DNA of 64,000 nucleotides, taken from the NCBI RefSeq assembly GCF_004099695.1, contig NZ_SCHL01000001.1, positions 1-64,000 on the forward strand, given 5' to 3'. The notes below the pieces were generated by a model. It did no database searches, was not told the DNA's origin, and saw nothing but the letters and a program-made list of their open reading frames with translations. Origin of the DNA: Methanosarcina sp. MSH10X1. Its GTDB lineage: Archaea > Halobacteriota > Methanosarcinia > Methanosarcinales > Methanosarcinaceae. The position numbers and the translations under genes were made by a program. Below are positions 1-64,000 of this stretch, one piece after another (position 1 is the first letter of the stretch; every line of letters starts with the position of its first letter).

Positions 1-1185
1 TACAACTGGACAGAAAATCTGACAATCATTGTTGACCAGAAACCCAACTATCTTTATCATGATCCTGATTTTGACCTCAGAAAAGAATATGAATGGGTAG
101 ACGAAGCAACTGGAAAAACAATTTATCCACTTGGTATCCGAAATACCTGTATTTTCACAACCGGAATTTCAGAGGAAATCGCTGACGGTATATCCTCAAG
201 TAATGAATATGTAAAAACCGAAACCTCTCAGCAGATTAGCCAGAGCATTTCCAACCTGAATACAGAAGTTTTCCTGCTCAAACAAAATCTTAGCGAGCAG
301 AATATCTCACTAGATACAACTCGTCTGAATAATGAGGTCTACAATCTGAAGCATACATATACACAGGAAATGAGATCTCAGATAAGTGAAGATGTAGTAG
401 AAGAAATAAATTTGAATCCGGTTGTTTCAAACTGGATCAAAGAAGAAAAAGTCAGGGCGATTACAGCAAGTTATTTGAATAGCCTTTCTGACAATCAATT
501 TATGCAAAAATCTACTACCGATGAACTCTCAGTCGAACTTTCATCTATTATAAAAAATGAAATCCGAAATTCAAACCCACCTGTTGAATCAGATGAACTT
601 GAAGCTACTCTGAACAGAGTGGACACTGACATCAGAATTGGGGTTGCAAATGGTATCTGTGCAGTTACAGTAAACAAAGGTGCAGTCATTGATGCTAGTT
701 TTGAAAGAATTGATAGTGAACTGAAAAGCCTGGCAAACAAAACTGTTGATATGTATTCGGGGGAGACAGGAAATGAAATTTTTAAAAGACTTGACAGAAC
801 AATAGCGGCTATTCCATGCGGACTGCCTGTTTTGCCTCCAAACTGGATTTTTACGGTGAATGTGTGGTCATATGAAATTGTGGGTAAATATCAAACGTTT
901 ACTGTTACTGATAACGATAATGAAGTTATCCCCAAACCTTACTTTGGGCATAAGGGACAAAAGTATGTGAGAGAGGATTCCGAAATTGATGATCCTATAA
1001 AAACCGATGAAAATGGATATCACTTGATACTAGGAGATAATAGGCCTATTTATTTCGATCTTAATGGATATGCATTAGCAGTGGTCGGACCTGGAGTAAT
1101 AGGTGTTGGAGATAAGGTTGGAGGAAGCATTGAAAAGTCAATTGGTTATGAGAGTCTTTTATCTGAATATGAGGGGTTATCGTGA
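1..1185 (+). CDS. Large coiled-coil protein of unknown function, copy 1 (5' end outside window)
   Basis: The reading frame is open from the first base of the window, so this is the C-terminal ~394 residues of a longer protein; an internal ATG at 370 is not the start because the upstream frame matches copy 2 (1823-3376). The protein is rich in Glu/Ser/Asn with helical, coiled-coil-like stretches, then a conserved C-terminal globular part with W-x-F-T-V-N and DNDNEVIPKPYFGHKGQ. I see no catalytic motif. It resembles large uncharacterised archaeal proteins (possibly the DUF7286 type) but I cannot confirm the family. Its TGA overlaps the GTG of the next gene (GTGA), so the two are probably translationally coupled. 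Confidence 0.8.
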   Translation, partial: YNWTENLTIIVDQKPNYLYHDPDFDLRKEYEWVDEATGKTIYPLGIRNTCIFTTGISEEIADGISSSNEYVKTETSQQISQSISNLNTEVFLLKQNLSEQNISLDTTRLNNEVYNLKHTYTQEMRSQISEDVVEEINLNPVVSNWIKEEKVRAITASYLNSLSDNQFMQKSTTDELSVELSSIIKNEIRNSNPPVESDELEATLNRVDTDIRIGVANGICAVTVNKGAVIDASFERIDSELKSLANKTVDMYSGETGNEIFKRLDRTIAAIPCGLPVLPPNWIFTVNVWSYEIVGKYQTFTVTDNDNEVIPKPYFGHKGQKYVREDSEIDDPIKTDENGYHLILGDNRPIYFDLNGYALAVVGPGVIGVGDKVGGSIEKSIGYESLLSEYEGLS

Positions 1186-1805
1186 AAATAAAATACTTAG
1201 CTATTGCAGCAATTATTGGGTTTCTTTGTTTACCAAGTGTAGTTTTAGCAAGCAGTCCCTACTGTAAAATAGATGTTTACTTTAATGACAATGTTTTGCC
1301 AGGGAAAGAAATTGCACAACCTAGTTTGAGAGTTAATGAGCCTTTTAATGTTAAAGTAAACGTAGCCGTTTACCAAGAATGCAGGGTATCCGGTAAACTC
1401 ACAACATTAGGTGAGGATTATTTCAAGGTCATAAATGGGACTTCTAAAATAGACCAGTATTCAAGAGTAATTCTGAAAGCAAACGGATCCCATATGTTTG
1501 AATGGACAGTCATACCAACAGATAAATGGGCCGGTGGATCAATTCCAATCAATTTTCACTATTCAATCGTAGAAAAAGGCAATCCTGAACCTGTAGTAAA
1601 CAGCGAATTCACAGTCGCCTACTGCACTATTTCCAATGAATACTATGAAGGCGAAACTCCTGCTTCTGAGAATTCTGAATCCCAACCTACTCCAGAGCAG
1701 CCAGCCTCCGAAAATTCTGCCCCGGCGGCATCTGCACCAGCTTTCAGTTTATTAACTGCTATTGTGGCGCTTGCGCTTGCATTCTTCAGATTCTTCCATC
1801 AGTAA
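1182..1805 (+). CDS. Secreted protein with C-terminal membrane anchor, copy 1
   Basis: The 207-residue product starts at GTG 1182, overlapping the preceding stop, with GAGGGG about 6 bases upstream. Residues 1-24 form a signal peptide ending LASS. A beta-rich domain with a conserved FEWT-IPTD-WAGGSIPIN block follows, then a Glu/Pro/Ser/Ala-rich linker and a C-terminal hydrophobic helix beginning SAPAFSLLTAIVALALAFF. The tail resembles a PGF-CTERM-like sorting signal (archaeosortase substrate) but with PAF rather than PGF and a weak basic end. It is probably exported and cell-surface anchored. It is a paralogue of the protein at 3379-4005. Function unknown. Confidence 0.8.
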   Translation: MKIKYLAIAAIIGFLCLPSVVLASSPYCKIDVYFNDNVLPGKEIAQPSLRVNEPFNVKVNVAVYQECRVSGKLTTLGEDYFKVINGTSKIDQYSRVILKANGSHMFEWTVIPTDKWAGGSIPINFHYSIVEKGNPEPVVNSEFTVAYCTISNEYYEGETPASENSESQPTPEQPASENSAPAASAPAFSLLTAIVALALAFFRFFHQ

Positions 1806-1822
1806 ATTGATGAAAATGTCAG

Positions 1823-3376
1823 GTGTTTAATGCTATTGACAATAGAAGCGAAAAGTCCGACTCTTGCTGCTCTGATGCTGCCGACAAATACAGGCAGGCT
1901 TACGTGAACAGAGAGGAGTACCTCACATCGTCAGGAAAAATGTACACTTCAAGTGATTCTGCCCGGTACATTGCGAAAAATGAGGCTTATAACAGGCTGA
2001 TAGAAGACATCGACAGAAAAAATCGTAAACTGGACTCGGATCTCAATGCTTACATTCTTAAAGCTCTGGAGAAGAAAGGCATTGATACCAGTTCGTTTGA
2101 CAGTGTAACCTCAGGCCCTATGACTCTTTTCAATAATCCGGCAGTGGAAAGGGCTGCTTCAGCTCTAGGAGAGAATATGGGCATAATCTCCACTATGACT
2201 GTTACCGGTCAGCCGGAAAGCAAATACAACTGGACAGAAAACCTGACGCTGATCGTTGATCAGAAACCCAACTATCTTTATCATGATCCTGATTTCGACC
2301 TCAGGAAAGAGTACGAATTAAAAGATCCAAAAGGAAAAACGATTTATCCTTTGGGCGTCAGAAATACCTGTATTTTCACAACAGGTATCTCCGATGAAAT
2401 TGCAGACGGTATTTCCTCAAGTAATGAATATGTAAAAACCGAAACCTCTCAGCAAATCAGCCAGAGCATTTCCAACCTGAACACAGAAGTTTTCCTGCTT
2501 GAGCAGGATCTCAGCGAACAGAGTGTCTCCATGGATACCGCACTTCTTGATACTGAAATATCGAATCTGAAAAATACATACGCTCAGGAAATGAGAATTC
2601 AAATTCCCGAAAAAGTAGCTGATGAAATAAGTTCAAATCCTGTTGTCTCGGGCTGGATTAAAGAGAGTCGGATTAGAGAAGTAACGACGAATTATTTGAC
2701 CAGTCTTTCTGACGATAATATAATCCAAAAGTCCACCGCGGACGAGCTTTCAACTGAAATTTCTTCCATTATCAAAACTGAAATTCGAAATTCAAATCCA
2801 TCGGTTGGATCTGATGAGCTCGAAGCTACTCTCAATAGAGTTGATAGTGATGCTAGAATCGGTGTTTCAAATGGAATCTGTGCGACTATGGTAAACAAAG
2901 GTACAGTTATTGATTCTAACTTTGGAAAAATTGATAGTGAACTGAAAAACCTGGCAAATGAAACTATTGACACATATTCTGGTAAAGTTGGAGATAAGGT
3001 TTCAAAAAGGATGGATAGGACGATGGCAGCTGTGCCATCTGGACTGCCGGTATTGCCACCGCATTGGACTTTCACAGTGAATTTGTGGACTTATGAAATT
3101 ATGGGGAAATATCAGACATTTACTGTTATTGATAACGATAATGAAGTTATCCCCAAACCTTACTTTGGACATAAGGGACAGAGATACGTGAGAAAACTGG
3201 AACCTGTTACCCTTAACGGAAGTTATCTAGGCGAGAATAAGCCAATTACTTTTAGGTTCAGTGGCTACTCTGCTACTATTGTTGGTCCAGGTCCAAAGGG
3301 AGTTGGCGATAAAAAAGGTGGTCATACTGAAAAATCAATTGCTTTTGAAGAACTTCTCAACGAGTATGGTGAGTAG
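1823..3376 (+). CDS. Large coiled-coil protein of unknown function, copy 2
   Basis: The 517-residue product is a paralogue of the gene at 1-1185; similarity begins at YNWTENLTLIVDQKPNY and continues to the C-terminus, and much of it is visible at DNA level (positions 1-360 versus about 2225-2590). The only available start is GTG 1823, which has no good Shine-Dalgarno, and the N-terminus (MFNAIDNRSEKSDSCC) has no signal peptide or membrane helix. The 5' end may therefore be a truncation created by the duplication. Long helical stretches alternate with a conserved C-terminal domain containing DNDNEVIPKPYFGHKGQ. Two bases separate it from the secreted-protein gene downstream. Confidence 0.75.
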   Translation: MFNAIDNRSEKSDSCCSDAADKYRQAYVNREEYLTSSGKMYTSSDSARYIAKNEAYNRLIEDIDRKNRKLDSDLNAYILKALEKKGIDTSSFDSVTSGPMTLFNNPAVERAASALGENMGIISTMTVTGQPESKYNWTENLTLIVDQKPNYLYHDPDFDLRKEYELKDPKGKTIYPLGVRNTCIFTTGISDEIADGISSSNEYVKTETSQQISQSISNLNTEVFLLEQDLSEQSVSMDTALLDTEISNLKNTYAQEMRIQIPEKVADEISSNPVVSGWIKESRIREVTTNYLTSLSDDNIIQKSTADELSTEISSIIKTEIRNSNPSVGSDELEATLNRVDSDARIGVSNGICATMVNKGTVIDSNFGKIDSELKNLANETIDTYSGKVGDKVSKRMDRTMAAVPSGLPVLPPHWTFTVNLWTYEIMGKYQTFTVIDNDNEVIPKPYFGHKGQRYVRKLEPVTLNGSYLGENKPITFRFSGYSATIVGPGPKGVGDKKGGHTEKSIAFEELLNEYGE

Positions 3377-3378
3377 AT

Positions 3379-4005
3379 ATGAAAATAAAATGCCTGATTA
3401 TAATATTAATATTAATTTCGGCTATTAATATAGCAACTGCGTCCAATCCTTACGGAAAAATCTATACATATGATGTATATTATAATGATAAGCTTCTTCC
3501 CGGAGAAGAAATAGCGAAACCCTTCTTAAATATTGGGGAACCTTTCAAAGTAAAATTAGAAATGAAACTAAACCAAACAAGTACTTTGTTTGTGCAAGTT
3601 TGTAGTTTAGGAGGGAATTTTTTTGAAGTTATAGACGGTCCATCAGAGTTCGAAAAAATGAAATATATGAAATCTTTAGATCCGGGAACACATGTTTTTG
3701 AGTGGACAATTATACCCACAGATGAATGGGCTGGTGGTTCCATCCCTATAAACATTTTTTATCAGATTAATCTTCCGGATGAAGATGAACCAGCCGTAAA
3801 TGGTGAATTTACAGTCGCTTACTGCACCATTTCTAATGAATACTACAAAGGCGAAGCTACAGCTTCGGAAACTCAATCCACCCCAGAGCAACCGTCTTCA
3901 GAAAACTCAACTTCGCCAGCGTCTGCACCAGCTTTCAGTTTGGTAACTGCTATTCTGGCTCTTGCATTTGTATTTCTCAAATTATCTCATAGTCGAGAAA
4001 GATAA
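3379..4005 (+). CDS. Secreted protein with C-terminal membrane anchor, copy 2
   Basis: The 208-residue product starts at ATG 3379 with GGTGAG six bases upstream, inside the end of the preceding gene. It has a signal peptide (about residues 1-21), the FEWT-IPTDEWAGGSIPIN block, a PEQPSSENS-type linker and a C-terminal hydrophobic helix (SAPAFSLVTAILALAFVFL) ending in basic residues. It is about half identical by eye to the protein at 1182-1805, with the C-terminal half most conserved. It completes the second copy of a two-gene cassette. Probably displayed on the cell surface; no enzymatic motif seen. Confidence 0.8.
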   Translation: MKIKCLIIILILISAINIATASNPYGKIYTYDVYYNDKLLPGEEIAKPFLNIGEPFKVKLEMKLNQTSTLFVQVCSLGGNFFEVIDGPSEFEKMKYMKSLDPGTHVFEWTIIPTDEWAGGSIPINIFYQINLPDEDEPAVNGEFTVAYCTISNEYYKGEATASETQSTPEQPSSENSTSPASAPAFSLVTAILALAFVFLKLSHSRER

Positions 4006-4151
4006 TAGGGGATGAGATTTAATTTCTGCCTTTATTTTGAAAATCGAGGGAGAATGATAATCATTTATCTTCTCTCTTCCTCTTACTTCAGTTTTGTTAG
4101 ACTCTCCGGCTTTTCTCATTTTCCCTGTGCCTGAGTTCTTTTCGCTTCCTC

Positions 4152-5233
4152 TTACTTTTTTCTCCCTTCTCTGACCGGATATTTCTTCATTATCTCGCTT
4201 GTTGGTTTTTTTCTTGCCCAGACGCTTTTCCTCATCTTTGGCTTTTCTTCTTCCGCTTTTTCCTCATCGTCTTCATCCAGGTCTATTCCAAGTCTGGAGC
4301 TAACTGAAGCCCTGGCTTTTTTAGCATCGGTATGATCCGGATTGATTCTGAGGGCTCTTTCAAGGGCGCCCAGGGCTTCTACATTTTTATCCAGGGTAGA
4401 GAGAGCCATGCCTTTACAATACCAGGCGTCGGCAAGATTGGGCTTTATCGAAATCGCTTTGCTGCATGCTTCAAGGGCTCGTTTGGATTTGCCGAGCTTG
4501 AGGTGGACAAGGCCTTTTCCTGCCCAGGTCTTTGCATTATCAGGATTTATTTTGAGGGCTGCATCATATGCGATCATTGCTTCCACAGGCCGGCTCAGGC
4601 TGTAAAGGGCAAAGGCTTTGCCCTCCAGGGCTCTTGCAAGATTTGGGTTAAGTTTAAGTGCAGCATCGTAAGCTTTTATTGCATCTTCGTAACTTCCCAG
4701 ACCAGCGAGCACAGAGCCTTTTGCATGCCAGGCGCCTGCAAGCTTCGGGTTGTCGGCAAGGGCTCTTTCAGAGGCAATAAGGGCTTTTTCGTGCTGATTA
4801 GCCTGCAAAGTACTGAGGTTCTAAGGTTCCAGGCTTTATCGCTGTCAGGATTTATTTCGAGCAATCTGTCAAGAGCCTGCAGTGCATCTTCTTCCCTATC
4901 GAGCTGCAGGAGCACAAAACTTTTTTCATAAAGGTAGCCAGGATCATCAGGCTCGATTTCGAGAGCTTTCTCAATTGCTTTAAGGGAAGCCCTGTACATC
5001 CTGTGCCTTAGAAACACTGCCGCCTTACCTGCCCAGGCAGCTGCATCTTCCGGGTTTTTCCCAAGAGCTTTTTCATGGGCCGCAAGGGCTTTACTCAGCC
5101 GGTCATGTGCAGTATCACGAGTCTTATCTATACCTTTTCCGGCTGCTTTGCCCTTCCTGCCTTCTTTTCCTACTTTTTCAGGTAGACCTTTCTGTGCTGT
5201 CCTGTCAGTCTTTCTTTTAGGGTTCTTTTCCAT
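4152..5233 (-). pseudogene. TPR-repeat protein disrupted by one frameshift
   Basis: Reading leftward from ATG 5233, a basic Lys/Gly-rich N-terminus is followed by TPR motifs (A-A-W-A-G-K-A ... A-L-E-I-E-P). Near 4800-4815 the repeat jumps frame: the first frame reads KAWNLRTSVLC and then loses TPR character, while another frame continues QANQHEKALIASERALADNP and carries four more TPRs ending in an acidic tail and a basic C-terminus at 4152. A single base deletion or two-base insertion would explain it. Intact, it would be about 360 residues and act as a protein-interaction scaffold like the TPR proteins at 36-38 kb. Sequence error is the alternative. Confidence 0.75.
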
Positions 5234-5626
5234 AGTATCGATCCGGGATTATTTGTCAGGGGCAATGCTTTTTTTAGACACCTGGTACATTTTCACCCTT
5301 CCCCCTTAGGGCGGCAAATTCCAGGAGAAGTCCTGTTTCAGACTCCGTACTCTTATTTTAAACTGATCCTGCTAACCTATTTTAAGCAATCGGATAAGCA
5401 TGGGATTTGTGGAAAGCAGCCCTATAACAATGTTTAATTGGTAGGACTTTTCGACATACTTAGAAATTATCAGTGTAACCCGAAGCATCCAGAAATTCAG
5501 AAATTCCAGATGCAATTCAGTTATGGAAGTCTAAAGACATGGGACTTACGGACTTCCGGCTACTATTAACTTCTAGTTTACTTTGATTCGGCTCATATAG
5601 ATAAATATTCAAGACCATATATTTTC
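5234..5626. other. Intergenic region with promoter for the DUF389 gene
   Basis: No convincing ORF. A TATA-like AT box at about 5594-5606 (catatagataaat) lies 20-30 bases before the ATG at 5627, and no Shine-Dalgarno is visible between them. The DUF389 gene may therefore be transcribed as a leaderless or nearly leaderless mRNA. Nothing else recognised. Confidence 0.4.
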
Positions 5627-6919
5627 ATGCGTCTTGTTCAGGTGCTTATTCCCAATGGGAAGAGAGAAGCAATACTTGAAGTACTGGATGCCGAACAGAT
5701 CGATTACGCAGTATGGGATGAAACCGGGCGTGGGAACTTTGAGGCTCTTGTGCAGTTTCCAGTGCCTCCGATTGGTGTAGAACCCGTACTTGACAAGTTG
5801 CGCAAGGCAGGAATTAGCAGGGATACATACACCATCATTCTCTCACCGGAAACAGTAATTTCCGAACATATAGAAACCCTTAATAAGCGGTATCCTGACA
5901 AACGGATTTCCAGGGAAGAGTTGATTGGGCGAGCTGAGGAACTTGCGCCTGCAATCTCAACCTACGCTATTTTTCTTATTTTGAGCACTATTATTGCAAC
6001 TGCGGGACTTTTGCTTGACTCAGTTGCAACTATTATTGGCGCTATGGTGATTGCCCCACTAATGGGGCCAGCAATTTCCGCAAGTGTCGGAACGGTTATT
6101 TATGACCGGAAGCTTGCCTCCCGTGGGATAATTTTGCAGATTGGAGGGCTCTTACTTGCAGTAGTCGTCGCCTGGATGATCGGCTTGCTAATTAAAGATT
6201 TATACCTGCTGCCACCGGGATTTGATCTTCGCCAGGTACCCCAGGTAGCCGAGCGCACCAGCCCTAACTTCCTTTCGCTCTTCCTTGCACTGGGATCGGG
6301 GATAGCCGGTGCAATCAGCATTATCCGGAGCGCGGGATCAGCTCTGGTAGGGGTAGCTATTGCAGCCGCGCTGATCCCTCCTGCGGCAACATCGGGGCTA
6401 GGTCTCGCGTGGGGACTCCCAGTGGTTGCATTCTCCTCGATAGTGCTGGTACTCGTGAATATGCTTGCAATAAATGTGTCTGCTCTTATCCTGTTTTGGG
6501 TTTCAGGCTTCAGACCTTACGAATCCTCTGCTGTCCATCTTGCGCGAAAGCAGGTGGCTGGGCACGTGTTTATCCTGTTTAGTTCGATTCTCATACTTTC
6601 TACGGTACTTGGACTTGTTACATACGCTTCGTTCCAGGCTGCTCATATGGAGGAGCAGGTAAACGTAGAGGTATCAAGAATGCTTAATGAATCCGACTAT
6701 GAGAAAATGAGGCTGGCGACAGAAAGCATTGATGTTGATTACAAACCTGCCGATATGATATTAGGAGAGCCTGCCAGAATAACTTTAATAATGTACAGCC
6801 GCGTAGGACAGGAGATTCCTCCCGGTATAGCAAAAAGAATTGACGACCACCTGACAGAGGTTACAGGCCGGGAGGTTTGGGTAAGGGTTGGGTTCGTAGA
6901 AATGCAGCAAAGTAATTAA
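5627..6919 (+). CDS. DUF389 (TIGR00341-type) integral membrane protein
   Basis: The 430-residue product begins with a soluble ferredoxin-like/ACT-like region (about 1-105, MRLVQVLIPNGKREAIL), followed by a DUF389 membrane core of six or more hydrophobic helices (about 115-335) with the typical run DSVATIIGAMVIAPLMGP and a GSGIAGAISIIRSAGSALVGVAIAAALIPPA-like helix pair. The C-terminal 90 residues are again soluble. The domain order and length fit the archaeal family. Function is unknown; a transport or sensing role at the cytoplasmic membrane is only inference. It is probably monocistronic, with a TATA box close to the ATG. Confidence 0.88.
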   Translation: MRLVQVLIPNGKREAILEVLDAEQIDYAVWDETGRGNFEALVQFPVPPIGVEPVLDKLRKAGISRDTYTIILSPETVISEHIETLNKRYPDKRISREELIGRAEELAPAISTYAIFLILSTIIATAGLLLDSVATIIGAMVIAPLMGPAISASVGTVIYDRKLASRGIILQIGGLLLAVVVAWMIGLLIKDLYLLPPGFDLRQVPQVAERTSPNFLSLFLALGSGIAGAISIIRSAGSALVGVAIAAALIPPAATSGLGLAWGLPVVAFSSIVLVLVNMLAINVSALILFWVSGFRPYESSAVHLARKQVAGHVFILFSSILILSTVLGLVTYASFQAAHMEEQVNVEVSRMLNESDYEKMRLATESIDVDYKPADMILGEPARITLIMYSRVGQEIPPGIAKRIDDHLTEVTGREVWVRVGFVEMQQSN

Positions 6920-7062
6920 CTTCCTGCGGGCAAGCAACCGCAGAAACTATTTTGAAAAAAGATATAAAGTTTCCCGTCCTGCAAGTTACATACTTTTAGT
7001 TGCATAAACTGACGAAGTTGTATATGGCAACTAAAAAATTGATTAAACGCAGGGTGGTTTAC

Positions 7063-8025
7063 ATGAGTGAACTGGAGATTCGGGAAGCCGATTTGCTGGA
7101 AGTAACAGTCCTTATGGATAATTATACGGATATATTTCTAATAGAAAGTAATGATGTATGCAGACGACCTCAGATTCCTTTTTTTCCGCAGATACTCTTC
7201 GCCGAGCATGGATTTTCGTGCTTAATCAAAGTCTGCGCCGGGAGTGAGGAACACACCGTATTGATGGATGCAGCAGTTACCCCAGCTTCCCTTTTAAGTA
7301 ACGCAGAGCTTTTAAAAGCTGACCTTGGCAAAGTAGAAGCTATTGCCCTCAGTCATGGGCATCCAGATCATTTTCTCGGACTTGCAGGGCTTTTGAAATT
7401 TGTAAGTGAAAAGCAGAATAAAGAAGTCCCACTTATGCTTCATCCCGATGCCTTTCTTGAGCGCCGGTTTAATATTCCTGCGATCGGGCACTCTGTCACA
7501 ATACCCGCCCTCAATGAAGATATTCTAAAAGAGGCAAGAGCTGATATCATAAAATCCAAAAGAGCTTTTCCAATCGCTAACGGCCTTATCCACACAACCG
7601 GAGAGATTGAGCGTAAAGTCCCATTTGAAAAAGGATTCCCCTGGGCTGAGGCGAAAATTAACGATAACTGGATTCTTGACCCCTTCAGGGACGACCAGGG
7701 GCTTGTGATAAAGCTGAAAGGCAAGGGACTTGTGGTAATCAGCGGCTGTGCCCATGCCGGAATTATCAATACGGTTGAGTATGCAAAGAAAATTACAGGA
7801 ACGGACCAGGTTCATGCCGTGCTTGGAGGCTTCCACCTGACAGGTAGGATCTTTGATCCGATAATCCAGCCTACAATTGACAAAATGAAAAAGATAAAGC
7901 CTGAGTATGTCGTACCCATGCACTGCACGGGCTGGAAAGCCATAAACCGGTTTGAAGAAGCCATGCCTGAACAATTCCTGCTCAATACGGTCGGCACAAA
8001 GTACGTGTTTGAAGGAACGCCCTGA
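7063..8025 (+). CDS. MBL-fold metallo-hydrolase, dihydropterin-phosphate synthase-like
   Basis: The 320-residue product carries the metallo-beta-lactamase motif S-H-G-H-P-D-H (HxHxDH), a later SGCAHAGI motif and a C-terminal PMHCTGW, the pattern of the family annotated 7,8-dihydropterin-6-methyl-4-(beta-D-ribofuranosyl)aminobenzene-5'-phosphate synthase (tetrahydromethanopterin-related). The fold and metal-binding assignment are firm; the substrate is inferred. I prefer ATG 7063 (MSELEIREADLLEVTVLMDN), preceded by AGGGTGG at proper spacing, over the in-frame TTG 7000 or ATG 7024. A bidentate zinc or iron centre is expected. No operon partner is visible. Confidence 0.85.
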   Translation: MSELEIREADLLEVTVLMDNYTDIFLIESNDVCRRPQIPFFPQILFAEHGFSCLIKVCAGSEEHTVLMDAAVTPASLLSNAELLKADLGKVEAIALSHGHPDHFLGLAGLLKFVSEKQNKEVPLMLHPDAFLERRFNIPAIGHSVTIPALNEDILKEARADIIKSKRAFPIANGLIHTTGEIERKVPFEKGFPWAEAKINDNWILDPFRDDQGLVIKLKGKGLVVISGCAHAGIINTVEYAKKITGTDQVHAVLGGFHLTGRIFDPIIQPTIDKMKKIKPEYVVPMHCTGWKAINRFEEAMPEQFLLNTVGTKYVFEGTP

Positions 8026-8491
8026 AAGAGAATGAAATGCGCAAAATCCAGACTTTAACTTCAGCAGTTAATGTCGGATAACTTTTCAGCCGTTACTGGA
8101 GAATTAAAGTATCAATTAATCAGCAGTATGGAATGGGTTCAGGCTGCCCTTTGATAGGGAATACTGTCGGCATTCAGGATTCTGTATGCTTTCTTTTTCA
8201 TATTGAGTCCAACTGTGTGCTCCCGAATTCATCCAATGTTTGAGCGGAACAGATTCCCTTCTCCACATTGCATTTTCTTATGTTTATATTTTTTAAATCC
8301 AGACCTGATTCAAATACCCGGTCAACATACTCTGTCAACTATTTTCTGTCGATTACTTATTGCCGGATTTATTCCACATAATTTAAAAATAGATATCTGG
8401 TTTGCTTAAGAAGATATTCAATATATTTAATATAAAGTAGCACAAAATCTAACAAAGGTATTAAATATTAGTTAGTAGTATAGTTAAATGT
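8026..8491. other. Intergenic, AT-rich, no gene recognised
   Basis: No ORF here has coding character; the longest (about 8203-8409, plus strand) lacks a ribosome-binding site and reads as random hydrophobic sequence. The right part (8415-8470) has AT-rich TATA-like boxes that may serve the RNA candidate immediately downstream. Confidence 0.4.
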
Positions 8492-8604
8492 CTCTACCAG
8501 GCAGACGCGGAATCTATGTCGCCTCCTAAATTGTCGAAAGCACCTGAAACTATTTTACCCCTGCCTGCAAGAAACAGACAGGGGTTATGGTGCGGCAGGT
8601 AGAG
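8492..8604 (+). ncRNA. Candidate structured non-coding RNA with three nested stems
   Basis: Three inverted repeats are nested: CTCTACC (8492-8498) with GGTAGAG (8598-8604); GCACC (8540-8544) with GGTGC (8589-8593); and ACCCCTGCCTG (8557-8567) with CAGACAGGGGT (8575-8585), which has ten pairs and one C-A mismatch around a 7-base loop. TATA-like sequence (ttaaatatta, 8461-8470) lies about 25 bases before the first stem. No ORF covers it. I do not recognise a known RNA family. Strand is unproven because the stems would also form from the other strand; plus is chosen from the TATA position. Confidence 0.45.
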
Positions 8605-8715
8605 TCAGAGATTAAGATGCATAACTGATTTTCATAATCACTAATAAAAATTAATTCGTTCACTTCGAAAAGTCTCAATTTAAAATCAGCTTAAAAATCA
8701 GGCTGATCATCCCGG

Positions 8716-8794
8716 ATCAAGCCTTTTTTCGAAAAGCATGAGTTTTCGCTCAAGCCTTTTTTGAAAAGGCTTGCGATCAAGCTATTTTTTGAAA
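8716..8794. repeat. Short direct/inverted repeats downstream of the FGE-like gene
   Basis: The motif tcaagcc(t/a)tttttt(c)gaaaag occurs three times in about 80 bases. The middle copy forms a perfect inverted repeat, CAAGCCTTTT (8751-8760) and AAAAGGCTTG (8764-8773), with a 3-base loop. Its position just after the minus-strand stop at 8804 fits a transcription-termination or mRNA 3'-end structure, but this is inference. Confidence 0.5.
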
Positions 8795-8803
8795 GGACCT
8801 GTA

Positions 8804-9568
8804 TTATACTTCCCTGACAGCCCTGAATCCAAGGCTGTTTAAACTTTTATCCTGAGGCGCAAAAAGTCTTTCAGCCGATCGACAACAGCCTGCATTTCCA
8901 TTCCAGCCCCCGCCTCTTCTTATCCGCACTGGCGTGGAAATACTTGGGAAAGAGTTTTCCCAGGCCTTGCCGTTTACCGGGGCGCCTTTGTAACTTATAT
9001 GATATTCATCCTGCACCCACTCTCCTGCATTCCCATAGATATCGTAAAGTCCCCAGGGATTCGGTTTTTTCAGGCCCACAGGATGGGTTTCAAGCCCGGA
9101 ATTTTTCAGAAACCAGGCATATTCCGTAAGCTTCGATTCGTCATCTCCGAAAAAATAGGCGGTTGCAGTCCCGGCCCTGGCTGCATATTCCCATTCGGCT
9201 TCTGCAGGAAGGCGAAAGATCGGGTTATTTCCACAGGTTTCTTCCAGAGCATTGAGTTTCCGGAAAAAAATCTGGACTTCGTTCCAGGAGATATTTTCAA
9301 CCGGCTGCTTTTCGCCCTTGAAATAGGAAGGATTGTCCCCCATAACCTTTTGCCACTGTTCCTGTGTCACCGGATATCTGCCCAGGTAAAAAGGCTTCCC
9401 AATCTTTACTTTATGCACGGGGCTTTCCCAGAGCTTTCTGCGTTTTTCACGTATCGGAGAACCCATATCAAATTCTCCGGCAGGTATCAGGACAAATTCC
9501 ATTCCGATGGAGCTGCTTGTTAAGCTGCCGGACACGTTATTTATTGGGTTGTTAGCTGAGTTATTCAT
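8804..9568 (-). CDS. Formylglycine-generating-enzyme (SUMF1/FGE-sulfatase) domain protein
   Basis: The 254-residue product shows the family pattern: MEFVLIPAGEFDMGS at about residues 23-37, PVTQEQWQKVMGDNPS, FRLPAEAEWEYAARAG, WGLYDIYGNAGEWVQD, a RRGGGWNGNAG block and a C-terminal LGFRAVREV. The fold is that of FGE/EgtB/DUF323 proteins. True FGE oxidises a Cys of sulfatases using an active-site Cys pair; here only a CC in NAGCCRSAE is visible, and no sulfatase is in the window, so the activity is uncertain. The start ATG 9568 has no good Shine-Dalgarno, and a shorter start at residue 23 is possible. Confidence 0.85.
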   Translation of the reverse strand: MNNSANNPINNVSGSLTSSSIGMEFVLIPAGEFDMGSPIREKRRKLWESPVHKVKIGKPFYLGRYPVTQEQWQKVMGDNPSYFKGEKQPVENISWNEVQIFFRKLNALEETCGNNPIFRLPAEAEWEYAARAGTATAYFFGDDESKLTEYAWFLKNSGLETHPVGLKKPNPWGLYDIYGNAGEWVQDEYHISYKGAPVNGKAWENSFPSISTPVRIRRGGGWNGNAGCCRSAERLFAPQDKSLNSLGFRAVREV

Positions 9569-9680
9569 TGAATTACCAATTGAGATATTAATTGAATTAT
9601 TGATCAGGCGACTGAGCCGAGTCAGACCTTAAGCAGGTAAGAGAAATCCAAACCAGGACAGTACAGGAGTGATTTCAGTC

Positions 9681-10238
9681 TTACTTGATATAATTAATAA
9701 CATTGAGTTTTCTTGGAGGTGCGATACTTACCTCAGCGTTTTTATAGCCCAGGGCAACAGAAGCATATGGTTTATAACCATCCGGAACACCCAGTTTCTT
9801 TAAATATTCTTTAGCCTTCGGGCTGCCAGACATAACCAGCACGAAGCCAATCCAGCATGAACCAAGCCCAATGGATTCTGCTGCAAGTAACATGTTCTGA
9901 GTTGCTGCAGCGCAGTCAGACTCGATTGCTATAGCTTTTTCTTCACCAGAAACAAGAATCACTGTAGGAGCATTATAGAAAATATTGAATCTTTCGTTAT
10001 TCGCCAGGTCTTGCAGGGGTTCATATTGTTTCGCTATTTCCTTTGCTTCAAAATTCAACCAGGCGAGCAGCTCCTTATTCTGTATTACTGTAAAATGCCA
10101 GGCCTGCTCATTTGCGCTTGGCGCATAGGTCCCGGCATTCAAAACAGCCTGTAATTCTTCGTCTTTGATTTGTTTATTCTTAAAATTACGTATGCTTCTT
10201 CGGTTCTTAATAGTACTTAAAGTTTCATTGGTTAACAT
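9681..10238 (-). CDS. Nitroreductase-family FMN-dependent oxidoreductase
   Basis: The 185-residue product has the nitroreductase signature: IKNRRSIRNF near the N-terminus (FMN phosphate binding), AGTYAPSANEQAW, then AATQNMLLAAESIGLGSCWIG and a C-terminal YKPYASVALGY. It probably binds FMN as a dimer and uses NAD(P)H; the substrate is unknown. I place the start at ATG 10238 because AGGAGG (10252-10247) lies 8 bases upstream; a longer in-frame start at 10259 would precede this site. It is a lone gene transcribed leftward, divergent from the FilR1-type regulator. Confidence 0.88.
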   Translation of the reverse strand: MLTNETLSTIKNRRSIRNFKNKQIKDEELQAVLNAGTYAPSANEQAWHFTVIQNKELLAWLNFEAKEIAKQYEPLQDLANNERFNIFYNAPTVILVSGEEKAIAIESDCAAATQNMLLAAESIGLGSCWIGFVLVMSGSPKAKEYLKKLGVPDGYKPYASVALGYKNAEVSIAPPRKLNVINYIK

Positions 10239-10555
10239 AGTGTTTTCCTCCTGGCACAAGTCAATATGTACATATAATGTACTGAACCTCCATTTTCCTT
10301 TCCTGGTATTTCCGATAAGTGATAAAAATTTCAGGACAGGCTCTAAAGTTTTATCTTTTCTATTTACTGTCTCCTTCTCAGATAAATAAAACCAGCCAAC
10401 TTTGATTCTCTGCAGAGACAGGACACAATAAAATAATGAGCAAAATAATAATACGCAACAAAAAGTAAAGTATAGTTAAAAACTTAGTATTCAAAATGAA
10501 AAAGTTTTTAAGATATCAGTATAGTAGCAGGGGAAGAGACCTTAAGTGAGAAAAA

Positions 10556-11356
10556 ATGAAACAGTGCCTGCTTAACATGGTTCTCTTTTCGGGCAGAAGA
10601 AAAGACCTCCTATTGCTCCTGAAGGAAAAACCAAGAGATATCGATACGATAAAAGAACTGCTTAAAGTAGATGCGAGCTCTATCCAGCCTCATATTAAAA
10701 AAATGAAAGAATCCTGCCTTATAATCGAGAAAAACAAAACTTACAGATTATCCGAAATGGGAGAGGCGATAGTCGAAAACATGCAGCCCCTCCTCAGCAT
10801 GGCTGAAATCTTCGGAGAAAACCCTGAGTACTGGCTGAGCCACGACCTGAGCCCGATTCCCGGTTTCCTGCTGGAGAGAATCGACGAGTTGGAGCACTGC
10901 GAGTTACTGGAGCCTGATATCGAGCGTCTGGTTGAAACCCCAAAAATACTTCTCGAGAATATAATGAGCTCAAAGGAAGTCCTTACCTTTACAGGCTATT
11001 CTCACCCTCAAGCTCCTTTAATTTACTCCGGGCTTGCGGAGAAGGGAGTCGAGATCACACTCTGCATGACCGAGAATGTTGCAGAGCGCTTATTTTCCAA
11101 TTATCGGGAGGAAGCAGAGAAACTGTGCGGAGCCAGAAATTCCAGGCTTTTCATAATGCGAAAACCAGCAATGATCCCGTCATTGATTGTGACGGACAGG
11201 CTCTTTGCACTCAAACTTTTCGAGACAGACCGAAAGTTAAGGGACCAGATAATCCTGTGTTTCGGGGAAAAAGCTCTATCCTGGGGTAAGGAACTATTCA
11301 GCTACTGTATGGAAGCAGCCGAACCCCTGAATGAGAAGGAATTCCTGAAATTATGA
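10556..11356 (+). CDS. Winged-helix transcriptional regulator, FilR1/DUF1724 type
   Basis: The 266-residue product has an N-terminal winged helix-turn-helix (about 10-75, LLLLLKEKPRDIDTIKELLKVDASSIQPHIKKM) and a C-terminal domain typical of the methanogen FilR1/DUF1724 family, including the SKEVLTFTGYSHP segment and DRLFALKLFE. Members are common in Methanosarcina and are thought to bind small ligands, but the ligand and targets here are unknown. An AT-rich promoter lies between it and the divergent nitroreductase gene (10239-10555), which it may regulate; that is inference from position only. Confidence 0.88.
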   Translation: MKQCLLNMVLFSGRRKDLLLLLKEKPRDIDTIKELLKVDASSIQPHIKKMKESCLIIEKNKTYRLSEMGEAIVENMQPLLSMAEIFGENPEYWLSHDLSPIPGFLLERIDELEHCELLEPDIERLVETPKILLENIMSSKEVLTFTGYSHPQAPLIYSGLAEKGVEITLCMTENVAERLFSNYREEAEKLCGARNSRLFIMRKPAMIPSLIVTDRLFALKLFETDRKLRDQIILCFGEKALSWGKELFSYCMEAAEPLNEKEFLKL

Positions 11357-11367
11357 TCCTCAATCTT

Positions 11368-12153
11368 TCATTCTTTTTCAGACCTGACTCTGACATTTGA
11401 CTCAGGAGTACAGAATACCATCTGGATATTCAGTCCTTCAGGATCTTCTTCGGGGTCGCAGGGCACGTATTCAAACCCGTACTTTTGTCCCAGCTGTGCA
11501 GTGAGCGCCGCCACAAGCGCATCAAGGATATCATCTTTTGAAACTTCCTTCCGCCTGTACCGTGAAAGCGCACTACCGGCAATCTTATCTGCAGATTGGC
11601 AAAGATTTTTAAGGGCTCTTATTCTTTCGGAAAAACCTTCCAGGCTCTTTTTCGGATATCGCATTGGAGAGCCCATAAACGCCTGAAAGCAGACTTCTGG
11701 TGCCGTTTCCTTCACTTTACTCCTGAAAGTCTCGTTTCTGATAAGAAAAGTATCCAAATCCCGGATTTTGGGAACTATATTCCAGGACTGTCTGGAAATG
11801 CTTTTTCCTGTAAGTCTTTTATTGATTTCACAGGCATTCTCATAATTCTCCGCATAGACAGCTTCCCTGCACGGCACCGGGAAAATGCTTGGTTTCCGGG
11901 CTTTCAGGATGCTACGTGCCGCAATGTCCGAAAGCCTCTCTCCGGAACCTCCTTTTTTCAGACCAATTGGAATATCGATCAGGATCAGTGGCTCGAACTG
12001 TCCGTAATTCTCTTTCAGGAAATCAATAAGGCACGAAAAATCAGGAAAAACCCCAATCTCCCAATCGTAATTTTGATCGTTTTCCATAGCCAGTAGCACT
12101 GCAAACCAGCCGGCTCGACAGCCATCAACCCCGACAAAAACCCTTTTGTTCAC
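11368..12153 (-). CDS. DUF429 family predicted nuclease-like protein
   Basis: The 261-residue product starts at GTG 12153 (VFVGVDGCRAGWFAV) and shows the DUF429 pattern: N-terminal GVDGCRAGW, LILIDIPIGL with conserved acidic residue, RKPSIFPVPCREAVYA, CFQAFMGSPM and a C-terminal DDILDALVAALTA. The RNase H-like fold and acidic residues suggest a nuclease-like role, but no activity is established as far as I know. It converges on the FilR1-type gene with 11 bases between the stops. Confidence 0.85.
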   Translation of the reverse strand: MNKRVFVGVDGCRAGWFAVLLAMENDQNYDWEIGVFPDFSCLIDFLKENYGQFEPLILIDIPIGLKKGGSGERLSDIAARSILKARKPSIFPVPCREAVYAENYENACEINKRLTGKSISRQSWNIVPKIRDLDTFLIRNETFRSKVKETAPEVCFQAFMGSPMRYPKKSLEGFSERIRALKNLCQSADKIAGSALSRYRRKEVSKDDILDALVAALTAQLGQKYGFEYVPCDPEEDPEGLNIQMVFCTPESNVRVRSEKE

Positions 12154-12208
12154 ATATGCACATAGGGATGCGAATTTAAAACTTTTTGTGGATACGAGGG
12201 AATTAGTT

Positions 12209-12360
12209 GTTGATTTAATATTTATTAAATATTGATTAATATTGATTGAATATTGATTGAATATTGATTAAATATTGATTAATTAGTAATTAATTATTGA
12301 TTTATATTTATTAAATGTTGATTAATTAGTAATTAATTATTGATTAAATATTGATTAACT
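12209..12360. repeat. AT-rich tandem repeat tract, unit near attgattaaat
   Basis: Intergenic tract made of many imperfect 11-12 base units (aatattgattg/a), with a longer sub-repeat (attgattaattagtaattaattattgatt) occurring twice. G+C is very low. It lies between the divergent DUF429 gene and the Mrr-N-like gene. It could be slippage-derived, or a site of easy DNA melting; no ORF and no CRISPR-like spacing. Confidence 0.8.
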
Positions 12361-12472
12361 GATAATCCATGAATAAGAATCCCGGAACTGGTAAAATCGG
12401 AAATAGAACTTAAAACTCTCCGGAAAATTCAGAATAAGAATACCAAATCCAATCGAGGTAGGGAGGCAGATT

Positions 12473-13099
12473 ATGAAGCTCTGGTTGCTCAAAGCTGCAG
12501 GCACTCTGGAAGATGAGGAACTGATTCTCGAAAACAGCGTGATTACAATAGGATGGGCCGAATTCCCGGACCTGTCAGGTATTGAAAACGAAGCACAGGT
12601 AAAGAAAATAATGCTCAAGAAATATCCCGGGATGCAGGAAGCGCGTAGTTCTGCCTGGGCGGGGGATATCCATGCCTTTATTAAAAAAATAGGAAAAGGA
12701 GACCTTGTGGCAGTCCCACTCAAGACCAGGAATGAGGTAGCTATAGGAAAGGTTACCGGTGACTATGAATATCGGCAGCTCAGCGATTTTATGAGCCACA
12801 TAAGGAAAGTAAGGTGGCTTAAAATGCTCCTGAAAGGGGATTTCGAGGAAGAATATGATATTGACCTCAATTCTCCTGAGGCGCTCTCCCTTGTAGAAGC
12901 GGACCCTGAAAAGCTTTCAGGCCTGATAGAAATAAAAAACCTGGGTACCCTTGTTGAAGAACTTAATTTTGCCCTTGAAGAACTTAATTCCCTTAAAGAA
13001 GAATTGCTTGAACTCACCTCCAGGCTGGCTGGAACTGAAGATATATCCGAAGTGCGAAAAATCGCAGCCGAAATGGAAAAAACGCTGAGAGGAAAATGA
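12473..13099 (+). CDS. Stand-alone Mrr-N-like (PUA/EVE-like) domain protein
   Basis: The 208-residue product begins MKLWLLKAAGTLEDEEL and has VITIGWAEFPDLSGI, a YPGMQEARSSAWAGDIHAFI block, KKIGKGDLVAVPLKTRNEVAIGKVTGDYEYR: the pattern of the N-terminal domain found fused to Mrr-family restriction endonucleases, thought to be PUA-like and to recognise modified bases. The usual C-terminal PD-(D/E)XK nuclease is absent; instead residues ~155-205 form a Leu/Glu-rich coiled coil. GGTAGGGAGG lies just upstream of ATG 12473. It may be a nuclease-free regulator or the remnant of a restriction gene; the first is favoured because the frame is intact. Confidence 0.7.
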   Translation: MKLWLLKAAGTLEDEELILENSVITIGWAEFPDLSGIENEAQVKKIMLKKYPGMQEARSSAWAGDIHAFIKKIGKGDLVAVPLKTRNEVAIGKVTGDYEYRQLSDFMSHIRKVRWLKMLLKGDFEEEYDIDLNSPEALSLVEADPEKLSGLIEIKNLGTLVEELNFALEELNSLKEELLELTSRLAGTEDISEVRKIAAEMEKTLRGK

Positions 13100-13472
13100 G
13101 TTAATACCGAACTGGATAGAATGAAGAGCCTGACAATAAGCGGCTTGAAGGAAGATCGGTCGCTGGATTTTTTATTGAGAGAATTAACTTTTTGCCGGCA
13201 GGTTAACTCTTCGAGATTCTTTAACGGACAGCTCTTTATTATTCTTAATATGAGAACTAACAGACCAAGTTGGATTTCCGAGGTTAAAGTTAGATATTAA
13301 ATAACCATTATTTTCTGTATTTTTAAATAAATAGTTAATAAATAATTAAGTTGCTAACAATTATAGAAATAAGCAAAAATTTTGTAAAAAAAGTTATGAA
13401 GGAAATCGCAGAAGCGAATTAAAATTAATGAAAAAAGGTTAAAGAAAAATTAATCCTGTAAACAGGAATTCT
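13100..13472. other. Intergenic region, AT-rich
   Basis: No gene recognised. A small inverted repeat CCTGTaaACAGG at 13455-13466 just beyond the pheT stop may be part of its 3' end. The rest is poly-A/T-rich without ORFs. Confidence 0.4.
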
Positions 13473-15101
13473 TTAACCGATAAGGTCATTAAGATCAAGT
13501 TCAAACCCGACAACGGCGTATCCGAGGGCGAAATTGCCTATGACCTCAGGATGGAATTCTCCGAAGCTTCCGAGCTTTTTGCCTCTAACATAGATATCAG
13601 CCCGCCTGCCTTCGAGGAAAGCCGGGTCTTCGGACCCTTTTATCTCGTAGGGAAGCATCATTTCCCTCATAAGGGCGTCTACAATCTCATAAACTTCGGT
13701 GAAATTGGCCTGCGGGTGAATTGAAACTGCAGCTACGTGCTGGCCTGTTGTTTCGTTGTGTACAACCTCCCCGAACTCGAAGATTTTCTGAGGAAGCTCC
13801 CTGTGCTGGTTTAAGGCAAGGATTTCAAGCAGGTTCGGAAGCAGGGCTGTCCTGAGCATTGTCTGATCTTCGCTGATCGGGTGGAGGACATACGTGACAT
13901 CATCGGTCTTTTGCCTGCGCATGTTCTCGAAATTGATTTTTTCGCTGGTGAGCGTAAAGGGCATAACCTCATAATAGCCGAGGCCGACCATTATCTCGTT
14001 TACTGGAGAGCGAAGCCGGGAAATCGGGTGAGATTTTCCTGCGGTATACGTTTCGGGAATCCTTACTTTGATATTCTCGTAACCGTAGCCTTTGGCAATA
14101 TCCTCTACAAGGTCATAGTTGTGAAGAATATCAGCCCTGTAAGCCGGGACCTTTACCTCAACGGTTTCTTCATCAAGGGCTTCTGCTCCGAAGCGCATTC
14201 TTTCAAGCTGTTTAACGATTTCTTCAAGAGAGAGTTCCATGCCGAGAAGGGCTTTTACCTCAGCCTTTGTAAGGAACCTGGACTTCGGCTCAAGGTCAGG
14301 CAGGGCTAATTCTTCACCGTCGGGCCTGATAACCTTTACGAATTCAATCTGCCCGCCCCTCTCAGCAAGCGCGGTAACCACAATGTTCAGGGCGGTGTAT
14401 ACGGCTTCTCCAAGCCCCGTGACATCGATAAAAAGGTCGGTTGTTTGCTCGGTCACACTTGTGAGTGTCCCGTTGATGATCGGCGGGAAGGACAGCACAT
14501 TGTCATTGGCATCCAGAATGATCGGGTATTTGTCAAAGCCCTTTACAAGATGGGCAAACCTGGTGCCTTTGGGGTGCTTTTCCAGAATTTCGGTCATGCT
14601 CATCTTTTCGGTATAGTCCAGCGGCACGAACTCAAAGCTCGGGTCGACAGCCATATACCTGAAAGGCGGCTTTACGTTTGAGAGGTCGTGCACGCCTATA
14701 GACACTTTTTTCCGGTTTCTTCCAAGCCCCCAGTGCAGGTCTTCCTGAAGGTCCATAAGGGATTTTATGGAAGAGGACGTGAATTTTACGCCTCTTATAA
14801 CCGCACTCCCGAGAAAAGGCCTGATTCTCAGGATATCCTCGCTGACCGAGATCGAAACGTCTGACGGCTTTACCTCATACTCGGACAGCCCGGTCTCAAG
14901 GTCCAGGAAACCCCGCATTGCCCTGGCTGCTCCTTCCACACTATAAAGGTCAGGCCTGTCAGGGAAGAACTCGATATCGATAGACTCGTCTTCAACCCTT
15001 TCGATATCAGCCCCTATCATGGGCACCCTTTTTATTATGGTTTCCTTATCGGTTCCTGTGAGTTTCTCGAGGTCGTCATACTGCAAGGTAATTACTGGCA
15101 T
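13473..15101 (-). CDS. pheT: Phenylalanine--tRNA ligase, beta subunit (archaeal type)
   Basis: The 542-residue product matches archaeal PheT from end to end: N-terminal [41 protein letters not shown] (B3/B4 region), a central B5 domain with [30 protein letters not shown]-like sequence, and the catalytic-like core ending LNDLIG. With PheS it charges tRNA-Phe; the beta subunit carries editing and tRNA-binding functions. I choose ATG 15101, preceded by GAGATG 8 bases upstream, rather than a start at 15152 that adds 17 unsupported residues. PheS is not in the window. Confidence 0.97.
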
Positions 15102-15848
15102 TGGGAATTCATCTCGTCTTTTGCTCGCTAACTTAACCCCAAACATACTCAACTTCAGATTTAATGTTTTTGTTTGTAGAGGGAGTTTGATACAGGAAAC
15201 AAATATTTTATGGACAGAAGTCTGGAATAATTTTTGTTAAAGATCCAGTTGGAGACCTTAAAAGCTTGATAGCAGGCTCATCAATACGGAAAGACTCATT
15301 TTATAGTTACTGAAGAGGTAAGCTTGAGTGATTTTTAATATCAAGTAAGAGAGATAAAATTAGTTCGTTTCATCATTTATACTATCGCATGGTATTCACA
15401 GGCAAAGAGATATTCATTAGCGAACACAATGGAACAATAGCAAATATAAACATTTCTTGATATGATATTCATCGTATTAATAGTCGTGTTTGCAGTACTT
15501 TGATTACGCGTTCGACACGAATTCTAGATTCCTAAATAATATGTTCGAAATGTTGATGTTTAGGTTTTTCTTGGAACAAATAGCATGGAATAGGCTCAAG
15601 ATACATAAAAAAGCAATGTTAGATAAATGGAGATATTTTTTAGTGGTTATTTTTATATTAAATGAAAATTATAATTAATAAAGCATATTTTTTGATTTAA
15701 TTATGCTTAATTCTAAAAATCAATGATTTAAGTCCTCTAATAACGGTTATACTTTATTTTGCATCTCACAAAGGTATTCATAGATTAAACCGATGCCTTG
15801 TAGGCTGATTAAATTTCTTACTAATTATGATAATGGGGGTAAATAAAT
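15102..15848. other. Long AT-rich intergenic region
   Basis: About 750 bases without a supported gene. A possible 62-residue ORF at 15490-15678 has no ribosome-binding site and odd composition, so I do not call it. GGGGG at about 15835-15840 is the ribosome-binding site of the next gene. The pheT promoter must lie near 15110-15250. Confidence 0.4.
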
Positions 15849-16847
15849 ATGGTATTTCTAAGTTTTTCGGACTTTAATGAAAACACTAATTACGCTTATC
15901 TCATAATTTCAGGCATTTTAATAGCATTTTTTTATTTTTACGGAAGAATGTACAACGGTGCTACGGAGAAAGAAGAAATTAAAGAAAATTACATTATTAC
16001 AGGTTTGCATTTTTTTGTACTATTTATTATTATGCCTTTTGCTATTTTTTTAACAAATATTCCTGATTGGTTTCCTCCGTTTTATTATGATTGGGTTCAT
16101 TGGGTTAATAACTTTCTAACTTTACATCGAGGTATAGCTATCTCTATTCAGCTTGGATTTGTAATAGTACTAGAGCAAATAGCACAACAGACAAAACTAA
16201 TTGACTTCTTTTGTCCAAATCAAGGTTGTATAAAGACATCTTGTAAAAAGTTGCAACAAAACTGCCTTTTCAAATATCTGATAATTCTGTTTGTCATCCC
16301 ATTTATTTATCCAAGTTTTTTTCTTGGATCTAAGTTAAGCATTTCTTCAGATTTATCTGATTTCCGGGTTTTTTTTATAAGTATTGCTATTGTTTTGTTA
16401 GGTCTTGCATACCTAGCAATGTCCCTCGGAAACTTCCAAAAGCATGTGGAAATCGTAGAAAACACTACATTGATGAGAACATTACACGATGCGTGGAACG
16501 ATAAAGACTGGCACAAGTTCGAGAAGCTCCACTCTAAAAATACAGTTGTTTATTGGCCAGACGAAACGGAAAAGATAAGTGGAAGGATGGAGAATTGCAG
16601 AAAAGCTAAAAGACTTTCTCATAAGTTTTCTCAGAATCGTATTCAGAACGGAAATTATAAAGTACTTTTTGGCCAAGGAGACTGGACATGTTCAGTTGCT
16701 ATATTTAAGGGCATTATAAAAGACACTATAACAGTTAATGAAACAAAAATTGGACCTACAAATAAGCCATTTGAAGTGGAACTTTGTACAGTAGCTCAAT
16801 GGAAAGATGGTGAGATTGTCAAAGAGAAGCTTTTTTTGACTTTGTAG
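15849..16847 (+). CDS. Membrane protein with C-terminal SnoaL/NTF2-like domain
   Basis: The 332-residue product has about five hydrophobic helices (residues ~15-35, 50-72, 98-118, 145-163, 175-195) and then a soluble C-terminal domain (about 212-332) of SnoaL/NTF2-like character: TLMRTLHDAWNDKDWHKFEKLHSKNTVVYW, then FEVELCTVAQWKDGEIVKEKLFLTL. SnoaL-like domains form a cone-shaped pocket for small molecules. A CPNQGCIKTSCKKLQQNC segment sits in the loop between helices and could bind metal or form disulfides. The gene is AT-rich compared with pheT. The fusion is unfamiliar to me; function unknown. Confidence 0.7.
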   Translation: MVFLSFSDFNENTNYAYLIISGILIAFFYFYGRMYNGATEKEEIKENYIITGLHFFVLFIIMPFAIFLTNIPDWFPPFYYDWVHWVNNFLTLHRGIAISIQLGFVIVLEQIAQQTKLIDFFCPNQGCIKTSCKKLQQNCLFKYLIILFVIPFIYPSFFLGSKLSISSDLSDFRVFFISIAIVLLGLAYLAMSLGNFQKHVEIVENTTLMRTLHDAWNDKDWHKFEKLHSKNTVVYWPDETEKISGRMENCRKAKRLSHKFSQNRIQNGNYKVLFGQGDWTCSVAIFKGIIKDTITVNETKIGPTNKPFEVELCTVAQWKDGEIVKEKLFLTL

Positions 16848-17077
16848 GATTTTTTAGGCAGGAGAAGCCTGATGAAACGAAATAAGGTTCATTTGTTTAA
16901 AACTCCAAGCTGAAAGCATACTTATGAGCCCATCCAAATACATTACTTACTGCAACTTTATTTAACCATTCATAATTACGGTATCATATATGCTATGTAC
17001 TAAGTAATCTTGAGTAACAAATGATTTCATAAAATTAGAGTGAATAACTATCCTATTGTAGCCTGCTGTCCTCTTGG

Positions 17078-17245
17078 TCAACGTTTGCATATAGAGTGCC
17101 TGCTTATGCACATTCTCATAAGCCTTTCGATCTGCTTGTCCTTCGTGTGTAGCTGGTCGTAAAAAGTCTGGGCTGAGCTTTCAGGTCTTCGATCCGCGCC
17201 AAAGGAGCTAAGAGGGACTTACCGAGAGCACGCATAAATTCCGAG
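17078..17245 (-). pseudogene. Degenerate coding remnant downstream of hsdR
   Basis: Reading leftward, two frames give protein-like sequence in succession: EFMRALGKSLLAPLARIEDL and then, after a frame change at a run of T near 17160-17170, YDQLHTKDKQIERLMRMC ending at TGA (17078). Neither part has a start. It looks like the decayed tail of a gene, perhaps from the mobile DNA that brought the restriction operon. I cannot name the family. Confidence 0.35.
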
Positions 17246-17304
17246 TTGTTTTAGATCAGACTGCCTACCTTAGCAGTAGCTAATAAAATGCTAATGTATT
17301 TACA

Positions 17305-20283
17305 TTACGAATAAGTAAGCGAAAATAAAGTATCCAACACGGCACGCTTAAAGGATTCGTTGTCGCTAAACTGCTTGAAGAATTCAGTCTCAACGCTCAT
17401 TCGGGCAATTGCTGCACGCTGGGCAGCCTTGTCGTGCTCTATACGAGCGTTTTGTTTATCCGAGTTTTTTCGGGCATTCTGGTATGCGACATCAGCCAGC
17501 ACTGCTGCCGGGAGCTCTTCAGTTATCAGACGAACAATTCGGTCGGCATCAGTCCAGGGGATGCCGCCAAACTGGTCATTAAAACTCCTGATAATATTGC
17601 TGAGCCGGTCCAGCTCTGGTTCAGGCTTAAGTCCACTTCCGCTTGCAGGGACAGGTTCGATTTCGGCATCCGAATCCGGAAGCTGGATCTTCACTACAGC
17701 CTGTTTTTCAACCCTATAACTGTCCATGTCTATGGCTTCGAGAATGCCTTTCGAAAGGTCTTCTTCGATAGGAGCTGGCAATTTGGGAACCAGAAAGTTA
17801 AGGAATATTGATAGTTTTTCCCATTCGGCATCCGTATATGGAAGGACCGAAGCAAGAAAGCCATAGGTACGGTTGAAAGCTTTTGCTTTGCTTTTGAAGT
17901 CGACCTGTCCGTCTTCATCAAGCTGGTCTTTATAAGTGGCTACACAGGCATCAAGAATGGGATCGAGTTTATCACGATCAGAGCCGCTGAGGTAAAGCTC
18001 AACCAACTGTTCTATGTCCTCAAGCGCATAGACCTGGTAGCTGTCAAGGTCGGACTTGAGATCGTGTAGTTTGTTGGGGTCAGTCTCATCGCTCAGGATT
18101 GTCGTGCGGTAGTAATCCGAAAAAGCCATCTGGATTATATCAGTGTTATTCAGGAAGTCAAGCACAAAAACGTCGTGTTTCTGGGGATGTGCCCGGTTAA
18201 GCCTTGAAAGGGTCTGAACAGCCTTGATGCCAGCCAATACCTTATCCACATACATCGTATGCAGGAGCGGCTCGTCATAGCCGGTCTGGAATTTGTCGGC
18301 ACAGATGAGGAACCTGTAGGGATCTTCTTTGATCTTCTCTTCAATCTGATTTGATGGAAAGCTATTGAGCGAGGCCTCGGTAACTTTTACGCCACCATAT
18401 TCACGCTCTCCCGAAAAAGCGACAATTGCCTTATACTGGCTTTTCCTCTCTATAAGGTAACTGCGGATAGCATGGTAATACTGAATTGCACGGTCTACCC
18501 CGTCCGTAACCACCATTGCCCTTGCCTGCCTCCCAATCTTGTCAAGAGCGATTACCTGCTCATGGAAATGATCGACCATGATCTCAGCTTTGAGCTGGAT
18601 AGCATAGTTATGACCCTCAACATATTTGCGGAGTTTCTTTTTTGCCTTTTTGTTATCGAATTCCGGATCTGCCTCGACAGTTTTTATCAGTTTATAATAA
18701 CTGTTTACAGGTGTGTAGGAGCTGAGCACATCGAGAATGAATCCTTCCTGAATCGCCTGCTTCATGGTGTAGCTGTGGAAGGGCTTGTGCTTCACCTGTC
18801 CGTCTTCCTCATAAGGTTCCCCGAAGAGTTCCAGGGTTTTATTCTTGGGAGTTGCGGTAAATGCAAAATAGCTGGCATTTGGAAGCATTTTGCGGGCCTG
18901 CATCCGTTTTTCCAGTGCATCGTTTATGGTATCTTCTGGATCAAAAAGAGCTTGATTCATTGCTGCCGATGTGCGTCCCCCCTGGCTGGAGTGAGCCTCA
19001 TCGATTATGATTGCGAATTTCCTGCCACGGTGGTCCGTTCCAATCTCGTCGAGGATAAAGGGGAACTTCTGCACCGTGGAAATGATTATCTTTTTCCCGC
19101 CCTCTATGAATTTCCTGAGGTCGCCTGAGTGTTCGGCATGCCCGACCGTCGAACTAACCTGGGCAAACTGTTTGATTGTGTCGCGGATCTGCTTGTCGAG
19201 AACACGACGGTCGGTAATGACAATAATGGAATCGAATATCTCTTTATCGTCTTTTTTGAGCCCAATTAGCTGGTGTGCAAGCCAGGCAATGGAATTACTT
19301 TTGCCACTGCCAGCCGAGTGCTGGATAAGGTAGCGGTTGCCTGCGCCGTGCTGTCCCGTATGCGTAAGAAGTTTTCTAACTACGTCGAGCTGGTGGTACC
19401 GGGGGAAAATCTGTACTGCCCTGTCCTTTTTCCTTGTTTTCTCGTTTTTATACTCCACTACCTGCGCGTAATTCTCAAGAATGTCGGTGAGTCCTTTCGG
19501 TGTGAGAATACGCTTCCAGAGGTAATCGGTCTTGATGCCGTTCGGATTCGGAGGGTTGCCTGCCCCGTCATTGTAGCCCTGGTTGAAGGGAAGGAACCAG
19601 GAGCTTTTGCCTTTAAGGTGCGTGCAGAATTTTACTTCATGGTCATCCACAGCAAAATGAACTATGCAGCGGCCGAACTGGAAAAGAAGCTCTTTCTGGT
19701 CACGGTCTTCTTGATATTGTTTTACCGCATCCGCTACTGTCTGTTTTGTGAGGCTGTTCTTTAGCTCAAAAGTAGCTACAGGCAGCCCATTGATAAAAAG
19801 TGCAAGGTCGAGGGCAAGCTTTGTTTCATCCCGGCTGTACCTGAGCTGCCTGGTTACGCTGAAACGGTTCAGAGCATTGCGTTCTTCGGCTTTTGTGTTT
19901 CCGGGCGTGGGAGTGCCATAGAAAAGCTCGATGTGGTGAGGCCCGTGCTTTATACCCTTGCGCAGCACGTCGATTATGCCGCGCTTTGTGGTTTCCCCCT
20001 GCAGCCGGAAAAGAAATTTCTGCCGCGTGGGGCTGGAGTTCCCGAGGTCAAGGACTTCTGCAAGTTCGGGCTGAGTGGATTTCAGGAAAGCAGCCAGTTG
20101 AACCAGATCCACCGCATACTCGCGGTTGTAGTCCTGCCAGCGCCCGAGTATCCAGCCGGTCCCTCCGTAAAGAGCACTTGGTTCCCGGCCTGTGTCAGCC
20201 TGTGCAGGAGAAGTTACCGGCTTTCCAGCCATCGCTTCGACGATTAAGGTTTCAAGCCCCTTTTCGGTGGTATCGGTTGTCAA
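17305..20283 (-). CDS. hsdR: Type I restriction enzyme, R (motor/nuclease) subunit
   Basis: The 992-residue product has an N-terminal PD-(D/E)XK-like nuclease region with ATFELKNSLTKQ (about 170, the E-x-K), then superfamily 2 helicase motifs: HSAGSGKSNS (Walker A, about 321), IIIDEAHSS (DEAH, about 428), FAFTATPK, and later GYDEPLLHTMYVDK and TLSRLNRAHP (motifs V and VI). The C-terminus is helical. With HsdM and HsdS it would translocate and cut unmodified DNA. It is the last gene of the leftward operon; 254 bases separate it from the small gene upstream. Intact length is normal for the family. Confidence 0.95.
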   Translation of the reverse strand: MTTDTTEKGLETLIVEAMAGKPVTSPAQADTGREPSALYGGTGWILGRWQDYNREYAVDLVQLAAFLKSTQPELAEVLDLGNSSPTRQKFLFRLQGETTKRGIIDVLRKGIKHGPHHIELFYGTPTPGNTKAEERNALNRFSVTRQLRYSRDETKLALDLALFINGLPVATFELKNSLTKQTVADAVKQYQEDRDQKELLFQFGRCIVHFAVDDHEVKFCTHLKGKSSWFLPFNQGYNDGAGNPPNPNGIKTDYLWKRILTPKGLTDILENYAQVVEYKNEKTRKKDRAVQIFPRYHQLDVVRKLLTHTGQHGAGNRYLIQHSAGSGKSNSIAWLAHQLIGLKKDDKEIFDSIIVITDRRVLDKQIRDTIKQFAQVSSTVGHAEHSGDLRKFIEGGKKIIISTVQKFPFILDEIGTDHRGRKFAIIIDEAHSSQGGRTSAAMNQALFDPEDTINDALEKRMQARKMLPNASYFAFTATPKNKTLELFGEPYEEDGQVKHKPFHSYTMKQAIQEGFILDVLSSYTPVNSYYKLIKTVEADPEFDNKKAKKKLRKYVEGHNYAIQLKAEIMVDHFHEQVIALDKIGRQARAMVVTDGVDRAIQYYHAIRSYLIERKSQYKAIVAFSGEREYGGVKVTEASLNSFPSNQIEEKIKEDPYRFLICADKFQTGYDEPLLHTMYVDKVLAGIKAVQTLSRLNRAHPQKHDVFVLDFLNNTDIIQMAFSDYYRTTILSDETDPNKLHDLKSDLDSYQVYALEDIEQLVELYLSGSDRDKLDPILDACVATYKDQLDEDGQVDFKSKAKAFNRTYGFLASVLPYTDAEWEKLSIFLNFLVPKLPAPIEEDLSKGILEAIDMDSYRVEKQAVVKIQLPDSDAEIEPVPASGSGLKPEPELDRLSNIIRSFNDQFGGIPWTDADRIVRLITEELPAAVLADVAYQNARKNSDKQNARIEHDKAAQRAAIARMSVETEFFKQFSDNESFKRAVLDTLFSLTYS

Positions 20284-20537
20284 GTTTCATAACCCTCTTT
20301 CAAGAATCCCTGATAAGTAACAGGATTTTACCGGTTTCCAGACCGTTTTTAATGCTTTGTGGCATTTATTTAAGGGTTTTCTCTCTTAAAGATTCCTATT
20401 TAAGCGTTTCCAGGCTTCTAATATACCCAAATAAGCTTGAAATTAAGAAATGTTTGATATTAATCAAACAACCATAAAAAATACGTAACAATTCAGATAA
20501 CTTGGAAGGGTCCACACTTATTCAGTAACAAGTAAAA

Positions 20538-20885
20538 TTATTTTATATTTTCCAATACGTCCAACAGTAATAACCTTGCGTCTTTATTAATATTTACAAT
20601 ATAAATATCGCAGTTTTTAGATATATTTAGTATAGATTTCATTAATTCTTGACAAATTGGACTTTTAAGTTCATTATAATAGTTCGTATAAAATTGACAG
20701 TGATCTATTAAACCCAGTCTATAGTTATTTGCTAGCTTATTACTGGGTGAGAGTACAGGGCATTCCACAATCAGTTCATTCTTTACATATGCAGGAATAT
20801 TCCGCATACAAATGAAGAATTTTGCAGATGGATTCTCAACCAGTTTTTCATTTAATCGACTGAAATCAGTTTCTTTAATTACCAT
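20538..20885 (-). CDS. Small hypothetical protein within the type I restriction operon
   Basis: The 115-residue product (MVIKETDFSRLNEKLVENPS) starts at ATG 20885 with GGAGTG seven bases upstream. I do not recognise the family. It has a Lys/Asn-rich AT-biased composition unlike the flanking hsd genes, no membrane helix and no clear catalytic motif; it contains three Cys (C26, C42, C61 by rough count) and ends NINKDARLLLLDVLENIK. It lies between hsdS and hsdR on the same strand, as accessory or anti-restriction/antitoxin genes often do. A cargo insertion is equally possible. Confidence 0.6.
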   Translation of the reverse strand: MVIKETDFSRLNEKLVENPSAKFFICMRNIPAYVKNELIVECPVLSPSNKLANNYRLGLIDHCQFYTNYYNELKSPICQELMKSILNISKNCDIYIVNINKDARLLLLDVLENIK

Positions 20886-21129
20886 TTTTATCCACTCCTA
20901 ATTTAATTTATTTTATCCATAAGTTTGTAATTGTAATTGACATCATCAATTAGATATAGAAACTTTCTCGTGGAAAAAGTTTGGAGCCTTAGAAGGCTGC
21001 CTGAATAGTTACAAAAATACAAAACAAATGATTAAAACCGCGGAAAACGCTGAAAATGCAAAATTAAGGGAATAAAGGCGAATTACTTCGCCTCTTTAAG
21101 GTTTTATCGGCTATAAATTAAGGAAAGGG

Positions 21130-22566
21130 TCACGCAAGAACCTCCTCTTCAAGTTCTCCAGCCTGCTCGTTTTCTATTTCGTTGTTTTCAAGTTCTTCAT
21201 CTTCAGCCAGTGCATCATCGAAAGTTTCAATCTCGTCAGTTTCTTCAGGCAGGTTCGCCGCCGCCTCTCTCACGTCCAGTTTTCCAGTTACAATATCTGC
21301 TATCAGGCGGGTGCGATATTCGTGGAGAAGGGAGATTTCTCTTTGGGCTAATTCTATTGGTTTATTTAACTTAGAAAGACTGGCATCAAGAGAAGAGACA
21401 ATCAAGTCCTGTTCATTTCTCGGAGGAACAACAACTAAGAGTGATTTGATCTCGCTGACATTAATTCGATGGAACGTCGATCCTATGAGAACAAGTGATA
21501 ACTGTTGCTGCATTGCAGGGCTTCGCATAAAGTAATTCAGAAACCGCCCGTTTTCAGTCTCAGATCGAATCAAGCACACATCCTGACCCATGGCGAAAGT
21601 CTCATCACTCGTGACGAATGCACATGCACCCACGCTCACATTCCTGCAATATATAAGGTCACCTTTCTTAGGTTGTCGACCACCATTGATCAGATGAGCA
21701 TACCATTCTTTGTTTGTTCGCTTCGATGTAGAAAGATTGAGGTCGAAGCTCTGTACTTCGCGAACACTTGCAAGAGGAATTCCTTCATCCACGAAAGGAA
21801 CTGTTACATGTTTACAGTCAACAACTTCCCAGTAACGGCGAAGTGCAACTACATCCCAATGCTCCGGCACTTCCCCCAACCATTCCACCCCCGACGGCTT
21901 GAGCTTAACGTTAGGATCGAGCCCACGGGTGACGGCTTGATGGATAATTGCTTGCTTCTGATCCTCCAGTAGCTTGATAAGTTTCTTTTTTGCACGGATA
22001 TAGTGCCGGATGCGCCGGTCGATATGATCGAGGTAGTGGACGATAACGGATTGCTCATCCTTTGGCGGAAGTGAACAATAGATCATCTTAAAATGTTCGG
22101 GCCTCAAACTCCATTGGTCAGAAGTAATGCCGTAAGACCAGCGTTCGGCCTCTTTAGCAAAGTCAGGTGTTCGGAGAAGATAGTGGGAATAGTTAGGATT
22201 TTGTGCACCTCTCGGACGGACTACCACGTAGGCAGGACTTACAATTCCTCTATATCTGGAAACTCCGATAGCCCCCTGCCATGCACGCATCTTGTTATAA
22301 GCAATGTCCCCAGGCTTAACGAGTTTGTATTTAGTCTTGTCTTCATTAGAAGAGTCTTTTTTTGAGCTATTGGTGAGTAAATCGGTTTGTTGAATTACGC
22401 CCTGTGAAATGGTTACTGATAATAGCTGCTCTTCAGGATAATCTCGTTCTTTTACTTCTTCGAAAAGGGCACGGTTAGGAAGAACTTCCCAATGCTCCGG
22501 CACCTCTCCCAGCCAGGGAACACCGGAATCTTTGTATGCAGGGTAGGGTTTGAGGTTATGAAGCAT
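21130..22566 (-). CDS. hsdS: Type I restriction enzyme, specificity subunit
   Basis: The 478-residue product has two target-recognition halves. Each begins with the same signature: YPAYKDSGVPWLGEVPEHWE near the N-terminus and GVEWLGEVPEHWDVVALRRY in the middle (about 228). Conserved helical spacers follow each half (LEDQKQAIIHQAVTRG and the C-terminal LLHEYRTRLIADIVTGKLDVREAA). The C-terminal ~45 residues are very acidic (EEDE-rich). It sets the bipartite DNA target of the complex. Its ATG 22566 overlaps the end of the DUF1016 gene by 11 bases. Both recognition domains appear intact. Confidence 0.93.
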   Translation of the reverse strand: MLHNLKPYPAYKDSGVPWLGEVPEHWEVLPNRALFEEVKERDYPEEQLLSVTISQGVIQQTDLLTNSSKKDSSNEDKTKYKLVKPGDIAYNKMRAWQGAIGVSRYRGIVSPAYVVVRPRGAQNPNYSHYLLRTPDFAKEAERWSYGITSDQWSLRPEHFKMIYCSLPPKDEQSVIVHYLDHIDRRIRHYIRAKKKLIKLLEDQKQAIIHQAVTRGLDPNVKLKPSGVEWLGEVPEHWDVVALRRYWEVVDCKHVTVPFVDEGIPLASVREVQSFDLNLSTSKRTNKEWYAHLINGGRQPKKGDLIYCRNVSVGACAFVTSDETFAMGQDVCLIRSETENGRFLNYFMRSPAMQQQLSLVLIGSTFHRINVSEIKSLLVVVPPRNEQDLIVSSLDASLSKLNKPIELAQREISLLHEYRTRLIADIVTGKLDVREAAANLPEETDEIETFDDALAEDEELENNEIENEQAGELEEEVLA

Positions 22567-23617
22567 TGTAAACCCCCTTTGCCTCGTGCAGGGTGTAAAA
22601 CTCGTGAAGTTTGGCCCGGAGAAGCTTTCTGTCCGGCAGGCGAGTCTGGTATTCAGAAACTAAAGCAGGGGAAAGAGTACGGCTAAGGGCGTATTCGACC
22701 ACCTCGACATCTCTGGTGGCGCAGAGTAGAAGTCCTATACTGGGCTGCTCATGAGGTTTCTTCACATTGCGGTCCAGAGCCTCCAGATAAAATTCAAGTT
22801 TGCCCAGATATTCAGGCTGGAACTCATCGACTTTAAGTTCTATAGCTACCAGACAGTTCAGGCTGCGGTGAAAAAACAGCAGATCGAGGGCAAAGTCACG
22901 GCCTCCTACCTGCAAAGGATATTGTTCTCCTATGAATGCAAAATCTGCTCCGAGTTCAAGCAGAAAACTACGAAGGTTTGCTACAAGTCCCTGCTGTAGA
23001 TCAGCTTCGGAATGCTTTTCTGGCAGGTCAAGGAAATCAAGAAGATAGGCATCCTTGAAAACAAAACTCATATCTGGATGCAATTGTTTCAGTGCCGCTG
23101 ATGCTTTTGGAGGAGAGAGAACAGCCTGTTCAAAGAGTGCACCTGCAAGCTGCCTTTCCAGTTCGCGTTTCGTCCACCGCTCACGCAGACACATATGCAG
23201 ATAGAATAAACGCTCTTCAGGCTGCTTGCAACGACTCATAATCAGGAGGTTGTGCGTCCAGGGTAATTGTCTCACCAGTGGTGAGACTTTTTCATCGTGG
23301 CGGTAAGTCTCGTAAAACTGCCTCATCCGAAAGAGGTTTGGCCTTGTAAATCCCCGAATATCCGGATAATAAGTGGCAATATGTCCGGCAAGCTGGTTAA
23401 CAACGCCCTCGCCCCATTCCGCAGTCTGTAATTTACGGCTTATATATTCGCCCACCTGCCAGTAGAGATCAATCAGAGCTTTATTGGCAGCGGTAAACGC
23501 CCCCTTGCGAGCATTCTGGATAAGCTCTACCACTTCTTCAAAGGCATTTTCGTCAAACTCTGTAGAAACATCATGAGAAGTTCTTGCAATTTCTTGTGGT
23601 GATTTAAGCCGCTTCAT
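22556..23617 (-). CDS. DUF1016/YhcG-type PD-(D/E)XK nuclease
   Basis: The 353-residue product has the DUF1016 N-terminal helical domain (about 25-190; ALIDLYWQVGEYISRKLQ, FTRPNLFRMRQFYETY, LPWTHNLLIMSR) and a C-terminal nuclease domain with GGRDFALDLLFFH and LVAIELKVDEFQPEYLGKL, which supply the D and E-x-K. Such proteins commonly sit inside type I restriction operons, often next to hsdS; their precise role is unclear. The start ATG overlaps the stop of the mini-ORF upstream (ATGA), and the 3' end overlaps hsdS, so translation is coupled along the operon. Confidence 0.9.
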   Translation of the reverse strand: MKRLKSPQEIARTSHDVSTEFDENAFEEVVELIQNARKGAFTAANKALIDLYWQVGEYISRKLQTAEWGEGVVNQLAGHIATYYPDIRGFTRPNLFRMRQFYETYRHDEKVSPLVRQLPWTHNLLIMSRCKQPEERLFYLHMCLRERWTKRELERQLAGALFEQAVLSPPKASAALKQLHPDMSFVFKDAYLLDFLDLPEKHSEADLQQGLVANLRSFLLELGADFAFIGEQYPLQVGGRDFALDLLFFHRSLNCLVAIELKVDEFQPEYLGKLEFYLEALDRNVKKPHEQPSIGLLLCATRDVEVVEYALSRTLSPALVSEYQTRLPDRKLLRAKLHEFYTLHEAKGVYNAS

Positions 23618-23724
23618 TTTTCACCTTTCCTTATTTTCAGTTCTATAAAGCCATTAAATACCATGCTCGCCGGAGACACATCAGAATCTTTGTATGCGGG
23701 GTAGGGCTTGAGGTCGTGAATCAT
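23614..23724 (-). CDS. 36-residue mini-ORF: hsdS 5' fragment between two coupled genes
   Basis: This short frame starts at ATG 23724, overlapping the GIY-YIG stop (ATGA), and ends in TGA overlapping the DUF1016 ATG (again ATGA). Its first 14 residues, MIHDLKPYPAYKDS, nearly match the HsdS start (MLHNLKPYPAYKDS); after that the sequence diverges (DVSPASMVFNGFIELKIRKGEK). It is most simply the 5' stub of the original hsdS left when the DUF1016 gene was inserted and the hsdS start was duplicated downstream. It may now serve to pass ribosomes from the GIY-YIG gene to DUF1016. Whether the peptide itself has a role is unknown. Confidence 0.65.
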   Translation of the reverse strand: MIHDLKPYPAYKDSDVSPASMVFNGFIELKIRKGEK

Positions 23725-24590
23725 TTGTCCACCTCAGCTTCCTGAATGGATCTTAGTGTATGTCCGTCAGCAGTTTTCCACTCCGTACGGCCGTTTGCCG
23801 CCCTTCCGAGAATTACACCTGCTGCTGTTGAGGGGGTATTAAAAGTATAGTCCTGTATCACTTCATAGTACTGGCTGCGGTCAATAAAAACGCCCTGTTC
23901 AACCAGTGAGCGACGCATCTCACTCAGATATGCGTGAATTGACTTAGTCTCGCTCTTAACTGCCTGTGAACCTGCCCGCACGACAAAACCCGTGGTTGCC
24001 TCGTAACCTTTGCTCTTTATACCTTTAGCATTCAACACGAATTCGAGAGTTCTCTGCGTGGGCGCGGGTGCTGCTTCAAAAAACCCATATCCCAATACTG
24101 GCAGGCAGAGCAGGACATCTGCAAGAAAGCCTTCAGCTTCGGCAATATCCGCTTCTGACAGAGACGGAGGCTGTGGCGTGTTAGCATTGTCGAGCACACA
24201 TCTCTTTGCAGCCTTTGCAAAATCAATAAGCTTGTACTCAAGAAACTGGATGTGTGCTTTATTCAGGTTCTGATCCTTACTTGTGAAGCCAATCGCCTGT
24301 GTCCAAAAGTCTTTGTTTTTCGCATGCTGGTCAAGCCTCGGGCCGATCGGGTCGCCTTCGCCGACATAGACGCGGGGAAGCTGAGACTTTTCATCGGGGC
24401 CAATCAAAATATATACACCTGTGCATCCCAGTTCAGGGCGGGACCGGGTCTCGGCAAACAATGATCTCGGAATTACCAGCCCTCTGCCTGTCCAGTTTGA
24501 CTTCTCCACAGTCTTGACGCCGTCCGGATCGCCGCCCGGAAGAAAGAGGCGCACAGAGAATCCCCTGGGTCTTTCCCTGCAATTGATCAT
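23721..24590 (-). CDS. GIY-YIG nuclease with C-terminal DUF4357
   Basis: The 289-residue product has a GIY-YIG core at about residues 38-125: GVYILIG ... RVYVGEGD ... PRLDQH, with FLEYKLIDFA supplying the conserved Glu. The C-terminal part ends in DUF4357 (TFNTPSTAAGVILGRAANGRTEWK), a small domain often attached to nucleases and methylases of defence systems. Residues 1-35 are an arginine-rich lead. ATG 24590 shares one base with the hsdM stop (TAATG). It probably adds a nuclease or specificity factor to the restriction operon; its substrate is not known. Confidence 0.88.
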   Translation of the reverse strand: MINCRERPRGFSVRLFLPGGDPDGVKTVEKSNWTGRGLVIPRSLFAETRSRPELGCTGVYILIGPDEKSQLPRVYVGEGDPIGPRLDQHAKNKDFWTQAIGFTSKDQNLNKAHIQFLEYKLIDFAKAAKRCVLDNANTPQPPSLSEADIAEAEGFLADVLLCLPVLGYGFFEAAPAPTQRTLEFVLNAKGIKSKGYEATTGFVVRAGSQAVKSETKSIHAYLSEMRRSLVEQGVFIDRSQYYEVIQDYTFNTPSTAAGVILGRAANGRTEWKTADGHTLRSIQEAEVDK

Positions 24591-26731
24591 TATTCACCCC
24601 TCCCTATGATCTCATCCAGTAGCCCATCAGTCTCTTTTTCCAGTGCCAGAATGTCTGCTCGGATTTCCTCAAGCGAGCGCAGCGGCTGCGGTTTGTAAAA
24701 GTAGCGGGTGAAACTTATCTCGTATCCGGTTTTGATGCTGCTCTCGTCGATCCAGGCGTCTCCAGCGTAGGGAAGCACTTCGCGCTGGATAAAAGCCTCT
24801 ATGCCTCCTTTCTCCAGAAGAGGCACCTGCTCAGTATCGCGAAGCTCAGTATCAGGCTCATATTCTACCACGCAGAGTTTGCCGTCCATAGTGGTTTCAA
24901 ACCGGCCGTGCAGAGGATCGGCTTCAGCTTTTCCCGGTTTATAAACCTTTTTGATAACAGGTACAGCTGACTCGTCTTTCCGGGCAAGGCTGTTCTGGAG
25001 GAGTTTGAGCCGTTTGGCGGTGAGTTTGACTCCGGCTCTGCTCGCAAGAGCCTCGAAAGAAGAAAGGAAAGTATTGAAATCATTATGCGGACCTGGACCG
25101 AGATCAACTGGAGCCGTATCGATAAGTGTGGCAAGCTGCTCTTCTTTGGCCTCCATACAGGCTTTTCTGAAATTGGCGGTCGCATCCGGCGTGAGGTCAA
25201 CAACAAGGCGTAATGGCCTTTCCACTGTCACTTTCCAGTATCCAAAAGCAGCGTTAGGGAAGATTTTTGACTGCTCGGATTCCTCAAAAACAAGGAAGGT
25301 TTCACAGATTTTCCGGATATCCTCATCGGACAGCTCACAATTTTTCTTACCCAAATTCTTGCGCAGAGGTCTGTACCATTGTGTTGCATCGATAAGCTGA
25401 ACCTTGCCCTGTCGGTGTTCTGGCTTGCGGTTTGTGAGCACCCAGATGTAGGTCGCAATGCCGGTGTTGTAAAACATATTCAGAGGCAGGGCAACAATAG
25501 CTTCCAGCCAGTCGTTTTCAATGATCCGCCTGCGGATATTGCTCTCACCCTGACCTGCATCGCCAGTAAAGAGCGAAGAACCATTGTGAACTTCGGCAAT
25601 CCGGCTTCCGAGTTTGGTATCATGCTTCATTTTCGAAAGCATGTTGACCAGAAATAGCATCTGCCCATCGCTGGAACGTGTCAGCAATGAGTATTCCGGG
25701 TCGCCTTTATGCTCTGTAACAAAACGCGGGTCTTTAATGCCATCTTTTCCACCCATCCTCTCAAGATCGCTCTTCCAGCTCTTACCATAAGGCGGGTTTG
25801 AAAGCATAAAATCGAACTCATGTGCTGGAAAAGCGTCGTTAGCGAGGGTCGAATATTCAGGTCCCCCAACAAGGTTGTCTGCTGCGTCGCCCTCGCCCTT
25901 AAGAAGAAAATCGGCTTTGGCAATTGCATAGGTCTCAGCGTTGATCTCCTGGCCGTAAAGGTGAGTTGCAACCTGCTTTTCATTCTCCTCTGCAAGCTGC
26001 TTCAGTTCTTCCTCAGCCACGGTCAGCATGCCGCCGGTTCCGCACGCACCGTCATAGAGCAGGTATGTGCCTGATTCGATCCGGTCGGCTACGGGAAGGA
26101 AGATAAGCCGTGCCATGAGCTTTACAGCATCGCGTGGAGTCCAGTGCTCGCCAGCCTCTTCATTATTTTCTTCGTTGAAGCGCCTTATAAGCTCTTCAAA
26201 AACCGTACCCATACCGTGGTTATCAAGACCAGGGAGCTTTATCGAACCATCGCCGTTTATAACCGGATTCGGGCTAAGGTTTAGAGAAGGGTCAAGGAAT
26301 TTTTCGATTACTTTACCGAGTGCATCAGCTTTAGAAAGGCGTGGAATCTGATTTCGGAATTCAAAATTATCAAGAATATCCTGTACGTTAGGAGAAAAAC
26401 CATCAAGATAAGCTTCGAAGTCGGCTTTTAGCTGCTGCTGGCTTGCTCGGGAACGCAGATCATTCAGGGTGAATTGTGATGTGTTATAGAAAGCCTGCCC
26501 TGCAGCCTGGCGTAATGGTTGATCCTGGTTTTTTATGTCTGCCCTGTCGAGAGCTACTTTCATATCGAGAACAGCTTGTTTTGTAGGTTCAAGCACCGCA
26601 TCCAAACGTCTCAGGACAGTCATCGGTAGGATTACATCACGATACTTGCCACGAACATAGAGGTCTCGCAGCACATCATCTGCAATTCCCCAGATGAAGT
26701 TAGTTATCCAGTTTAAGTTGTTTTCAATCAT
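24590..26731 (-). CDS. hsdM: Type I restriction enzyme, N6-adenine methylase subunit
   Basis: The 713-residue product has an N-terminal HsdM helical domain (about 1-165; NFIWGIADDVLRDLYVRGKY) and a Rossmann methylase domain with YDGACGTGGM (SAM motif I, about 227) and LSNPPYGKSW (catalytic NPPY, about 312). A long C-terminal region with LRDTEQVPLLEKGGI and SFTRYFYKPQPLRSLEEI contacts other subunits in the family. It is longer than the ~500-residue E. coli type, as in many archaeal and bacterial relatives. It heads the leftward operon; an AT-rich promoter must lie in 26732-26800. Confidence 0.95.
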   Translation of the reverse strand: MIENNLNWITNFIWGIADDVLRDLYVRGKYRDVILPMTVLRRLDAVLEPTKQAVLDMKVALDRADIKNQDQPLRQAAGQAFYNTSQFTLNDLRSRASQQQLKADFEAYLDGFSPNVQDILDNFEFRNQIPRLSKADALGKVIEKFLDPSLNLSPNPVINGDGSIKLPGLDNHGMGTVFEELIRRFNEENNEEAGEHWTPRDAVKLMARLIFLPVADRIESGTYLLYDGACGTGGMLTVAEEELKQLAEENEKQVATHLYGQEINAETYAIAKADFLLKGEGDAADNLVGGPEYSTLANDAFPAHEFDFMLSNPPYGKSWKSDLERMGGKDGIKDPRFVTEHKGDPEYSLLTRSSDGQMLFLVNMLSKMKHDTKLGSRIAEVHNGSSLFTGDAGQGESNIRRRIIENDWLEAIVALPLNMFYNTGIATYIWVLTNRKPEHRQGKVQLIDATQWYRPLRKNLGKKNCELSDEDIRKICETFLVFEESEQSKIFPNAAFGYWKVTVERPLRLVVDLTPDATANFRKACMEAKEEQLATLIDTAPVDLGPGPHNDFNTFLSSFEALASRAGVKLTAKRLKLLQNSLARKDESAVPVIKKVYKPGKAEADPLHGRFETTMDGKLCVVEYEPDTELRDTEQVPLLEKGGIEAFIQREVLPYAGDAWIDESSIKTGYEISFTRYFYKPQPLRSLEEIRADILALEKETDGLLDEIIGRGE

Positions 26732-27040
26732 TTTGTAGCCTTGAAAATTATGCTCAGTCCATATTTCCAGTGAGAATTCAATTTAACCCTGATCTTACTG
26801 TTTGAGGATTTTCTATTCAGGTATATTTAATAACCGTTTTAACTTTTACTTTAACTTAATGATTTACAAAAATAGATTAGTTTTCTTCATCTGGGCACCT
26901 ATTTCATTTTTTAAAACATTCAAATCCAGAAGAATATTAAATAATATTAAAAAAGTGAATCTTTTAATTAACTATCTTAAATTTGAGAGACATTGACTAT
27001 ATAGAATACAATGTATCCAAACAGCGGAAAGAAAATTTAG

Positions 27041-27226
27041 ATTAGCCAAAAGACGAAAAACGCCACGAGATACCACATAGATTTTTTTCAGCAAGAGCAG
27101 CATGAAAATACTGCAGGCCTACCCTATAAACCTGGGGAGGAAGCCGAAGCAATGTGGGAGGCCATGACCGGCGGGAACTACAGCCCGAAAAAGAGAAAAA
27201 TAGCAGGGAAAAAACTAATAACGTAA
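27041..27226 (+). pseudogene. Possible coding remnant without a start codon
   Basis: Between hsdM and rnhB one frame is open from after TAG 27038 to TAA 27224 and reads protein-like near its end: YHIDFFQQEQHENTAGLPY, then EEAEAMWEAMTGGNYSPKKR. There is no ATG, GTG or TTG at its beginning. It could be a fragment of a larger lost gene. I do not recognise it and coding is not certain. The rest of 26732-27304 is AT-rich and holds the divergent promoters of hsdM and rnhB. Confidence 0.25.
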
Positions 27227-27304
27227 GAGGGGAACTATCCTTAAAAATAACCTTTATAAATAGTAAAAAAGTTCTCTTCCCTTAAACCAGGAGGCAGCCG
27301 GAAA

Positions 27305-27976
27305 ATGATGATCGCAGGAATTGATGAAGCCGGAAAAGGTCCCGTAATAGGGCCCATGTGTATAGGAGGCGTAAAAATTGAGGAATCCAGAGCCCATATT
27401 CTTAAGGTGCTCGGGGTTGCGGATTCCAAGAAGCTGACCCCGAAAAAGCGGGAACAGCTTGCAGCCCAGATTAAGAAACATGCGGACAGCTTTTATATTC
27501 TTGAGGTCGGCCCTTCCCAGATTGACGAACTCCGGAAGATCATGAGTATGAACGAGATTATGGTAGTCTGTTTTTCGAAAGTGCTCGAAAAGTTGAAACC
27601 TGACCTTTTGTATGCCGATGCTGCGGATGTCAAAGCCGAACGTTTTGCGCACAACATCCGCAGACAGTATGAAAAAACCAGCCCTGCGCATGCAAAAGAG
27701 ATCGAAATAATATCCATGCATCAGGCAGACGCAGTTTATCCCGTGGTCTCTGCAGCTTCAATTATTGCAAAGGTGCGCAGGGACGAGCTTATAGAGGAAC
27801 TCAAGCAGGAATGGGGTGTGGACTTCGGCAGCGGTTACCCCTCAGATCCGAAAACAAAAGAATTTCTGCTGAAATGGGGAAAAGAACACTCAGGTGAATT
27901 TCCAGGGATAGTCAGGCAATCCTGGCAGACTGTACAAAATATCCGGGAAGAACTGAGAAAGAGCGAACTGAAATGA
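27305..27976 (+). CDS. rnhB: Ribonuclease HII
   Basis: The 223-residue product is a full-length archaeal RNase HII: GIDEAGKGPVIGPM at the N-terminus (first catalytic Asp and Glu), LLYADAADV with the next Asp, AASIIAKVRRDEL, and DFGSGYPSDPKT followed by a basic C-terminus. It removes RNA from RNA/DNA hybrids and single ribonucleotides in DNA using divalent metal. AGGAGG lies about 10 bases upstream; the second ATG at 27308 is equally placed. It appears monocistronic. Confidence 0.97.
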   Translation: MMIAGIDEAGKGPVIGPMCIGGVKIEESRAHILKVLGVADSKKLTPKKREQLAAQIKKHADSFYILEVGPSQIDELRKIMSMNEIMVVCFSKVLEKLKPDLLYADAADVKAERFAHNIRRQYEKTSPAHAKEIEIISMHQADAVYPVVSAASIIAKVRRDELIEELKQEWGVDFGSGYPSDPKTKEFLLKWGKEHSGEFPGIVRQSWQTVQNIREELRKSELK

Positions 27977-28085
27977 GAAAAACCGGAAAATGGAAAAAGG
28001 AGAAAATATATAAAAAATGAAAAGAACTTTGGAATAGAAAAAGTCTTTTCACTTGAGATTTATCAGATCTGCTGGCAATTTCTCG

Positions 28086-29150
28086 TTACACAGATGTTCC
28101 GGTGTTATTACCATTCAGATTTTCCGGGGTTTCGTCTGAGGGAGCATTCTCCACGATAGGCATGTAGTCTATGCTTCCGCTTGTCTGGTTGACAACATAA
28201 GGCGTATCCCCTATGCCGTTTCCGTCAGCATCTGTTCCGTTGTAGTCATTCCAGAAATTCCCTGCCGAACTGCTGTTCCAGATATTCATTCCTTCATCCT
28301 CAGCATTAAAGAAGTTGAAGAAACTGTTCTGATAAAGCCTGTTACCGGACGATGCGTTAAGGTATACCCCAAGCCCATTCATATACATGCTGTTATTGGC
28401 AAGGATATTCGATTCAGCCATATCAGCAAGAACAACTCCGTTATCGTTTTTCGAAATGAGGTTAGATTCAAGCATATTCATTCTTGACATACCCAGGTAA
28501 AACCCTACTTCGTTTGAGTCTGCAGTGTTATTCAGCAGGGTATTGTTAGTAGAATTGATCACCCAGATTCCCTGGCTGTTTGTTGTTACAAGGTTATTTG
28601 ACAGAAGATTCTCGTTAGAATCGGTCAGGAAGATTCCGCTGGTTCCAAAGCCTATTAAATTATTGTCAAGGACATTACGCTGAGAGTTATTGAGGTCGAT
28701 GCCAATATCATTCAACATCAGGGTATTATTACTTATTGAGCAATTCTGCACACCTTCAAGATAAAGCCCGACCTCCCCGTATGTATCCATCCCCGAAGGT
28801 CCTCCTAAAATATGGAAGCCGCTTATTCTCACGTTATTTGACGTGATGCTGAAAACATCGTTTGTCGGAATTGCACCTATCACATAGGTACGGTTTATCT
28901 GGTCGCCCGAGAGCTCGGTGCTTGCGATAATTGAAAGTTCCTTATTCACGTTTATATTTTCCCTGTATATGCCAGGGCTTACAAAGATAATATCTCCGTT
29001 CTGTGCGTTGTTGACTGCCTCCTGAATGGAGCTATTATTTCCTTCCCCATTACTGCCCACCGTAAAAGTCGCAGCGCCTGCCTGAGTAGTTACTGCCCCA
29101 AGCACAAGAATAAGAGTTATGCAAATACTCTGAATTGATTTCCCTTTCAT
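28086..29150 (-). CDS. Secreted NosD-like right-handed beta-helix protein
   Basis: The 354-residue product has a signal peptide (about 1-27, ending TQAGAATF) and SIQEAVNNAQNGDIIFVSPGIYRENINVNKELSI-type opening that marks periplasmic NosD/PbH1 proteins, then about nine beta-helix coils with repeated N-x-L-x-x-N-x-x-x motifs (NCSISNNTLMLNDIGIDL and similar). Many N-x-S/T sites suggest N-glycosylation. A DADGNGIGDTPYVV segment near residue 310 is typical of Methanosarcina surface proteins. No C-terminal anchor is visible, so it may be released or bound to other surface proteins. GGGGAG lies upstream of ATG 29150. Confidence 0.88.
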   Translation of the reverse strand: MKGKSIQSICITLILVLGAVTTQAGAATFTVGSNGEGNNSSIQEAVNNAQNGDIIFVSPGIYRENINVNKELSIIASTELSGDQINRTYVIGAIPTNDVFSITSNNVRISGFHILGGPSGMDTYGEVGLYLEGVQNCSISNNTLMLNDIGIDLNNSQRNVLDNNLIGFGTSGIFLTDSNENLLSNNLVTTNSQGIWVINSTNNTLLNNTADSNEVGFYLGMSRMNMLESNLISKNDNGVVLADMAESNILANNSMYMNGLGVYLNASSGNRLYQNSFFNFFNAEDEGMNIWNSSSAGNFWNDYNGTDADGNGIGDTPYVVNQTSGSIDYMPIVENAPSDETPENLNGNNTGTSV

Positions 29151-29460
29151 GAGCTGATACTCCCCTCAATTTTAAATTATATAGATAGAAAGTCAAATCC
29201 GTTTTTATAATAATTCGTAAGAATAATAATCTGAGATAATAAAAAGATTTTGAAATATATATTCTGAAAAATAAGCCTGAACTTATATTTACCAGTATAT
29301 TCAATAGATGCGCCCGTAGTCGGAAATTCCGTACAGTGTAACAAATTCAGGACTTTAAGCCCGGCGGAAATTTTCAAGAAAATGAAAAAGTAATAGGAAG
29401 AAAACCGAGATAGATAAAAGTTATAATATAAAATTGTCAAGAACAAATTATCAGGTGAGA

Positions 29461-29520
29461 TTGCAGATTAGGTTGCAAGATTAGGTTGCAAGACTAGATT
29501 GAAAGACTAGATTGAAAGAC
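29461..29520. repeat. Short tandem repeats (attaggttgcaag / actagattgaaag)
   Basis: Two adjacent sets of 13-base direct repeats: gattaggttgcaa twice, then gactagattgaaa twice, which look like diverged versions of one unit. Intergenic, no ORF. Probably slippage products. Confidence 0.75.
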
Positions 29521-29667
29521 CGGAAGGATATGATTATTAAAATAAAAATCCATCAAGTGAGATCATTTAGGAAAGTGAAAGAACTTAGAATTTCAAAATT
29601 ATAAAATGTCTGAGTAATAGAATTAGAGAAAAAAGCACAAAATTAACAGAAACGGAAAACAGATTAG

Positions 29668-29762
29668 AGAATAAAATGAATTAAAAATAAAATGGATTAA
29701 AGAATAAAATCAATTAAAGAATAAAATGAATTAAAAATAAAATGGATTAAAGAATAAAAATG
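29668..29762. repeat. Fifty-base tandem duplication of ataaaatgaattaaa-type sequence
   Basis: A ~50-base block made of smaller ata-aaat-(g/c)aattaaa units occurs twice in tandem, ending directly before the purQ stop. It is very A-rich on the plus strand and so T-rich in the purQ 3' end, where it could serve as the oligo-U terminator used by archaea. Confidence 0.75.
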
Positions 29763-29768
29763 GACTAA

Positions 29769-30467
29769 TCAGAAATTCTCAGTGATATAGTCCGCCATGG
29801 ACTCGAAAACCCGCAGACCGTGATCTGAGCCGAGGATTGATTCGGAGGCTCTTTCCGGATGGGGCATGAGACCGAAGATATTTCTAGAAGGGTTCACTAT
29901 TCCTGCTATATTTTCAAGAGACCCGTTAGGGTTAGCTGCATCCGTTACTTTTCCATTTTCATCCACATACCGGAAGACAACCTGCTCGTTCTCGTCAAGT
30001 TCTGCCAGGGTTTTTTCCTCGGCATAGAACTGCCCTTCCATATGGGCAATGGGCATCCTGATAATCTCGCCTTTCCTGAACTTCGAGGTAAAAGGCGTAT
30101 CAACGGTCTCTACCCTGAGGTTGGTCCAGTGACACCGGAATTTTGGGTATTCGTTAGTTGTCAGGGCTCCCTCAAGCACGCGGGCTTCGGTAAGAATCTG
30201 GAAGCCGTTGCAGATCCCCAGGACAGGTTTGCCTTCGGCTGCAAGTTTTTTTACTGAGTTCATTATCGGAGTGCGGGCTGCAATTGCCCCTGCCCTGAGA
30301 TAGTCCCCATAGGAGAAACCGCCCGGGACTACGACTCCGTCAAAACCTGTAAGGTTTTCCTGTTTGTACCAGACAGTCTCGGCGTCAATACCCACGACGT
30401 CTTTAAGGATATGCAGGACATCCAGGTCGCAGTTCGTGCCTCCGAACTGAAGTATGGCAATTTTCAT
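29769..30467 (-). CDS. purQ: Phosphoribosylformylglycinamidine synthase, glutaminase subunit PurQ
   Basis: The 232-residue product is a class I glutamine amidotransferase: MKIAILQFGGTNCDLDV, VVVPGGFSYGDYLRAG, PVLGICNGFQILTE (nucleophile Cys), and GLMPHPERASE (His/Glu of the triad). It supplies ammonia to PurL with PurS for the fourth step of purine synthesis. ATG 30467 has GAGGG seven bases upstream. It follows purS by about 60 bases on the same strand, an expected pair; PurL is not in the window. Confidence 0.97.
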   Translation of the reverse strand: MKIAILQFGGTNCDLDVLHILKDVVGIDAETVWYKQENLTGFDGVVVPGGFSYGDYLRAGAIAARTPIMNSVKKLAAEGKPVLGICNGFQILTEARVLEGALTTNEYPKFRCHWTNLRVETVDTPFTSKFRKGEIIRMPIAHMEGQFYAEEKTLAELDENEQVVFRYVDENGKVTDAANPNGSLENIAGIVNPSRNIFGLMPHPERASESILGSDHGLRVFESMADYITENF

Positions 30468-30530
30468 TTTTTTCCCTCAATTTTCAAAGCTTTAGCTTTT
30501 CTGAAACCTCAAACGTTTCTCCGTAGCAGC

Positions 30531-30782
30531 TCAATTGAGTTGCTTGAGCTCGATTGTATAATTGTGAACGATTGGGTTTGCGATAAGTTTCTGGCACATC
30601 TCGTCAACTTTCTGCTCTGCAACTTCAGCAGATTCGGCTTCGAGCACGATTTCGTACAGCTTTGCAGTTTTTACGCTGCTTACCTGGTAGCCGAGTTGTC
30701 CTAGAGCTCTTTTTGCGGTAGTGCCTTCAGGATCGAGCATACCTGCTTTCTGTTCAATTCTAACTGTTGCCTGGTACTGCAT
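30531..30782 (-). CDS. purS: Phosphoribosylformylglycinamidine synthase, PurS subunit
   Basis: The 83-residue product (MQYQATVRIEQKAGMLDPEG) matches PurS in length and pattern: a small ferredoxin-like protein with GTTAKRALGQLGYQVSSVKTAK and C-terminal NPIVHNYTIEL. It bridges PurL and PurQ. I choose ATG 30782 because GAGG lies about 9 bases upstream; an in-frame TTG at 30797 would sit on that site. It heads the purS-purQ unit. Confidence 0.95.
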   Translation of the reverse strand: MQYQATVRIEQKAGMLDPEGTTAKRALGQLGYQVSSVKTAKLYEIVLEAESAEVAEQKVDEMCQKLIANPIVHNYTIELKQLN

Positions 30783-31163
30783 CTTTATAAGCCTCAATTC
30801 TAAATTATGAAATTAACCGAATATCCCTGTTTTCAGGGGTCCCGAGCGCGGGATCTAATGCGATTTAAAAGCAAATAATTGTCAGTTTGCACCATAATAA
30901 TTATAAGATGCTTAAAAACGTTGCGTATATTGCAGAACACGGATAAAAAGTTTCCTTAAACACGGATAAAAAGTTTCCTTAAGAACTGCTCTCGCTTTCT
31001 CACAGCCGACTGCAGATTGGACTTTCAAATTTCCCTGCTCTAGCCCTCGCTATCCTGATACACTTATCCCGCGTATTATAAAACTTTAATATTATAAAAA
31101 GAAAGTACAAAACCAGAAAGTTTTAAAAGTATATAAAACATAATTATAAAATGGGGTGAAATT
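30783..31163. other. Intergenic region with a 23-base tandem duplication
   Basis: The unit aacacggataaaaagtttcc plus ttaa-type join occurs twice in tandem at 30936-30981 (period 23). TATA-like AT boxes at 31076-31100 and 31128-31150 precede the small Cys-rich ORF. No other gene recognised. Confidence 0.55.
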
Positions 31164-31475
31164 CTGGATTTCAATGAGCTGAACAGCCAGAACTACAACC
31201 ATGACAGCCTTGAATAGGAGTTGCACCTTACAAGGCAGCTTGTCCTCTGTAAACACGGAGTTCTGCGAGGAAGTAACTGCTGCAGCGCCTACAGGCCTGA
31301 AAACAACCTGTACCTGACCCGCTGCTGCTGTCTTTACTGCGCAAACTCAATCTGGATAGGGGACGAGAAAAGCGCAATGAACCCTTTTGCCGCCCTGAAA
31401 GGAGATCCGGTCTATGCAATCGAAGTCTTAAGAGAAGAATCTCCGGATGAGGCAGGGATAAAGGCAAGGATCTGA
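31164..31475 (+). CDS. Small Cys-rich protein with in-frame UAG (possible pyrrolysine) and unclear start
   Basis: One frame reads protein-like from about 31161 to TGA 31475: DFNELNSQNYNHDSLE, then TAG (31215-31217), then ELHLTRQLVLCKHGVL and a Cys-rich core (NCC, RCCCLYC), ending in an acidic tail; about 103 codons. Methanosarcina decodes UAG as pyrrolysine, so TAG may be read through. The TTG at 31221, the first standard start after TAG, has GGAG touching it and is not a credible start. Upstream of TAG no ATG, GTG or TTG exists; CTG 31164 lies about five bases after GGGGTGA. A decayed gene is the alternative. The Cys cluster suggests metal binding; family unknown. Confidence 0.45.
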
Positions 31476-31778
31476 AGTTAAGAAACAAAATTAAAAACGG
31501 AATTCCCTTTTTAAATCTATATTTTCATTCCTCTGTCCGTTTTCTTCAAAGTATTCTCTTAATTAGATCATCAGAAGGATAAAAGCTCTAATAAAGAATT
31601 TGAAACCAAAGATAAAGTCTCAATAGCGTATATAGGGAAACTTATTCAAAGGAAGGCAATTCACGAGTTTCAAAAAAAGACAAGCGTGTAGCCTGTAGAA
31701 ACCTATTTTTAAGGATAGGGCGGCTACATGCAATTTGATGTTTAAACATTATATAAATTGGAAAAATTAAAATTTAAA
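31476..31778. other. Intergenic region, no gene recognised
   Basis: About 300 bases without coding character between the Cys-rich ORF and the broken DUF262-HNH gene. The end is very AT-rich (31735-31790). Confidence 0.35.
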
Positions 31779-33307
31779 TTAATTTTTTATTGTTGAATTA
31801 CAGTAAGGATGAGTTAACTGTCCGTTTTCTATTGAGCCCATCCCTCCATCCCGTTTTCGTATATTATGATCTATTGAGATCGAATTCCTGTGGATGTATC
31901 CGTTACAAATTTTACACTTGAGACAACTATTAAGAGCTTCTTTAATAAATATAGCAGATTTTTTACTATTAGCAAAATCAATTTCTTCAGATTCTGTTTC
32001 CTTTTCAATCTCTTTCTTTAAATACTTAAACTCTGAATCTTTTATAATTTCATCTATAATTTCGTTTTCTGTTTTTCCTTCTAATATTTTTCTAATAACT
32101 AGCAAATAATAACTCTTTAAATGCTCGTAGCTATTTAGAGCATCTCTATACTTGCGAACTATTTGCGAACTGAAGTAATCATGTGTTAACAGAAAAGCCT
32201 CAAATTTTTCGCGAACGTTTATAAAGTCTTTATATAACTGTTTATTCTTTTCGAACTCTAAAATAAGAGCAGTTATTGCAAAGAAGGAGGAAATTTTATG
32301 ATATCCGTTATACTGGGAGTAAAAGTAAACAGAAGGGTGCAAGCCTAAAGAAGAAGTGTCTGTGCTACTGATTATTTTAGCAATTTTTCTACACTTTTTT
32401 AAGAATTCTACAGTTATCGTTCCATCAGTATCATCTTTTAAGTTATTATTTTTTTCATCTGTCGCAATTACGTTAGAAGAACTTCTATTTTTATTTTCAG
32501 TTTTAACACTTATGCCATTAACGATATTAACAAAAGTAAACACTAAATTTAGGCTATTTGTTGCGTTTACTTTCCCGGCGATTGGTAAATCGAGTGTTTT
32601 AATAGGATAGCTTAGGTTTGGAGTAAATAGAAGACCGTTAATCTCTTTTGCAATAGCTTGTATTTTTACTTGATTCTCGTCAGAAAAAATAGTTCTGTTG
32701 AATTTATCGGAGAAGCTTGCTGGTTAATTCTAAAAAAAGATGATTCTGCTTTATCAGCATTACCCTCAACCCATTGTAATTGAATAGCAGAAACGCCTAG
32801 TGACCTAACTCTTTCTTTAAATTTTGAATCTAGGTTATTATAGTTTTTCAATGCATTTTTATAATCTTGATATGATCCTATTTTATTATTAATATAGCTT
32901 CTAGTTTGCTCTGCAATTTCAACTTGCTTCTCTGGTATAACACCTTCGTAAAATATTTGGGAAATAGCTCCATCGCCATAGTCGTCATATACCCATGAAA
33001 TTAGAGCGCTAATTCTATGGGCTCCATCTATAACAAAAGTGATACCTCCTGCGCTTCTCCATAAGATAATTGCTGGAATTAATTCTCCATCAAGAAAACT
33101 TTGGATAAAATCACATATTTTTTCAGAGTCCCATTCATTTGTTTCTCTTTGAAAATCAGGTTTTCTTAGCCATGGTAGTAAAAATGAGCCTTCATCTAAT
33201 TGTCTTATTGAAAGCATCGAATCTTTATTTAAAAGACAATTAGTGTTTTCTTGAATTTCAAAATCTTCCTTTGGAATAAGAGCATCTAAGTTTACTTTTG
33301 ATGACAT
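31779..33307 (-). pseudogene. DUF262-HNH nuclease-like gene broken by a frameshift
   Basis: From ATG 33307 the first part is DUF262: LLPWLRKPDFQRETNEWDSEKI, VIDGAHRISALISW (the conserved DG-x-x-R-type motif, here DGAHR) and FFRINQQASPINSTEL. The frame ends at TAA near 32666, but the neighbouring frame continues at once (QAIAKEINGLLFTPNLSYP) into a helical region and a C-terminal HNH-like motif (CKICNGYIHRNSISIDH ... LTHPYCNS). One missing base near 32670 would restore a ~508-residue DUF262-HNH protein, an architecture related to GmrSD-type modified-DNA restriction. It is AT-rich compared with asnB. Sequence error cannot be excluded. Confidence 0.75.
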
Positions 33308-33518
33308 ACTATCTCCTTTATATTCAAAATCTTACTATGTTTAATAAATCTTGTTATATATTCTAAAGATTCTATGTTTCACTTCATTTTATTGTATAAT
33401 AGTATGCAAAATTGGAAATTTTATAAAATACAGAAAAAATACCTGTTCAAAATGATAAAAAACGATAAATAGGGATAGAGCGCGTGTATACACCGAACAG
33501 AACGAAAAAGGAGTAAAC

Positions 33519-34985
33519 ATGTGCGGAATAGCAGGAGCAGTCGGAACTCCTGACACGAATAACGAAGTAAAAAGAATGCTTGCAGCCCTTGGACACAGGG
33601 GGCCTGATGTTTGCGGAACCTATCTGGCAGAAGGCTTGAGTATAGGAAATACCCTGCTTAAGATCACAGGCGATATGCCCCAGCCCCTTGCTGGAAAAGG
33701 GGCTCTGGTACTCAATGGAGAGATCTTTAATTTCAGGGAACTTGCAGCCGAGAAGGGTATCAAAACCGAGTCCGATACCGAAGTGCTTTTTACACTGATA
33801 GAAACGAGAATTAAGGAAGGAGATTCGCCGATAAATGCAGTCTTTTCAGCACTTTCCAGGGTAAACGGAGACTACGCTCTGGCTTATATTCTGGATGGCG
33901 AGCTTGTACTTGCCAGAGACCCGGTAGGAGTCAAACCTCTTTTTTATTTTGTGAAAAGGAACACTAAGAAACCGGAAATTATCTTTGCATCCGAAAAAAA
34001 AGCCTTCTCAAGCCAGAAGGATGATATAAAACCTTTCCCGCCTGGCAGCATAAAGAGTTTCAATATCAGGAGCGGAGCTGTTAAGGAAAAATCCCTTGAA
34101 ATTAAGCTTCCGCAAAAGAGACTCACGCAGGAGCGTGAAGCAGTATCCCTCCTGAAGGCAGCCCTTGAGAGAGCCGTGGAGATAAGGCTTACAAAAACAG
34201 CAGGAATTGCGTTTTCCGGAGGTATAGACAGTGTCTTTTTAGCAGCCCTTGCAAAAAACATTGATCCTTCGATTCCACTTTATGCTGTCGGGCTTCCGAA
34301 TTCCCATGATCTTGCCCAGGCTGAACGTGCGGCTGAAGCTATTGGCCTGACGGCTTCCCTCAAAATCCGCTTTCTTTCTCCCGGAGAGATCGAAGCTGCA
34401 ATCCCGGATGTGATCTATTCGACGGAATCAATTGACCCTATGAAAATTTCAATCGGGCTCCCCCTGTATTTTGTTGCGAAAGCTGCAAAAGAAGAAGGGA
34501 AGCGGGTCCTTCTTACGGGGCAGGGTGCAGACGAACTCTTTGGAGGTTATAGCAGGCACGAGAGCTTTCTTGAAGAAGGGCCTGAAGTGCTGGACAGTGA
34601 AATTTACTCAGATCTTAGAAAAATTTCTACCATTAACCTTGAAAGAGATGATATGGTTACCATGGCAAACTCCGTGGAGCTAAGGGTACCTTTTCTGGAT
34701 AGGGAAGTAATAAGGACAGGGCTTGCAATCCACCCCGAACTTAAAGTCCTTAAAAGGGACAATCTCTATATAAGGAAGTATATCCTGAGAAAAGCCGCAG
34801 AAGGTATGCTTCCGCCGGAACTTCTCTGGAAGGAAAAGAAAGCAATCCAGTACGGGACAGGAGTTCAAAAGGTACTTGACAGGTTTGCCCGGGAGGCTGG
34901 ATTCTCAAAGCGGGAAGGAAATCATATTGAGAGGTACCTTAAACAGGTCGCTACGGACCAGGGATTCGATTTTATAATCCGGTAA
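33519..34985 (+). CDS. asnB: Asparagine synthetase (glutamine-hydrolysing)
   Basis: The 488-residue product starts MCGIAGAVG (Cys2 nucleophile of the class II glutaminase), with ALGHRGPDVCG, LVLNGEIFNF and the synthetase domain AFSGGIDSVFLAAL (PP-loop SGGxDS, about 235) and LLTGQGADELFGGY. It makes asparagine from aspartate with ATP and glutamine. It is somewhat shorter than bacterial AsnB, as in archaeal forms. AAGGAG lies upstream of ATG 33519. An operon with the cooC-like gene 220 bases downstream is possible but not shown. Confidence 0.95.
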   Translation: MCGIAGAVGTPDTNNEVKRMLAALGHRGPDVCGTYLAEGLSIGNTLLKITGDMPQPLAGKGALVLNGEIFNFRELAAEKGIKTESDTEVLFTLIETRIKEGDSPINAVFSALSRVNGDYALAYILDGELVLARDPVGVKPLFYFVKRNTKKPEIIFASEKKAFSSQKDDIKPFPPGSIKSFNIRSGAVKEKSLEIKLPQKRLTQEREAVSLLKAALERAVEIRLTKTAGIAFSGGIDSVFLAALAKNIDPSIPLYAVGLPNSHDLAQAERAAEAIGLTASLKIRFLSPGEIEAAIPDVIYSTESIDPMKISIGLPLYFVAKAAKEEGKRVLLTGQGADELFGGYSRHESFLEEGPEVLDSEIYSDLRKISTINLERDDMVTMANSVELRVPFLDREVIRTGLAIHPELKVLKRDNLYIRKYILRKAAEGMLPPELLWKEKKAIQYGTGVQKVLDRFAREAGFSKREGNHIERYLKQVATDQGFDFIIR

Positions 34986-35204
34986 GTCAAATTTGTATTC
35001 GATAGACAGGCAAATGTATTTTTAATGCATAGTCAGGTAAATTAATTCCTTAATTCATATCAAACGAAAAGACTTTAAATAATATTATATAAGGAATAAA
35101 GTGATGAGCCGGGAAGAAATGAGTAAGTATAAACAGTTTGATGCTCATATCCTTGCTTAAAAATAACTGTAGTTGATCTGACTTAATGCTCAGGGGGAAT
35201 CCTC

Positions 35205-35984
35205 ATAAAAATAGCAATTACCGGAAAAGGCGGCGTTGGAAAAACAACTTTATCAGGCACGCTGGCAAGACTGCTTGCAAGGGACGGATACGAGGTACTG
35301 GCAATAGATGCGGACCCGGATATGAATCTGGCTTCTTCGCTTGGGGTAGAAAATCCCCCAAAGCCCCTGACAGATTTCAAAGACCTGATTCAGGAAAGGG
35401 CAGGTGCCGAAGGCGGTGCTTTCATCTATAACCCGAAAGTCGATGATATTGCAAGCAAATACGGAGTTATGGGGCCCGACGGAGTAAGAATGCTTGTCAT
35501 GGGCACCGTGGATCGCGGAGGAAGCGGGTGTATGTGCCCTGCCTCAGCTTTTCTGAGAGCTCTTCTCAGGCACCTTATGTACAAGGAAAAGAGTGCAGTA
35601 ATCCTCGATATGGAAGCCGGGATCGAACATCTCGGAAGGGGCACTACAAGAGGAATGGACCTTATGATCGTGGTAGTCGAGCCAGGGGCAAGATCGCTTG
35701 AAACGGCTGAAAGAATAAAAAAGCTCTCTTCCGAGATAGGGATAAAACACCTTGCTGCCGTAATCAATAAAGGAGGCTCGGGAAAAGTTAACGATAAGCT
35801 TGAAGAGCTGGGTATCCGGGTGCTTGGAGAGATTCCCTTTGACCCCAGGTTAATGCAGGCAGATCTTGAAAAACGGGCTCCTATTGAGGTAGGCGGCGAA
35901 GCTGTGGACGCTATAGTAAAAATCAAGGAACAGCTTATGGAAATCGTCGAAGAGATCAGGGAAGAAGAAACGGACAAAAAGTAA
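35205..35984 (+). CDS. cooC: CooC-like nickel-insertion ATPase, apparent AUA start
   Basis: The 259-residue product is a SIMIBI/MinD-type P-loop ATPase: KIAITGKGGVGKTTLSGTLA (deviant Walker A), VLAIDADPDMNLASSLG, and GGSGCMCPASAFLRAL with the C-x-C that binds nickel in CooC, followed by VILDMEAGIEHLGRGT. CooC inserts Ni into carbon monoxide dehydrogenase. The conserved N-terminus requires a start at ATA 35205: GGGGG lies seven bases upstream, the frame is closed by TAA at 35184, and no ATG, GTG or TTG occurs before ATG 35322, which would delete the P-loop. A GC-rich hairpin follows the stop. Confidence 0.88.
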   Translation: MKIAITGKGGVGKTTLSGTLARLLARDGYEVLAIDADPDMNLASSLGVENPPKPLTDFKDLIQERAGAEGGAFIYNPKVDDIASKYGVMGPDGVRMLVMGTVDRGGSGCMCPASAFLRALLRHLMYKEKSAVILDMEAGIEHLGRGTTRGMDLMIVVVEPGARSLETAERIKKLSSEIGIKHLAAVINKGGSGKVNDKLEELGIRVLGEIPFDPRLMQADLEKRAPIEVGGEAVDAIVKIKEQLMEIVEEIREEETDKK

Positions 35985-35985
35985 A

Positions 35986-36000
35986 GGCCGGTAACCGGCC
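35986..36000 (+). terminator. GC-rich hairpin after the cooC-like gene
   Basis: GGCCGG-taa-CCGGCC is a perfect 6-pair hairpin beginning two bases after the stop codon, followed by a pyrimidine-rich stretch. It probably marks the 3' end of the transcript. The following 36001-36258 is unusually pyrimidine-rich without an ORF. Confidence 0.6.
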
Positions 36001-36258
36001 CCACTTCCTTCTTGGAAATATTTCAATCCTTTTTAGTAATATTGCTTTTTCTTTTCAATAATATTCTTCTCTGTACGATTTCTGGAATTATTTCTTATCT
36101 ATTCTATTCTATTCTTCTTTTAGAATCCCTGCAATTCTTTTAACAATATTCTATTTCTTCCTGTGATCCCTTAAACTATTTTGGTATCTGCTTACGACTT
36201 ATCTCTGATTTGAAACCCATCTCAGGCTCTTAAAATTCCTAAGACCGGTTAATTAAAT

Positions 36259-36894
36259 TCAGTTAAAGCCACTGTCCGGAGAATCCGTTAAGGTTCCTTT
36301 CCTATAGATCAGTTCAAGAAGCCTTGTTTGCTTCTCTCTTATAAGAACATCAGTAGGATCGATTTCGAGCGCTCTATCATAACACTTCATGGCTTCCCCG
36401 TATCTGCCAAGGCTTTCGAGAGCCAGGCCTTTCTGATACAGTGAAAATACATCATCAGGCTTTACTTTCAGGACTTCGTCGTAAGATTCGATCGATTTTT
36501 CAAACTCCTTTAAGTTATTGAAGGCAAAACCCTTGAGGCACCTGATACCTGGGTTTTCAGGATCGATTTCCTGAGCCCTATCATAACAGACAAGAGCCTC
36601 TTTTGATTTTCCCATCCTGTCCAGGGCGAAACCTTTCTGGATCCACGCATCAAGATATAAAGGGTCCAGCGTTAAGGCTTTATCATATAGTCTGAGTTTG
36701 TCTTCGTAATTGTCAGTCTCGCTAGCCTTCGTAAGGAGCTGTCTGGGATCCTCTGGTTCTCCGGTTTTTCCTGCCGCTTCCGACTCTTTTTGCTTCATTT
36801 TATCCATTTTCGCACTCGCATCTTTATCTGTCATATCGGAATCCTCGCTTTTCCAGTGAAAGCTCATTCCGGACCCCTTCCGGGACTTTGCCAC
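36259..36894 (-). CDS. TPR-repeat protein
   Basis: The 211-residue product starts at GTG 36894 with a basic, Lys/Met/Glu-rich N-terminal third, followed by four TPR units (YDKALTLDPLYLDAWIQKG, YDRAQEIDPENPGIRCLKG, YDEVLKVKPDDVFSLYQKG, YDRALEIDPTDVLIREKQ). No membrane segment or signal peptide, so cytoplasmic. It probably mediates protein contacts. It resembles the TPR proteins at 4.2-5.2 and 37-38 kb, suggesting a local paralogue family. Confidence 0.85.
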   Translation of the reverse strand: MAKSRKGSGMSFHWKSEDSDMTDKDASAKMDKMKQKESEAAGKTGEPEDPRQLLTKASETDNYEDKLRLYDKALTLDPLYLDAWIQKGFALDRMGKSKEALVCYDRAQEIDPENPGIRCLKGFAFNNLKEFEKSIESYDEVLKVKPDDVFSLYQKGLALESLGRYGEAMKCYDRALEIDPTDVLIREKQTRLLELIYRKGTLTDSPDSGFN

Positions 36895-37157
36895 ACCTGG
36901 TCATTTTTACATTTCACGCATGGAACCAGAGCTAAAACTGGTATTCTGCATTTTTGTTTTCAATGAAATATACCTTTTCTGATTGGAATTTTACCGAATA
37001 TAAAAACTATTCTTTAATTAAAACATAGTCTGTTTTAAGCTCAAAGCATCAGGGTAGGAAAGTAGGAGTAACGGAACAGTATGAAGTACAGGGACTAAGA
37101 GAAAGAAATAAAAAAGGTGAAGCGTCAAAAAGATCAGAAAAAAAGATAAAAAAGAGG

Positions 37158-38378
37158 TTACTGAGAAGCTCTGGCTTTCTGCCTGCGGATCTCCGAAAGG
37201 ATTTTTACCTTGGTTTCAAGCGCAGGAACGAATCCCGGCTTCAATTCGAGAGCCCGGTTACAACTTTGCAGGGCTTCTTCTTGTTTACCCCCTTCGGAAA
37301 GGGCAAAACCCCTGGCTGCCCAGAGGCGGGGTTCGGTCGGGGCAAACTGGAGTGCCTTGTCGTAATTAATCAGGGCTTCTTCGAACCTGCCGAGCCTGGA
37401 AAGCAGGCTTCCGGCCGATGCAAGGGCTTCAAGGTAATCGGGCCTTATTCGAAGGGCGGAACTGTAAGCCTCAAAGGCTTCTTCTTCCCTGCCCAGAGAC
37501 GAAAGTACGGAGCCTTTTCCTGCCCAGGCTTCAGCATATCCCGGATACTTCAGAAGAATATTTTCATAGGTATCGAGGGATTCTTCAAACCTGCCAAGCC
37601 TGGCAAGAGCAACCCCTTTATTGTCCCAGGCAACTTCAAAAGCCGGCTCAAGTTCAATTGTCCTGTCATAGGCTTCAATCGCTTCTTCAAGCCTGCCCAT
37701 CTCCGAAAGGATAACGCCCCTGTTATACCAGACCCGGTGATCGTCAGGAGCAATAATCAGGACCTGCGCAGTAAGCTGCAGGGCAGTCTCAAACCGCCTG
37801 GCTTTATACATCAGCACAGCTTTCTGAAAAAGGGCTGTGGCGTCCTGAGGATTTATCTCAAGCCGCTCAGAGCAAACCTGAAGTTCCTCGAAGAAAGGCA
37901 GGGAGGCATAGAGATTTCTTACAGCCAGAAACAGAGACAGGATTTCATAGTTTTCCCCGTGAAATGTAAGCAATCCTGTTCCCTTATCATATGAAAAGGC
38001 TGCCATTTTCTCCTGATCGGTACTTTCTTCCTGTACATCCTTCTCTCTTTTACCTCTGGGGGATTTTTCTACTCCTGTAGTTTTCTCTTTTTCTATTCCT
38101 TTAATCACAGCTTTCAGCCCGGAAAAAGCTGCTGGAGAAAGAGGGGAATTGCCTGAAATCGAAAATGCGGATCTGAAGGATTTTCCGAGTTTTCTATCGT
38201 TATTACGCCATAAAGCCTTTGAAACATCCTGGCATTCGACAAGAAATTTTCCCAGGCAGAGCCTCAGGGAGGCCTGGCTCCCGGATTGCTCAAGCGCAGT
38301 AAAGGCTGAAATCGCTGCCCTGCAGTAGTCCCGAAGTTCGTTCAGGGAAGTGTTTGTTCTAAAAGAATAAGCCTCCGT
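37158..38378 (-). CDS. TPR-repeat protein, apparent ACG start
   Basis: The region contains seven to eight TPR units (about residues 160-395; VWYNRGVILSEMGRLEEAIEAY, AWDNKGVALARLGRFEESL and similar). The first standard start is GTG 38108, but the same frame is protein-like for 90 codons upstream (EAYSFRTNTSLNELRDYCRA ... LRLCLGKFLVECQDVSKALW). An ACG at 38378 has GGAGGG six bases upstream and gives a 406-residue protein. It would follow the PASTA gene by 21 bases. Alternative: ACG is not used and the upstream part belonged to one longer PASTA-TPR gene, since both are in the same frame with only TGA 38402-38400 between them. Confidence 0.75.
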   Translation of the reverse strand, partial: TEAYSFRTNTSLNELRDYCRAAISAFTALEQSGSQASLRLCLGKFLVECQDVSKALWRNNDRKLGKSFRSAFSISGNSPLSPAAFSGLKAVIKGIEKEKTTGVEKSPRGKREKDVQEESTDQEKMAAFSYDKGTGLLTFHGENYEILSLFLAVRNLYASLPFFEELQVCSERLEINPQDATALFQKAVLMYKARRFETALQLTAQVLIIAPDDHRVWYNRGVILSEMGRLEEAIEAYDRTIELEPAFEVAWDNKGVALARLGRFEESLDTYENILLKYPGYAEAWAGKGSVLSSLGREEEAFEAYSSALRIRPDYLEALASAGSLLSRLGRFEEALINYDKALQFAPTEPRLWAARGFALSEGGKQEEALQSCNRALELKPGFVPALETKVKILSEIRRQKARASQ

Positions 38379-38399
38379 TTTAAACCCTCCTGCCTCTGT

Positions 38400-38894
38400 T
38401 CAGCTGTGGTCGGAAAAAGCGCGGCATAATGAGTTTTTCTCAGGTGGCAAATACTTGCCTTTTGCTGCGACTGTGAGCTTTACAGCCGATCCGACCGGGT
38501 AGTCCGTCCCCGGCTCCGGTTCCTGTCGGAGAATATCTCCGGCCTTAACCCCTATGGGAAGAATTCCTTTTTTCTCGATGATCTCTCCTGCTCTTAGCCC
38601 GGCTTCTTCCAGGGTTTTCAGGGCTTTTTCAAGGGGCTGTTTCATAACGTTTGGAACTTCCACACTTCCTGTTACAGTTCCTGCCCTATCTTCCAGCCCT
38701 TGAGTTCCCTCTCTTCCTTCAAGCACTTCTTCGAGCAGGTCAATTGCCCCACTAATCCGGAGGAGAGTTTCACTCAGGCTCTTTTTCCGGTCTTCGAGTT
38801 CTGCAAGCTTTAATTCTATGTCTTTAAGGATTTTCTGCCCTGATTCGTATTCTGCCCTGAGCTCAGTTAAACGCTGTTCAAGTTGTGTTTTCAT
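38400..38894 (-). CDS. Coiled-coil protein with one PASTA domain
   Basis: The 164-residue product has an N-terminal Glu/Lys/Leu coiled coil (about 1-60) and a PASTA domain (about 78-145: VPNVMKQPLEKALKTLEEAG ... GDILRQEPEPGTDYPVGSAV). PASTA domains bind peptidoglycan-like or protein ligands in bacteria; the archaeal ligand is unknown. There is no signal peptide, so a cytoplasmic role is likely. It is in the same frame as the TPR gene downstream and probably co-transcribed with it. Confidence 0.85.
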   Translation of the reverse strand: MKTQLEQRLTELRAEYESGQKILKDIELKLAELEDRKKSLSETLLRISGAIDLLEEVLEGREGTQGLEDRAGTVTGSVEVPNVMKQPLEKALKTLEEAGLRAGEIIEKKGILPIGVKAGDILRQEPEPGTDYPVGSAVKLTVAAKGKYLPPEKNSLCRAFSDHS

Positions 38895-39244
38895 ACTCCT
38901 GCAAACCCCTTCTTGATCATTGTTTCCATTATGTTATGAGGTATTATTCTACAATTCGACATTCAGTTCAGGTTCAAACCAGCCCTGATTTACGCTTTTG
39001 CATATTTTTTCTGTATTTCCAGGCTTAATATTTTGACTTCATGACCGGTTTGACTCTTTTGGCTTTATAGCCTGGTTTTAACCTTTTTGATATACCTGTC
39101 GTTTTATTTGTTGTTCTCCTCTTTATATCAGGCTTTTTTTCTTTCTGTACAATTCCAGCCCAACACATTTTAAGTTTTATATTTTTACACGCGGTCGATT
39201 GAGACATCAAATTGAAGAAATCGAAGAATATTTTGAGAAATTTT
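38895..39244. other. Intergenic region, no gene recognised
   Basis: AT/T-rich sequence between the PASTA gene promoter side and the 3' end of the truncated permease. An ORF on the minus strand reaching into the permease region (39025-39306) has no coding character. No repeats seen. Confidence 0.35.
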
Positions 39245-40438
39245 TTATAAAAAGTACAGGATAACAGGCAGTAGAATAACTCCCATTGCATGGGATTTCC
39301 TGACATTCATAAAAGAGGCAAGCATACCTATGGGAGTCGAAATTACAAAAATGAAAAACCCGAAAAGCCCGGTGAAGAGATAGACCATTACTGCAAGCCC
39401 GATGAGGACTCCTGCACAGAGTTTACTGTAATCGAGTTTTTTTAGGATGAGATGGGCATTGTTCCCAATCCAGACTGTGGAAAAGTAGGAAAACAGCGCT
39501 GTTAACACCATAGCGGCAAAAAAGAGCATCAAAGCGGATAAATCAAGCGTATTTGTTCCCAGGATGTCTTCCACAGCAACCATTGCTCCGCTCCGGGTCC
39601 TTCCTATTACCACAAAAGCCACCAGCCCGAAAATTGCGTTTGAGGTATTTACTCCGGAATTTGAAATTATGAATTCCTTCGAACTCTCAAGCGTTTCGGG
39701 ATTGCCGGCGTAGGGGTCAGAATAGAGAGAGGATTTGAGCTTTCCGGGTTCGGGAACTTTTTTCCGGAGTGGAATCCTGTCAAAATCGACTTTAGCAATT
39801 AGCCCTGTGATAAGTGCTGCAATTGCCGAGGATAGACCAGGCAGCCATGCCACAAGTGAGCCTGCTGCGCTGCCTGTCAGGATTCCCCGGAGAATCCTTT
39901 TTCTGGAAAGCTTGAGTGCCGAAACGGACTCCTCGGGAATATTCGAGCTTGTTAGAAGGCTTATGATTAACTGGGATGATCCGAAGAGCCCGCTGAGGAG
40001 GGGAAGGAGTATGGAAGGCTCCCCAAAATTAACAATTGGCACCATAAAAGATTCCCTGGCAAAAGCAAAGAGCCCAAGCACGCCTGTTATCAAAAAAAGT
40101 ATGAGTGCAAAGGCTTTGTATTTATACTTTGCAAGCGGACCTTTTTCCTTTGAATCCTCGCCCTTCTCTGTTGCAAGCATAAGAAACACGATTAATATAA
40201 GAATCACTGCCATATGCGCTTCAATATAGGGATAGACAGCCTTGAAGAAAAGTGAGAATGGCAGCACGAAAATCATAGCAGCAATTACCGAGCCTGCACT
40301 TCCGAGTGCTGAAAGCCGGACCGCCTCAGCTCCTGCCCCTTCAATCAGAAGCCTGTGTCCCGGCAGGACCGTGAGCGCAGTATCCCCATCCGGCGCCCCT
40401 AAGAACACCGACGGGATAATATCATGAAGTGTTTTGCA
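39245..40438 (-). pseudogene. TctA/DUF112-type permease lacking its N-terminus
   Basis: The frame encodes about 395 residues with roughly ten membrane helices and the family motif IIPSVFLGAPDGDTALTVLPGH near its beginning. In the DUF112/TctA family this motif is preceded by some 70-90 residues including a TG-x-x-PG-x-H motif and helices; here the frame is cut by TAA at 40441-40439 only ten codons upstream of the motif, right next to the integrase gene. A GTG at 40408 could permit translation of a shortened product, but loss of the conserved first segment makes a functional permease unlikely. The missing part was not found elsewhere in the window. Confidence 0.75.
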
Positions 40439-40480
40439 TTATAAAGTAAGTTTTTAATAAAAGAGAAGTATAAACACTTC
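40426..40480. other. Probable left attachment region with 8-base inverted repeats
   Basis: GAAGTGTT (40426-40433) and AACACTTC (40473-40480) form perfect inverted repeats around AT-rich DNA, exactly where similarity to the permease family ends and the integrase gene begins. This is the expected layout of an att junction beside a tyrosine recombinase. I did not find a matching att copy to the right in the window. Confidence 0.5.
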
Positions 40481-40493
40481 AGGATGATCAAGC

Positions 40494-41822
40494 TTGAAAG
40501 TGCGTGAATTAAAAGAAGACGCAACCATAATCGAATGGTTAACCACAATTAATTCAAGACCTAACACCGAGTGCAATTACCTGTTAGGCTTTCAATGGTT
40601 CACAGAATGGACAGGTAAAGAGCCAGAAGCCCTATTACTTGAAGCTGAACAGGAGACTAAAGACGGGCTTCTCATGCGGCACAGGAGCATAAAAAAATAT
40701 CTCATAGGCTTCAGGAAGTATTTACAAGATAAAGGAAATGCACCGCAGACAATTAAAGGATATATTACAGGGGTAAGGAGTTTTTATACAGCATTTGATA
40801 TTACGCTTCCTAATCTCACAAGGTCAGGAAACAAAGCACAAACCCTTAAAAGACATAAGGAAATACCCTCAAAAGAAGACCTTCAAGAAACTTTAAAAGT
40901 ATGTGGTCCGCTGGAAAAAGCTATCCTACTTGTTGGGGTTTCCAGTGGATTGAGTGCGCATGAGATATGCAATTTAAAAGTAGCTGATTTTAAGAAAGGA
41001 TACGATCCTGAAACAGGGATAACAACTTTAGATTTACGTAGGGGTAAAGTAGGCTTCGATTTTATAACATTTTTAAGCCCAGAAGCTTCAAAAGCTGTTC
41101 AGGATTACCTCACATATAGAGCAAGGACAGCGAAAACTAACGAAAAACGCAGGTTAGACCAGCTTGAGAAGCAAAGGGTATTTTCGGATAATGACTACCT
41201 TTTTATAAAAAGGTCTATTGACCCTAGTTATTTAAAAAGCCATGATGATGAGCTACGAAACCTTAATCAATACTCTTTTTCGAAGGTTTACCGCAATATC
41301 TCTGAGAAGGCACAGAAAAACACACCTGCAGGATACTGGAATTTAATTCGATCCCATAATATGAGAAAATACTTTAACAGCGCATTACTCAACGCAGGAG
41401 CTGATTCTTTTCACGTTGAATTTTTTATGGGACATACCCTAGATGATACAAAGGCTGCATACTTTAGGGCAGATAAGGGGAAATTAAAGGAAATTTACAA
41501 AAAATATATTCCCTATATCACGATTGAAAAAGCTCTTGATCCTGAGCAGCACCCAGATTTCATAATATTGAAAAAGGAATCAGAGACTTACGCTAGGGCG
41601 GCGGCAAACGCAACAGTAGAAAGGAACGAACTTATTGAACTCCGGGCAGAAATGGAGAGGCTGAAGCAAGCCGGATCAATAAAAGATGGGTATATGCAGT
41701 TTGCAGATGTGAACGAAATTATAGAAATGAGAAATAATTTAGATCAAAAGCTTAAAGACTTAGAACAAGAGTTGGAGGAAATTTCTAAATTAAAGGAAAT
41801 GATGCTTAAGGGTGGGAGATAA
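40494..41822 (+). CDS. Tyrosine recombinase/integrase (archaeal) with coiled-coil tail
   Basis: The 442-residue product starts at TTG 40494 with GGATGAT upstream. It has a SAM-like N-terminal core-binding domain (about 10-110) and a catalytic domain with GKVGFDFITFLSP (Lys region), SHNMRKYFNSALL (H-x-x-R), FFMGHTLDDTKAAYFRAD (the H-box and the nucleophile Tyr). At the first catalytic Arg position (usually SGLR-x-x-EI) it reads SSGLSAHEICNL, so that Arg appears replaced. A Glu/Leu coiled coil occupies about 375-440. It probably integrates the element to its right into the permease gene at its left. Confidence 0.9.
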   Translation: MKVRELKEDATIIEWLTTINSRPNTECNYLLGFQWFTEWTGKEPEALLLEAEQETKDGLLMRHRSIKKYLIGFRKYLQDKGNAPQTIKGYITGVRSFYTAFDITLPNLTRSGNKAQTLKRHKEIPSKEDLQETLKVCGPLEKAILLVGVSSGLSAHEICNLKVADFKKGYDPETGITTLDLRRGKVGFDFITFLSPEASKAVQDYLTYRARTAKTNEKRRLDQLEKQRVFSDNDYLFIKRSIDPSYLKSHDDELRNLNQYSFSKVYRNISEKAQKNTPAGYWNLIRSHNMRKYFNSALLNAGADSFHVEFFMGHTLDDTKAAYFRADKGKLKEIYKKYIPYITIEKALDPEQHPDFIILKKESETYARAAANATVERNELIELRAEMERLKQAGSIKDGYMQFADVNEIIEMRNNLDQKLKDLEQELEEISKLKEMMLKGGR

Positions 41823-41839
41823 CTCTCCCAAATAAAATA

Positions 41840-43411
41840 TTATACAGTATAAATTTCTGGGCTCTCCGATTTTTCCTTACGTTTTTCCATATAGTTCTCA
41901 CAGAATCTGTCTAAAGCAAGAATGTCTCTCTCGCTTGGTACTAGATTCTTTTTTAGCCCAGCTTGCAACCTTCTCATAATAATTACATATTTTCTTTCAT
42001 CTTCTGAATCAATTCCACTTTCAATATCTCTATGGAAATAGTGCTCGAACATTACTTGATAGATTGAAAATCTTACCGTATATTGGTGAGCTAATATTTC
42101 ACCTAATATTGAATTCATACCCATTATTAATTCTTCTATTTTTTTTCGGTGTTCCCACAGCTCTATTTCGTATTCCGACATTAATCCTTCCAGGTATTCT
42201 TGATATCGTTCTTGGTACTCTTGAAATTCTTCTTCTGATCTCTGAGTATCTTCTTGGTATTCTTGCAATCCTTCTTGGTATTCTTGGTATATCTTTCTTA
42301 TTTCTTCTGGAGAAGCTTGCACTTTTTCTGGGAAACCTTGCATCTCTTGTATTACTGTTCGAAATACCTTTACCAATACTTCAATCAATACTTTACAGAT
42401 ATTGTCTGGTATAGCAAGGAATTCTCCGGGAATTTCTTTAAACATTGTCTGGAATATTTCATAAGAGATTTTAACAGACAGCTCTTTAAGAAGAATATAA
42501 TTCTCAATATTTGACATATCATCAGGAATATCTGCTAAGAACTTCTCCAAAATATAAGTGGATAATACCTTCAGGTCATAATTCCGTTTATAAACCCCTC
42601 TATTAATTTTATGCAGCATTTTTTGGTTCATCAAATCAGCCATTTTTATGGCATATTCTTCCACAAACTTTAGTTCCCAATTACCAATGTCTACTCCCCA
42701 TAAATCTGTAGTTTCAAATATTTCTCGAAAAGTTTTTTCATTTATTTTAACATTTGGAAGAACTATTATGGAATTTGAACAAACCTCTACTTCTGAAATA
42801 TTGTCTATGTTCTCTTTATAAACGTCTAACCAAATTGTAGGGCTAACTGAAATATGTTCTATATAAGTATTGTAGAAGGTTCTAATGTCATTTAGGATAT
42901 GATCATACTCTTCATAACCTTCACCATACTGAAACATCTTATAAGCCGTGTCAAGTACTGTTTTGATGCCTTTTTCCAAGCACATATTAAATAAAGAATC
43001 ACAAAGACACAACTGAATACGAAACGCTTTACAATGTACAGGTCCAAAAATGTACTCTTTACAGTCTCGCTCTTCAAGGATTATATTTATAGACTTGTCG
43101 TATGTGTTCAATTGTATTTCAGGAAAATGTTCCCAGATACTTCGTAAGCTTTCCATTTTTTCAATTTTCCATTTGTTCTCCAATCCTGGTTTACGTCGGA
43201 TTTTTTCTATACAACATTGGTTTTTTAAATCGTTTAAATGATTCCTGATGTTGTTCTCATCTACTATATTATATTTTTCTAGTAGATATTTTGTTATATC
43301 CGGTCCAGATACTTTGTCATCTTCACTGATAATATACCTGATAATCCCGATTTTTACTTCATTCTCCTTTAAACGCTCTCCTCTACTTCTAGTCTTTTTA
43401 TTTTCAGCCAT
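41840..43411 (-). CDS. Winged-helix protein with long Gln/Glu/Tyr coiled coil, unknown function
   Basis: The 523-residue product begins with a basic stretch and a winged helix-turn-helix (about 15-80; KIGIIRYIISEDDKVSGPDITKYL and NHLNDLKNQCCIEKIRRKPG), followed by a helical middle part of unknown type. Residues ~365-425 are a run of YQE-type repeats (EYQEGLQEYQEDTQ) within a coiled coil, and the end is helical and basic. It converges on the integrase with 17 bases between stops. An element-encoded regulator is plausible; such wHTH proteins are common in methanogen mobile DNA. No enzymatic motif seen. Confidence 0.75.
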   Translation of the reverse strand: MAENKKTRSRGERLKENEVKIGIIRYIISEDDKVSGPDITKYLLEKYNIVDENNIRNHLNDLKNQCCIEKIRRKPGLENKWKIEKMESLRSIWEHFPEIQLNTYDKSINIILEERDCKEYIFGPVHCKAFRIQLCLCDSLFNMCLEKGIKTVLDTAYKMFQYGEGYEEYDHILNDIRTFYNTYIEHISVSPTIWLDVYKENIDNISEVEVCSNSIIVLPNVKINEKTFREIFETTDLWGVDIGNWELKFVEEYAIKMADLMNQKMLHKINRGVYKRNYDLKVLSTYILEKFLADIPDDMSNIENYILLKELSVKISYEIFQTMFKEIPGEFLAIPDNICKVLIEVLVKVFRTVIQEMQGFPEKVQASPEEIRKIYQEYQEGLQEYQEDTQRSEEEFQEYQERYQEYLEGLMSEYEIELWEHRKKIEELIMGMNSILGEILAHQYTVRFSIYQVMFEHYFHRDIESGIDSEDERKYVIIMRRLQAGLKKNLVPSERDILALDRFCENYMEKRKEKSESPEIYTV

Positions 43412-43546
43412 ATGTAGTAAAGACCTAAAGGATATTTAAAATTGTCTATTTATGACTAAAATCGCATTGTGCATAGCTTGTTTTTAATACCACATGGATA
43501 TAAATTTCGAGAAATATCCATAAGATTATACCTTTTTATACATTTA

Positions 43547-43637
43547 ATGCCCATTAGGAATTGCAGTTAAGGCATGCTAACCCGTGGAAACAGAAAACTG
43601 TGACAGGTAGGGGTTCGATTCTTATTCCCTTACCTCC
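43547..43637 (+). other. Class II tRNA-like sequence with strong hairpin (not a normal tRNA)
   Basis: The order of elements recalls a Leu/Ser-type tRNA: GTTAAGGC (D-arm-like), a 4-pair stem around CTAACC, a perfect variable-arm-like hairpin ACAG-aaaa-CTGT, GGGTTCGATTC (T-loop-like) and a terminal TCCA. However the acceptor strands do not pair and the T-stem is poor. Instead AGGTAGGG and CCCTTACCT form an 8-pair stem with one bulge around the TTCGATT loop. It may be a decayed tRNA, a tRNA-derived attachment site or a tRNA mimic. Confidence 0.35.
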
Positions 43638-43711
43638 AGAAAGGATAAAAAACAATATGAAAAAAATAATAACATGGTAATTAAAATGTTTGATGACAGA
43701 GATTTAAAGAT

Positions 43712-43752
43712 TTGCCCGATCCCTCAGTCCGGGCAAGGCACTAAAGGGATCG
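43712..43752 (+). promoter_or_regulatory. Possible pseudoknot/switch in the leader of a small gene
   Basis: TTGCCCG (43712-43718) pairs with CGGGCAA (43730-43736), and the intervening CGATCCCT (43717-43724) pairs with AGGGATCG (43745-43752). The order 5'S1-5'S2-3'S1-3'S2 is that of an H-type pseudoknot, with two shared bases so that partial alternation is also possible. A further hairpin CAAAC-gacc-GTTTG follows at 43762-43775, directly before the ribosome-binding site AAGGAGAT. It could control translation of the 52-residue ORF. Confidence 0.5.
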
Positions 43753-43792
43753 GAGTACCGACAAACGACCGTTTGAAGGAGATGTGCCGGTT

Positions 43793-43951
43793 ATGAAAGA
43801 TACGCCTCAAAGTAATTTATCATTTTTGGAGTGGACTAAACGAGTAATTACCGAACATCCTGACATACTTGAATATATGCTAAAAAGTTCGGATTTATTG
43901 GACAGGGTTATAGCAAAGCGAATCATACAAAACGCTACCAGTAGTGACTAA
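43793..43951 (+). CDS. Small hypothetical protein of the integrated element (52 residues)
   Basis: ATG 43793 to TAA 43951, with AAGGAGAT about eight bases upstream. The product MKDTPQSNLSFLEWTKRVIT... is predicted helical and acidic/basic mixed, ending IIQNATSSD; no membrane helix. I do not recognise it. The good ribosome-binding site and structured leader argue that it is real. It is in the same direction as the primase genes. Confidence 0.55.
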   Translation: MKDTPQSNLSFLEWTKRVITEHPDILEYMLKSSDLLDRVIAKRIIQNATSSD

Positions 43952-43991
43952 GAATGCTTCCTGATGTTATAAAGCCTTTAAAGATTAAAGA

Positions 43992-44117
43992 TTGAAATCA
44001 GGACTGCTGAGAAGGCAACCATGTTTCTTGTGCGGTAAAACATGCGGAAAAGAGTGCACATGTGGAGATGATAAAGAGCAATCCAAAAAGTGCAGTGACT
44101 TACTATATTTCGGATAG
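43992..44117 (+). CDS. Very small Cys-rich (zinc-finger-like) protein
   Basis: A 41-codon frame begins at TTG 43992 and reads MKSGLLRRQPCFLCGKTCGK, then ECTCGDDKEQSKKC. The C-x2-C-x3-C-x3-C-x-C arrangement is typical of small zinc proteins in archaeal mobile elements. No Shine-Dalgarno is visible; the TTG overlaps the TGA of a 13-codon frame starting ATG 43954 (TTGA), so re-initiation after that short frame is possible. The Cys density in one frame supports coding. Confidence 0.45.
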   Translation: MKSGLLRRQPCFLCGKTCGKECTCGDDKEQSKKCSDLLYFG

Positions 44118-44266
44118 GCTATAATTACTCATTATCTTTACGCAATTAAGCCTAATAAGCACTTATTGGTCTATTAAAGCCTTTTACCTTCTGTACTAGC
44201 GAAGGTTTATTAATAACTTCTAATAGATATTTATAGTAATTATAATAAAAATTTGCAAGGTGAGAG

Positions 44267-44404
44267 ATGACTCGATCTATAATAAGTTTGTATTTGGATG
44301 ATGATTTGATTAAGGAACTTGATCACGTACGGGAAGACTTTTCACGATCTTCATACGTGCAACATACCCTAAAGAATGCTTTAAAGGTTAAAATTGAGCC
44401 TTAA
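44267..44404 (+). CDS. Ribbon-helix-helix (CopG-like) regulator, 45 residues
   Basis: ATG 44267 with GGTGAG immediately upstream and TATA-like sequence near 44228-44245. The product starts MTRSIISLYLDDDLIKELDH and continues with SRSSYVQHTLKNALK: a beta-strand with alternating residues, a helix, a short turn and a second helix, as in CopG/Arc-type dimeric repressors. Such proteins control copy number or transcription in plasmids and viruses. It precedes the replication genes and may repress them. Confidence 0.75.
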   Translation: MTRSIISLYLDDDLIKELDHVREDFSRSSYVQHTLKNALKVKIEP

Positions 44405-44466
44405 AAGGGTGATAATAGAGAAAAGAGAATCAGTTAAGATGTAAAGAATGAGCAAAGGTTAAAGGA

Positions 44467-44500
44467 GAGATATGGAGGAGCGTCCCCTCTTCCACATCTC
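44467..44500 (+). promoter_or_regulatory. Strong hairpin that includes a ribosome-binding site
   Basis: GAGAT-a-TGGAGGAG pairs with CTCTTCCA-c-ATCTC around a 6-base loop: thirteen pairs, one G-U and one mismatch. It contains AAGGAGAG and the ATG of an 11-codon frame (MEERPLFHISA). It could be an intrinsic terminator for the RHH gene, an sRNA or a translational switch. A TATA box for the next gene follows at 44512-44530. Confidence 0.5.
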
Positions 44501-44617
44501 GGCATAAAATTGTGTATATAATATAACTTTTCGTTGTTATTAACTACGTGCTGTTCTTATTTATACCTTTTTGATGCCCCCCGCTTTAGCTTTTGCTATC
44601 TAAAATGGAGGATTATT

Positions 44618-44827
44618 ATGAAAGAATTAAGGACACTTGGTCAGATACTAAGCACAGTATCATCTGAGCATGAGAAGAATTTAATTGACCGATATTTCGA
44701 GAACATATTCTATGAGTTGGGTGCAGACCCGCTGTTGGCTAAGGAAATGTTTCAAGCGTTTCCGTTAGCCATGATAAGATTTGGTGATACTACGTTAACT
44801 AGGGAGGGATACGATGACCTCCCCTAA
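44618..44827 (+). CDS. Small protein overlapping the primase gene
   Basis: The 69-residue product (MKELRTLGQILSTVSSEHEK) starts at ATG 44618 with GGAGG six bases upstream; an in-frame upstream start at 44534 is less likely because it lies before this site and reads as untranslated TATA-rich DNA. It is predicted helical and soluble. Its stop overlaps the primase start by 14 bases, so the two are probably coupled and it may be a replication accessory protein. Family not recognised. Confidence 0.7.
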   Translation: MKELRTLGQILSTVSSEHEKNLIDRYFENIFYELGADPLLAKEMFQAFPLAMIRFGDTTLTREGYDDLP

Positions 44828-47800
44828 CCGAGACATAATAGATGAAATCAAAAGCAAACTCGACATCGTTAATGTAATTGGAGAAGAGATTGAGTTACAG
44901 GATGAAGGCGGTGGTCATTTTGTTGGATCAGTTCCACCTGTCGGGCATAGTGGTAAAAGCCTGAAAGTAGATCAAAATTTGCAGATATGGCACGATATGA
45001 AAAATAGTGATGGTGGAGATGTGTTTGATTGGATCGGTAGGAGCTTCAGTGATCCAAGAGGAAGGGACTTTCCGGAGGTACTTAGGATAGCCGCAGAGCG
45101 AGCAGGTGTAGAGCTTATAGAGATAACAGCCGAAGAGAGGGAAAGAGTAGAAGTCTATAATCTCTTGACTAAGGTAGCTGGAATTTACCACCAAAATCTA
45201 ACACCTGAACTTTACGACACCATTAAGGAAAAATGGGGGATTGATCGGGAAACTGTTGATCGGTTACAGATCGGGTATGCAATTTCAGGCGATGATTTAT
45301 TAAAGCTGGATAGGTTGACACTTCAACAATCAGGTCTTATATACGAGAGTTTTAGCCATGTAGTGTTTAACCACCGGATAATATTTCCATATTGGAAAAA
45401 CGGTAAAGTTGCCTACATGATTGGTAGAACACTGGATGGGCAACCAAAATACCTAAAACTTCTAGTCAGTAGTGAAAAATATCCTGAGATAAAAGTACAG
45501 AATTCTTGTTTTTACGGTGAAGACAGCCTTCGTGGTGTTGATTATTGCATTATAACCGAGGGAGTGACAGACTGTATAGTAATGTTACAGGCTGGGTTTC
45601 CTTGCATATCCCCGGTTACGGTACAGTTTAGGGAGAAAGACCACACTAAATTAATAAGCCTCACAAGGGAACTCAAATGCGTCTACATCTGCAATGACAA
45701 TGAGGAAAATGAGGCAGGAATCAAAGGTGCATTGAAGACAGCCGAAGCACTTGAGAGAGCGAGAATTGAAACCCGGCTTATCATACTGCCTAAGCCTGAA
45801 GGCTGTGATAAAATAGATATTGCCGACTACATGAAGGAGTACAGCCCAGAAGACTTCAAAAAGCTCATGGATTCAAGTATGGAACTCTGTGACTACCTGT
45901 TAGAGCAACAGGTAATATCAACGACCTCAACAAGCACAACAAGGCTCAAAGCTTTCAAGGTTTTTGCTGTAAATGACCTTTCTTTTATGCCAGATGATGA
46001 ATGGGAGGTTTTTGTAAAAAACGAGGTCGCAAAAAAGTTCAGATTGAACAAAACAGACATTAATAAAGTGTTTGCAGCTATAGAAAAGGAAAGGCAAAAG
46101 AAGAACAGAAACGAAGCAGGCGAGCAGAAGACCCAAGAAAACGGAGAAGAGGGAGAGGAAGAAAGTACACGGTACAAACTCCCGCCCCTAGAAGAGAGGC
46201 TTAAGGCATACCCTGAGGAAGTAATCAGGAAAGCAAACGAAATACTAGACAGCGGTGATCCATTCCTTTATATATGCGACACATGGAACGAAATTCATGT
46301 TGGAGATAGGAATTTAGGGGAAATGCTAGCCTGTTCTATAGCCTGCACCCAGTTATTAAACGCAGGTATAGGAATCCATGAAAAGCCTTCTGGTGACTCC
46401 GAATCGGGAAAAAGTCACGCTTGTTTGTCAATGGGTAAGTTATGTCCTCCTTGGAAATTCAGAGCAACCACATTTTCACCTAAAGTACTGTACTACATGC
46501 CTGATCTGATACCAGGGACGATACTTTACACTGATGATATAGACCTTTCAGATAAAGGCGTTGTATCGACAATAAAAAAAGCAACAGCGGACTTTGAAAA
46601 CGAAACTGTAATGGATACCGTTATAGATGGAAAGCCTGTTACTAAGTCAATTCCAGCGAGGATTGATTTTTGGCTTTCATCAGTAGATAGTATTGATGAT
46701 GTTCAGCTAGGAACTCGATTCATATATTCCAACACCGAAAGCGAAACGGGGCATGACCACGAAGTAAACCACAAGCAAAAAGGAAGATGTTTAGGAATCG
46801 CACCGGAAGAGAGCAGCGAGAAGGTTTTGATCTGTAGATGTATGTTAGAATACATCTGTGATAACCTGTATAACGTCTTCTCAGCTTACGGTTTTGTTTC
46901 TACTTGGAGCGAGGAATCAAAGAAAAGGAATCAAGAAAAGTTTCTTGATGTCTTATTATCTGTGACAGTGTTTAACTATCGGCAGAGAGAGACGGTTCAT
47001 GGAAACTTAGTAGGCACGTTGGAAGACTGGAAACAAGCTGTTTCTATCTATTCGTATGTAGCACAAAACAATTCGTGTATGTTAACCGATGAGGAAATTG
47101 TAATACTCCATACAATTCACGAAATGTGTCAACTCTACTGTGATGGAGCACAACACAAAAAGCTATTCAAAGAACTGAAGGAAACTAACAAATTCAAAAA
47201 ATCGGAGTCCACTTTAAAAAGAATCTTGTTAGGGGATACCAAAGGAAAGCAGGGATTCAAAGAGAAAGTGCCGGGATTCACCTATGATAAAGTAGAGCAG
47301 CCTATACTTGGTGAAAACGGTTTCGAGATAAGGGGAGCAGGGAAAACCAGGGCTTTGTGCTATTCATACGATGGTGACCTTTTCGATGGATTACCTGAAG
47401 GCGTTGACGTTGTTGAAGCTATAAAAAACGGTATTTTCGTGAGCTGTGATTATGAGATTGCGGAAGCTTTGGAGCAGGTTTTTAAGGATGATCCTGTTCA
47501 AGTGTACAAACTTAAGGACAACTCAAGGGAGTTGTACAACTGGAAGCGTGAGTACAGAAATCAAAAAAAGCCCTCAGAAATCAGCAGAAATCAGCAGAAC
47601 TCAAATGCTCAGAATTTCGCCTCAAGCAATTTCCCGATAGTGAATAATAATAATAAAAATGATAATAATATGGGCAGAAATCATAAAAAGGGGGATGAAG
47701 AAGGGGGTGAAATAAACATGTATCCCTCCTCCCCGCAGATGGAAAAAAATACATGCATTTCTAAGACCCCCTTGAAAACCGTGAATTCTGTGAATTCTGC

Positions 47801-48053
47801 GAATTCTGCCTCAGCCAATAGCGATCAGGGTTTGATTTCTGCCCCATGTAGTTTGAATTCTGAAGCCAGTATTTATAGTCGTCTTAGAGAAATTTTAAAA
47901 CGTTTCGTTCAATCACGGTATCATTTTGTAGTTGACAGCGTGCCAGAAATGGTTGAGAAGTTTAACACGAAATATCCCGGCTTCAAACGTGAGCTTGGGG
48001 AACAAACGGTTTTGGATGTAGCGAATAAGCTTAATGAACGGGGGTGGAATTGA
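44814..48053 (+). CDS. TOPRIM primase-ATPase replication protein of the element
   Basis: The 1079-residue product opens like DnaG (IKSKLDIVNVIGEEIEL, GGDVFDWIGRSF) but lacks the zinc-binding Cys/His: VPPVGH replaces CPFH and WHDMKNSDG replaces the C-x-x-C. A TOPRIM domain follows at about 240-350 (YCIITEGVTDCIVML, YICNDNEENEAG). A P-loop ATPase lies at about 500-640 (KPSGDSESGKSHACL, then TILYTDDIDLS as Walker B). The tail is Asn/Ser-rich low complexity, then a small helical domain (VPEMVEKFNTKYPGF) repeated as a fragment at 49.1 kb. It probably primes and unwinds DNA for the element. Confidence 0.88.
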   Translation: MTSPNRDIIDEIKSKLDIVNVIGEEIELQDEGGGHFVGSVPPVGHSGKSLKVDQNLQIWHDMKNSDGGDVFDWIGRSFSDPRGRDFPEVLRIAAERAGVELIEITAEERERVEVYNLLTKVAGIYHQNLTPELYDTIKEKWGIDRETVDRLQIGYAISGDDLLKLDRLTLQQSGLIYESFSHVVFNHRIIFPYWKNGKVAYMIGRTLDGQPKYLKLLVSSEKYPEIKVQNSCFYGEDSLRGVDYCIITEGVTDCIVMLQAGFPCISPVTVQFREKDHTKLISLTRELKCVYICNDNEENEAGIKGALKTAEALERARIETRLIILPKPEGCDKIDIADYMKEYSPEDFKKLMDSSMELCDYLLEQQVISTTSTSTTRLKAFKVFAVNDLSFMPDDEWEVFVKNEVAKKFRLNKTDINKVFAAIEKERQKKNRNEAGEQKTQENGEEGEEESTRYKLPPLEERLKAYPEEVIRKANEILDSGDPFLYICDTWNEIHVGDRNLGEMLACSIACTQLLNAGIGIHEKPSGDSESGKSHACLSMGKLCPPWKFRATTFSPKVLYYMPDLIPGTILYTDDIDLSDKGVVSTIKKATADFENETVMDTVIDGKPVTKSIPARIDFWLSSVDSIDDVQLGTRFIYSNTESETGHDHEVNHKQKGRCLGIAPEESSEKVLICRCMLEYICDNLYNVFSAYGFVSTWSEESKKRNQEKFLDVLLSVTVFNYRQRETVHGNLVGTLEDWKQAVSIYSYVAQNNSCMLTDEEIVILHTIHEMCQLYCDGAQHKKLFKELKETNKFKKSESTLKRILLGDTKGKQGFKEKVPGFTYDKVEQPILGENGFEIRGAGKTRALCYSYDGDLFDGLPEGVDVVEAIKNGIFVSCDYEIAEALEQVFKDDPVQVYKLKDNSRELYNWKREYRNQKKPSEISRNQQNSNAQNFASSNFPIVNNNNKNDNNMGRNHKKGDEEGGEINMYPSSPQMEKNTCISKTPLKTVNSVNSANSASANSDQGLISAPCSLNSEASIYSRLREILKRFVQSRYHFVVDSVPEMVEKFNTKYPGFKRELGEQTVLDVANKLNERGWN

Positions 48054-48219
48054 TAAAAAGTCTTTAAAAAACCCCACTTTCTTAGTTTACAATTTACCAG
48101 TTTAAAGAACCTGTTGAATTATATAAAATTTGAAGTATGCTCGCACAGAGTGGATGGATAAGTTGGATATTGACTTGTTAAGTATGAGGCTCAAGATTGA
48201 ATTTTTTCTAAAAATTTTT

Positions 48220-48250
48220 AAATTTTTTAATTTTTTCCTAATTCAGAGCC
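48220..48250. repeat. Direct repeat copy A (aaattttttaatttttt...)
   Basis: A 31-base sequence ending cctaattcagagcc recurs with one mismatch at 49635-49665. Upstream flanks are also related (gaagtatgctcgcacagagtgg here, agagtatgcttccacaaagagg there). The surrounding 48054-48537 has no supported gene. Confidence 0.75.
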
Positions 48251-48537
48251 TTTATAAGCTCTGTAGCTGAATTGTTTTTGTTTCCGGTAATTTGAAAACC
48301 TGTATGTTTTTCTTTCTTCTATCACCCTCTCAGTGGATTTAGTGCAGGTCACAGCTTAATTACAGATTTGCCTTTAATAAAATGCGCTAGGAAATTCACT
48401 AATACTATCGTGCAAAAGCAAAAGCACTATGATTGCAGCCAAGATAATAATAATATCTTCCCAATTAGGCGGCTTTATGCGTCCCATCTAATCAATCCAT
48501 TTTGATTCTTCCGTGTCACATGATGCAAATACCTGCA

Positions 48538-48762
48538 CTAATGGATTCTCCTTATAGCAGCATACATATCTTTAGGTTCATACTCCATACAGTATCCGAA
48601 ACAGCCGAAAAGCCCCATATGATATAGTATGAGCTCATCACAAAACTCAAATTTGCGTCCTTGTACTTCAAATATGGAATTATTAATTAATCTATTGATT
48701 AGGACAATTATCATGAATTTTTCATTAATGTCTGAATAAAGTAGGTTTTGTGATGAGCTCAA
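48538..48762 (-). CDS. Possible small hypothetical ORF
   Basis: A 74-codon frame beginning ATG 48762 (MSSSQNLLYSDINEKFMIIV) and ending near 48538. It has no Shine-Dalgarno and its first codons lie in the right arm of a perfect inverted repeat. Coding is doubtful; it is listed because nothing else occupies this stretch. Confidence 0.25.
   Translation of the reverse strand: MSSSQNLLYSDINEKFMIIVLINRLINNSIFEVQGRKFEFCDELILYHMGLFGCFGYCMEYEPKDMYAAIRRIH
48631..48760. repeat. Perfect 16-base inverted repeats flanking 98 bases
   Basis: GAGCTCATCACAAAAC (48631-48646) is exactly repeated in inverse as GTTTTGTGATGAGCTC (48745-48760). The central 98 bases are AT-rich. Such a structure may be a small non-autonomous insertion, a recombinase or regulator site, or an invertible segment. 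Confidence 0.85.
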
Positions 48763-48837
48763 TAATTACTTAAACAAAACTGGCATATATCCCTATAAGG
48801 ATTTTTGGGTATTTTATTAAAATAATAGGAAGATAAA

Positions 48838-49083
48838 ATGCAAAGATATAGCGTGCGGATTAAAGGTGAAGCGGTGAATATTTATCATCCGTTTGTCAAG
48901 GAATTAGAGATTAAAGCAGAGAATGAACTGGAAGCAAGGATAAAAGTAACTGATATACTGAAAGATCGTGAATTAAAAAATTGCGAATTCATAATAGACC
49001 CTGCTTCAGAAGGATCACTATACCCATATACTCAAGGTTCTGAATTTGGACTATGCACGATTGAAGTTACGAAATTATACTGA
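48838..49083 (+). CDS. Small hypothetical protein (81 residues)
   Basis: ATG 48838 to TGA 49083, preceded by an A-rich leader with AGGAAGAT. The product MQRYSVRIKGEAVNIYHPFV... alternates hydrophobic and charged residues, suggesting a small alpha/beta fold, with LEARIKVTDILKDREL as a helix. I do not recognise it. It stands just before a broken copy of the primase tail. Confidence 0.6.
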   Translation: MQRYSVRIKGEAVNIYHPFVKELEIKAENELEARIKVTDILKDRELKNCEFIIDPASEGSLYPYTQGSEFGLCTIEVTKLY

Positions 49084-49106
49084 AAATAATAGGATTAAAC
49101 CCTTAA

Positions 49107-49295
49107 CATTATAATTCAGTTGTTGAAAATGTACCAGAAATGGTTAAAGACTTTAGTAAGAAATATCTAGGTTTTGTGAAAACAGTTGGGTATGATACAA
49201 TTCTGACAATTACAGAACAGATGAACAATTGGAATGGGATCAGAACTAATCCCCAATTATCTATTATTGGATCAGGATTGGATCAAGGTCAGTAG
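49107..49295 (+). pseudogene. Fragment duplicating the primase C-terminal domain
   Basis: From after TAA 49104 to TAG 49295 one frame reads SVVENVPEMVKDFSKKYLGF and then TVGYDTILTITEQMNNWN. It matches the end of the primase (VVDSVPEMVEKFNTKYPGF ... GEQTVLDVANKLNERGWN) in order and spacing. There is no start codon. It is the remnant of a second primase-type gene, suggesting past duplication or nested insertion of related elements. Confidence 0.75.
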
Positions 49296-49992
49296 GCTTG
49301 GATCAACTAGATGAGGCATTTGAACTTTTACATTAGTAACACTATATTTTGTAATTAGAAACAGTATATGCGTTATATAAAAAAAATTGTTTTGACTACC
49401 CCTGATCCAACAGATTGACCTCCAGCCGGTATCGATTTATTTGATCAACCGTCTCCCGATCCAAGGTTGTGAGCATACTAAACAAACTTTACTACATATC
49501 GAGATACTTTTCTACAAGCACAGTATAAATATGTATAAACGGTTTGACTATAAATCTATATAGAGTATGCTTCCACAAAGAGGTACTTAGTTTAAACAGA
49601 CAGGGGTGCTAAGGATCGCATGCAAAAGTCAATAAAATTTTTTAATTTTTTCCTAATTCAGAACCATTCTAACGCTCATTTATCTCAACTTAACTGAACT
49701 TCTGGTCTAATAATTGAATAAGGTAACTGCTTTATCTAAATGGCTAGCTCCTGAAATCATTTTGGTTTAATTATCCTTCAGTCACAATCTATTCCCATCC
49801 AATTTACAATAATTTTTCAACTATCAGTTACTGATTGTTTTTATGTGAATTAACAGTTGCGTTTTTTGATAACTCTAAATTATAATCATATTTTGAGTAC
49901 CGAGCCAATTAAAGTTGAAGGAAAGATTTAAAGAATATTGGAATGTAATCTGTATTTGTATATTTTAAATGTTAGGTGACGAAGGAAAATAA
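49296..49992. other. Long AT-rich non-coding region
   Basis: No gene recognised. It contains copy B of the direct repeat and, near 49945-49968, a TATA-like box; GGTGA at 49976-49980 is the ribosome-binding site of the PKD protein gene. Confidence 0.4.
49635..49665. repeat. Direct repeat copy B
   Basis: Second copy of the 31-base sequence at 48220-48250 (one mismatch), ending cctaattcagaacc. The two copies bracket the small ORFs and the primase fragment, marking a possible duplicated or inserted block of about 1.4 kb. Confidence 0.75.
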
Positions 49993-52530
49993 ATGACAAA
50001 TAAGAAAAAACTGTATTCAATACCTTTAGCATTACTAGTTTTATTCTTTTTAATTTTCGGCTCATCTGTGGCGTTGGCTGGAACAGAAACTCAACTCGTA
50101 CATGGGCAGCGATTAGTAGAGGGTACTAGAATCCACGGTAACATAGTTACATGGTATGATAATTCTGGGAATAGTATAAACGTATATGATATAGCTGCCG
50201 GAAAACAAATAGATATTACTGGATATACATTCGGTAATATTCCTGTATATGGTGATAAAATTGTATGGAGTGAGGGTCTAAACGAAAAAATTATGATGTA
50301 TAATCTTTCCACTGGTGAAAAAACTCAAATAATTCCAGTAGATTCTGGTACAGATAGTCCTGATAGTTACGGACATAGTATAGAGTATTTAAATCCAGAT
50401 ATTTACGAAGACAAGATAGTATATGTAAAATCTGAGTATTCCAATAGCAGTCCAACTAGTAGATTTTATAGTTTATACTTGTATGATCTTGTCACTCACA
50501 AAGAAACGCAAATTGCTACAAGTGACTATAGTATTCATTGCGTCGTATACGGGAACAAGATAGTGTGGTCAGAAAAAGGAGATATTTACATATACGATAT
50601 ACCCACGCAGCGGATAGGTAGCATAAGTACTAGTGGCGCAGCCGGAAACCCTGATATTTACAATAATATTGTAATATGGGGAGAGACTCACAATGAAGAG
50701 AGCAGCACATATATGCGGGATATTGCTACCCATATAACAACTCAGATTAATACTAGCGGAGGGATGTATAATCGTGCTTTTCATGGTAATCGGATTGTAT
50801 GGGAAAGCGAATACAATGTGGATGGTAAATGGATGAGTAACATCGACATGTATGACATATCTACTGGCAAAATGACTCGGATCACGAACAGCGGTACTGC
50901 ACACTGTCCATCTATTTTTGAAGATAAAATCGTATATGCGGACCTTCGCAATGATCCAGAGGATCGTGAAGAAAGTAGTATTTATTTATATGATCTCTCA
51001 TCAACAGTAGAAAATTCTCCTACAGCTGAATTTACTGCAAACGTGACTTCTGGAAATGTACCTTTAGTTGTGCTATTCGATGATACCAGCACTGGTGGAG
51101 TACCAACTTCCTGGCTATGGGATTTTGGGGACGGGATTGACTCAAAACATGCCATGAATGCAACACACACATTCACTAAGTCGGGTGTATACAACGTTTC
51201 TTTAACAGTGGCAAATGAAGCAGGCAATAGTACAGTGACGAAACTGAATTATATTACTGTAACTTCCCCACAAACACCAGTGGCAGATTTCTCTGCTAAT
51301 GTAACTTCTGGAGCTGCACCTTTAGTTGTTCTATTCACTGATACCAGTACTGAAAGAGCACCTAATACGTGGTACTGGGATTTTGGCGATGGTAGCAGTT
51401 TATCGTGGTACAGTGGTATCGATTCAAAGTACTCCATGAATGTAACTCACACGTTTACAAAACCAGGAAATTATACAATCAGTCTGACTGCGGGAAACGA
51501 TGTAGGGGACAGTACAGCGACAAAACCGGGATACATAGTTGTTAGTGATCCAAACGCTCCAGTTGCAAATTTCAGTAGCAATATTACTGAGGGTTATGCT
51601 CCCCTAACAGTGCAGTTTTATGATCTTTCTCAGAAAGCAGCTTCATGGGCTTGGGACTTCAATAGTGATGGACAGCCGGACTCCAATGATACAAGTCCAG
51701 TTCATATATACGCAAATGCTGGAACTTATACTGTCAACCTAACTGTAAGCAACGAAAATGGAACTGCCTCAAAGAATGCTGCAATAAATGTACTTACACC
51801 AAGCAGCTCAAGTGGTAGTAGTGAAGGAAGTAGCCACAAGAACAGTGGTGGAAGCGGTGGCGGGGGCGGATCACCAGAACCTGCAAAGAATGTTCAAGCC
51901 AAGGAGATTTCACAGGCTCATGTTGCAAATGGAAAGCCCATAAAGTTTGATTTCACAAAGAATGCAACCTGCGTTGCATATGTGAGCTTCGATGCAAAGA
52001 AAACTACCGGAAAGACCACAACCATTGCCGAGCAGCTCAAGGCAAAATCAACCCTGACTTCGAATCTATCCTCAGGTGAGGTTTATAAATACTTCAACCT
52101 CTGGGTGGGAAATGCAGGATTTGCAACGGAAAAGAACATTGAGAACCCTGTAGTGTGCTTCAAGGTTGAGAAATCCTGGCTTGAAGATAAGAAGATTGAC
52201 CAGAACTCAATCGCGCTCAACAGGTACAACGAGAAAAAATGGTCACAGATGCCTGCAAAACTATTGAAAGAGGATGAAAGATATCTTTACTTCACAGCAG
52301 AAACTCCGGAGTTCTCATCCTTTGCAATAACAGGGAAAGCCGTAGAGAAAGAAACCGGAAACGAAACTGAACCTGCAACCGGTGTCCAGGATGCTGGCCA
52401 AGAGAGTATTGCCGCCGGGAGTAAGGATGGACAGAAATCTGAGACGGGAAAGATTACAAGCATACCCGGATTTGGAATGGTCTGTGGGATAGTTTGCCTT
52501 ATTATGGTGTTCCTGTATAAAAGAAAGTAA
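49993..52530 (+). CDS. Surface protein: beta-propeller-like repeats, three PKD domains, PGF-CTERM
   Basis: The 845-residue product has a signal peptide (about 1-29), about six repeats of the type IVWSE...IYLYDLSTG (30-335, TolB/propeller-like), three PKD domains (about 340-602; AEFTANVTSGNVPLVVLFDD, W-DFGDG), a Ser/Gly linker, a PGF-pre-PGF domain (about 635-775) and a C-terminal PGF-CTERM sorting signal, IPGFGMVCGIVCLIMVFLYK plus basic tail. It is exported and probably processed by an archaeosortase to a lipid anchor. The part after about 51890 has a higher G+C and more usual codon use than the AT-rich first part, suggesting a chimeric origin. A T-rich terminator follows. Confidence 0.92.
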   Translation: MTNKKKLYSIPLALLVLFFLIFGSSVALAGTETQLVHGQRLVEGTRIHGNIVTWYDNSGNSINVYDIAAGKQIDITGYTFGNIPVYGDKIVWSEGLNEKIMMYNLSTGEKTQIIPVDSGTDSPDSYGHSIEYLNPDIYEDKIVYVKSEYSNSSPTSRFYSLYLYDLVTHKETQIATSDYSIHCVVYGNKIVWSEKGDIYIYDIPTQRIGSISTSGAAGNPDIYNNIVIWGETHNEESSTYMRDIATHITTQINTSGGMYNRAFHGNRIVWESEYNVDGKWMSNIDMYDISTGKMTRITNSGTAHCPSIFEDKIVYADLRNDPEDREESSIYLYDLSSTVENSPTAEFTANVTSGNVPLVVLFDDTSTGGVPTSWLWDFGDGIDSKHAMNATHTFTKSGVYNVSLTVANEAGNSTVTKLNYITVTSPQTPVADFSANVTSGAAPLVVLFTDTSTERAPNTWYWDFGDGSSLSWYSGIDSKYSMNVTHTFTKPGNYTISLTAGNDVGDSTATKPGYIVVSDPNAPVANFSSNITEGYAPLTVQFYDLSQKAASWAWDFNSDGQPDSNDTSPVHIYANAGTYTVNLTVSNENGTASKNAAINVLTPSSSSGSSEGSSHKNSGGSGGGGGSPEPAKNVQAKEISQAHVANGKPIKFDFTKNATCVAYVSFDAKKTTGKTTTIAEQLKAKSTLTSNLSSGEVYKYFNLWVGNAGFATEKNIENPVVCFKVEKSWLEDKKIDQNSIALNRYNEKKWSQMPAKLLKEDERYLYFTAETPEFSSFAITGKAVEKETGNETEPATGVQDAGQESIAAGSKDGQKSETGKITSIPGFGMVCGIVCLIMVFLYKRK

Positions 52531-52554
52531 AAAAGGCAAAATACGATGTGAAAA

Positions 52555-52585
52555 ATGAGGGGTTAATCCTCTCATCTTTTTTTTT
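52555..52585 (+). terminator. Intrinsic-type terminator after the PKD protein gene
   Basis: ATGAGGGG-ttaat-CCTCTCAT forms an eight-pair stem (one G-U) followed directly by a run of nine to ten T. It lies 25 bases after the stop codon at 52530. Confidence 0.75.
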
Positions 52586-53086
52586 CAACTGCTTCTGAGT
52601 CCCGGTGAGTTAACAAAGTATGCTTAGCAAGTTTAAGTTTTTAATCGAATGAGTAAGTGTATATATCTTCGCCGTCAGCATTGGTTAAACCACACAAATG
52701 GACATATCTAAGCGGTGTAGATAAATTTTGAGAAATGATTCACTCAGGGAAGCATCAGAGGCTCTTAGCTGAGTTATTGTTTGCTCCCTTTGTGATTCTA
52801 CCTTTCTGTGTTTAAAAACTCAACTAAGTGCTTCTTATAAAGCCTGTTATATTCAAATGCACCTATAAATATCAGTAATGCTTGGTTGACCAGTAGTGCT
52901 TTAGCCCATGTTCAATGTGTCCCATTTTTTACTTACATTAAATGTCGCAAAAATCTTATTTTAGATAACCACTGTAATTTTTCAAATCACTCTCGGAGTT
53001 TGAAAAAATATGTAATACTCGCCGATCAAATCATTATATCTATATATAGATTGATGCAGAAGTTACTTTCAAAGAGACTGATTGAC
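52586..53086. other. Intergenic region with promoter of the Type ISP gene
   Basis: No supported gene. The frame of the restriction gene is open from 52886, but its first 67 codons read as random. A TATA-like stretch at 53036-53049 (tatatctatatata) lies about 40-50 bases before ATG 53087, which supports that later start. Confidence 0.45.
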
Positions 53087-56000
53087 ATGAGATTTCAGAC
53101 TATCCTTAATAAACATCGAGAATTATCTTTTTCTGAAAGAGATAAAGGTGCTCGCTTTGAGCGACTAATGAAAGGGTATTTGTTAACAAATCCAATATAT
53201 GAAAACAAATTTGAAAAGGTCTGGTTATGGAATGAGTTTCCTTATAACGATCAATTTGGGAAGTCTGATATAGGCATTGATTTGGTTGCTCTAACTAAAA
53301 ACAAAGAATATTGGGCAATTCAGTGTAAATGCTATCAAGAAGATACTAAAATTGATAAAAAACATGTAGACTCTTTTTTAGCTACTTCTAGTCGATTTTT
53401 TTTAATAGACGATAAAAAAGAACGATTTTCACATCGTCTTTGGATTTCAACTACTAATAAATGGGGTCAGAACGCCGAAGAAACTCTTCACAATCAAACC
53501 CCTCCTGTATCACGAATAAATTTTTTTGATTTAGAGTCTGCTCCTATTGATTGGGAAAGACTTGATAAAGGAATATTTGGTACTGGTGCTCGACTTACCA
53601 AAAAAACTATCAGGCCACATCAACGGGAAGCTATCGATAAAGTCCTTGAGCATTTTAAGGAAGCTGATAGAGGAAAACTCATTATGGCATGTGGGACAGG
53701 TAAGACCTACACTGCCTTAAAAATTGCTGAGAAGCAAACGCAGGGTAAAGGATTAATTCTTACTCTAGTTCCTTCTATTGCCCTTATGGGACAGACGTTA
53801 ACGGAATGGTATTATGATGCTGATGAGCCCATCAATGCTATTTGTGTCTGCTCTGATGCTGAAGTTTCAAGGAAAAAAGAGAGTGATAACGATGATAGAG
53901 ATTCTACGAGTATAGTAAATTTAGCTTTACCCGCTAGTACAAGTGTTGACAATGTTTTAAAACAATGTGAATATATAGAAAAAAATGGAAATGACAGTCT
54001 GACTGTATTTTTTTCGACATACCAAAGCATTGATGTTGTTTCAAAAGCGCAAAAAAAACTGGGAACTATTTTTGACCTTATTGTTTGTGATGAAGCCCAT
54101 CGCACTACAGGAGTTACCTTAGCCGGTGAAGATGAATCTGCTTTTGTAAAGGTTCATGATGATCAATTTCTAAAAGCGAAAAAACGCCTCTACATGACCG
54201 CAACACCACGAATTTTCAGCGATGATAGCAAAAGTAGAGCTGATCTCAATGATGCGGTTCTCTGCTCAATGGATGATGAAAATCTGTATGGTAAGGAAAT
54301 TCACAGGCTTGGTTTTGGTCAGGCCGTGGACGAGGGATTACTTGCTGACTACAAAGTGTTAGTTCTTACTTTAAGTGATCAGGATATTTCTCCGTCCGTA
54401 CAAATAATGGTGGCTGACAAGGAGCATTCAATAAATGCTGATGATGCTTCGAAGCTGATAGGTTGCATAAATGCTTTGTCAAAACAGATTGTAGGTGATG
54501 AAGGGATTATAAAAGAGACAGACCCTCTACCTATGAAAAGGGCTGTAGCATTTTGTCAAAAAATTAGTGTTAGCAAAGAAATTACTGACAATTTCAATGC
54601 CGTTTCTGAGAAATATATTGCTGATTTACCTGAAGAGAAACAAGAAAAAATTCTCAATGTTGAATCTCGGCACGTTGATGGAACTATGAATTCAACAACC
54701 AGAGATGATTTGCTAGGATGGTTGAAAGAAGAGAGTGATGAGTGCAGAGTACTTACTAATGTCAGATGTTTGAGTGAAGGAGTAGATGTTCCTTCTTTGG
54801 ATTCTGTGATGTTTTTATCTGCTCGTAATTCGCCGATTGATGTTGTGCAATCTGTCGGCCGTGTAATGAGGCTTTCTGAAGGGAAAAAGTATGGTTATAT
54901 CATAATTCCTGTAATCGTTCCAAGTGGTATCCCGCCTGAAAAGGCATTGGATGATAATAGCCGATACAAAGTGGTTTGGACGGTATTAAACGCTCTCAGA
55001 GCACATGATGACCGCTTTAATGCCACGATAAATAAGATTGAGCTTAATAGTAAAAAACCTGATAATATTTTGATTGGTAAACCTGACACCAGCTTCGATG
55101 AAAACGGTAATCCTATTTCAGTTGAACGTAGTAGGTCAGAAAGGACCATCCAAACAAAATTACTATTGCAGTTTGAGGAATTACAAAATTTAATTTTTGC
55201 TCGGATGGTCAATAAAGTTGGAGACCGTCTTTATTGGGAACAATGGGCTAAAAGCGTTGCAGAAATAGCTGAAAAGCAGATTGCACGCTTAAATAATCTG
55301 GTAAAGAATGAGGATGTTAAGGATACGTTTGATGAGTTTTTATCAGAACTTCAACAAAATATCAATCCTAAAATTACCAGAGAACAGGCTATTGAGATGT
55401 TATCACAACACATGATTACCAAACCTGTTTTCGAGGCTATTTTTGAAAATTACTCCTTTACAGAACATAATCCAATATCAAAATCCATGCAAAAAATGAT
55501 TGATTTGTTAGAATCGCAGGCGATTGAAAAAGATGCTAAGACCTTAGACCGTTTTTATGATTCTGTGAAAAAAAAGGTATCAGATATAGATAATGCTGAG
55601 GGCCGACAGCGTGTTATTAAAGAACTCTATGAAAAGTTTTTTAAAACTGCTTTCCCAAAGATGGTCGATCAACTTGGTATCGTATACACTCCCGTAGAAG
55701 TTGTCGACTTTGTTATCCGTTCAGTTGATGATGTTTTGAAGAATGAATTTGAAAAAGGTCTTACAGACGAAAATGTTCATATCCTTGATCCATTTACAGG
55801 CACGGGTACGTTTATTACTAGATTACTTCAAAGCGGATTAATAAAACCAGACGATCTCAAGCGCAAATATTTGGGTGAAATACACGCCAACGAAGTTGTT
55901 TTACTGGCGTACTACATTGCTGCCGTAAACATTGAAAATACGTATCATGATCTATTGCCCGAAACACAGGATTACCAGAGTTTTGGCGGTATCTGTTTAA

Positions 56001-57952
56001 CAGATACTTTTCAATTAGGTGAGCATATTCAAGGTGATCTCCTTAGCCCTAACTTCTTCCCAAAGAACAGTGAACTTGTTGGAGCTCAACAAAAGACACC
56101 AATAATGGTAATAATGACCAATCCTCCCTATTCCGTTGGACAAAACTCAGCAAACGATAATGCACAAAATATGTCATATCCAAAACTGGAAGAGCGCATC
56201 GCAGACACTTATGCCAAAGAATCAAATGCTACTAACAAAAACTCACTATATGATGCATATATTAAGGCTTTTCGTTGGTCATCTGACCGGTTGGATAAAA
56301 AACGTGGTGGGATTATCTGTTTTGTATCCAATGGTAGTTGGATTGATGGTAATGCTCAAGATGGTTTTAGAAAACGTTTGGAAAAAGAATTTAATCTTAT
56401 CTATGTATTCAATCTGCGAGGAAATCAACGTACCAGTGGAGAGTTGAGTAGAAAAGAAGGGGGGAAAATATTTGGTTCTGGTTCACGAACCCCGGTATCT
56501 ATAACATTACTTGTTAAAAATCCAAATAATACTAATAAAAAGGCTACAATCTACTATTATGATATTGGTGATTATCTCTCTAGAGATGAAAAACTATCAA
56601 TTATTAAAAAATTCGGAACTATTGTTAATTCTGAAATAGACTGGAAGCCTATAACCTCAAACAAAGAAGGAGACTGGATTAATCACCGTAATATTGCCTT
56701 TGATACTTTCATTCCAATTACACCACAAAATAAGTTTGACATGAAAAGTAATTCTTTTTTTGTAACTTATTCACTTGGTTTGGGCTCTAGTCGTGATGCG
56801 TGGGTATATAATTCATCTTCTTCTTCTGTTACGAAAAATATGGAAGCTACAGTCCATTCTTACAATGAACAGATAACTATTTTTCAAAATTGTTTGAAAA
56901 ATAATCCAAATTTTGACTTTAGTAAAATACAGGACAATGATCCAAAAAAAATAAGTTGGTCAAGCAGTCTAGTTTCTTATGCTAGCAGGTGTATAAAAGC
57001 TGTTTTTGATAAAAACAATATTATAATTGGTCATTATAGACCGTTTTGTAAACAATATCTGTATTATGAGAAGACTTTTAATCACAGACTAGGCCAACTG
57101 CCTAAACTTTTTCCTAACTCTCAAACTAAAAATTTTGTGATATGCGTACCTGCCCCTGGTGGTAAAAAAGAATTTTCAGCAATAATTGCTGATTGCATAC
57201 CAGACTTACATTTAAATGGAGATTCGCAATGTTTCCCCTTGCACTATTATGAAGAAATCGGAGACAAGAATAATAAAAAGATAAACGCTTTTCAAACTCT
57301 TCTTGATACAAATGAGCCTGAAACATTAAATAGATTCATAAAAAGGGATGGCATAAGTGATTTTATTCTCGAAAAAGCTAGAAAGCAGTATGGAGAACCT
57401 GGTTTAACCAAAGAAGATTTATTCTATTATGTTTATGGCATATTCCACAGCCTTGATTATCGTAAAACCTTTTCAAATGACCTAAAAAAGATGTTACCTA
57501 AAATACCTTTAGTTAACAACGTTGAAGACTTTTGGAGTTTTAGTAAGGCTGGAAGAAAATTAGCAGACTTACATATGAACTATGAGACTGTTCCCCCTTA
57601 CTCTGACGTGGGGGTCACAGGCACTGAAAGCGAATACTTTATAGTTAGTAAGATGAAATTCCCTAAAAAAGACCAAAAGGACACCATAATCTATAATAGC
57701 AAAATCACAATTTCCGAAATACCAGACAAGGCTTATCAATACATAGTAAATGGAAAAAGTGCTATTGAATGGATAATGGAGAGATACCAAATAAAAACTG
57801 ATAAAGATAGTGGAATTACCAATGATCCTAACGACTGGGCTAAGGAAGCAGGTAATCCTCATTATATCTTAGATTTGCTTCTCAGTATTATTAATCTCAG
57901 TGTCCAGACTGTTGATATTGTTAATGGATTGCCAAAACTGCAATTTGAATAA
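53087..57952 (+). CDS. Type ISP-like single-chain restriction-modification enzyme
   Basis: The 1621-residue product carries, in order: an Mrr-like nuclease (about 55-95; SDIGIDLVAL ... AIQCKC, a D...Q-x-K active site), a superfamily 2 helicase (MACGTGKTYTALK near 200, DEAHRTTG near 332, MTATPRIF), a helical coupler, an N6-adenine methylase (ILDPFTGTGTF near 900, MTNPPYSVG near 1012) and a long C-terminal target-recognition region. This order is that of Type ISP enzymes (LlaGI/LlaBIII), which cut and protect DNA with one polypeptide. ATG 53087 is preferred because a TATA box precedes it. No frameshift seen, so it may be active. Confidence 0.92.
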   Translation: MRFQTILNKHRELSFSERDKGARFERLMKGYLLTNPIYENKFEKVWLWNEFPYNDQFGKSDIGIDLVALTKNKEYWAIQCKCYQEDTKIDKKHVDSFLATSSRFFLIDDKKERFSHRLWISTTNKWGQNAEETLHNQTPPVSRINFFDLESAPIDWERLDKGIFGTGARLTKKTIRPHQREAIDKVLEHFKEADRGKLIMACGTGKTYTALKIAEKQTQGKGLILTLVPSIALMGQTLTEWYYDADEPINAICVCSDAEVSRKKESDNDDRDSTSIVNLALPASTSVDNVLKQCEYIEKNGNDSLTVFFSTYQSIDVVSKAQKKLGTIFDLIVCDEAHRTTGVTLAGEDESAFVKVHDDQFLKAKKRLYMTATPRIFSDDSKSRADLNDAVLCSMDDENLYGKEIHRLGFGQAVDEGLLADYKVLVLTLSDQDISPSVQIMVADKEHSINADDASKLIGCINALSKQIVGDEGIIKETDPLPMKRAVAFCQKISVSKEITDNFNAVSEKYIADLPEEKQEKILNVESRHVDGTMNSTTRDDLLGWLKEESDECRVLTNVRCLSEGVDVPSLDSVMFLSARNSPIDVVQSVGRVMRLSEGKKYGYIIIPVIVPSGIPPEKALDDNSRYKVVWTVLNALRAHDDRFNATINKIELNSKKPDNILIGKPDTSFDENGNPISVERSRSERTIQTKLLLQFEELQNLIFARMVNKVGDRLYWEQWAKSVAEIAEKQIARLNNLVKNEDVKDTFDEFLSELQQNINPKITREQAIEMLSQHMITKPVFEAIFENYSFTEHNPISKSMQKMIDLLESQAIEKDAKTLDRFYDSVKKKVSDIDNAEGRQRVIKELYEKFFKTAFPKMVDQLGIVYTPVEVVDFVIRSVDDVLKNEFEKGLTDENVHILDPFTGTGTFITRLLQSGLIKPDDLKRKYLGEIHANEVVLLAYYIAAVNIENTYHDLLPETQDYQSFGGICLTDTFQLGEHIQGDLLSPNFFPKNSELVGAQQKTPIMVIMTNPPYSVGQNSANDNAQNMSYPKLEERIADTYAKESNATNKNSLYDAYIKAFRWSSDRLDKKRGGIICFVSNGSWIDGNAQDGFRKRLEKEFNLIYVFNLRGNQRTSGELSRKEGGKIFGSGSRTPVSITLLVKNPNNTNKKATIYYYDIGDYLSRDEKLSIIKKFGTIVNSEIDWKPITSNKEGDWINHRNIAFDTFIPITPQNKFDMKSNSFFVTYSLGLGSSRDAWVYNSSSSSVTKNMEATVHSYNEQITIFQNCLKNNPNFDFSKIQDNDPKKISWSSSLVSYASRCIKAVFDKNNIIIGHYRPFCKQYLYYEKTFNHRLGQLPKLFPNSQTKNFVICVPAPGGKKEFSAIIADCIPDLHLNGDSQCFPLHYYEEIGDKNNKKINAFQTLLDTNEPETLNRFIKRDGISDFILEKARKQYGEPGLTKEDLFYYVYGIFHSLDYRKTFSNDLKKMLPKIPLVNNVEDFWSFSKAGRKLADLHMNYETVPPYSDVGVTGTESEYFIVSKMKFPKKDQKDTIIYNSKITISEIPDKAYQYIVNGKSAIEWIMERYQIKTDKDSGITNDPNDWAKEAGNPHYILDLLLSIINLSVQTVDIVNGLPKLQFE

Positions 57953-58136
57953 AGGAGGTTTGAAGAGATCAATAAAAAGGCGAATTTTTTAATCACTCTT
58001 GCACACATGAGATAGATTGTAATTATTCATTCAGTTCATATTCAATTATTTGATTATATAAAAGCAACTGCTTTTATCTGAAGATAGAGATGTAAAAATA
58101 TGCTCTTGGAGATATTGTAAGAAAAGTTGTGATATT

Positions 58137-58568
58137 GTGAATGCAAACAGTGATAACCCTATAGTAGGACGCATGTTTCAAGAACTGTCAACAGTGTTGT
58201 TGAGTGAATATTACAATAAACCATTTAGTGCTGACATTGCTATACTCATAGGCGAGCCTGCCAAACAACATAAATTCGATTGCGTATCAGAAGATAAGCA
58301 ATATGTAGCGGAATGTAAATGCTATAGATGGACAGAAGCTGGAAATATACCTAGTGCAAAAGTGGCAGCCATTAATGAAGCGGTTTTGTATATGCTGTTT
58401 CTTCCTGCTGAAACAGTCAAGATAATTATTATGGAAAAAGCTACGCATGTTAAAAAGAATGAAACTCTAGCAGAATACTACGTTAGAACTTATAGACATC
58501 TGCTTAAAGGTATTAAAGTGCTTGAGATAGATACAAATAATAAAACAATAAGAGCTATCAAGGACTAA
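58137..58568 (+). CDS. Small nuclease-like protein next to the Type ISP gene
   Basis: The 143-residue product starts at GTG 58137; a strong TATA box (ttatataaaa, 58054-58063) lies upstream. It contains HKFDCVSEDKQYVAECKCYRW, whose D...E-x-K spacing resembles a PD-(D/E)XK nuclease core such as Mrr. The surrounding helices (IVGRMFQELSTVLLSEYY and NEAVLYMLFLP) fit that fold. It is small enough to be a minimal core with no DNA-binding domain. It may assist the restriction enzyme or be independent; function is inferred. Confidence 0.65.
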   Translation: MNANSDNPIVGRMFQELSTVLLSEYYNKPFSADIAILIGEPAKQHKFDCVSEDKQYVAECKCYRWTEAGNIPSAKVAAINEAVLYMLFLPAETVKIIIMEKATHVKKNETLAEYYVRTYRHLLKGIKVLEIDTNNKTIRAIKD

Positions 58569-59228
58569 AATTATTTTTCATTATATCTGACATAAGAAAT
58601 ATTGTTAATCCAATTGGGACAAACTCCACAGATATGCTAGTTACTGTTTCTGAACCTGAATTTTAGGAAAATAGGTCCAGTAAGCTCATGTATTATTTGT
58701 ATTACTGAGTATATAAAGGGTAATACATACTAAAATCAGTGTTTTCAATAGCAATAGACTTCTTTCTAATTCAAATAATACAAATAATACAAAATAATAA
58801 TAGGTAATTTAAAATTTTAATCTAATATAACTCTATATAATATACTCTCTTATATTCGAAAATTGTATTAATTGTATTATTTTACCCAAAAAGAAGGCAG
58901 CCGATTCATAAAATATATTTTTTACCATGTATTTGGGCAAAAAACAAATCGTTATCACTAGACACTTCCCTAATAATACAGGGTTGTATTTTCTGTAATA
59001 CAATTTATCTCAAACATTCTATACCCCAAACAGTTTTTTCGCTGAAAATACGAAATTTTTTATATTGTTAACCTCTAATTATATAATAGGGGTTTACATA
59101 ACGGAGTTGCTTCAAGCTGTCTTAATTTATTGTATTTCCTCTTCTTCCCTGAATACATTCTCGAATTTTGATGATATGCGAAGGAATGAAAAAAATAAAA
59201 GAAAAATATTTACTCCACGAACTGATGT
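58569..59228. repeat. AT-rich tract with repeated TGTATT/AATACA motifs (possible origin)
   Basis: At least ten TGTATT or AATACA motifs lie in 58685-59010, several as direct or inverted pairs: tgtattatttgtattac (58690), aataatacaaataatacaaa (58778), ttgtattaattgtattatt (58865), ggttgtattttctgtaata with the next caatt (58984). No gene covers this 660-base stretch. Iteron-like motifs in AT-rich DNA beside an element regulator suit a replication origin or a multi-site operator; both are inference. Confidence 0.5.
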
Positions 59229-59480
59229 TTAAGTTGAATCTTCACCATACTCAGCAACTTTTTCTTCATATAATTTTAAAAGCTCAGAAGCTTTCATATC
59301 CAGCCCTTTGGCGAGTTTGCAGATGGATGTAAGTGTAGGAATTTTCTTTCCCGTTTCGATTGAACTGATAAATGTTCTATCTAAGCCAGTTTTTTCTGCT
59401 AATTTTTCCTGTGAAAGGGATTTATTTTTTCGGGCATCTTTTATTAAGACTCCAAATATTTCCTCATTTTTCATAGACAT
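59229..59480 (-). CDS. XRE-family helix-turn-helix repressor
   Basis: The 83-residue product is a compact HTH_3/XRE domain: IFGVLIKDARKNKSLSQEKL, AEKTGLDRTFISSIETGKK, PTLTSICKLAKGLDMKASEL, with a short acidic tail. Such proteins act as dimeric repressors of mobile elements and restriction systems. It is divergent from the homing-endonuclease-like gene, and palindromes lie between the two starts, so autoregulation and control of the neighbour are likely. Confidence 0.92.
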   Translation of the reverse strand: MSMKNEEIFGVLIKDARKNKSLSQEKLAEKTGLDRTFISSIETGKKIPTLTSICKLAKGLDMKASELLKLYEEKVAEYGEDST

Positions 59481-59514
59481 TTAACTTAGGAAGATATGAT
59501 TAAATATTATCGAC

Positions 59515-59553
59515 GTCTATAGACTACAAAGTTTGTAGCCTATTGACTACAAA
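59515..59553. promoter_or_regulatory. Palindromic operator cluster between divergent genes
   Basis: GTCTATAGAC (59515-59524) is a perfect palindrome and overlaps CTACAAA-g-TTTGTAG (59524-59538); a third half-site CTACAAA stands at 59547-59553. TATA-like boxes lie to both sides (59496-59510 and 59556-59566). This is the expected layout for binding of the XRE dimer, shutting both promoters. Confidence 0.65.
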
Positions 59554-59597
59554 ATACATTATATCTATCACATCAAATCTCGTTGAGAGGGGGAAAC

Positions 59598-60995
59598 GTG
59601 GACGAGAGAGAATTTTTGATTGCAGAGCTATTGAGGTTTAAAAAAGAACATAACAGGATACCGGGACAAAAGGATTTATGTGCATCAAACGGATATCCCA
59701 GTTTTCATAGATATTATAAAGTGTTTGGTTCTTTGCATATAATTAAAGAGACTTTTTATACACAAGAATATAAAAATAAAAAGAAAACTGAAAAAAGAGA
59801 TTACTTAATTTCGGAAATTCAAAGATATTACAAAGAAAATGGTAGAGTACCTACACAAAGTGATTTTAATCCTAATAATGGATATCCTTCATATAGAACG
59901 GTTTCTGATTGTTTCGAATCATGGAATGAGGCTCTTGTATTAAGTGGATATGAAACTAATCGAAATTATAACAGGGACAAAGAATATTTAATAAATGAAC
60001 TTTTGCGTTTTGAAGAAGAATTTGGTCGTATTCCTACACAAAGAGATATGGGTGCTAAAAATGGATATCCTGATGATTCAAAATATTATAAAGTATTTGG
60101 TTCTTTTTTAAATGCTTTAAAAGTAGCTTCATTTAAAAATAAAGTTAAATATTGGGATTGGTCGCCATATCTTACAGAGGAGTTCTTAATTAAAGAATTA
60201 TTAAGATTTGAAAGGGAGAATGGAAGATTACCTTTACCTGAAGATATGACAAATCAAAATGGATATCCTAGTTCAAATGCTTATATAAAATTTTTCAGTT
60301 CTTGGTTAAATGCATTAAAGGAAGCTCCTTTTAAAAATAGAATAGATGAATATTTCTTTAGTTTTGAAAACATGAATTTAAAGAAATGGTATATCGTTGG
60401 CTATTTTATTGGCGATGGAAGTATCAGAGGCAATTGCACATCTGTTTCCACAAACAAAAAAGATAAAGATAATTTGATTGACATGTATAACCACATGAAT
60501 ATACAAACCAAAATCAGTATACATAAGTATGAACAGGGTTGGCATGATCGTTATGATATAAATGTTTGTAGTACACAATGGAAATCTGATCTTGCAAAAT
60601 ATGGTGTTGTGCCTAATAAAACCGGACATGAATACATTCCATTGGATTATCTTAAAACTCCCGAAGAGGAAGCTGCTATTTGTAGAGGTATATTCGATGC
60701 TGATGGAATGATCTCATATAAGAAAACAGATAAATATAAACCTAAATTTAATGTTGTTTCTGCTGGAAAACAATTATGTGAAAATTATGCTTATTTATTA
60801 AAGGAAAATTGTGATTTGGATATTAACGTTGGGAGACATAGTGGTATTTTTCATATTACAACTAGTGGATTTGAAAGGTGTCAAAAAATTTATGATTTTC
60901 TTTACGGACATGATAATTTCCACATTAAAAGAAAAAAGGAAAGATTTGAGAAATTGCTAAATGGAACATTTAGTTTAGAAAATGACAACTATTAA
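59598..60995 (+). CDS. LAGLIDADG homing-endonuclease-like protein with four N-terminal repeats
   Basis: The 465-residue product has four copies of a ~50-residue repeat (about 1-245; pattern YLI-ELLRF-E-GRIPTQ-D---NGYP---YYKVFGS---ALK) of the type known as homing-endonuclease-associated repeats, likely DNA-binding. The C-terminal half has both LAGLIDADG-type motifs: WYIVGYFIGDGSI and AAICRGIFDADGMI. It is free-standing: no intein or intron host sequence surrounds it. GTG 59598 has GAGGGGG five bases upstream and is preferred to TTG 59583. The repeats are fused in one intact frame. Confidence 0.9.
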   Translation: MDEREFLIAELLRFKKEHNRIPGQKDLCASNGYPSFHRYYKVFGSLHIIKETFYTQEYKNKKKTEKRDYLISEIQRYYKENGRVPTQSDFNPNNGYPSYRTVSDCFESWNEALVLSGYETNRNYNRDKEYLINELLRFEEEFGRIPTQRDMGAKNGYPDDSKYYKVFGSFLNALKVASFKNKVKYWDWSPYLTEEFLIKELLRFERENGRLPLPEDMTNQNGYPSSNAYIKFFSSWLNALKEAPFKNRIDEYFFSFENMNLKKWYIVGYFIGDGSIRGNCTSVSTNKKDKDNLIDMYNHMNIQTKISIHKYEQGWHDRYDINVCSTQWKSDLAKYGVVPNKTGHEYIPLDYLKTPEEEAAICRGIFDADGMISYKKTDKYKPKFNVVSAGKQLCENYAYLLKENCDLDINVGRHSGIFHITTSGFERCQKIYDFLYGHDNFHIKRKKERFEKLLNGTFSLENDNY

Positions 60996-61073
60996 TTTAA
61001 TCATTTAGATAAATTTTAAATAGTTTGGAAACTGATAATATCTTGAAGAACCAATCGGCTGGTATCTTCATAA

Positions 61074-61136
61074 GGGACAGGTCTAGTTGTTTCGACCTGT
61101 CACCTCAAGCCAGGGCGGGACTTGTTTCACCCGCCC
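61074..61136 (+). terminator. Two adjacent GC-rich hairpins downstream of the endonuclease gene
   Basis: GGGACAGGTC (61074-61083) pairs with GACCTGTC (61094-61101), and GGGCGGG (61113-61119) pairs perfectly with CCCGCCC (61130-61136). They stand about 80 bases beyond the stop and are much richer in G+C than their surroundings. They could terminate the transcript, or be a small structured RNA. Confidence 0.5.
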
Positions 61137-61247
61137 ATCTACATCTTTTCTAAATAGTTAGGAATAATTCTTTATACCAGTGTACTGAGTACAACTGACT
61201 GATAAAAAAATTTAAGTATCTTTAGACCAATAATACATTGACGTTTT

Positions 61248-61308
61248 CATCAGCGTCTGAATTTTTGCATATAACGAGTAGGCTTAACTGCCTGCTCGTT
61301 CCCCAAAC
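61248..61308. repeat. Sixty-base direct repeat with internal hairpin, copy A
   Basis: Begins tcatcagcgtctgaa and ends cctgctcgttccccaaac; a nine-pair hairpin CGAGTAGGC/GCCTGCTCG lies inside. Copy B is at 61683-61744. The two bracket a small membrane-protein ORF. Confidence 0.8.
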
Positions 61309-61417
61309 ATGCCTTTACGTCCTAGCTAGTCTATGAATCTAAAGGTTTTTGCAGTTATGTATATAAGCTCGCAATTTACTCCACAAATTTTTTATAACCT
61401 TAAGTTCTATTTTTAAC

Positions 61418-61612
61418 ATGCCTTCTTCCAGCATTCCGGTGAGAATGTTATCCTATACTTTTGGGTTCATAATGACATGTAGTACTTTTATTTTCTTGAT
61501 TCCTGGTTCGTTTTGGAAACTTCCTGAGTTGCTCGTTATAATTGGCTTTTGTGCTGTAGATACTCTATGGATAACGGTAGCTAACAAAATCAGGATTTAT
61601 TTTGGAAGATAA
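61418..61612 (+). CDS. Possible small membrane protein between two direct repeats
   Basis: ATG 61418 to TAA 61612, 64 residues (MPSSSIPVRMLSYTFGFIMT...), with two hydrophobic helices and a basic end (NKIRIYFGR). No Shine-Dalgarno is clear, and a TATA-like stretch lies near 61388-61397, so it may be leaderless. Its place between two copies of a repeat suggests a small mobile or duplicated unit. Function unknown. Confidence 0.4.
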   Translation: MPSSSIPVRMLSYTFGFIMTCSTFIFLIPGSFWKLPELLVIIGFCAVDTLWITVANKIRIYFGR

Positions 61613-62020
61613 ATAGAATTAATATATTTTTGCCGTTGGAGAACCACAGAAATGTGAGACTCAATTTTATGATTATTCAGAATCATCAGCGTTTGAATTT
61701 TGCATATTGACGAATGGGCTGAACTGCCTGCTCGTTCCCCGAACTGACAGGTATATTTTTCATTCTGGCTATCTATTGTACTTCGAGCTGTTCATATTCA
61801 CTTCTGATTCTTTACTTATAGAATTCATAAAATGATTGTATTAGTGCTATTATTTTTCTCAATTTTATTTAAATAAATGACACCGTTTTATTACTTATAG
61901 GGACGGGAACATATTCTCATTAATCTGTTAACCAATCCATAACATACACCATCAAGCCAGTTCCGAAAAACGGCTCTCGTTGTCTAGCTATCAAACTAAA
62001 ATGATTCAAAAAAAGCTTTA
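61613..62020. other. Intergenic region, includes repeat copy B
   Basis: About 400 bases without a gene, apart from the direct-repeat copy at 61683-61744. It is AT-rich and ends at the DUF3006 gene stop. It may be the right boundary zone of the element, but nothing there identifies one. Confidence 0.35.
61683..61744. repeat. Sixty-base direct repeat, copy B
   Basis: Begins tcatcagcgtttgaa and ends cctgctcgttccccgaac, matching copy A at 61248-61308 with several substitutions. The internal hairpin is weaker here because of changes in its left arm. Confidence 0.8.
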
Positions 62021-62266
62021 TTATTCATAGTCAAAATTTGCCTCATTTTTGTTTTTAAGCTTCTCAAGCAAATTGGATGCTCTCTCTTTTGCAGCTTCTG
62101 TATCTTTTGCATCTCTGGCAATGGTAATATCCAGAATGTCTCCTTCCCTGCTTCCTACAGGCAGTAAAAAAAGAGGGATATTAATTTTAATTGTTTCTTC
62201 ATCCCTCACAAGCAAGACCGCAGTATCTTCTTCGATCCTGTCTAATGTAACTTTAAAATTCTCCGT
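62021..62266 (-). CDS. DUF3006-type small protein, apparent ACG start
   Basis: The 81-residue reading is ENFKVTLDRIEEDTAVLLVR, then IKINIPLFLLPVGSREGDIL, and ends in a Lys/Glu helix. This is the DUF3006 pattern: DRI-E---AVLLV ... LP-G---GD. The first standard start is GTG or TTG inside the conserved region (about 62215), which would remove DRIEEDTAV. ACG 62266 has GGAGAG seven bases upstream, overlapping the end of the MBL-fold gene two bases away. DUF3006 genes often lie beside ComEC-like MBL hydrolases, as here. Function unknown. Confidence 0.7.
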   Translation of the reverse strand, partial: TENFKVTLDRIEEDTAVLLVRDEETIKINIPLFLLPVGSREGDILDITIARDAKDTEAAKERASNLLEKLKNKNEANFDYE

Positions 62267-62268
62267 TA

Positions 62269-64000
62269 TTATCTCTCCAGCATGAAAACAAGTTCTCCAG
62301 CATTATCATAAAGATACGCAATATCTCCATCATTGTTCCAGACATGCGCATTTTCCGATCTTCCCCAATACAGCGTATTTGCAGTGTTTGTGCCTTTTCC
62401 ACTATAGAGAGTCACTGTATTCTTAGATTTTAAGGTATAAGAAGACGGGAAAGAATAGGTATGCTTTGCATCTTTGTCTTCAATTTTCCAACCTTTCAGA
62501 TTTACTGATGTTGTTCCTTTATTTGTAATTTTAACATATTCTTGATTTGCTGTTTGATGAGGAGCACCGACATACAAATCACTGATATAAAGTGAGTTAG
62601 ATTCACTGCTCGTAGTTATATCTGGTGTCTTTGAATCTGGTGCTGTAACTTGTGCCTTTGCCGGTTCAGATGTTGATGATTCTGTCGGTATTACTTCACT
62701 TGTTTCTGTCAATGTTGGATTAGGACTTACAAATGGGGTATCAGATTTCTGAGTAGTTACAGTATAAGTAGACCCGTCCGTTGTGATCGTAACTGTGCCA
62801 TCTAGGTCTGTTCTGTAAACTTTTGAGGCTGTCTGCAATCTCTCAAGAATCTCAGGATCAGGATGTCCGTAATCATTTTCTGCTCCAACTTCAATAATAC
62901 CTACTTCAGGACTTACAGTTGAAATAAAGGTTTCACCACTTCCAGATTGGCTTCCATGATGTCCTACTTTAATAATGTCAGATTCTATGTCGTAGCCAGC
63001 TTTCATTATATTTTCTTCAGTCTCCAAACCTGCGTCGCCCATGAGCAGGAAAGAAGTATCCCCATAATTTACTTTGAGAACTACGGAGTTTTCATTCAGA
63101 TCATCTGAATATGTAGTTCCAGGGTTGAGAACTTCAATATCAACAGCAGGATCAAAGTCGATTGTCTGACCGACCTGAGCTATTTCAAAAGGAATGTCTT
63201 TCTGATCAATTATGGTCAGCATATCTTCATATGTCTGAGTTGTATGAGGATAACCACTGTCAATGAAATGATCAATTTGGAAGCCATTTATAATATCGCT
63301 CATACCACCAATATGATCTGCATGCGGATGGGTTGCAACTATATAATCCAGCGTGGAAATCCCCTGGTCTTGCATGTAGTCTGAAACAATTTCTCCCTGA
63401 TCACTTTCCCCTGCATCTATTAGCATGGTACTATTGTTACATTCTATCAGGATAGAGTCGCCCTGTCCAACATCAAGGAAATGTATGGTCAGGTTCTGGT
63501 CTGCTGGAGTACTGGCATTTTGAGCAGTTGTCTGTTCCAGAGTTACTTCGGAAGGGGTATCCCCATTAAACATATCGAGAATACCTTTAATAAAGTTACT
63601 CAGTGTATTCTCTTTTGGCTCATCAGTACTTGATATATTCACTTGCCCGGTTGTATCATTTACCTTTACACATGGATCAACAACTTGCGGGCTTGTCTCC
63701 ACACATTTAATATCTTTTGCTGGAGTTTCGCATACAACTACATCTGGAGCTTCTTCGCAGACTTCTTCTGCTGGAGTTTCACATACGACTTCTTCATCCT
63801 CTTCATCAATTACTTCTTCTTCATCAATTACTTCTTCATCCTCGCCTGTCTGATCATTTGTGTCGTCTGCAATTGTATCATCCGTAGTTTCATCCGTAGT
63901 TTCATCCGTAGTTTCATCCGTAGTTTCATCTACATCTTCAGTTTCATCTTCAGTTTCATCCGTAGTTTCATCCGTAGTTTCATCTACAGTTTCATCCGTA
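62269..64000 (-). CDS. Secreted ComEC-like MBL-fold hydrolase with lamin-tail domain (5' end outside window)
   Basis: The frame runs off the right edge, so the N-terminus is missing. The visible ~577 residues begin with an acidic Asp/Glu/Thr repeat region (DETTDETTDE type) and Cys-Glu repeats (VVCETPAEEVCEEAPDVVVC), then a metallo-beta-lactamase domain (HFLDVGQGDSILIE, DAGES, ATHPHADHIGGM, LLMGDAGLETEE, KVGHHGSQSGSG) of the ComEC/Rec2 type, a Ser/Thr-rich linker and a C-terminal lamin-tail domain (VKITNKGTTSVNLKGWKIED). It is probably exported and may act on extracellular nucleic acid; substrate inferred. A shorter start at GTG 63702 is contradicted by the continuous repeat frame. Confidence 0.88.
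   Translation of the reverse strand, partial: TDETVDETTDETTDETEDETEDVDETTDETTDETTDETTDDTIADDTNDQTGEDEEVIDEEEVIDEEDEEVVCETPAEEVCEEAPDVVVCETPAKDIKCVETSPQVVDPCVKVNDTTGQVNISSTDEPKENTLSNFIKGILDMFNGDTPSEVTLEQTTAQNASTPADQNLTIHFLDVGQGDSILIECNNSTMLIDAGESDQGEIVSDYMQDQGISTLDYIVATHPHADHIGGMSDIINGFQIDHFIDSGYPHTTQTYEDMLTIIDQKDIPFEIAQVGQTIDFDPAVDIEVLNPGTTYSDDLNENSVVLKVNYGDTSFLLMGDAGLETEENIMKAGYDIESDIIKVGHHGSQSGSGETFISTVSPEVGIIEVGAENDYGHPDPEILERLQTASKVYRTDLDGTVTITTDGSTYTVTTQKSDTPFVSPNPTLTETSEVIPTESSTSEPAKAQVTAPDSKTPDITTSSESNSLYISDLYVGAPHQTANQEYVKITNKGTTSVNLKGWKIEDKDAKHTYSFPSSYTLKSKNTVTLYSGKGTNTANTLYWGRSENAHVWNNDGDIAYLYDNAGELVFMLER
63877..64000 (-). repeat. Twelve-base coding tandem repeat (tttcatccgtag unit)
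   Basis: The unit tttcatccgtag and close variants (tttcatctacag, tttcatcttcag) repeats about ten times to the window edge, encoding Asp-Glu-Thr-Thr on the minus strand. The region is prone to length change; the acidic spacer probably keeps the enzyme domain away from the cell surface. Confidence 0.85.

Follow-up and report, generated by a model that had tools for sequence, protein, structure and literature searches.

The window, the whole stretch of 64,000 nucleotides that was analysed, comes from a genome identified through its relatives as Methanosarcina. On its minus strand HsdM, HsdS and HsdR are encoded in a single co-directional cluster, a type I restriction-modification operon, in the order hsdM, a GIY-YIG-like gene (GIY below), a 36-codon frame (the stub), a DUF1016 gene, hsdS, an ORF of 115 amino acids and hsdR. 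The features of the locus are as follows.

24590 to 26731, minus strand: hsdM, type I operon gene
23721 to 24590, minus strand: GIY, a GIY-YIG-like/DUF4357 gene, PADLOC PDC-S14, phage-defence candidate
23614 to 23724, minus strand: 36-codon stub, MIHDLKPYPAYKDSDVSPASMVFNGFIELKIRKGEK, with an ATGA overlap with each neighbour
23680 to 23724, minus strand: stub head, the left copy of the direct repeat, corresponding to 45 nt at the start of a GIY-adjacent hsdS
23618 to 23679, minus strand: stub tail, not recognisable as hsdS, with an AGGTGA ribosome-binding-like site ahead of DUF1016
22556 to 23617, minus strand: DUF1016/YhcG PDDEXK nuclease gene (PF06250/PF17761), PADLOC PDC-S02, candidate
22504 to 23771, minus strand: block of 1268 nt, 100% identical to genome G009, flanked by an about 85% identical GIY and a diverged hsdS
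22520 to 22567, minus strand: right copy of the direct repeat, the actual hsdS start (MLHNLKPYPAYKDSG...)
21130 to 22566, minus strand: hsdS, type I specificity subunit, with an 11-nt overlap with DUF1016
20258 to 21024, minus strand: second exchanged block, 98.4% identical to G009, in the hsdS/hsdR slot, holding the 115-aa ORF
20538 to 20885, minus strand: 115-aa ORF in the hsdS/hsdR slot, weak DUF488-like match
17305 to 20283, minus strand: hsdR, type I operon gene

The sole Pfam match of GIY is DUF4357 at its C-terminus, and the GIY-YIG-like motif (GVYILIG...VYVGEGDP) was recognised by eye. Both GIY and DUF1016 are non-hsd genes of defence-related families standing amid hsd genes, and the sequence suggests that the locus is a type I restriction operon with embedded candidate defence genes.

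The 36-codon frame described by the earlier note is real, with 4-nt overlaps with GIY and DUF1016. The statement that its first 14 residues are those of HsdS was slightly overstated, 12 of the 14 being identical (MIHDLKPYPAYKDS against MLHNLKPYPAYKDS). At the nucleotide level the stub and the hsdS start form a direct repeat of 48 nt with 85% identity and a start-to-start spacing of 1158 nt; no terminal inverted repeats were found around the DUF1016 block. The likeness is not due to chance, since a 28-aa query from the hsdS start picks out the stub from the whole source genome with E=5e-5 and none of 20,000 shuffles reached the stub-hsdS identity. The similarity of the stub tail is confined to the other loci with DUF1016a (40/62 to M. 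spelaei), with no above-chance match in the examined loci other than the four that carry a stub, and the tail probably once served as the 5' leader of DUF1016. When the same 28-aa query was run against 112 genomes of the family, short stubs were returned only from G000 and G009, a search for which the stubs of M. spelaei and UBA11020 are too diverged. A short frame in G437 was considered as a further stub and rejected, as it looks like a broken hsdS.

The earlier note had named two kinds of operon to look for in related genomes, those without DUF1016 in which hsdS directly overlaps the GIY stop and other DUF1016 insertions with a similar stub, and both exist. The GIY gene occurs at an identity of at least 85% in six Methanosarcina genomes, the source genome included. 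In UBA293 (L001/L043) and G024 (L004/L042) hsdS takes the position of the stub, beginning at the GIY stop with an identical ATGA overlap and no DUF1016 in between; the hsdS of G024 contains a stop. The other four, the source, G009, M. spelaei (L003/L040) and UBA11020 (L002/L041), each carry the stub together with the same DUF1016, and in all four the stub has 36 codons and overlaps at both ends. The loci of UBA293, UBA11020 and G024 are MAG contigs, and the operons of the latter two are themselves broken; the DUF1016 of UBA11020 is shortened, ending after codon 152. Stub and DUF1016 of G009 are identical to those of the source genome. The stubs of the source and M. spelaei differ at 40 of 108 nt, and the case for their common origin lies in their position, their equal length and the similarity of their tails (40/62).

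Comparison of the hsdS starts shows that the two copies of the repeat have different histories. The first 45 nt of the stub match the hsdS start of UBA293 at 43 positions, that of G024 at 40 and that of its own operon at only 38. The stub heads of M. spelaei and UBA11020 have drifted, to 27-30/45 against hsdS starts, and are still hsdS-like (0/20,000 shuffles). The hsdS starts that directly follow DUF1016a have a haplotype of their own, GCAAAGGGGG[C/T]TTACAATG...CATAACCTCAAA, which is also present in G016. Because the stub is closer to a GIY-adjacent hsdS than to its own, DUF1016 is flanked by hsdS starts of different ancestry. These comparisons indicate that the stub is a remnant of an earlier hsdS that once adjoined GIY, not a copy of the operon's own hsdS, and that the downstream hsdS start arrived, or was exchanged, together with DUF1016. 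The idea of an hsdS start repeated downstream therefore finds no support as worded, neither start having been copied from the other.

The possibility that this arrangement has moved between species is raised by the block shared with G009, which reaches from 48 nt inside the GIY 3' end (23771) to hsdS codon 21 (22504). Between the source and G009, a distant species, none of the 168 fourfold sites of DUF1016 differ, as against 150/293 in hsdM, 57/132 in GIY and 185/356 in hsdR, that is, 43-52% (Fisher p<=1e-24 for each of the three against DUF1016); in the control gene asnB the count is 85/177. Type I systems are abundant in Methanosarcina and are thought to be often exchanged (PMC10609329). A ready-made stub-DUF1016 block seems to have travelled recently from one Methanosarcina species to another by ordinary homologous recombination, and because 1268 nt are identical to distant G009 while the flanking genes are diverged, the scar was probably not created in the source lineage alone. 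The second block, 98.4% identical to G009, suggests that the slots on either side of hsdS were both exchanged with this one distant species. By asnB, G024 is a closer relative of G009; its order is DUF1016b-GIY-hsdS and it does not have the block, so that G009 would, on parsimony only, most simply be the recipient and the donor window-like. Between M. spelaei and UBA11020 the fourfold differences are 0.38 in GIY, 0.11 in asnB and 0.11 in DUF1016, from which it follows that GIY too was swapped. A dating in which DUF1016 was everywhere younger than GIY was for this reason dropped, asnB showing that the gap between these two genomes reflects a swapped GIY. No near relatives of the full block were found among plasmids and no DUF1016 relatives in viral contigs, from which the exact stub-head string is also absent; nor were echoes of the GIY start or the DUF1016 start found ahead of the second DUF1016 in G009 and G024.

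The place between hsdM and hsdS is variable well beyond these genomes. Among relatives of the source hsdM it is empty in G267 and G291, filled by a DUF262-like gene in G030 (GmrSD-like, named by a look at the sequence only), by other DUF1016 types with no GIY in G002, G008 and, truncated, in G016, and by unrelated ORFs in G198 and G238. In bacterial plasmids it holds a DUF262 gene or small DUF433/DUF5615 PIN-like genes. A Sphaerotilus plasmid has the order DUF1016 (60%), hsdS, hsdR (66%), which suggests that DUF1016 and hsdS are a pre-existing pair. These layouts indicate a core order of hsdM-hsdS-hsdR that includes an exchangeable slot; the DUF1016-hsdS pairing occurs in bacteria too.

We propose, with a probability of about 0.78, that the stub is a recombination scar, left where a GIY-hsdS operon was joined to a segment of leader, DUF1016 and hsdS start, and that the finished block later spread between species. 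The starting operon would have been hsdM-GIY-hsdS, with hsdS beginning on the GIY stop codon as in UBA293 today, and the incoming segment would have carried leader, DUF1016 and hsdS start in this order. One join would have been homologous, in hsdS, while the other, the left one, would have been illegitimate, with its breakpoint near codon 16 of the hsdS already in place, so that about 15-20 codons of the resident start were fused to the DUF1016 leader to give the stub. The downstream hsdS start would have been brought in with DUF1016 and not copied from the stub. Homology-facilitated illegitimate recombination, which has one homologous and one illegitimate end (PMC3240628), would give exactly the order stub, leader, DUF1016, hsdS; here we infer it from its product only. 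Thereafter the finished block would have passed from the operon of one species to that of another through ordinary homologous recombination, anchored in the 3' end of GIY and in the conserved start of hsdS. An operon of the donor type, with the stub-tail leader and DUF1016 and no stub, was not found among the loci examined.

The earlier note had read the stub as the scar of a DUF1016 insertion into the hsdS start, and as dating the operon hsdM-GIY-hsdS-hsdR to before the arrival of DUF1016. The scar, the empty sites and the stub homologs agree with this, and the GIY/hsdS junction does precede the GIY/stub/DUF1016 junction, but the direction of insertion is not fixed by the scar alone, which does not in itself prove DUF1016 to be a latecomer. 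The same final junction would result from a mirror event in which GIY and the first codons of its hsdS entered an hsdM-DUF1016-hsdS-hsdR operon between hsdM and DUF1016, with the homologous end in hsdM, the illegitimate end at the same place and the stub as the last part of the imported GIY piece. The bacterial order DUF1016-hsdS-hsdR of the Sphaerotilus plasmid, the hsdM-DUF1016-hsdS operons of the genus that lack GIY and have DUF1016 of other types (G002, G008 and, truncated, G016) and the swapped GIY of M. spelaei and UBA11020 would all suit such an event. We nevertheless regard it as unlikely, if worth serious attention, and favour DUF1016 as the latecomer, because UBA293 and G024, the only stub-free relatives with the same GIY gene, have GIY-hsdS and because G024 and its relative G009 look like the before and after of DUF1016a entering a GIY-hsdS operon; moreover, no genome of the genus has an intact DUF1016a and lacks GIY. 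The 48-nt direct repeat on both sides of DUF1016 could also recall a transposon-type insertion in which the hsdS start was duplicated as the target site. This is highly improbable, as the copies differ in ancestry (43/45 to the hsdS of another operon against 38/45 to each other) and the block has neither terminal inverted repeats nor a transposase; a target-site duplication was rejected on these grounds, near-identical duplicates also being absent.

The evolution of the stub agrees with the preferred reading, that of a recombination scar. Changed codons between the source and M. spelaei are synonymous and nonsynonymous in a ratio of 4:22 in the stub and 70:34 in DUF1016 (p=3e-6). With 22 of 26 changed codons nonsynonymous there is no sign of purifying selection on the stub, and its frame stays open in 38-47% of neutral simulations with an equal number of changes. 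These comparisons indicate that the stub peptide is evolving neutrally, and a conserved peptide is rejected. The stub is nonetheless probably translated, because the old hsdS ribosome-binding site is kept in the GIY end, where GAGGTGG(A), which serves hsdS in UBA293, lies 5-6 nt before the stub ATG. It could be argued that the stub works as a small gene, whose leader or relay peptide holds ribosomes and couples the translation of GIY to that of DUF1016. All four stub loci have the ATGA overlaps at both ends and GAGGTGG before the stub, its 36 codons have passed through two lineages without indel or stop, and the hsdM and hsdS genes of EcoKI are known to be start-stop coupled (PMC3510504). Against this stand the nonsynonymous changes and the frequency with which the frame stays open by chance; the overlaps are set by the neighbours (GIY ending in K-TGA, DUF1016 starting with ATGA), and in the source locus DUF1016 has its own AGGTGA-like site. 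We therefore consider a functional stub decidedly unlikely. Of the earlier proposal that the frame couples two genes there remains that the overlaps make coupling possible, in a frame free of purifying selection; a variant in which translation as such, whatever the peptide, does the coupling is possible but unsupported.

Accessory defence genes inside type I operons have been described before, as TgvAB/GmrSD in Vibrio cholerae (PMC11411939) and as PrrC embedded in the EcoprrI type I system (PMC12707154). As in those cases, defence-type genes here lie between the hsd genes of one operon, and the DUF262-like gene in the same slot of G030 is a further parallel with TgvAB/GmrSD. Unlike them, the candidates here are, by sequence, GIY/DUF4357 and DUF1016, and the join can be read from a remnant of an hsdS start. 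Type I systems in which hsdS is duplicated shuffle their specificity (PMC7394358), and the present operon resembles them in having more than one hsdS start in a recombining segment. However, the extra piece is of about 16 codons, has no target-recognition domain, is in direct orientation and has no recombinase nearby, for which reasons the stub cannot change specificity. A shuffling, phase-variable hsdS locus was likewise rejected, the homology covering 16 codons only, as a direct repeat, with no recombinase gene in the operon. Searches of the open-access literature on DUF1016, embedded genes and hsdS recombination returned, by title and abstract, no hsdS-start scar of such a sort. Embedded defence genes in type I operons being already known, the scar is a well-documented new example and not a new kind. 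It gives a base-by-base record of the entry of an accessory defence gene, with an empty site, a scarred filled site and a recent block transfer between species, and suggests that conserved gene ends, here the GIY 3' end and the hsdS start, anchor swaps of defence cargo in archaea without transposases. A bolder, rather doubtful extension is that the repeats of the hsdS start are a working part, permitting seamless gain and loss of the DUF1016 cassette by homologous recombination with start-stop overlaps restored. If this were true, type I operons would be exchange docks for defence genes without a mobile-element enzyme.

Several minor observations concern DUF1016 and its surroundings. DUF1016 is cut at the same codon (about 152) in UBA11020 (L041, near 7853-8325) and G016 (L104), with a common junction, TGGACGAAACGCGAG|GCAAAGGGGGCTTACAATG, and upstream parts of different DUF1016 types, which is suggestive of a shared deletion and recombination within DUF1016. 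The DUF1016 of the window contains a perfect palindrome, TCTCACCACTGGTGAGA, at about 23272-23288, coding for the VSPLVRQ stretch, and another DUF1016 type (G016) has similar inverted repeats at the corresponding position. The leaders between hsdM and DUF1016b (L039, about 4378-4669; L105, about 2771-3040; L090, about 2740-2890) have palindromes, for example ATTGTCGTGACACTGTCACGACAAT, and frames like part of a DUF1016 gene (IVVTLSRQLNQIH), which may be the scar left by an earlier DUF1016. In bacterial plasmid relatives of hsdM (L099, 14233-15926; L101, 13981-15682), DUF4433 and macro-domain genes, a DarTG-like pair, lie just 3' of hsdS.
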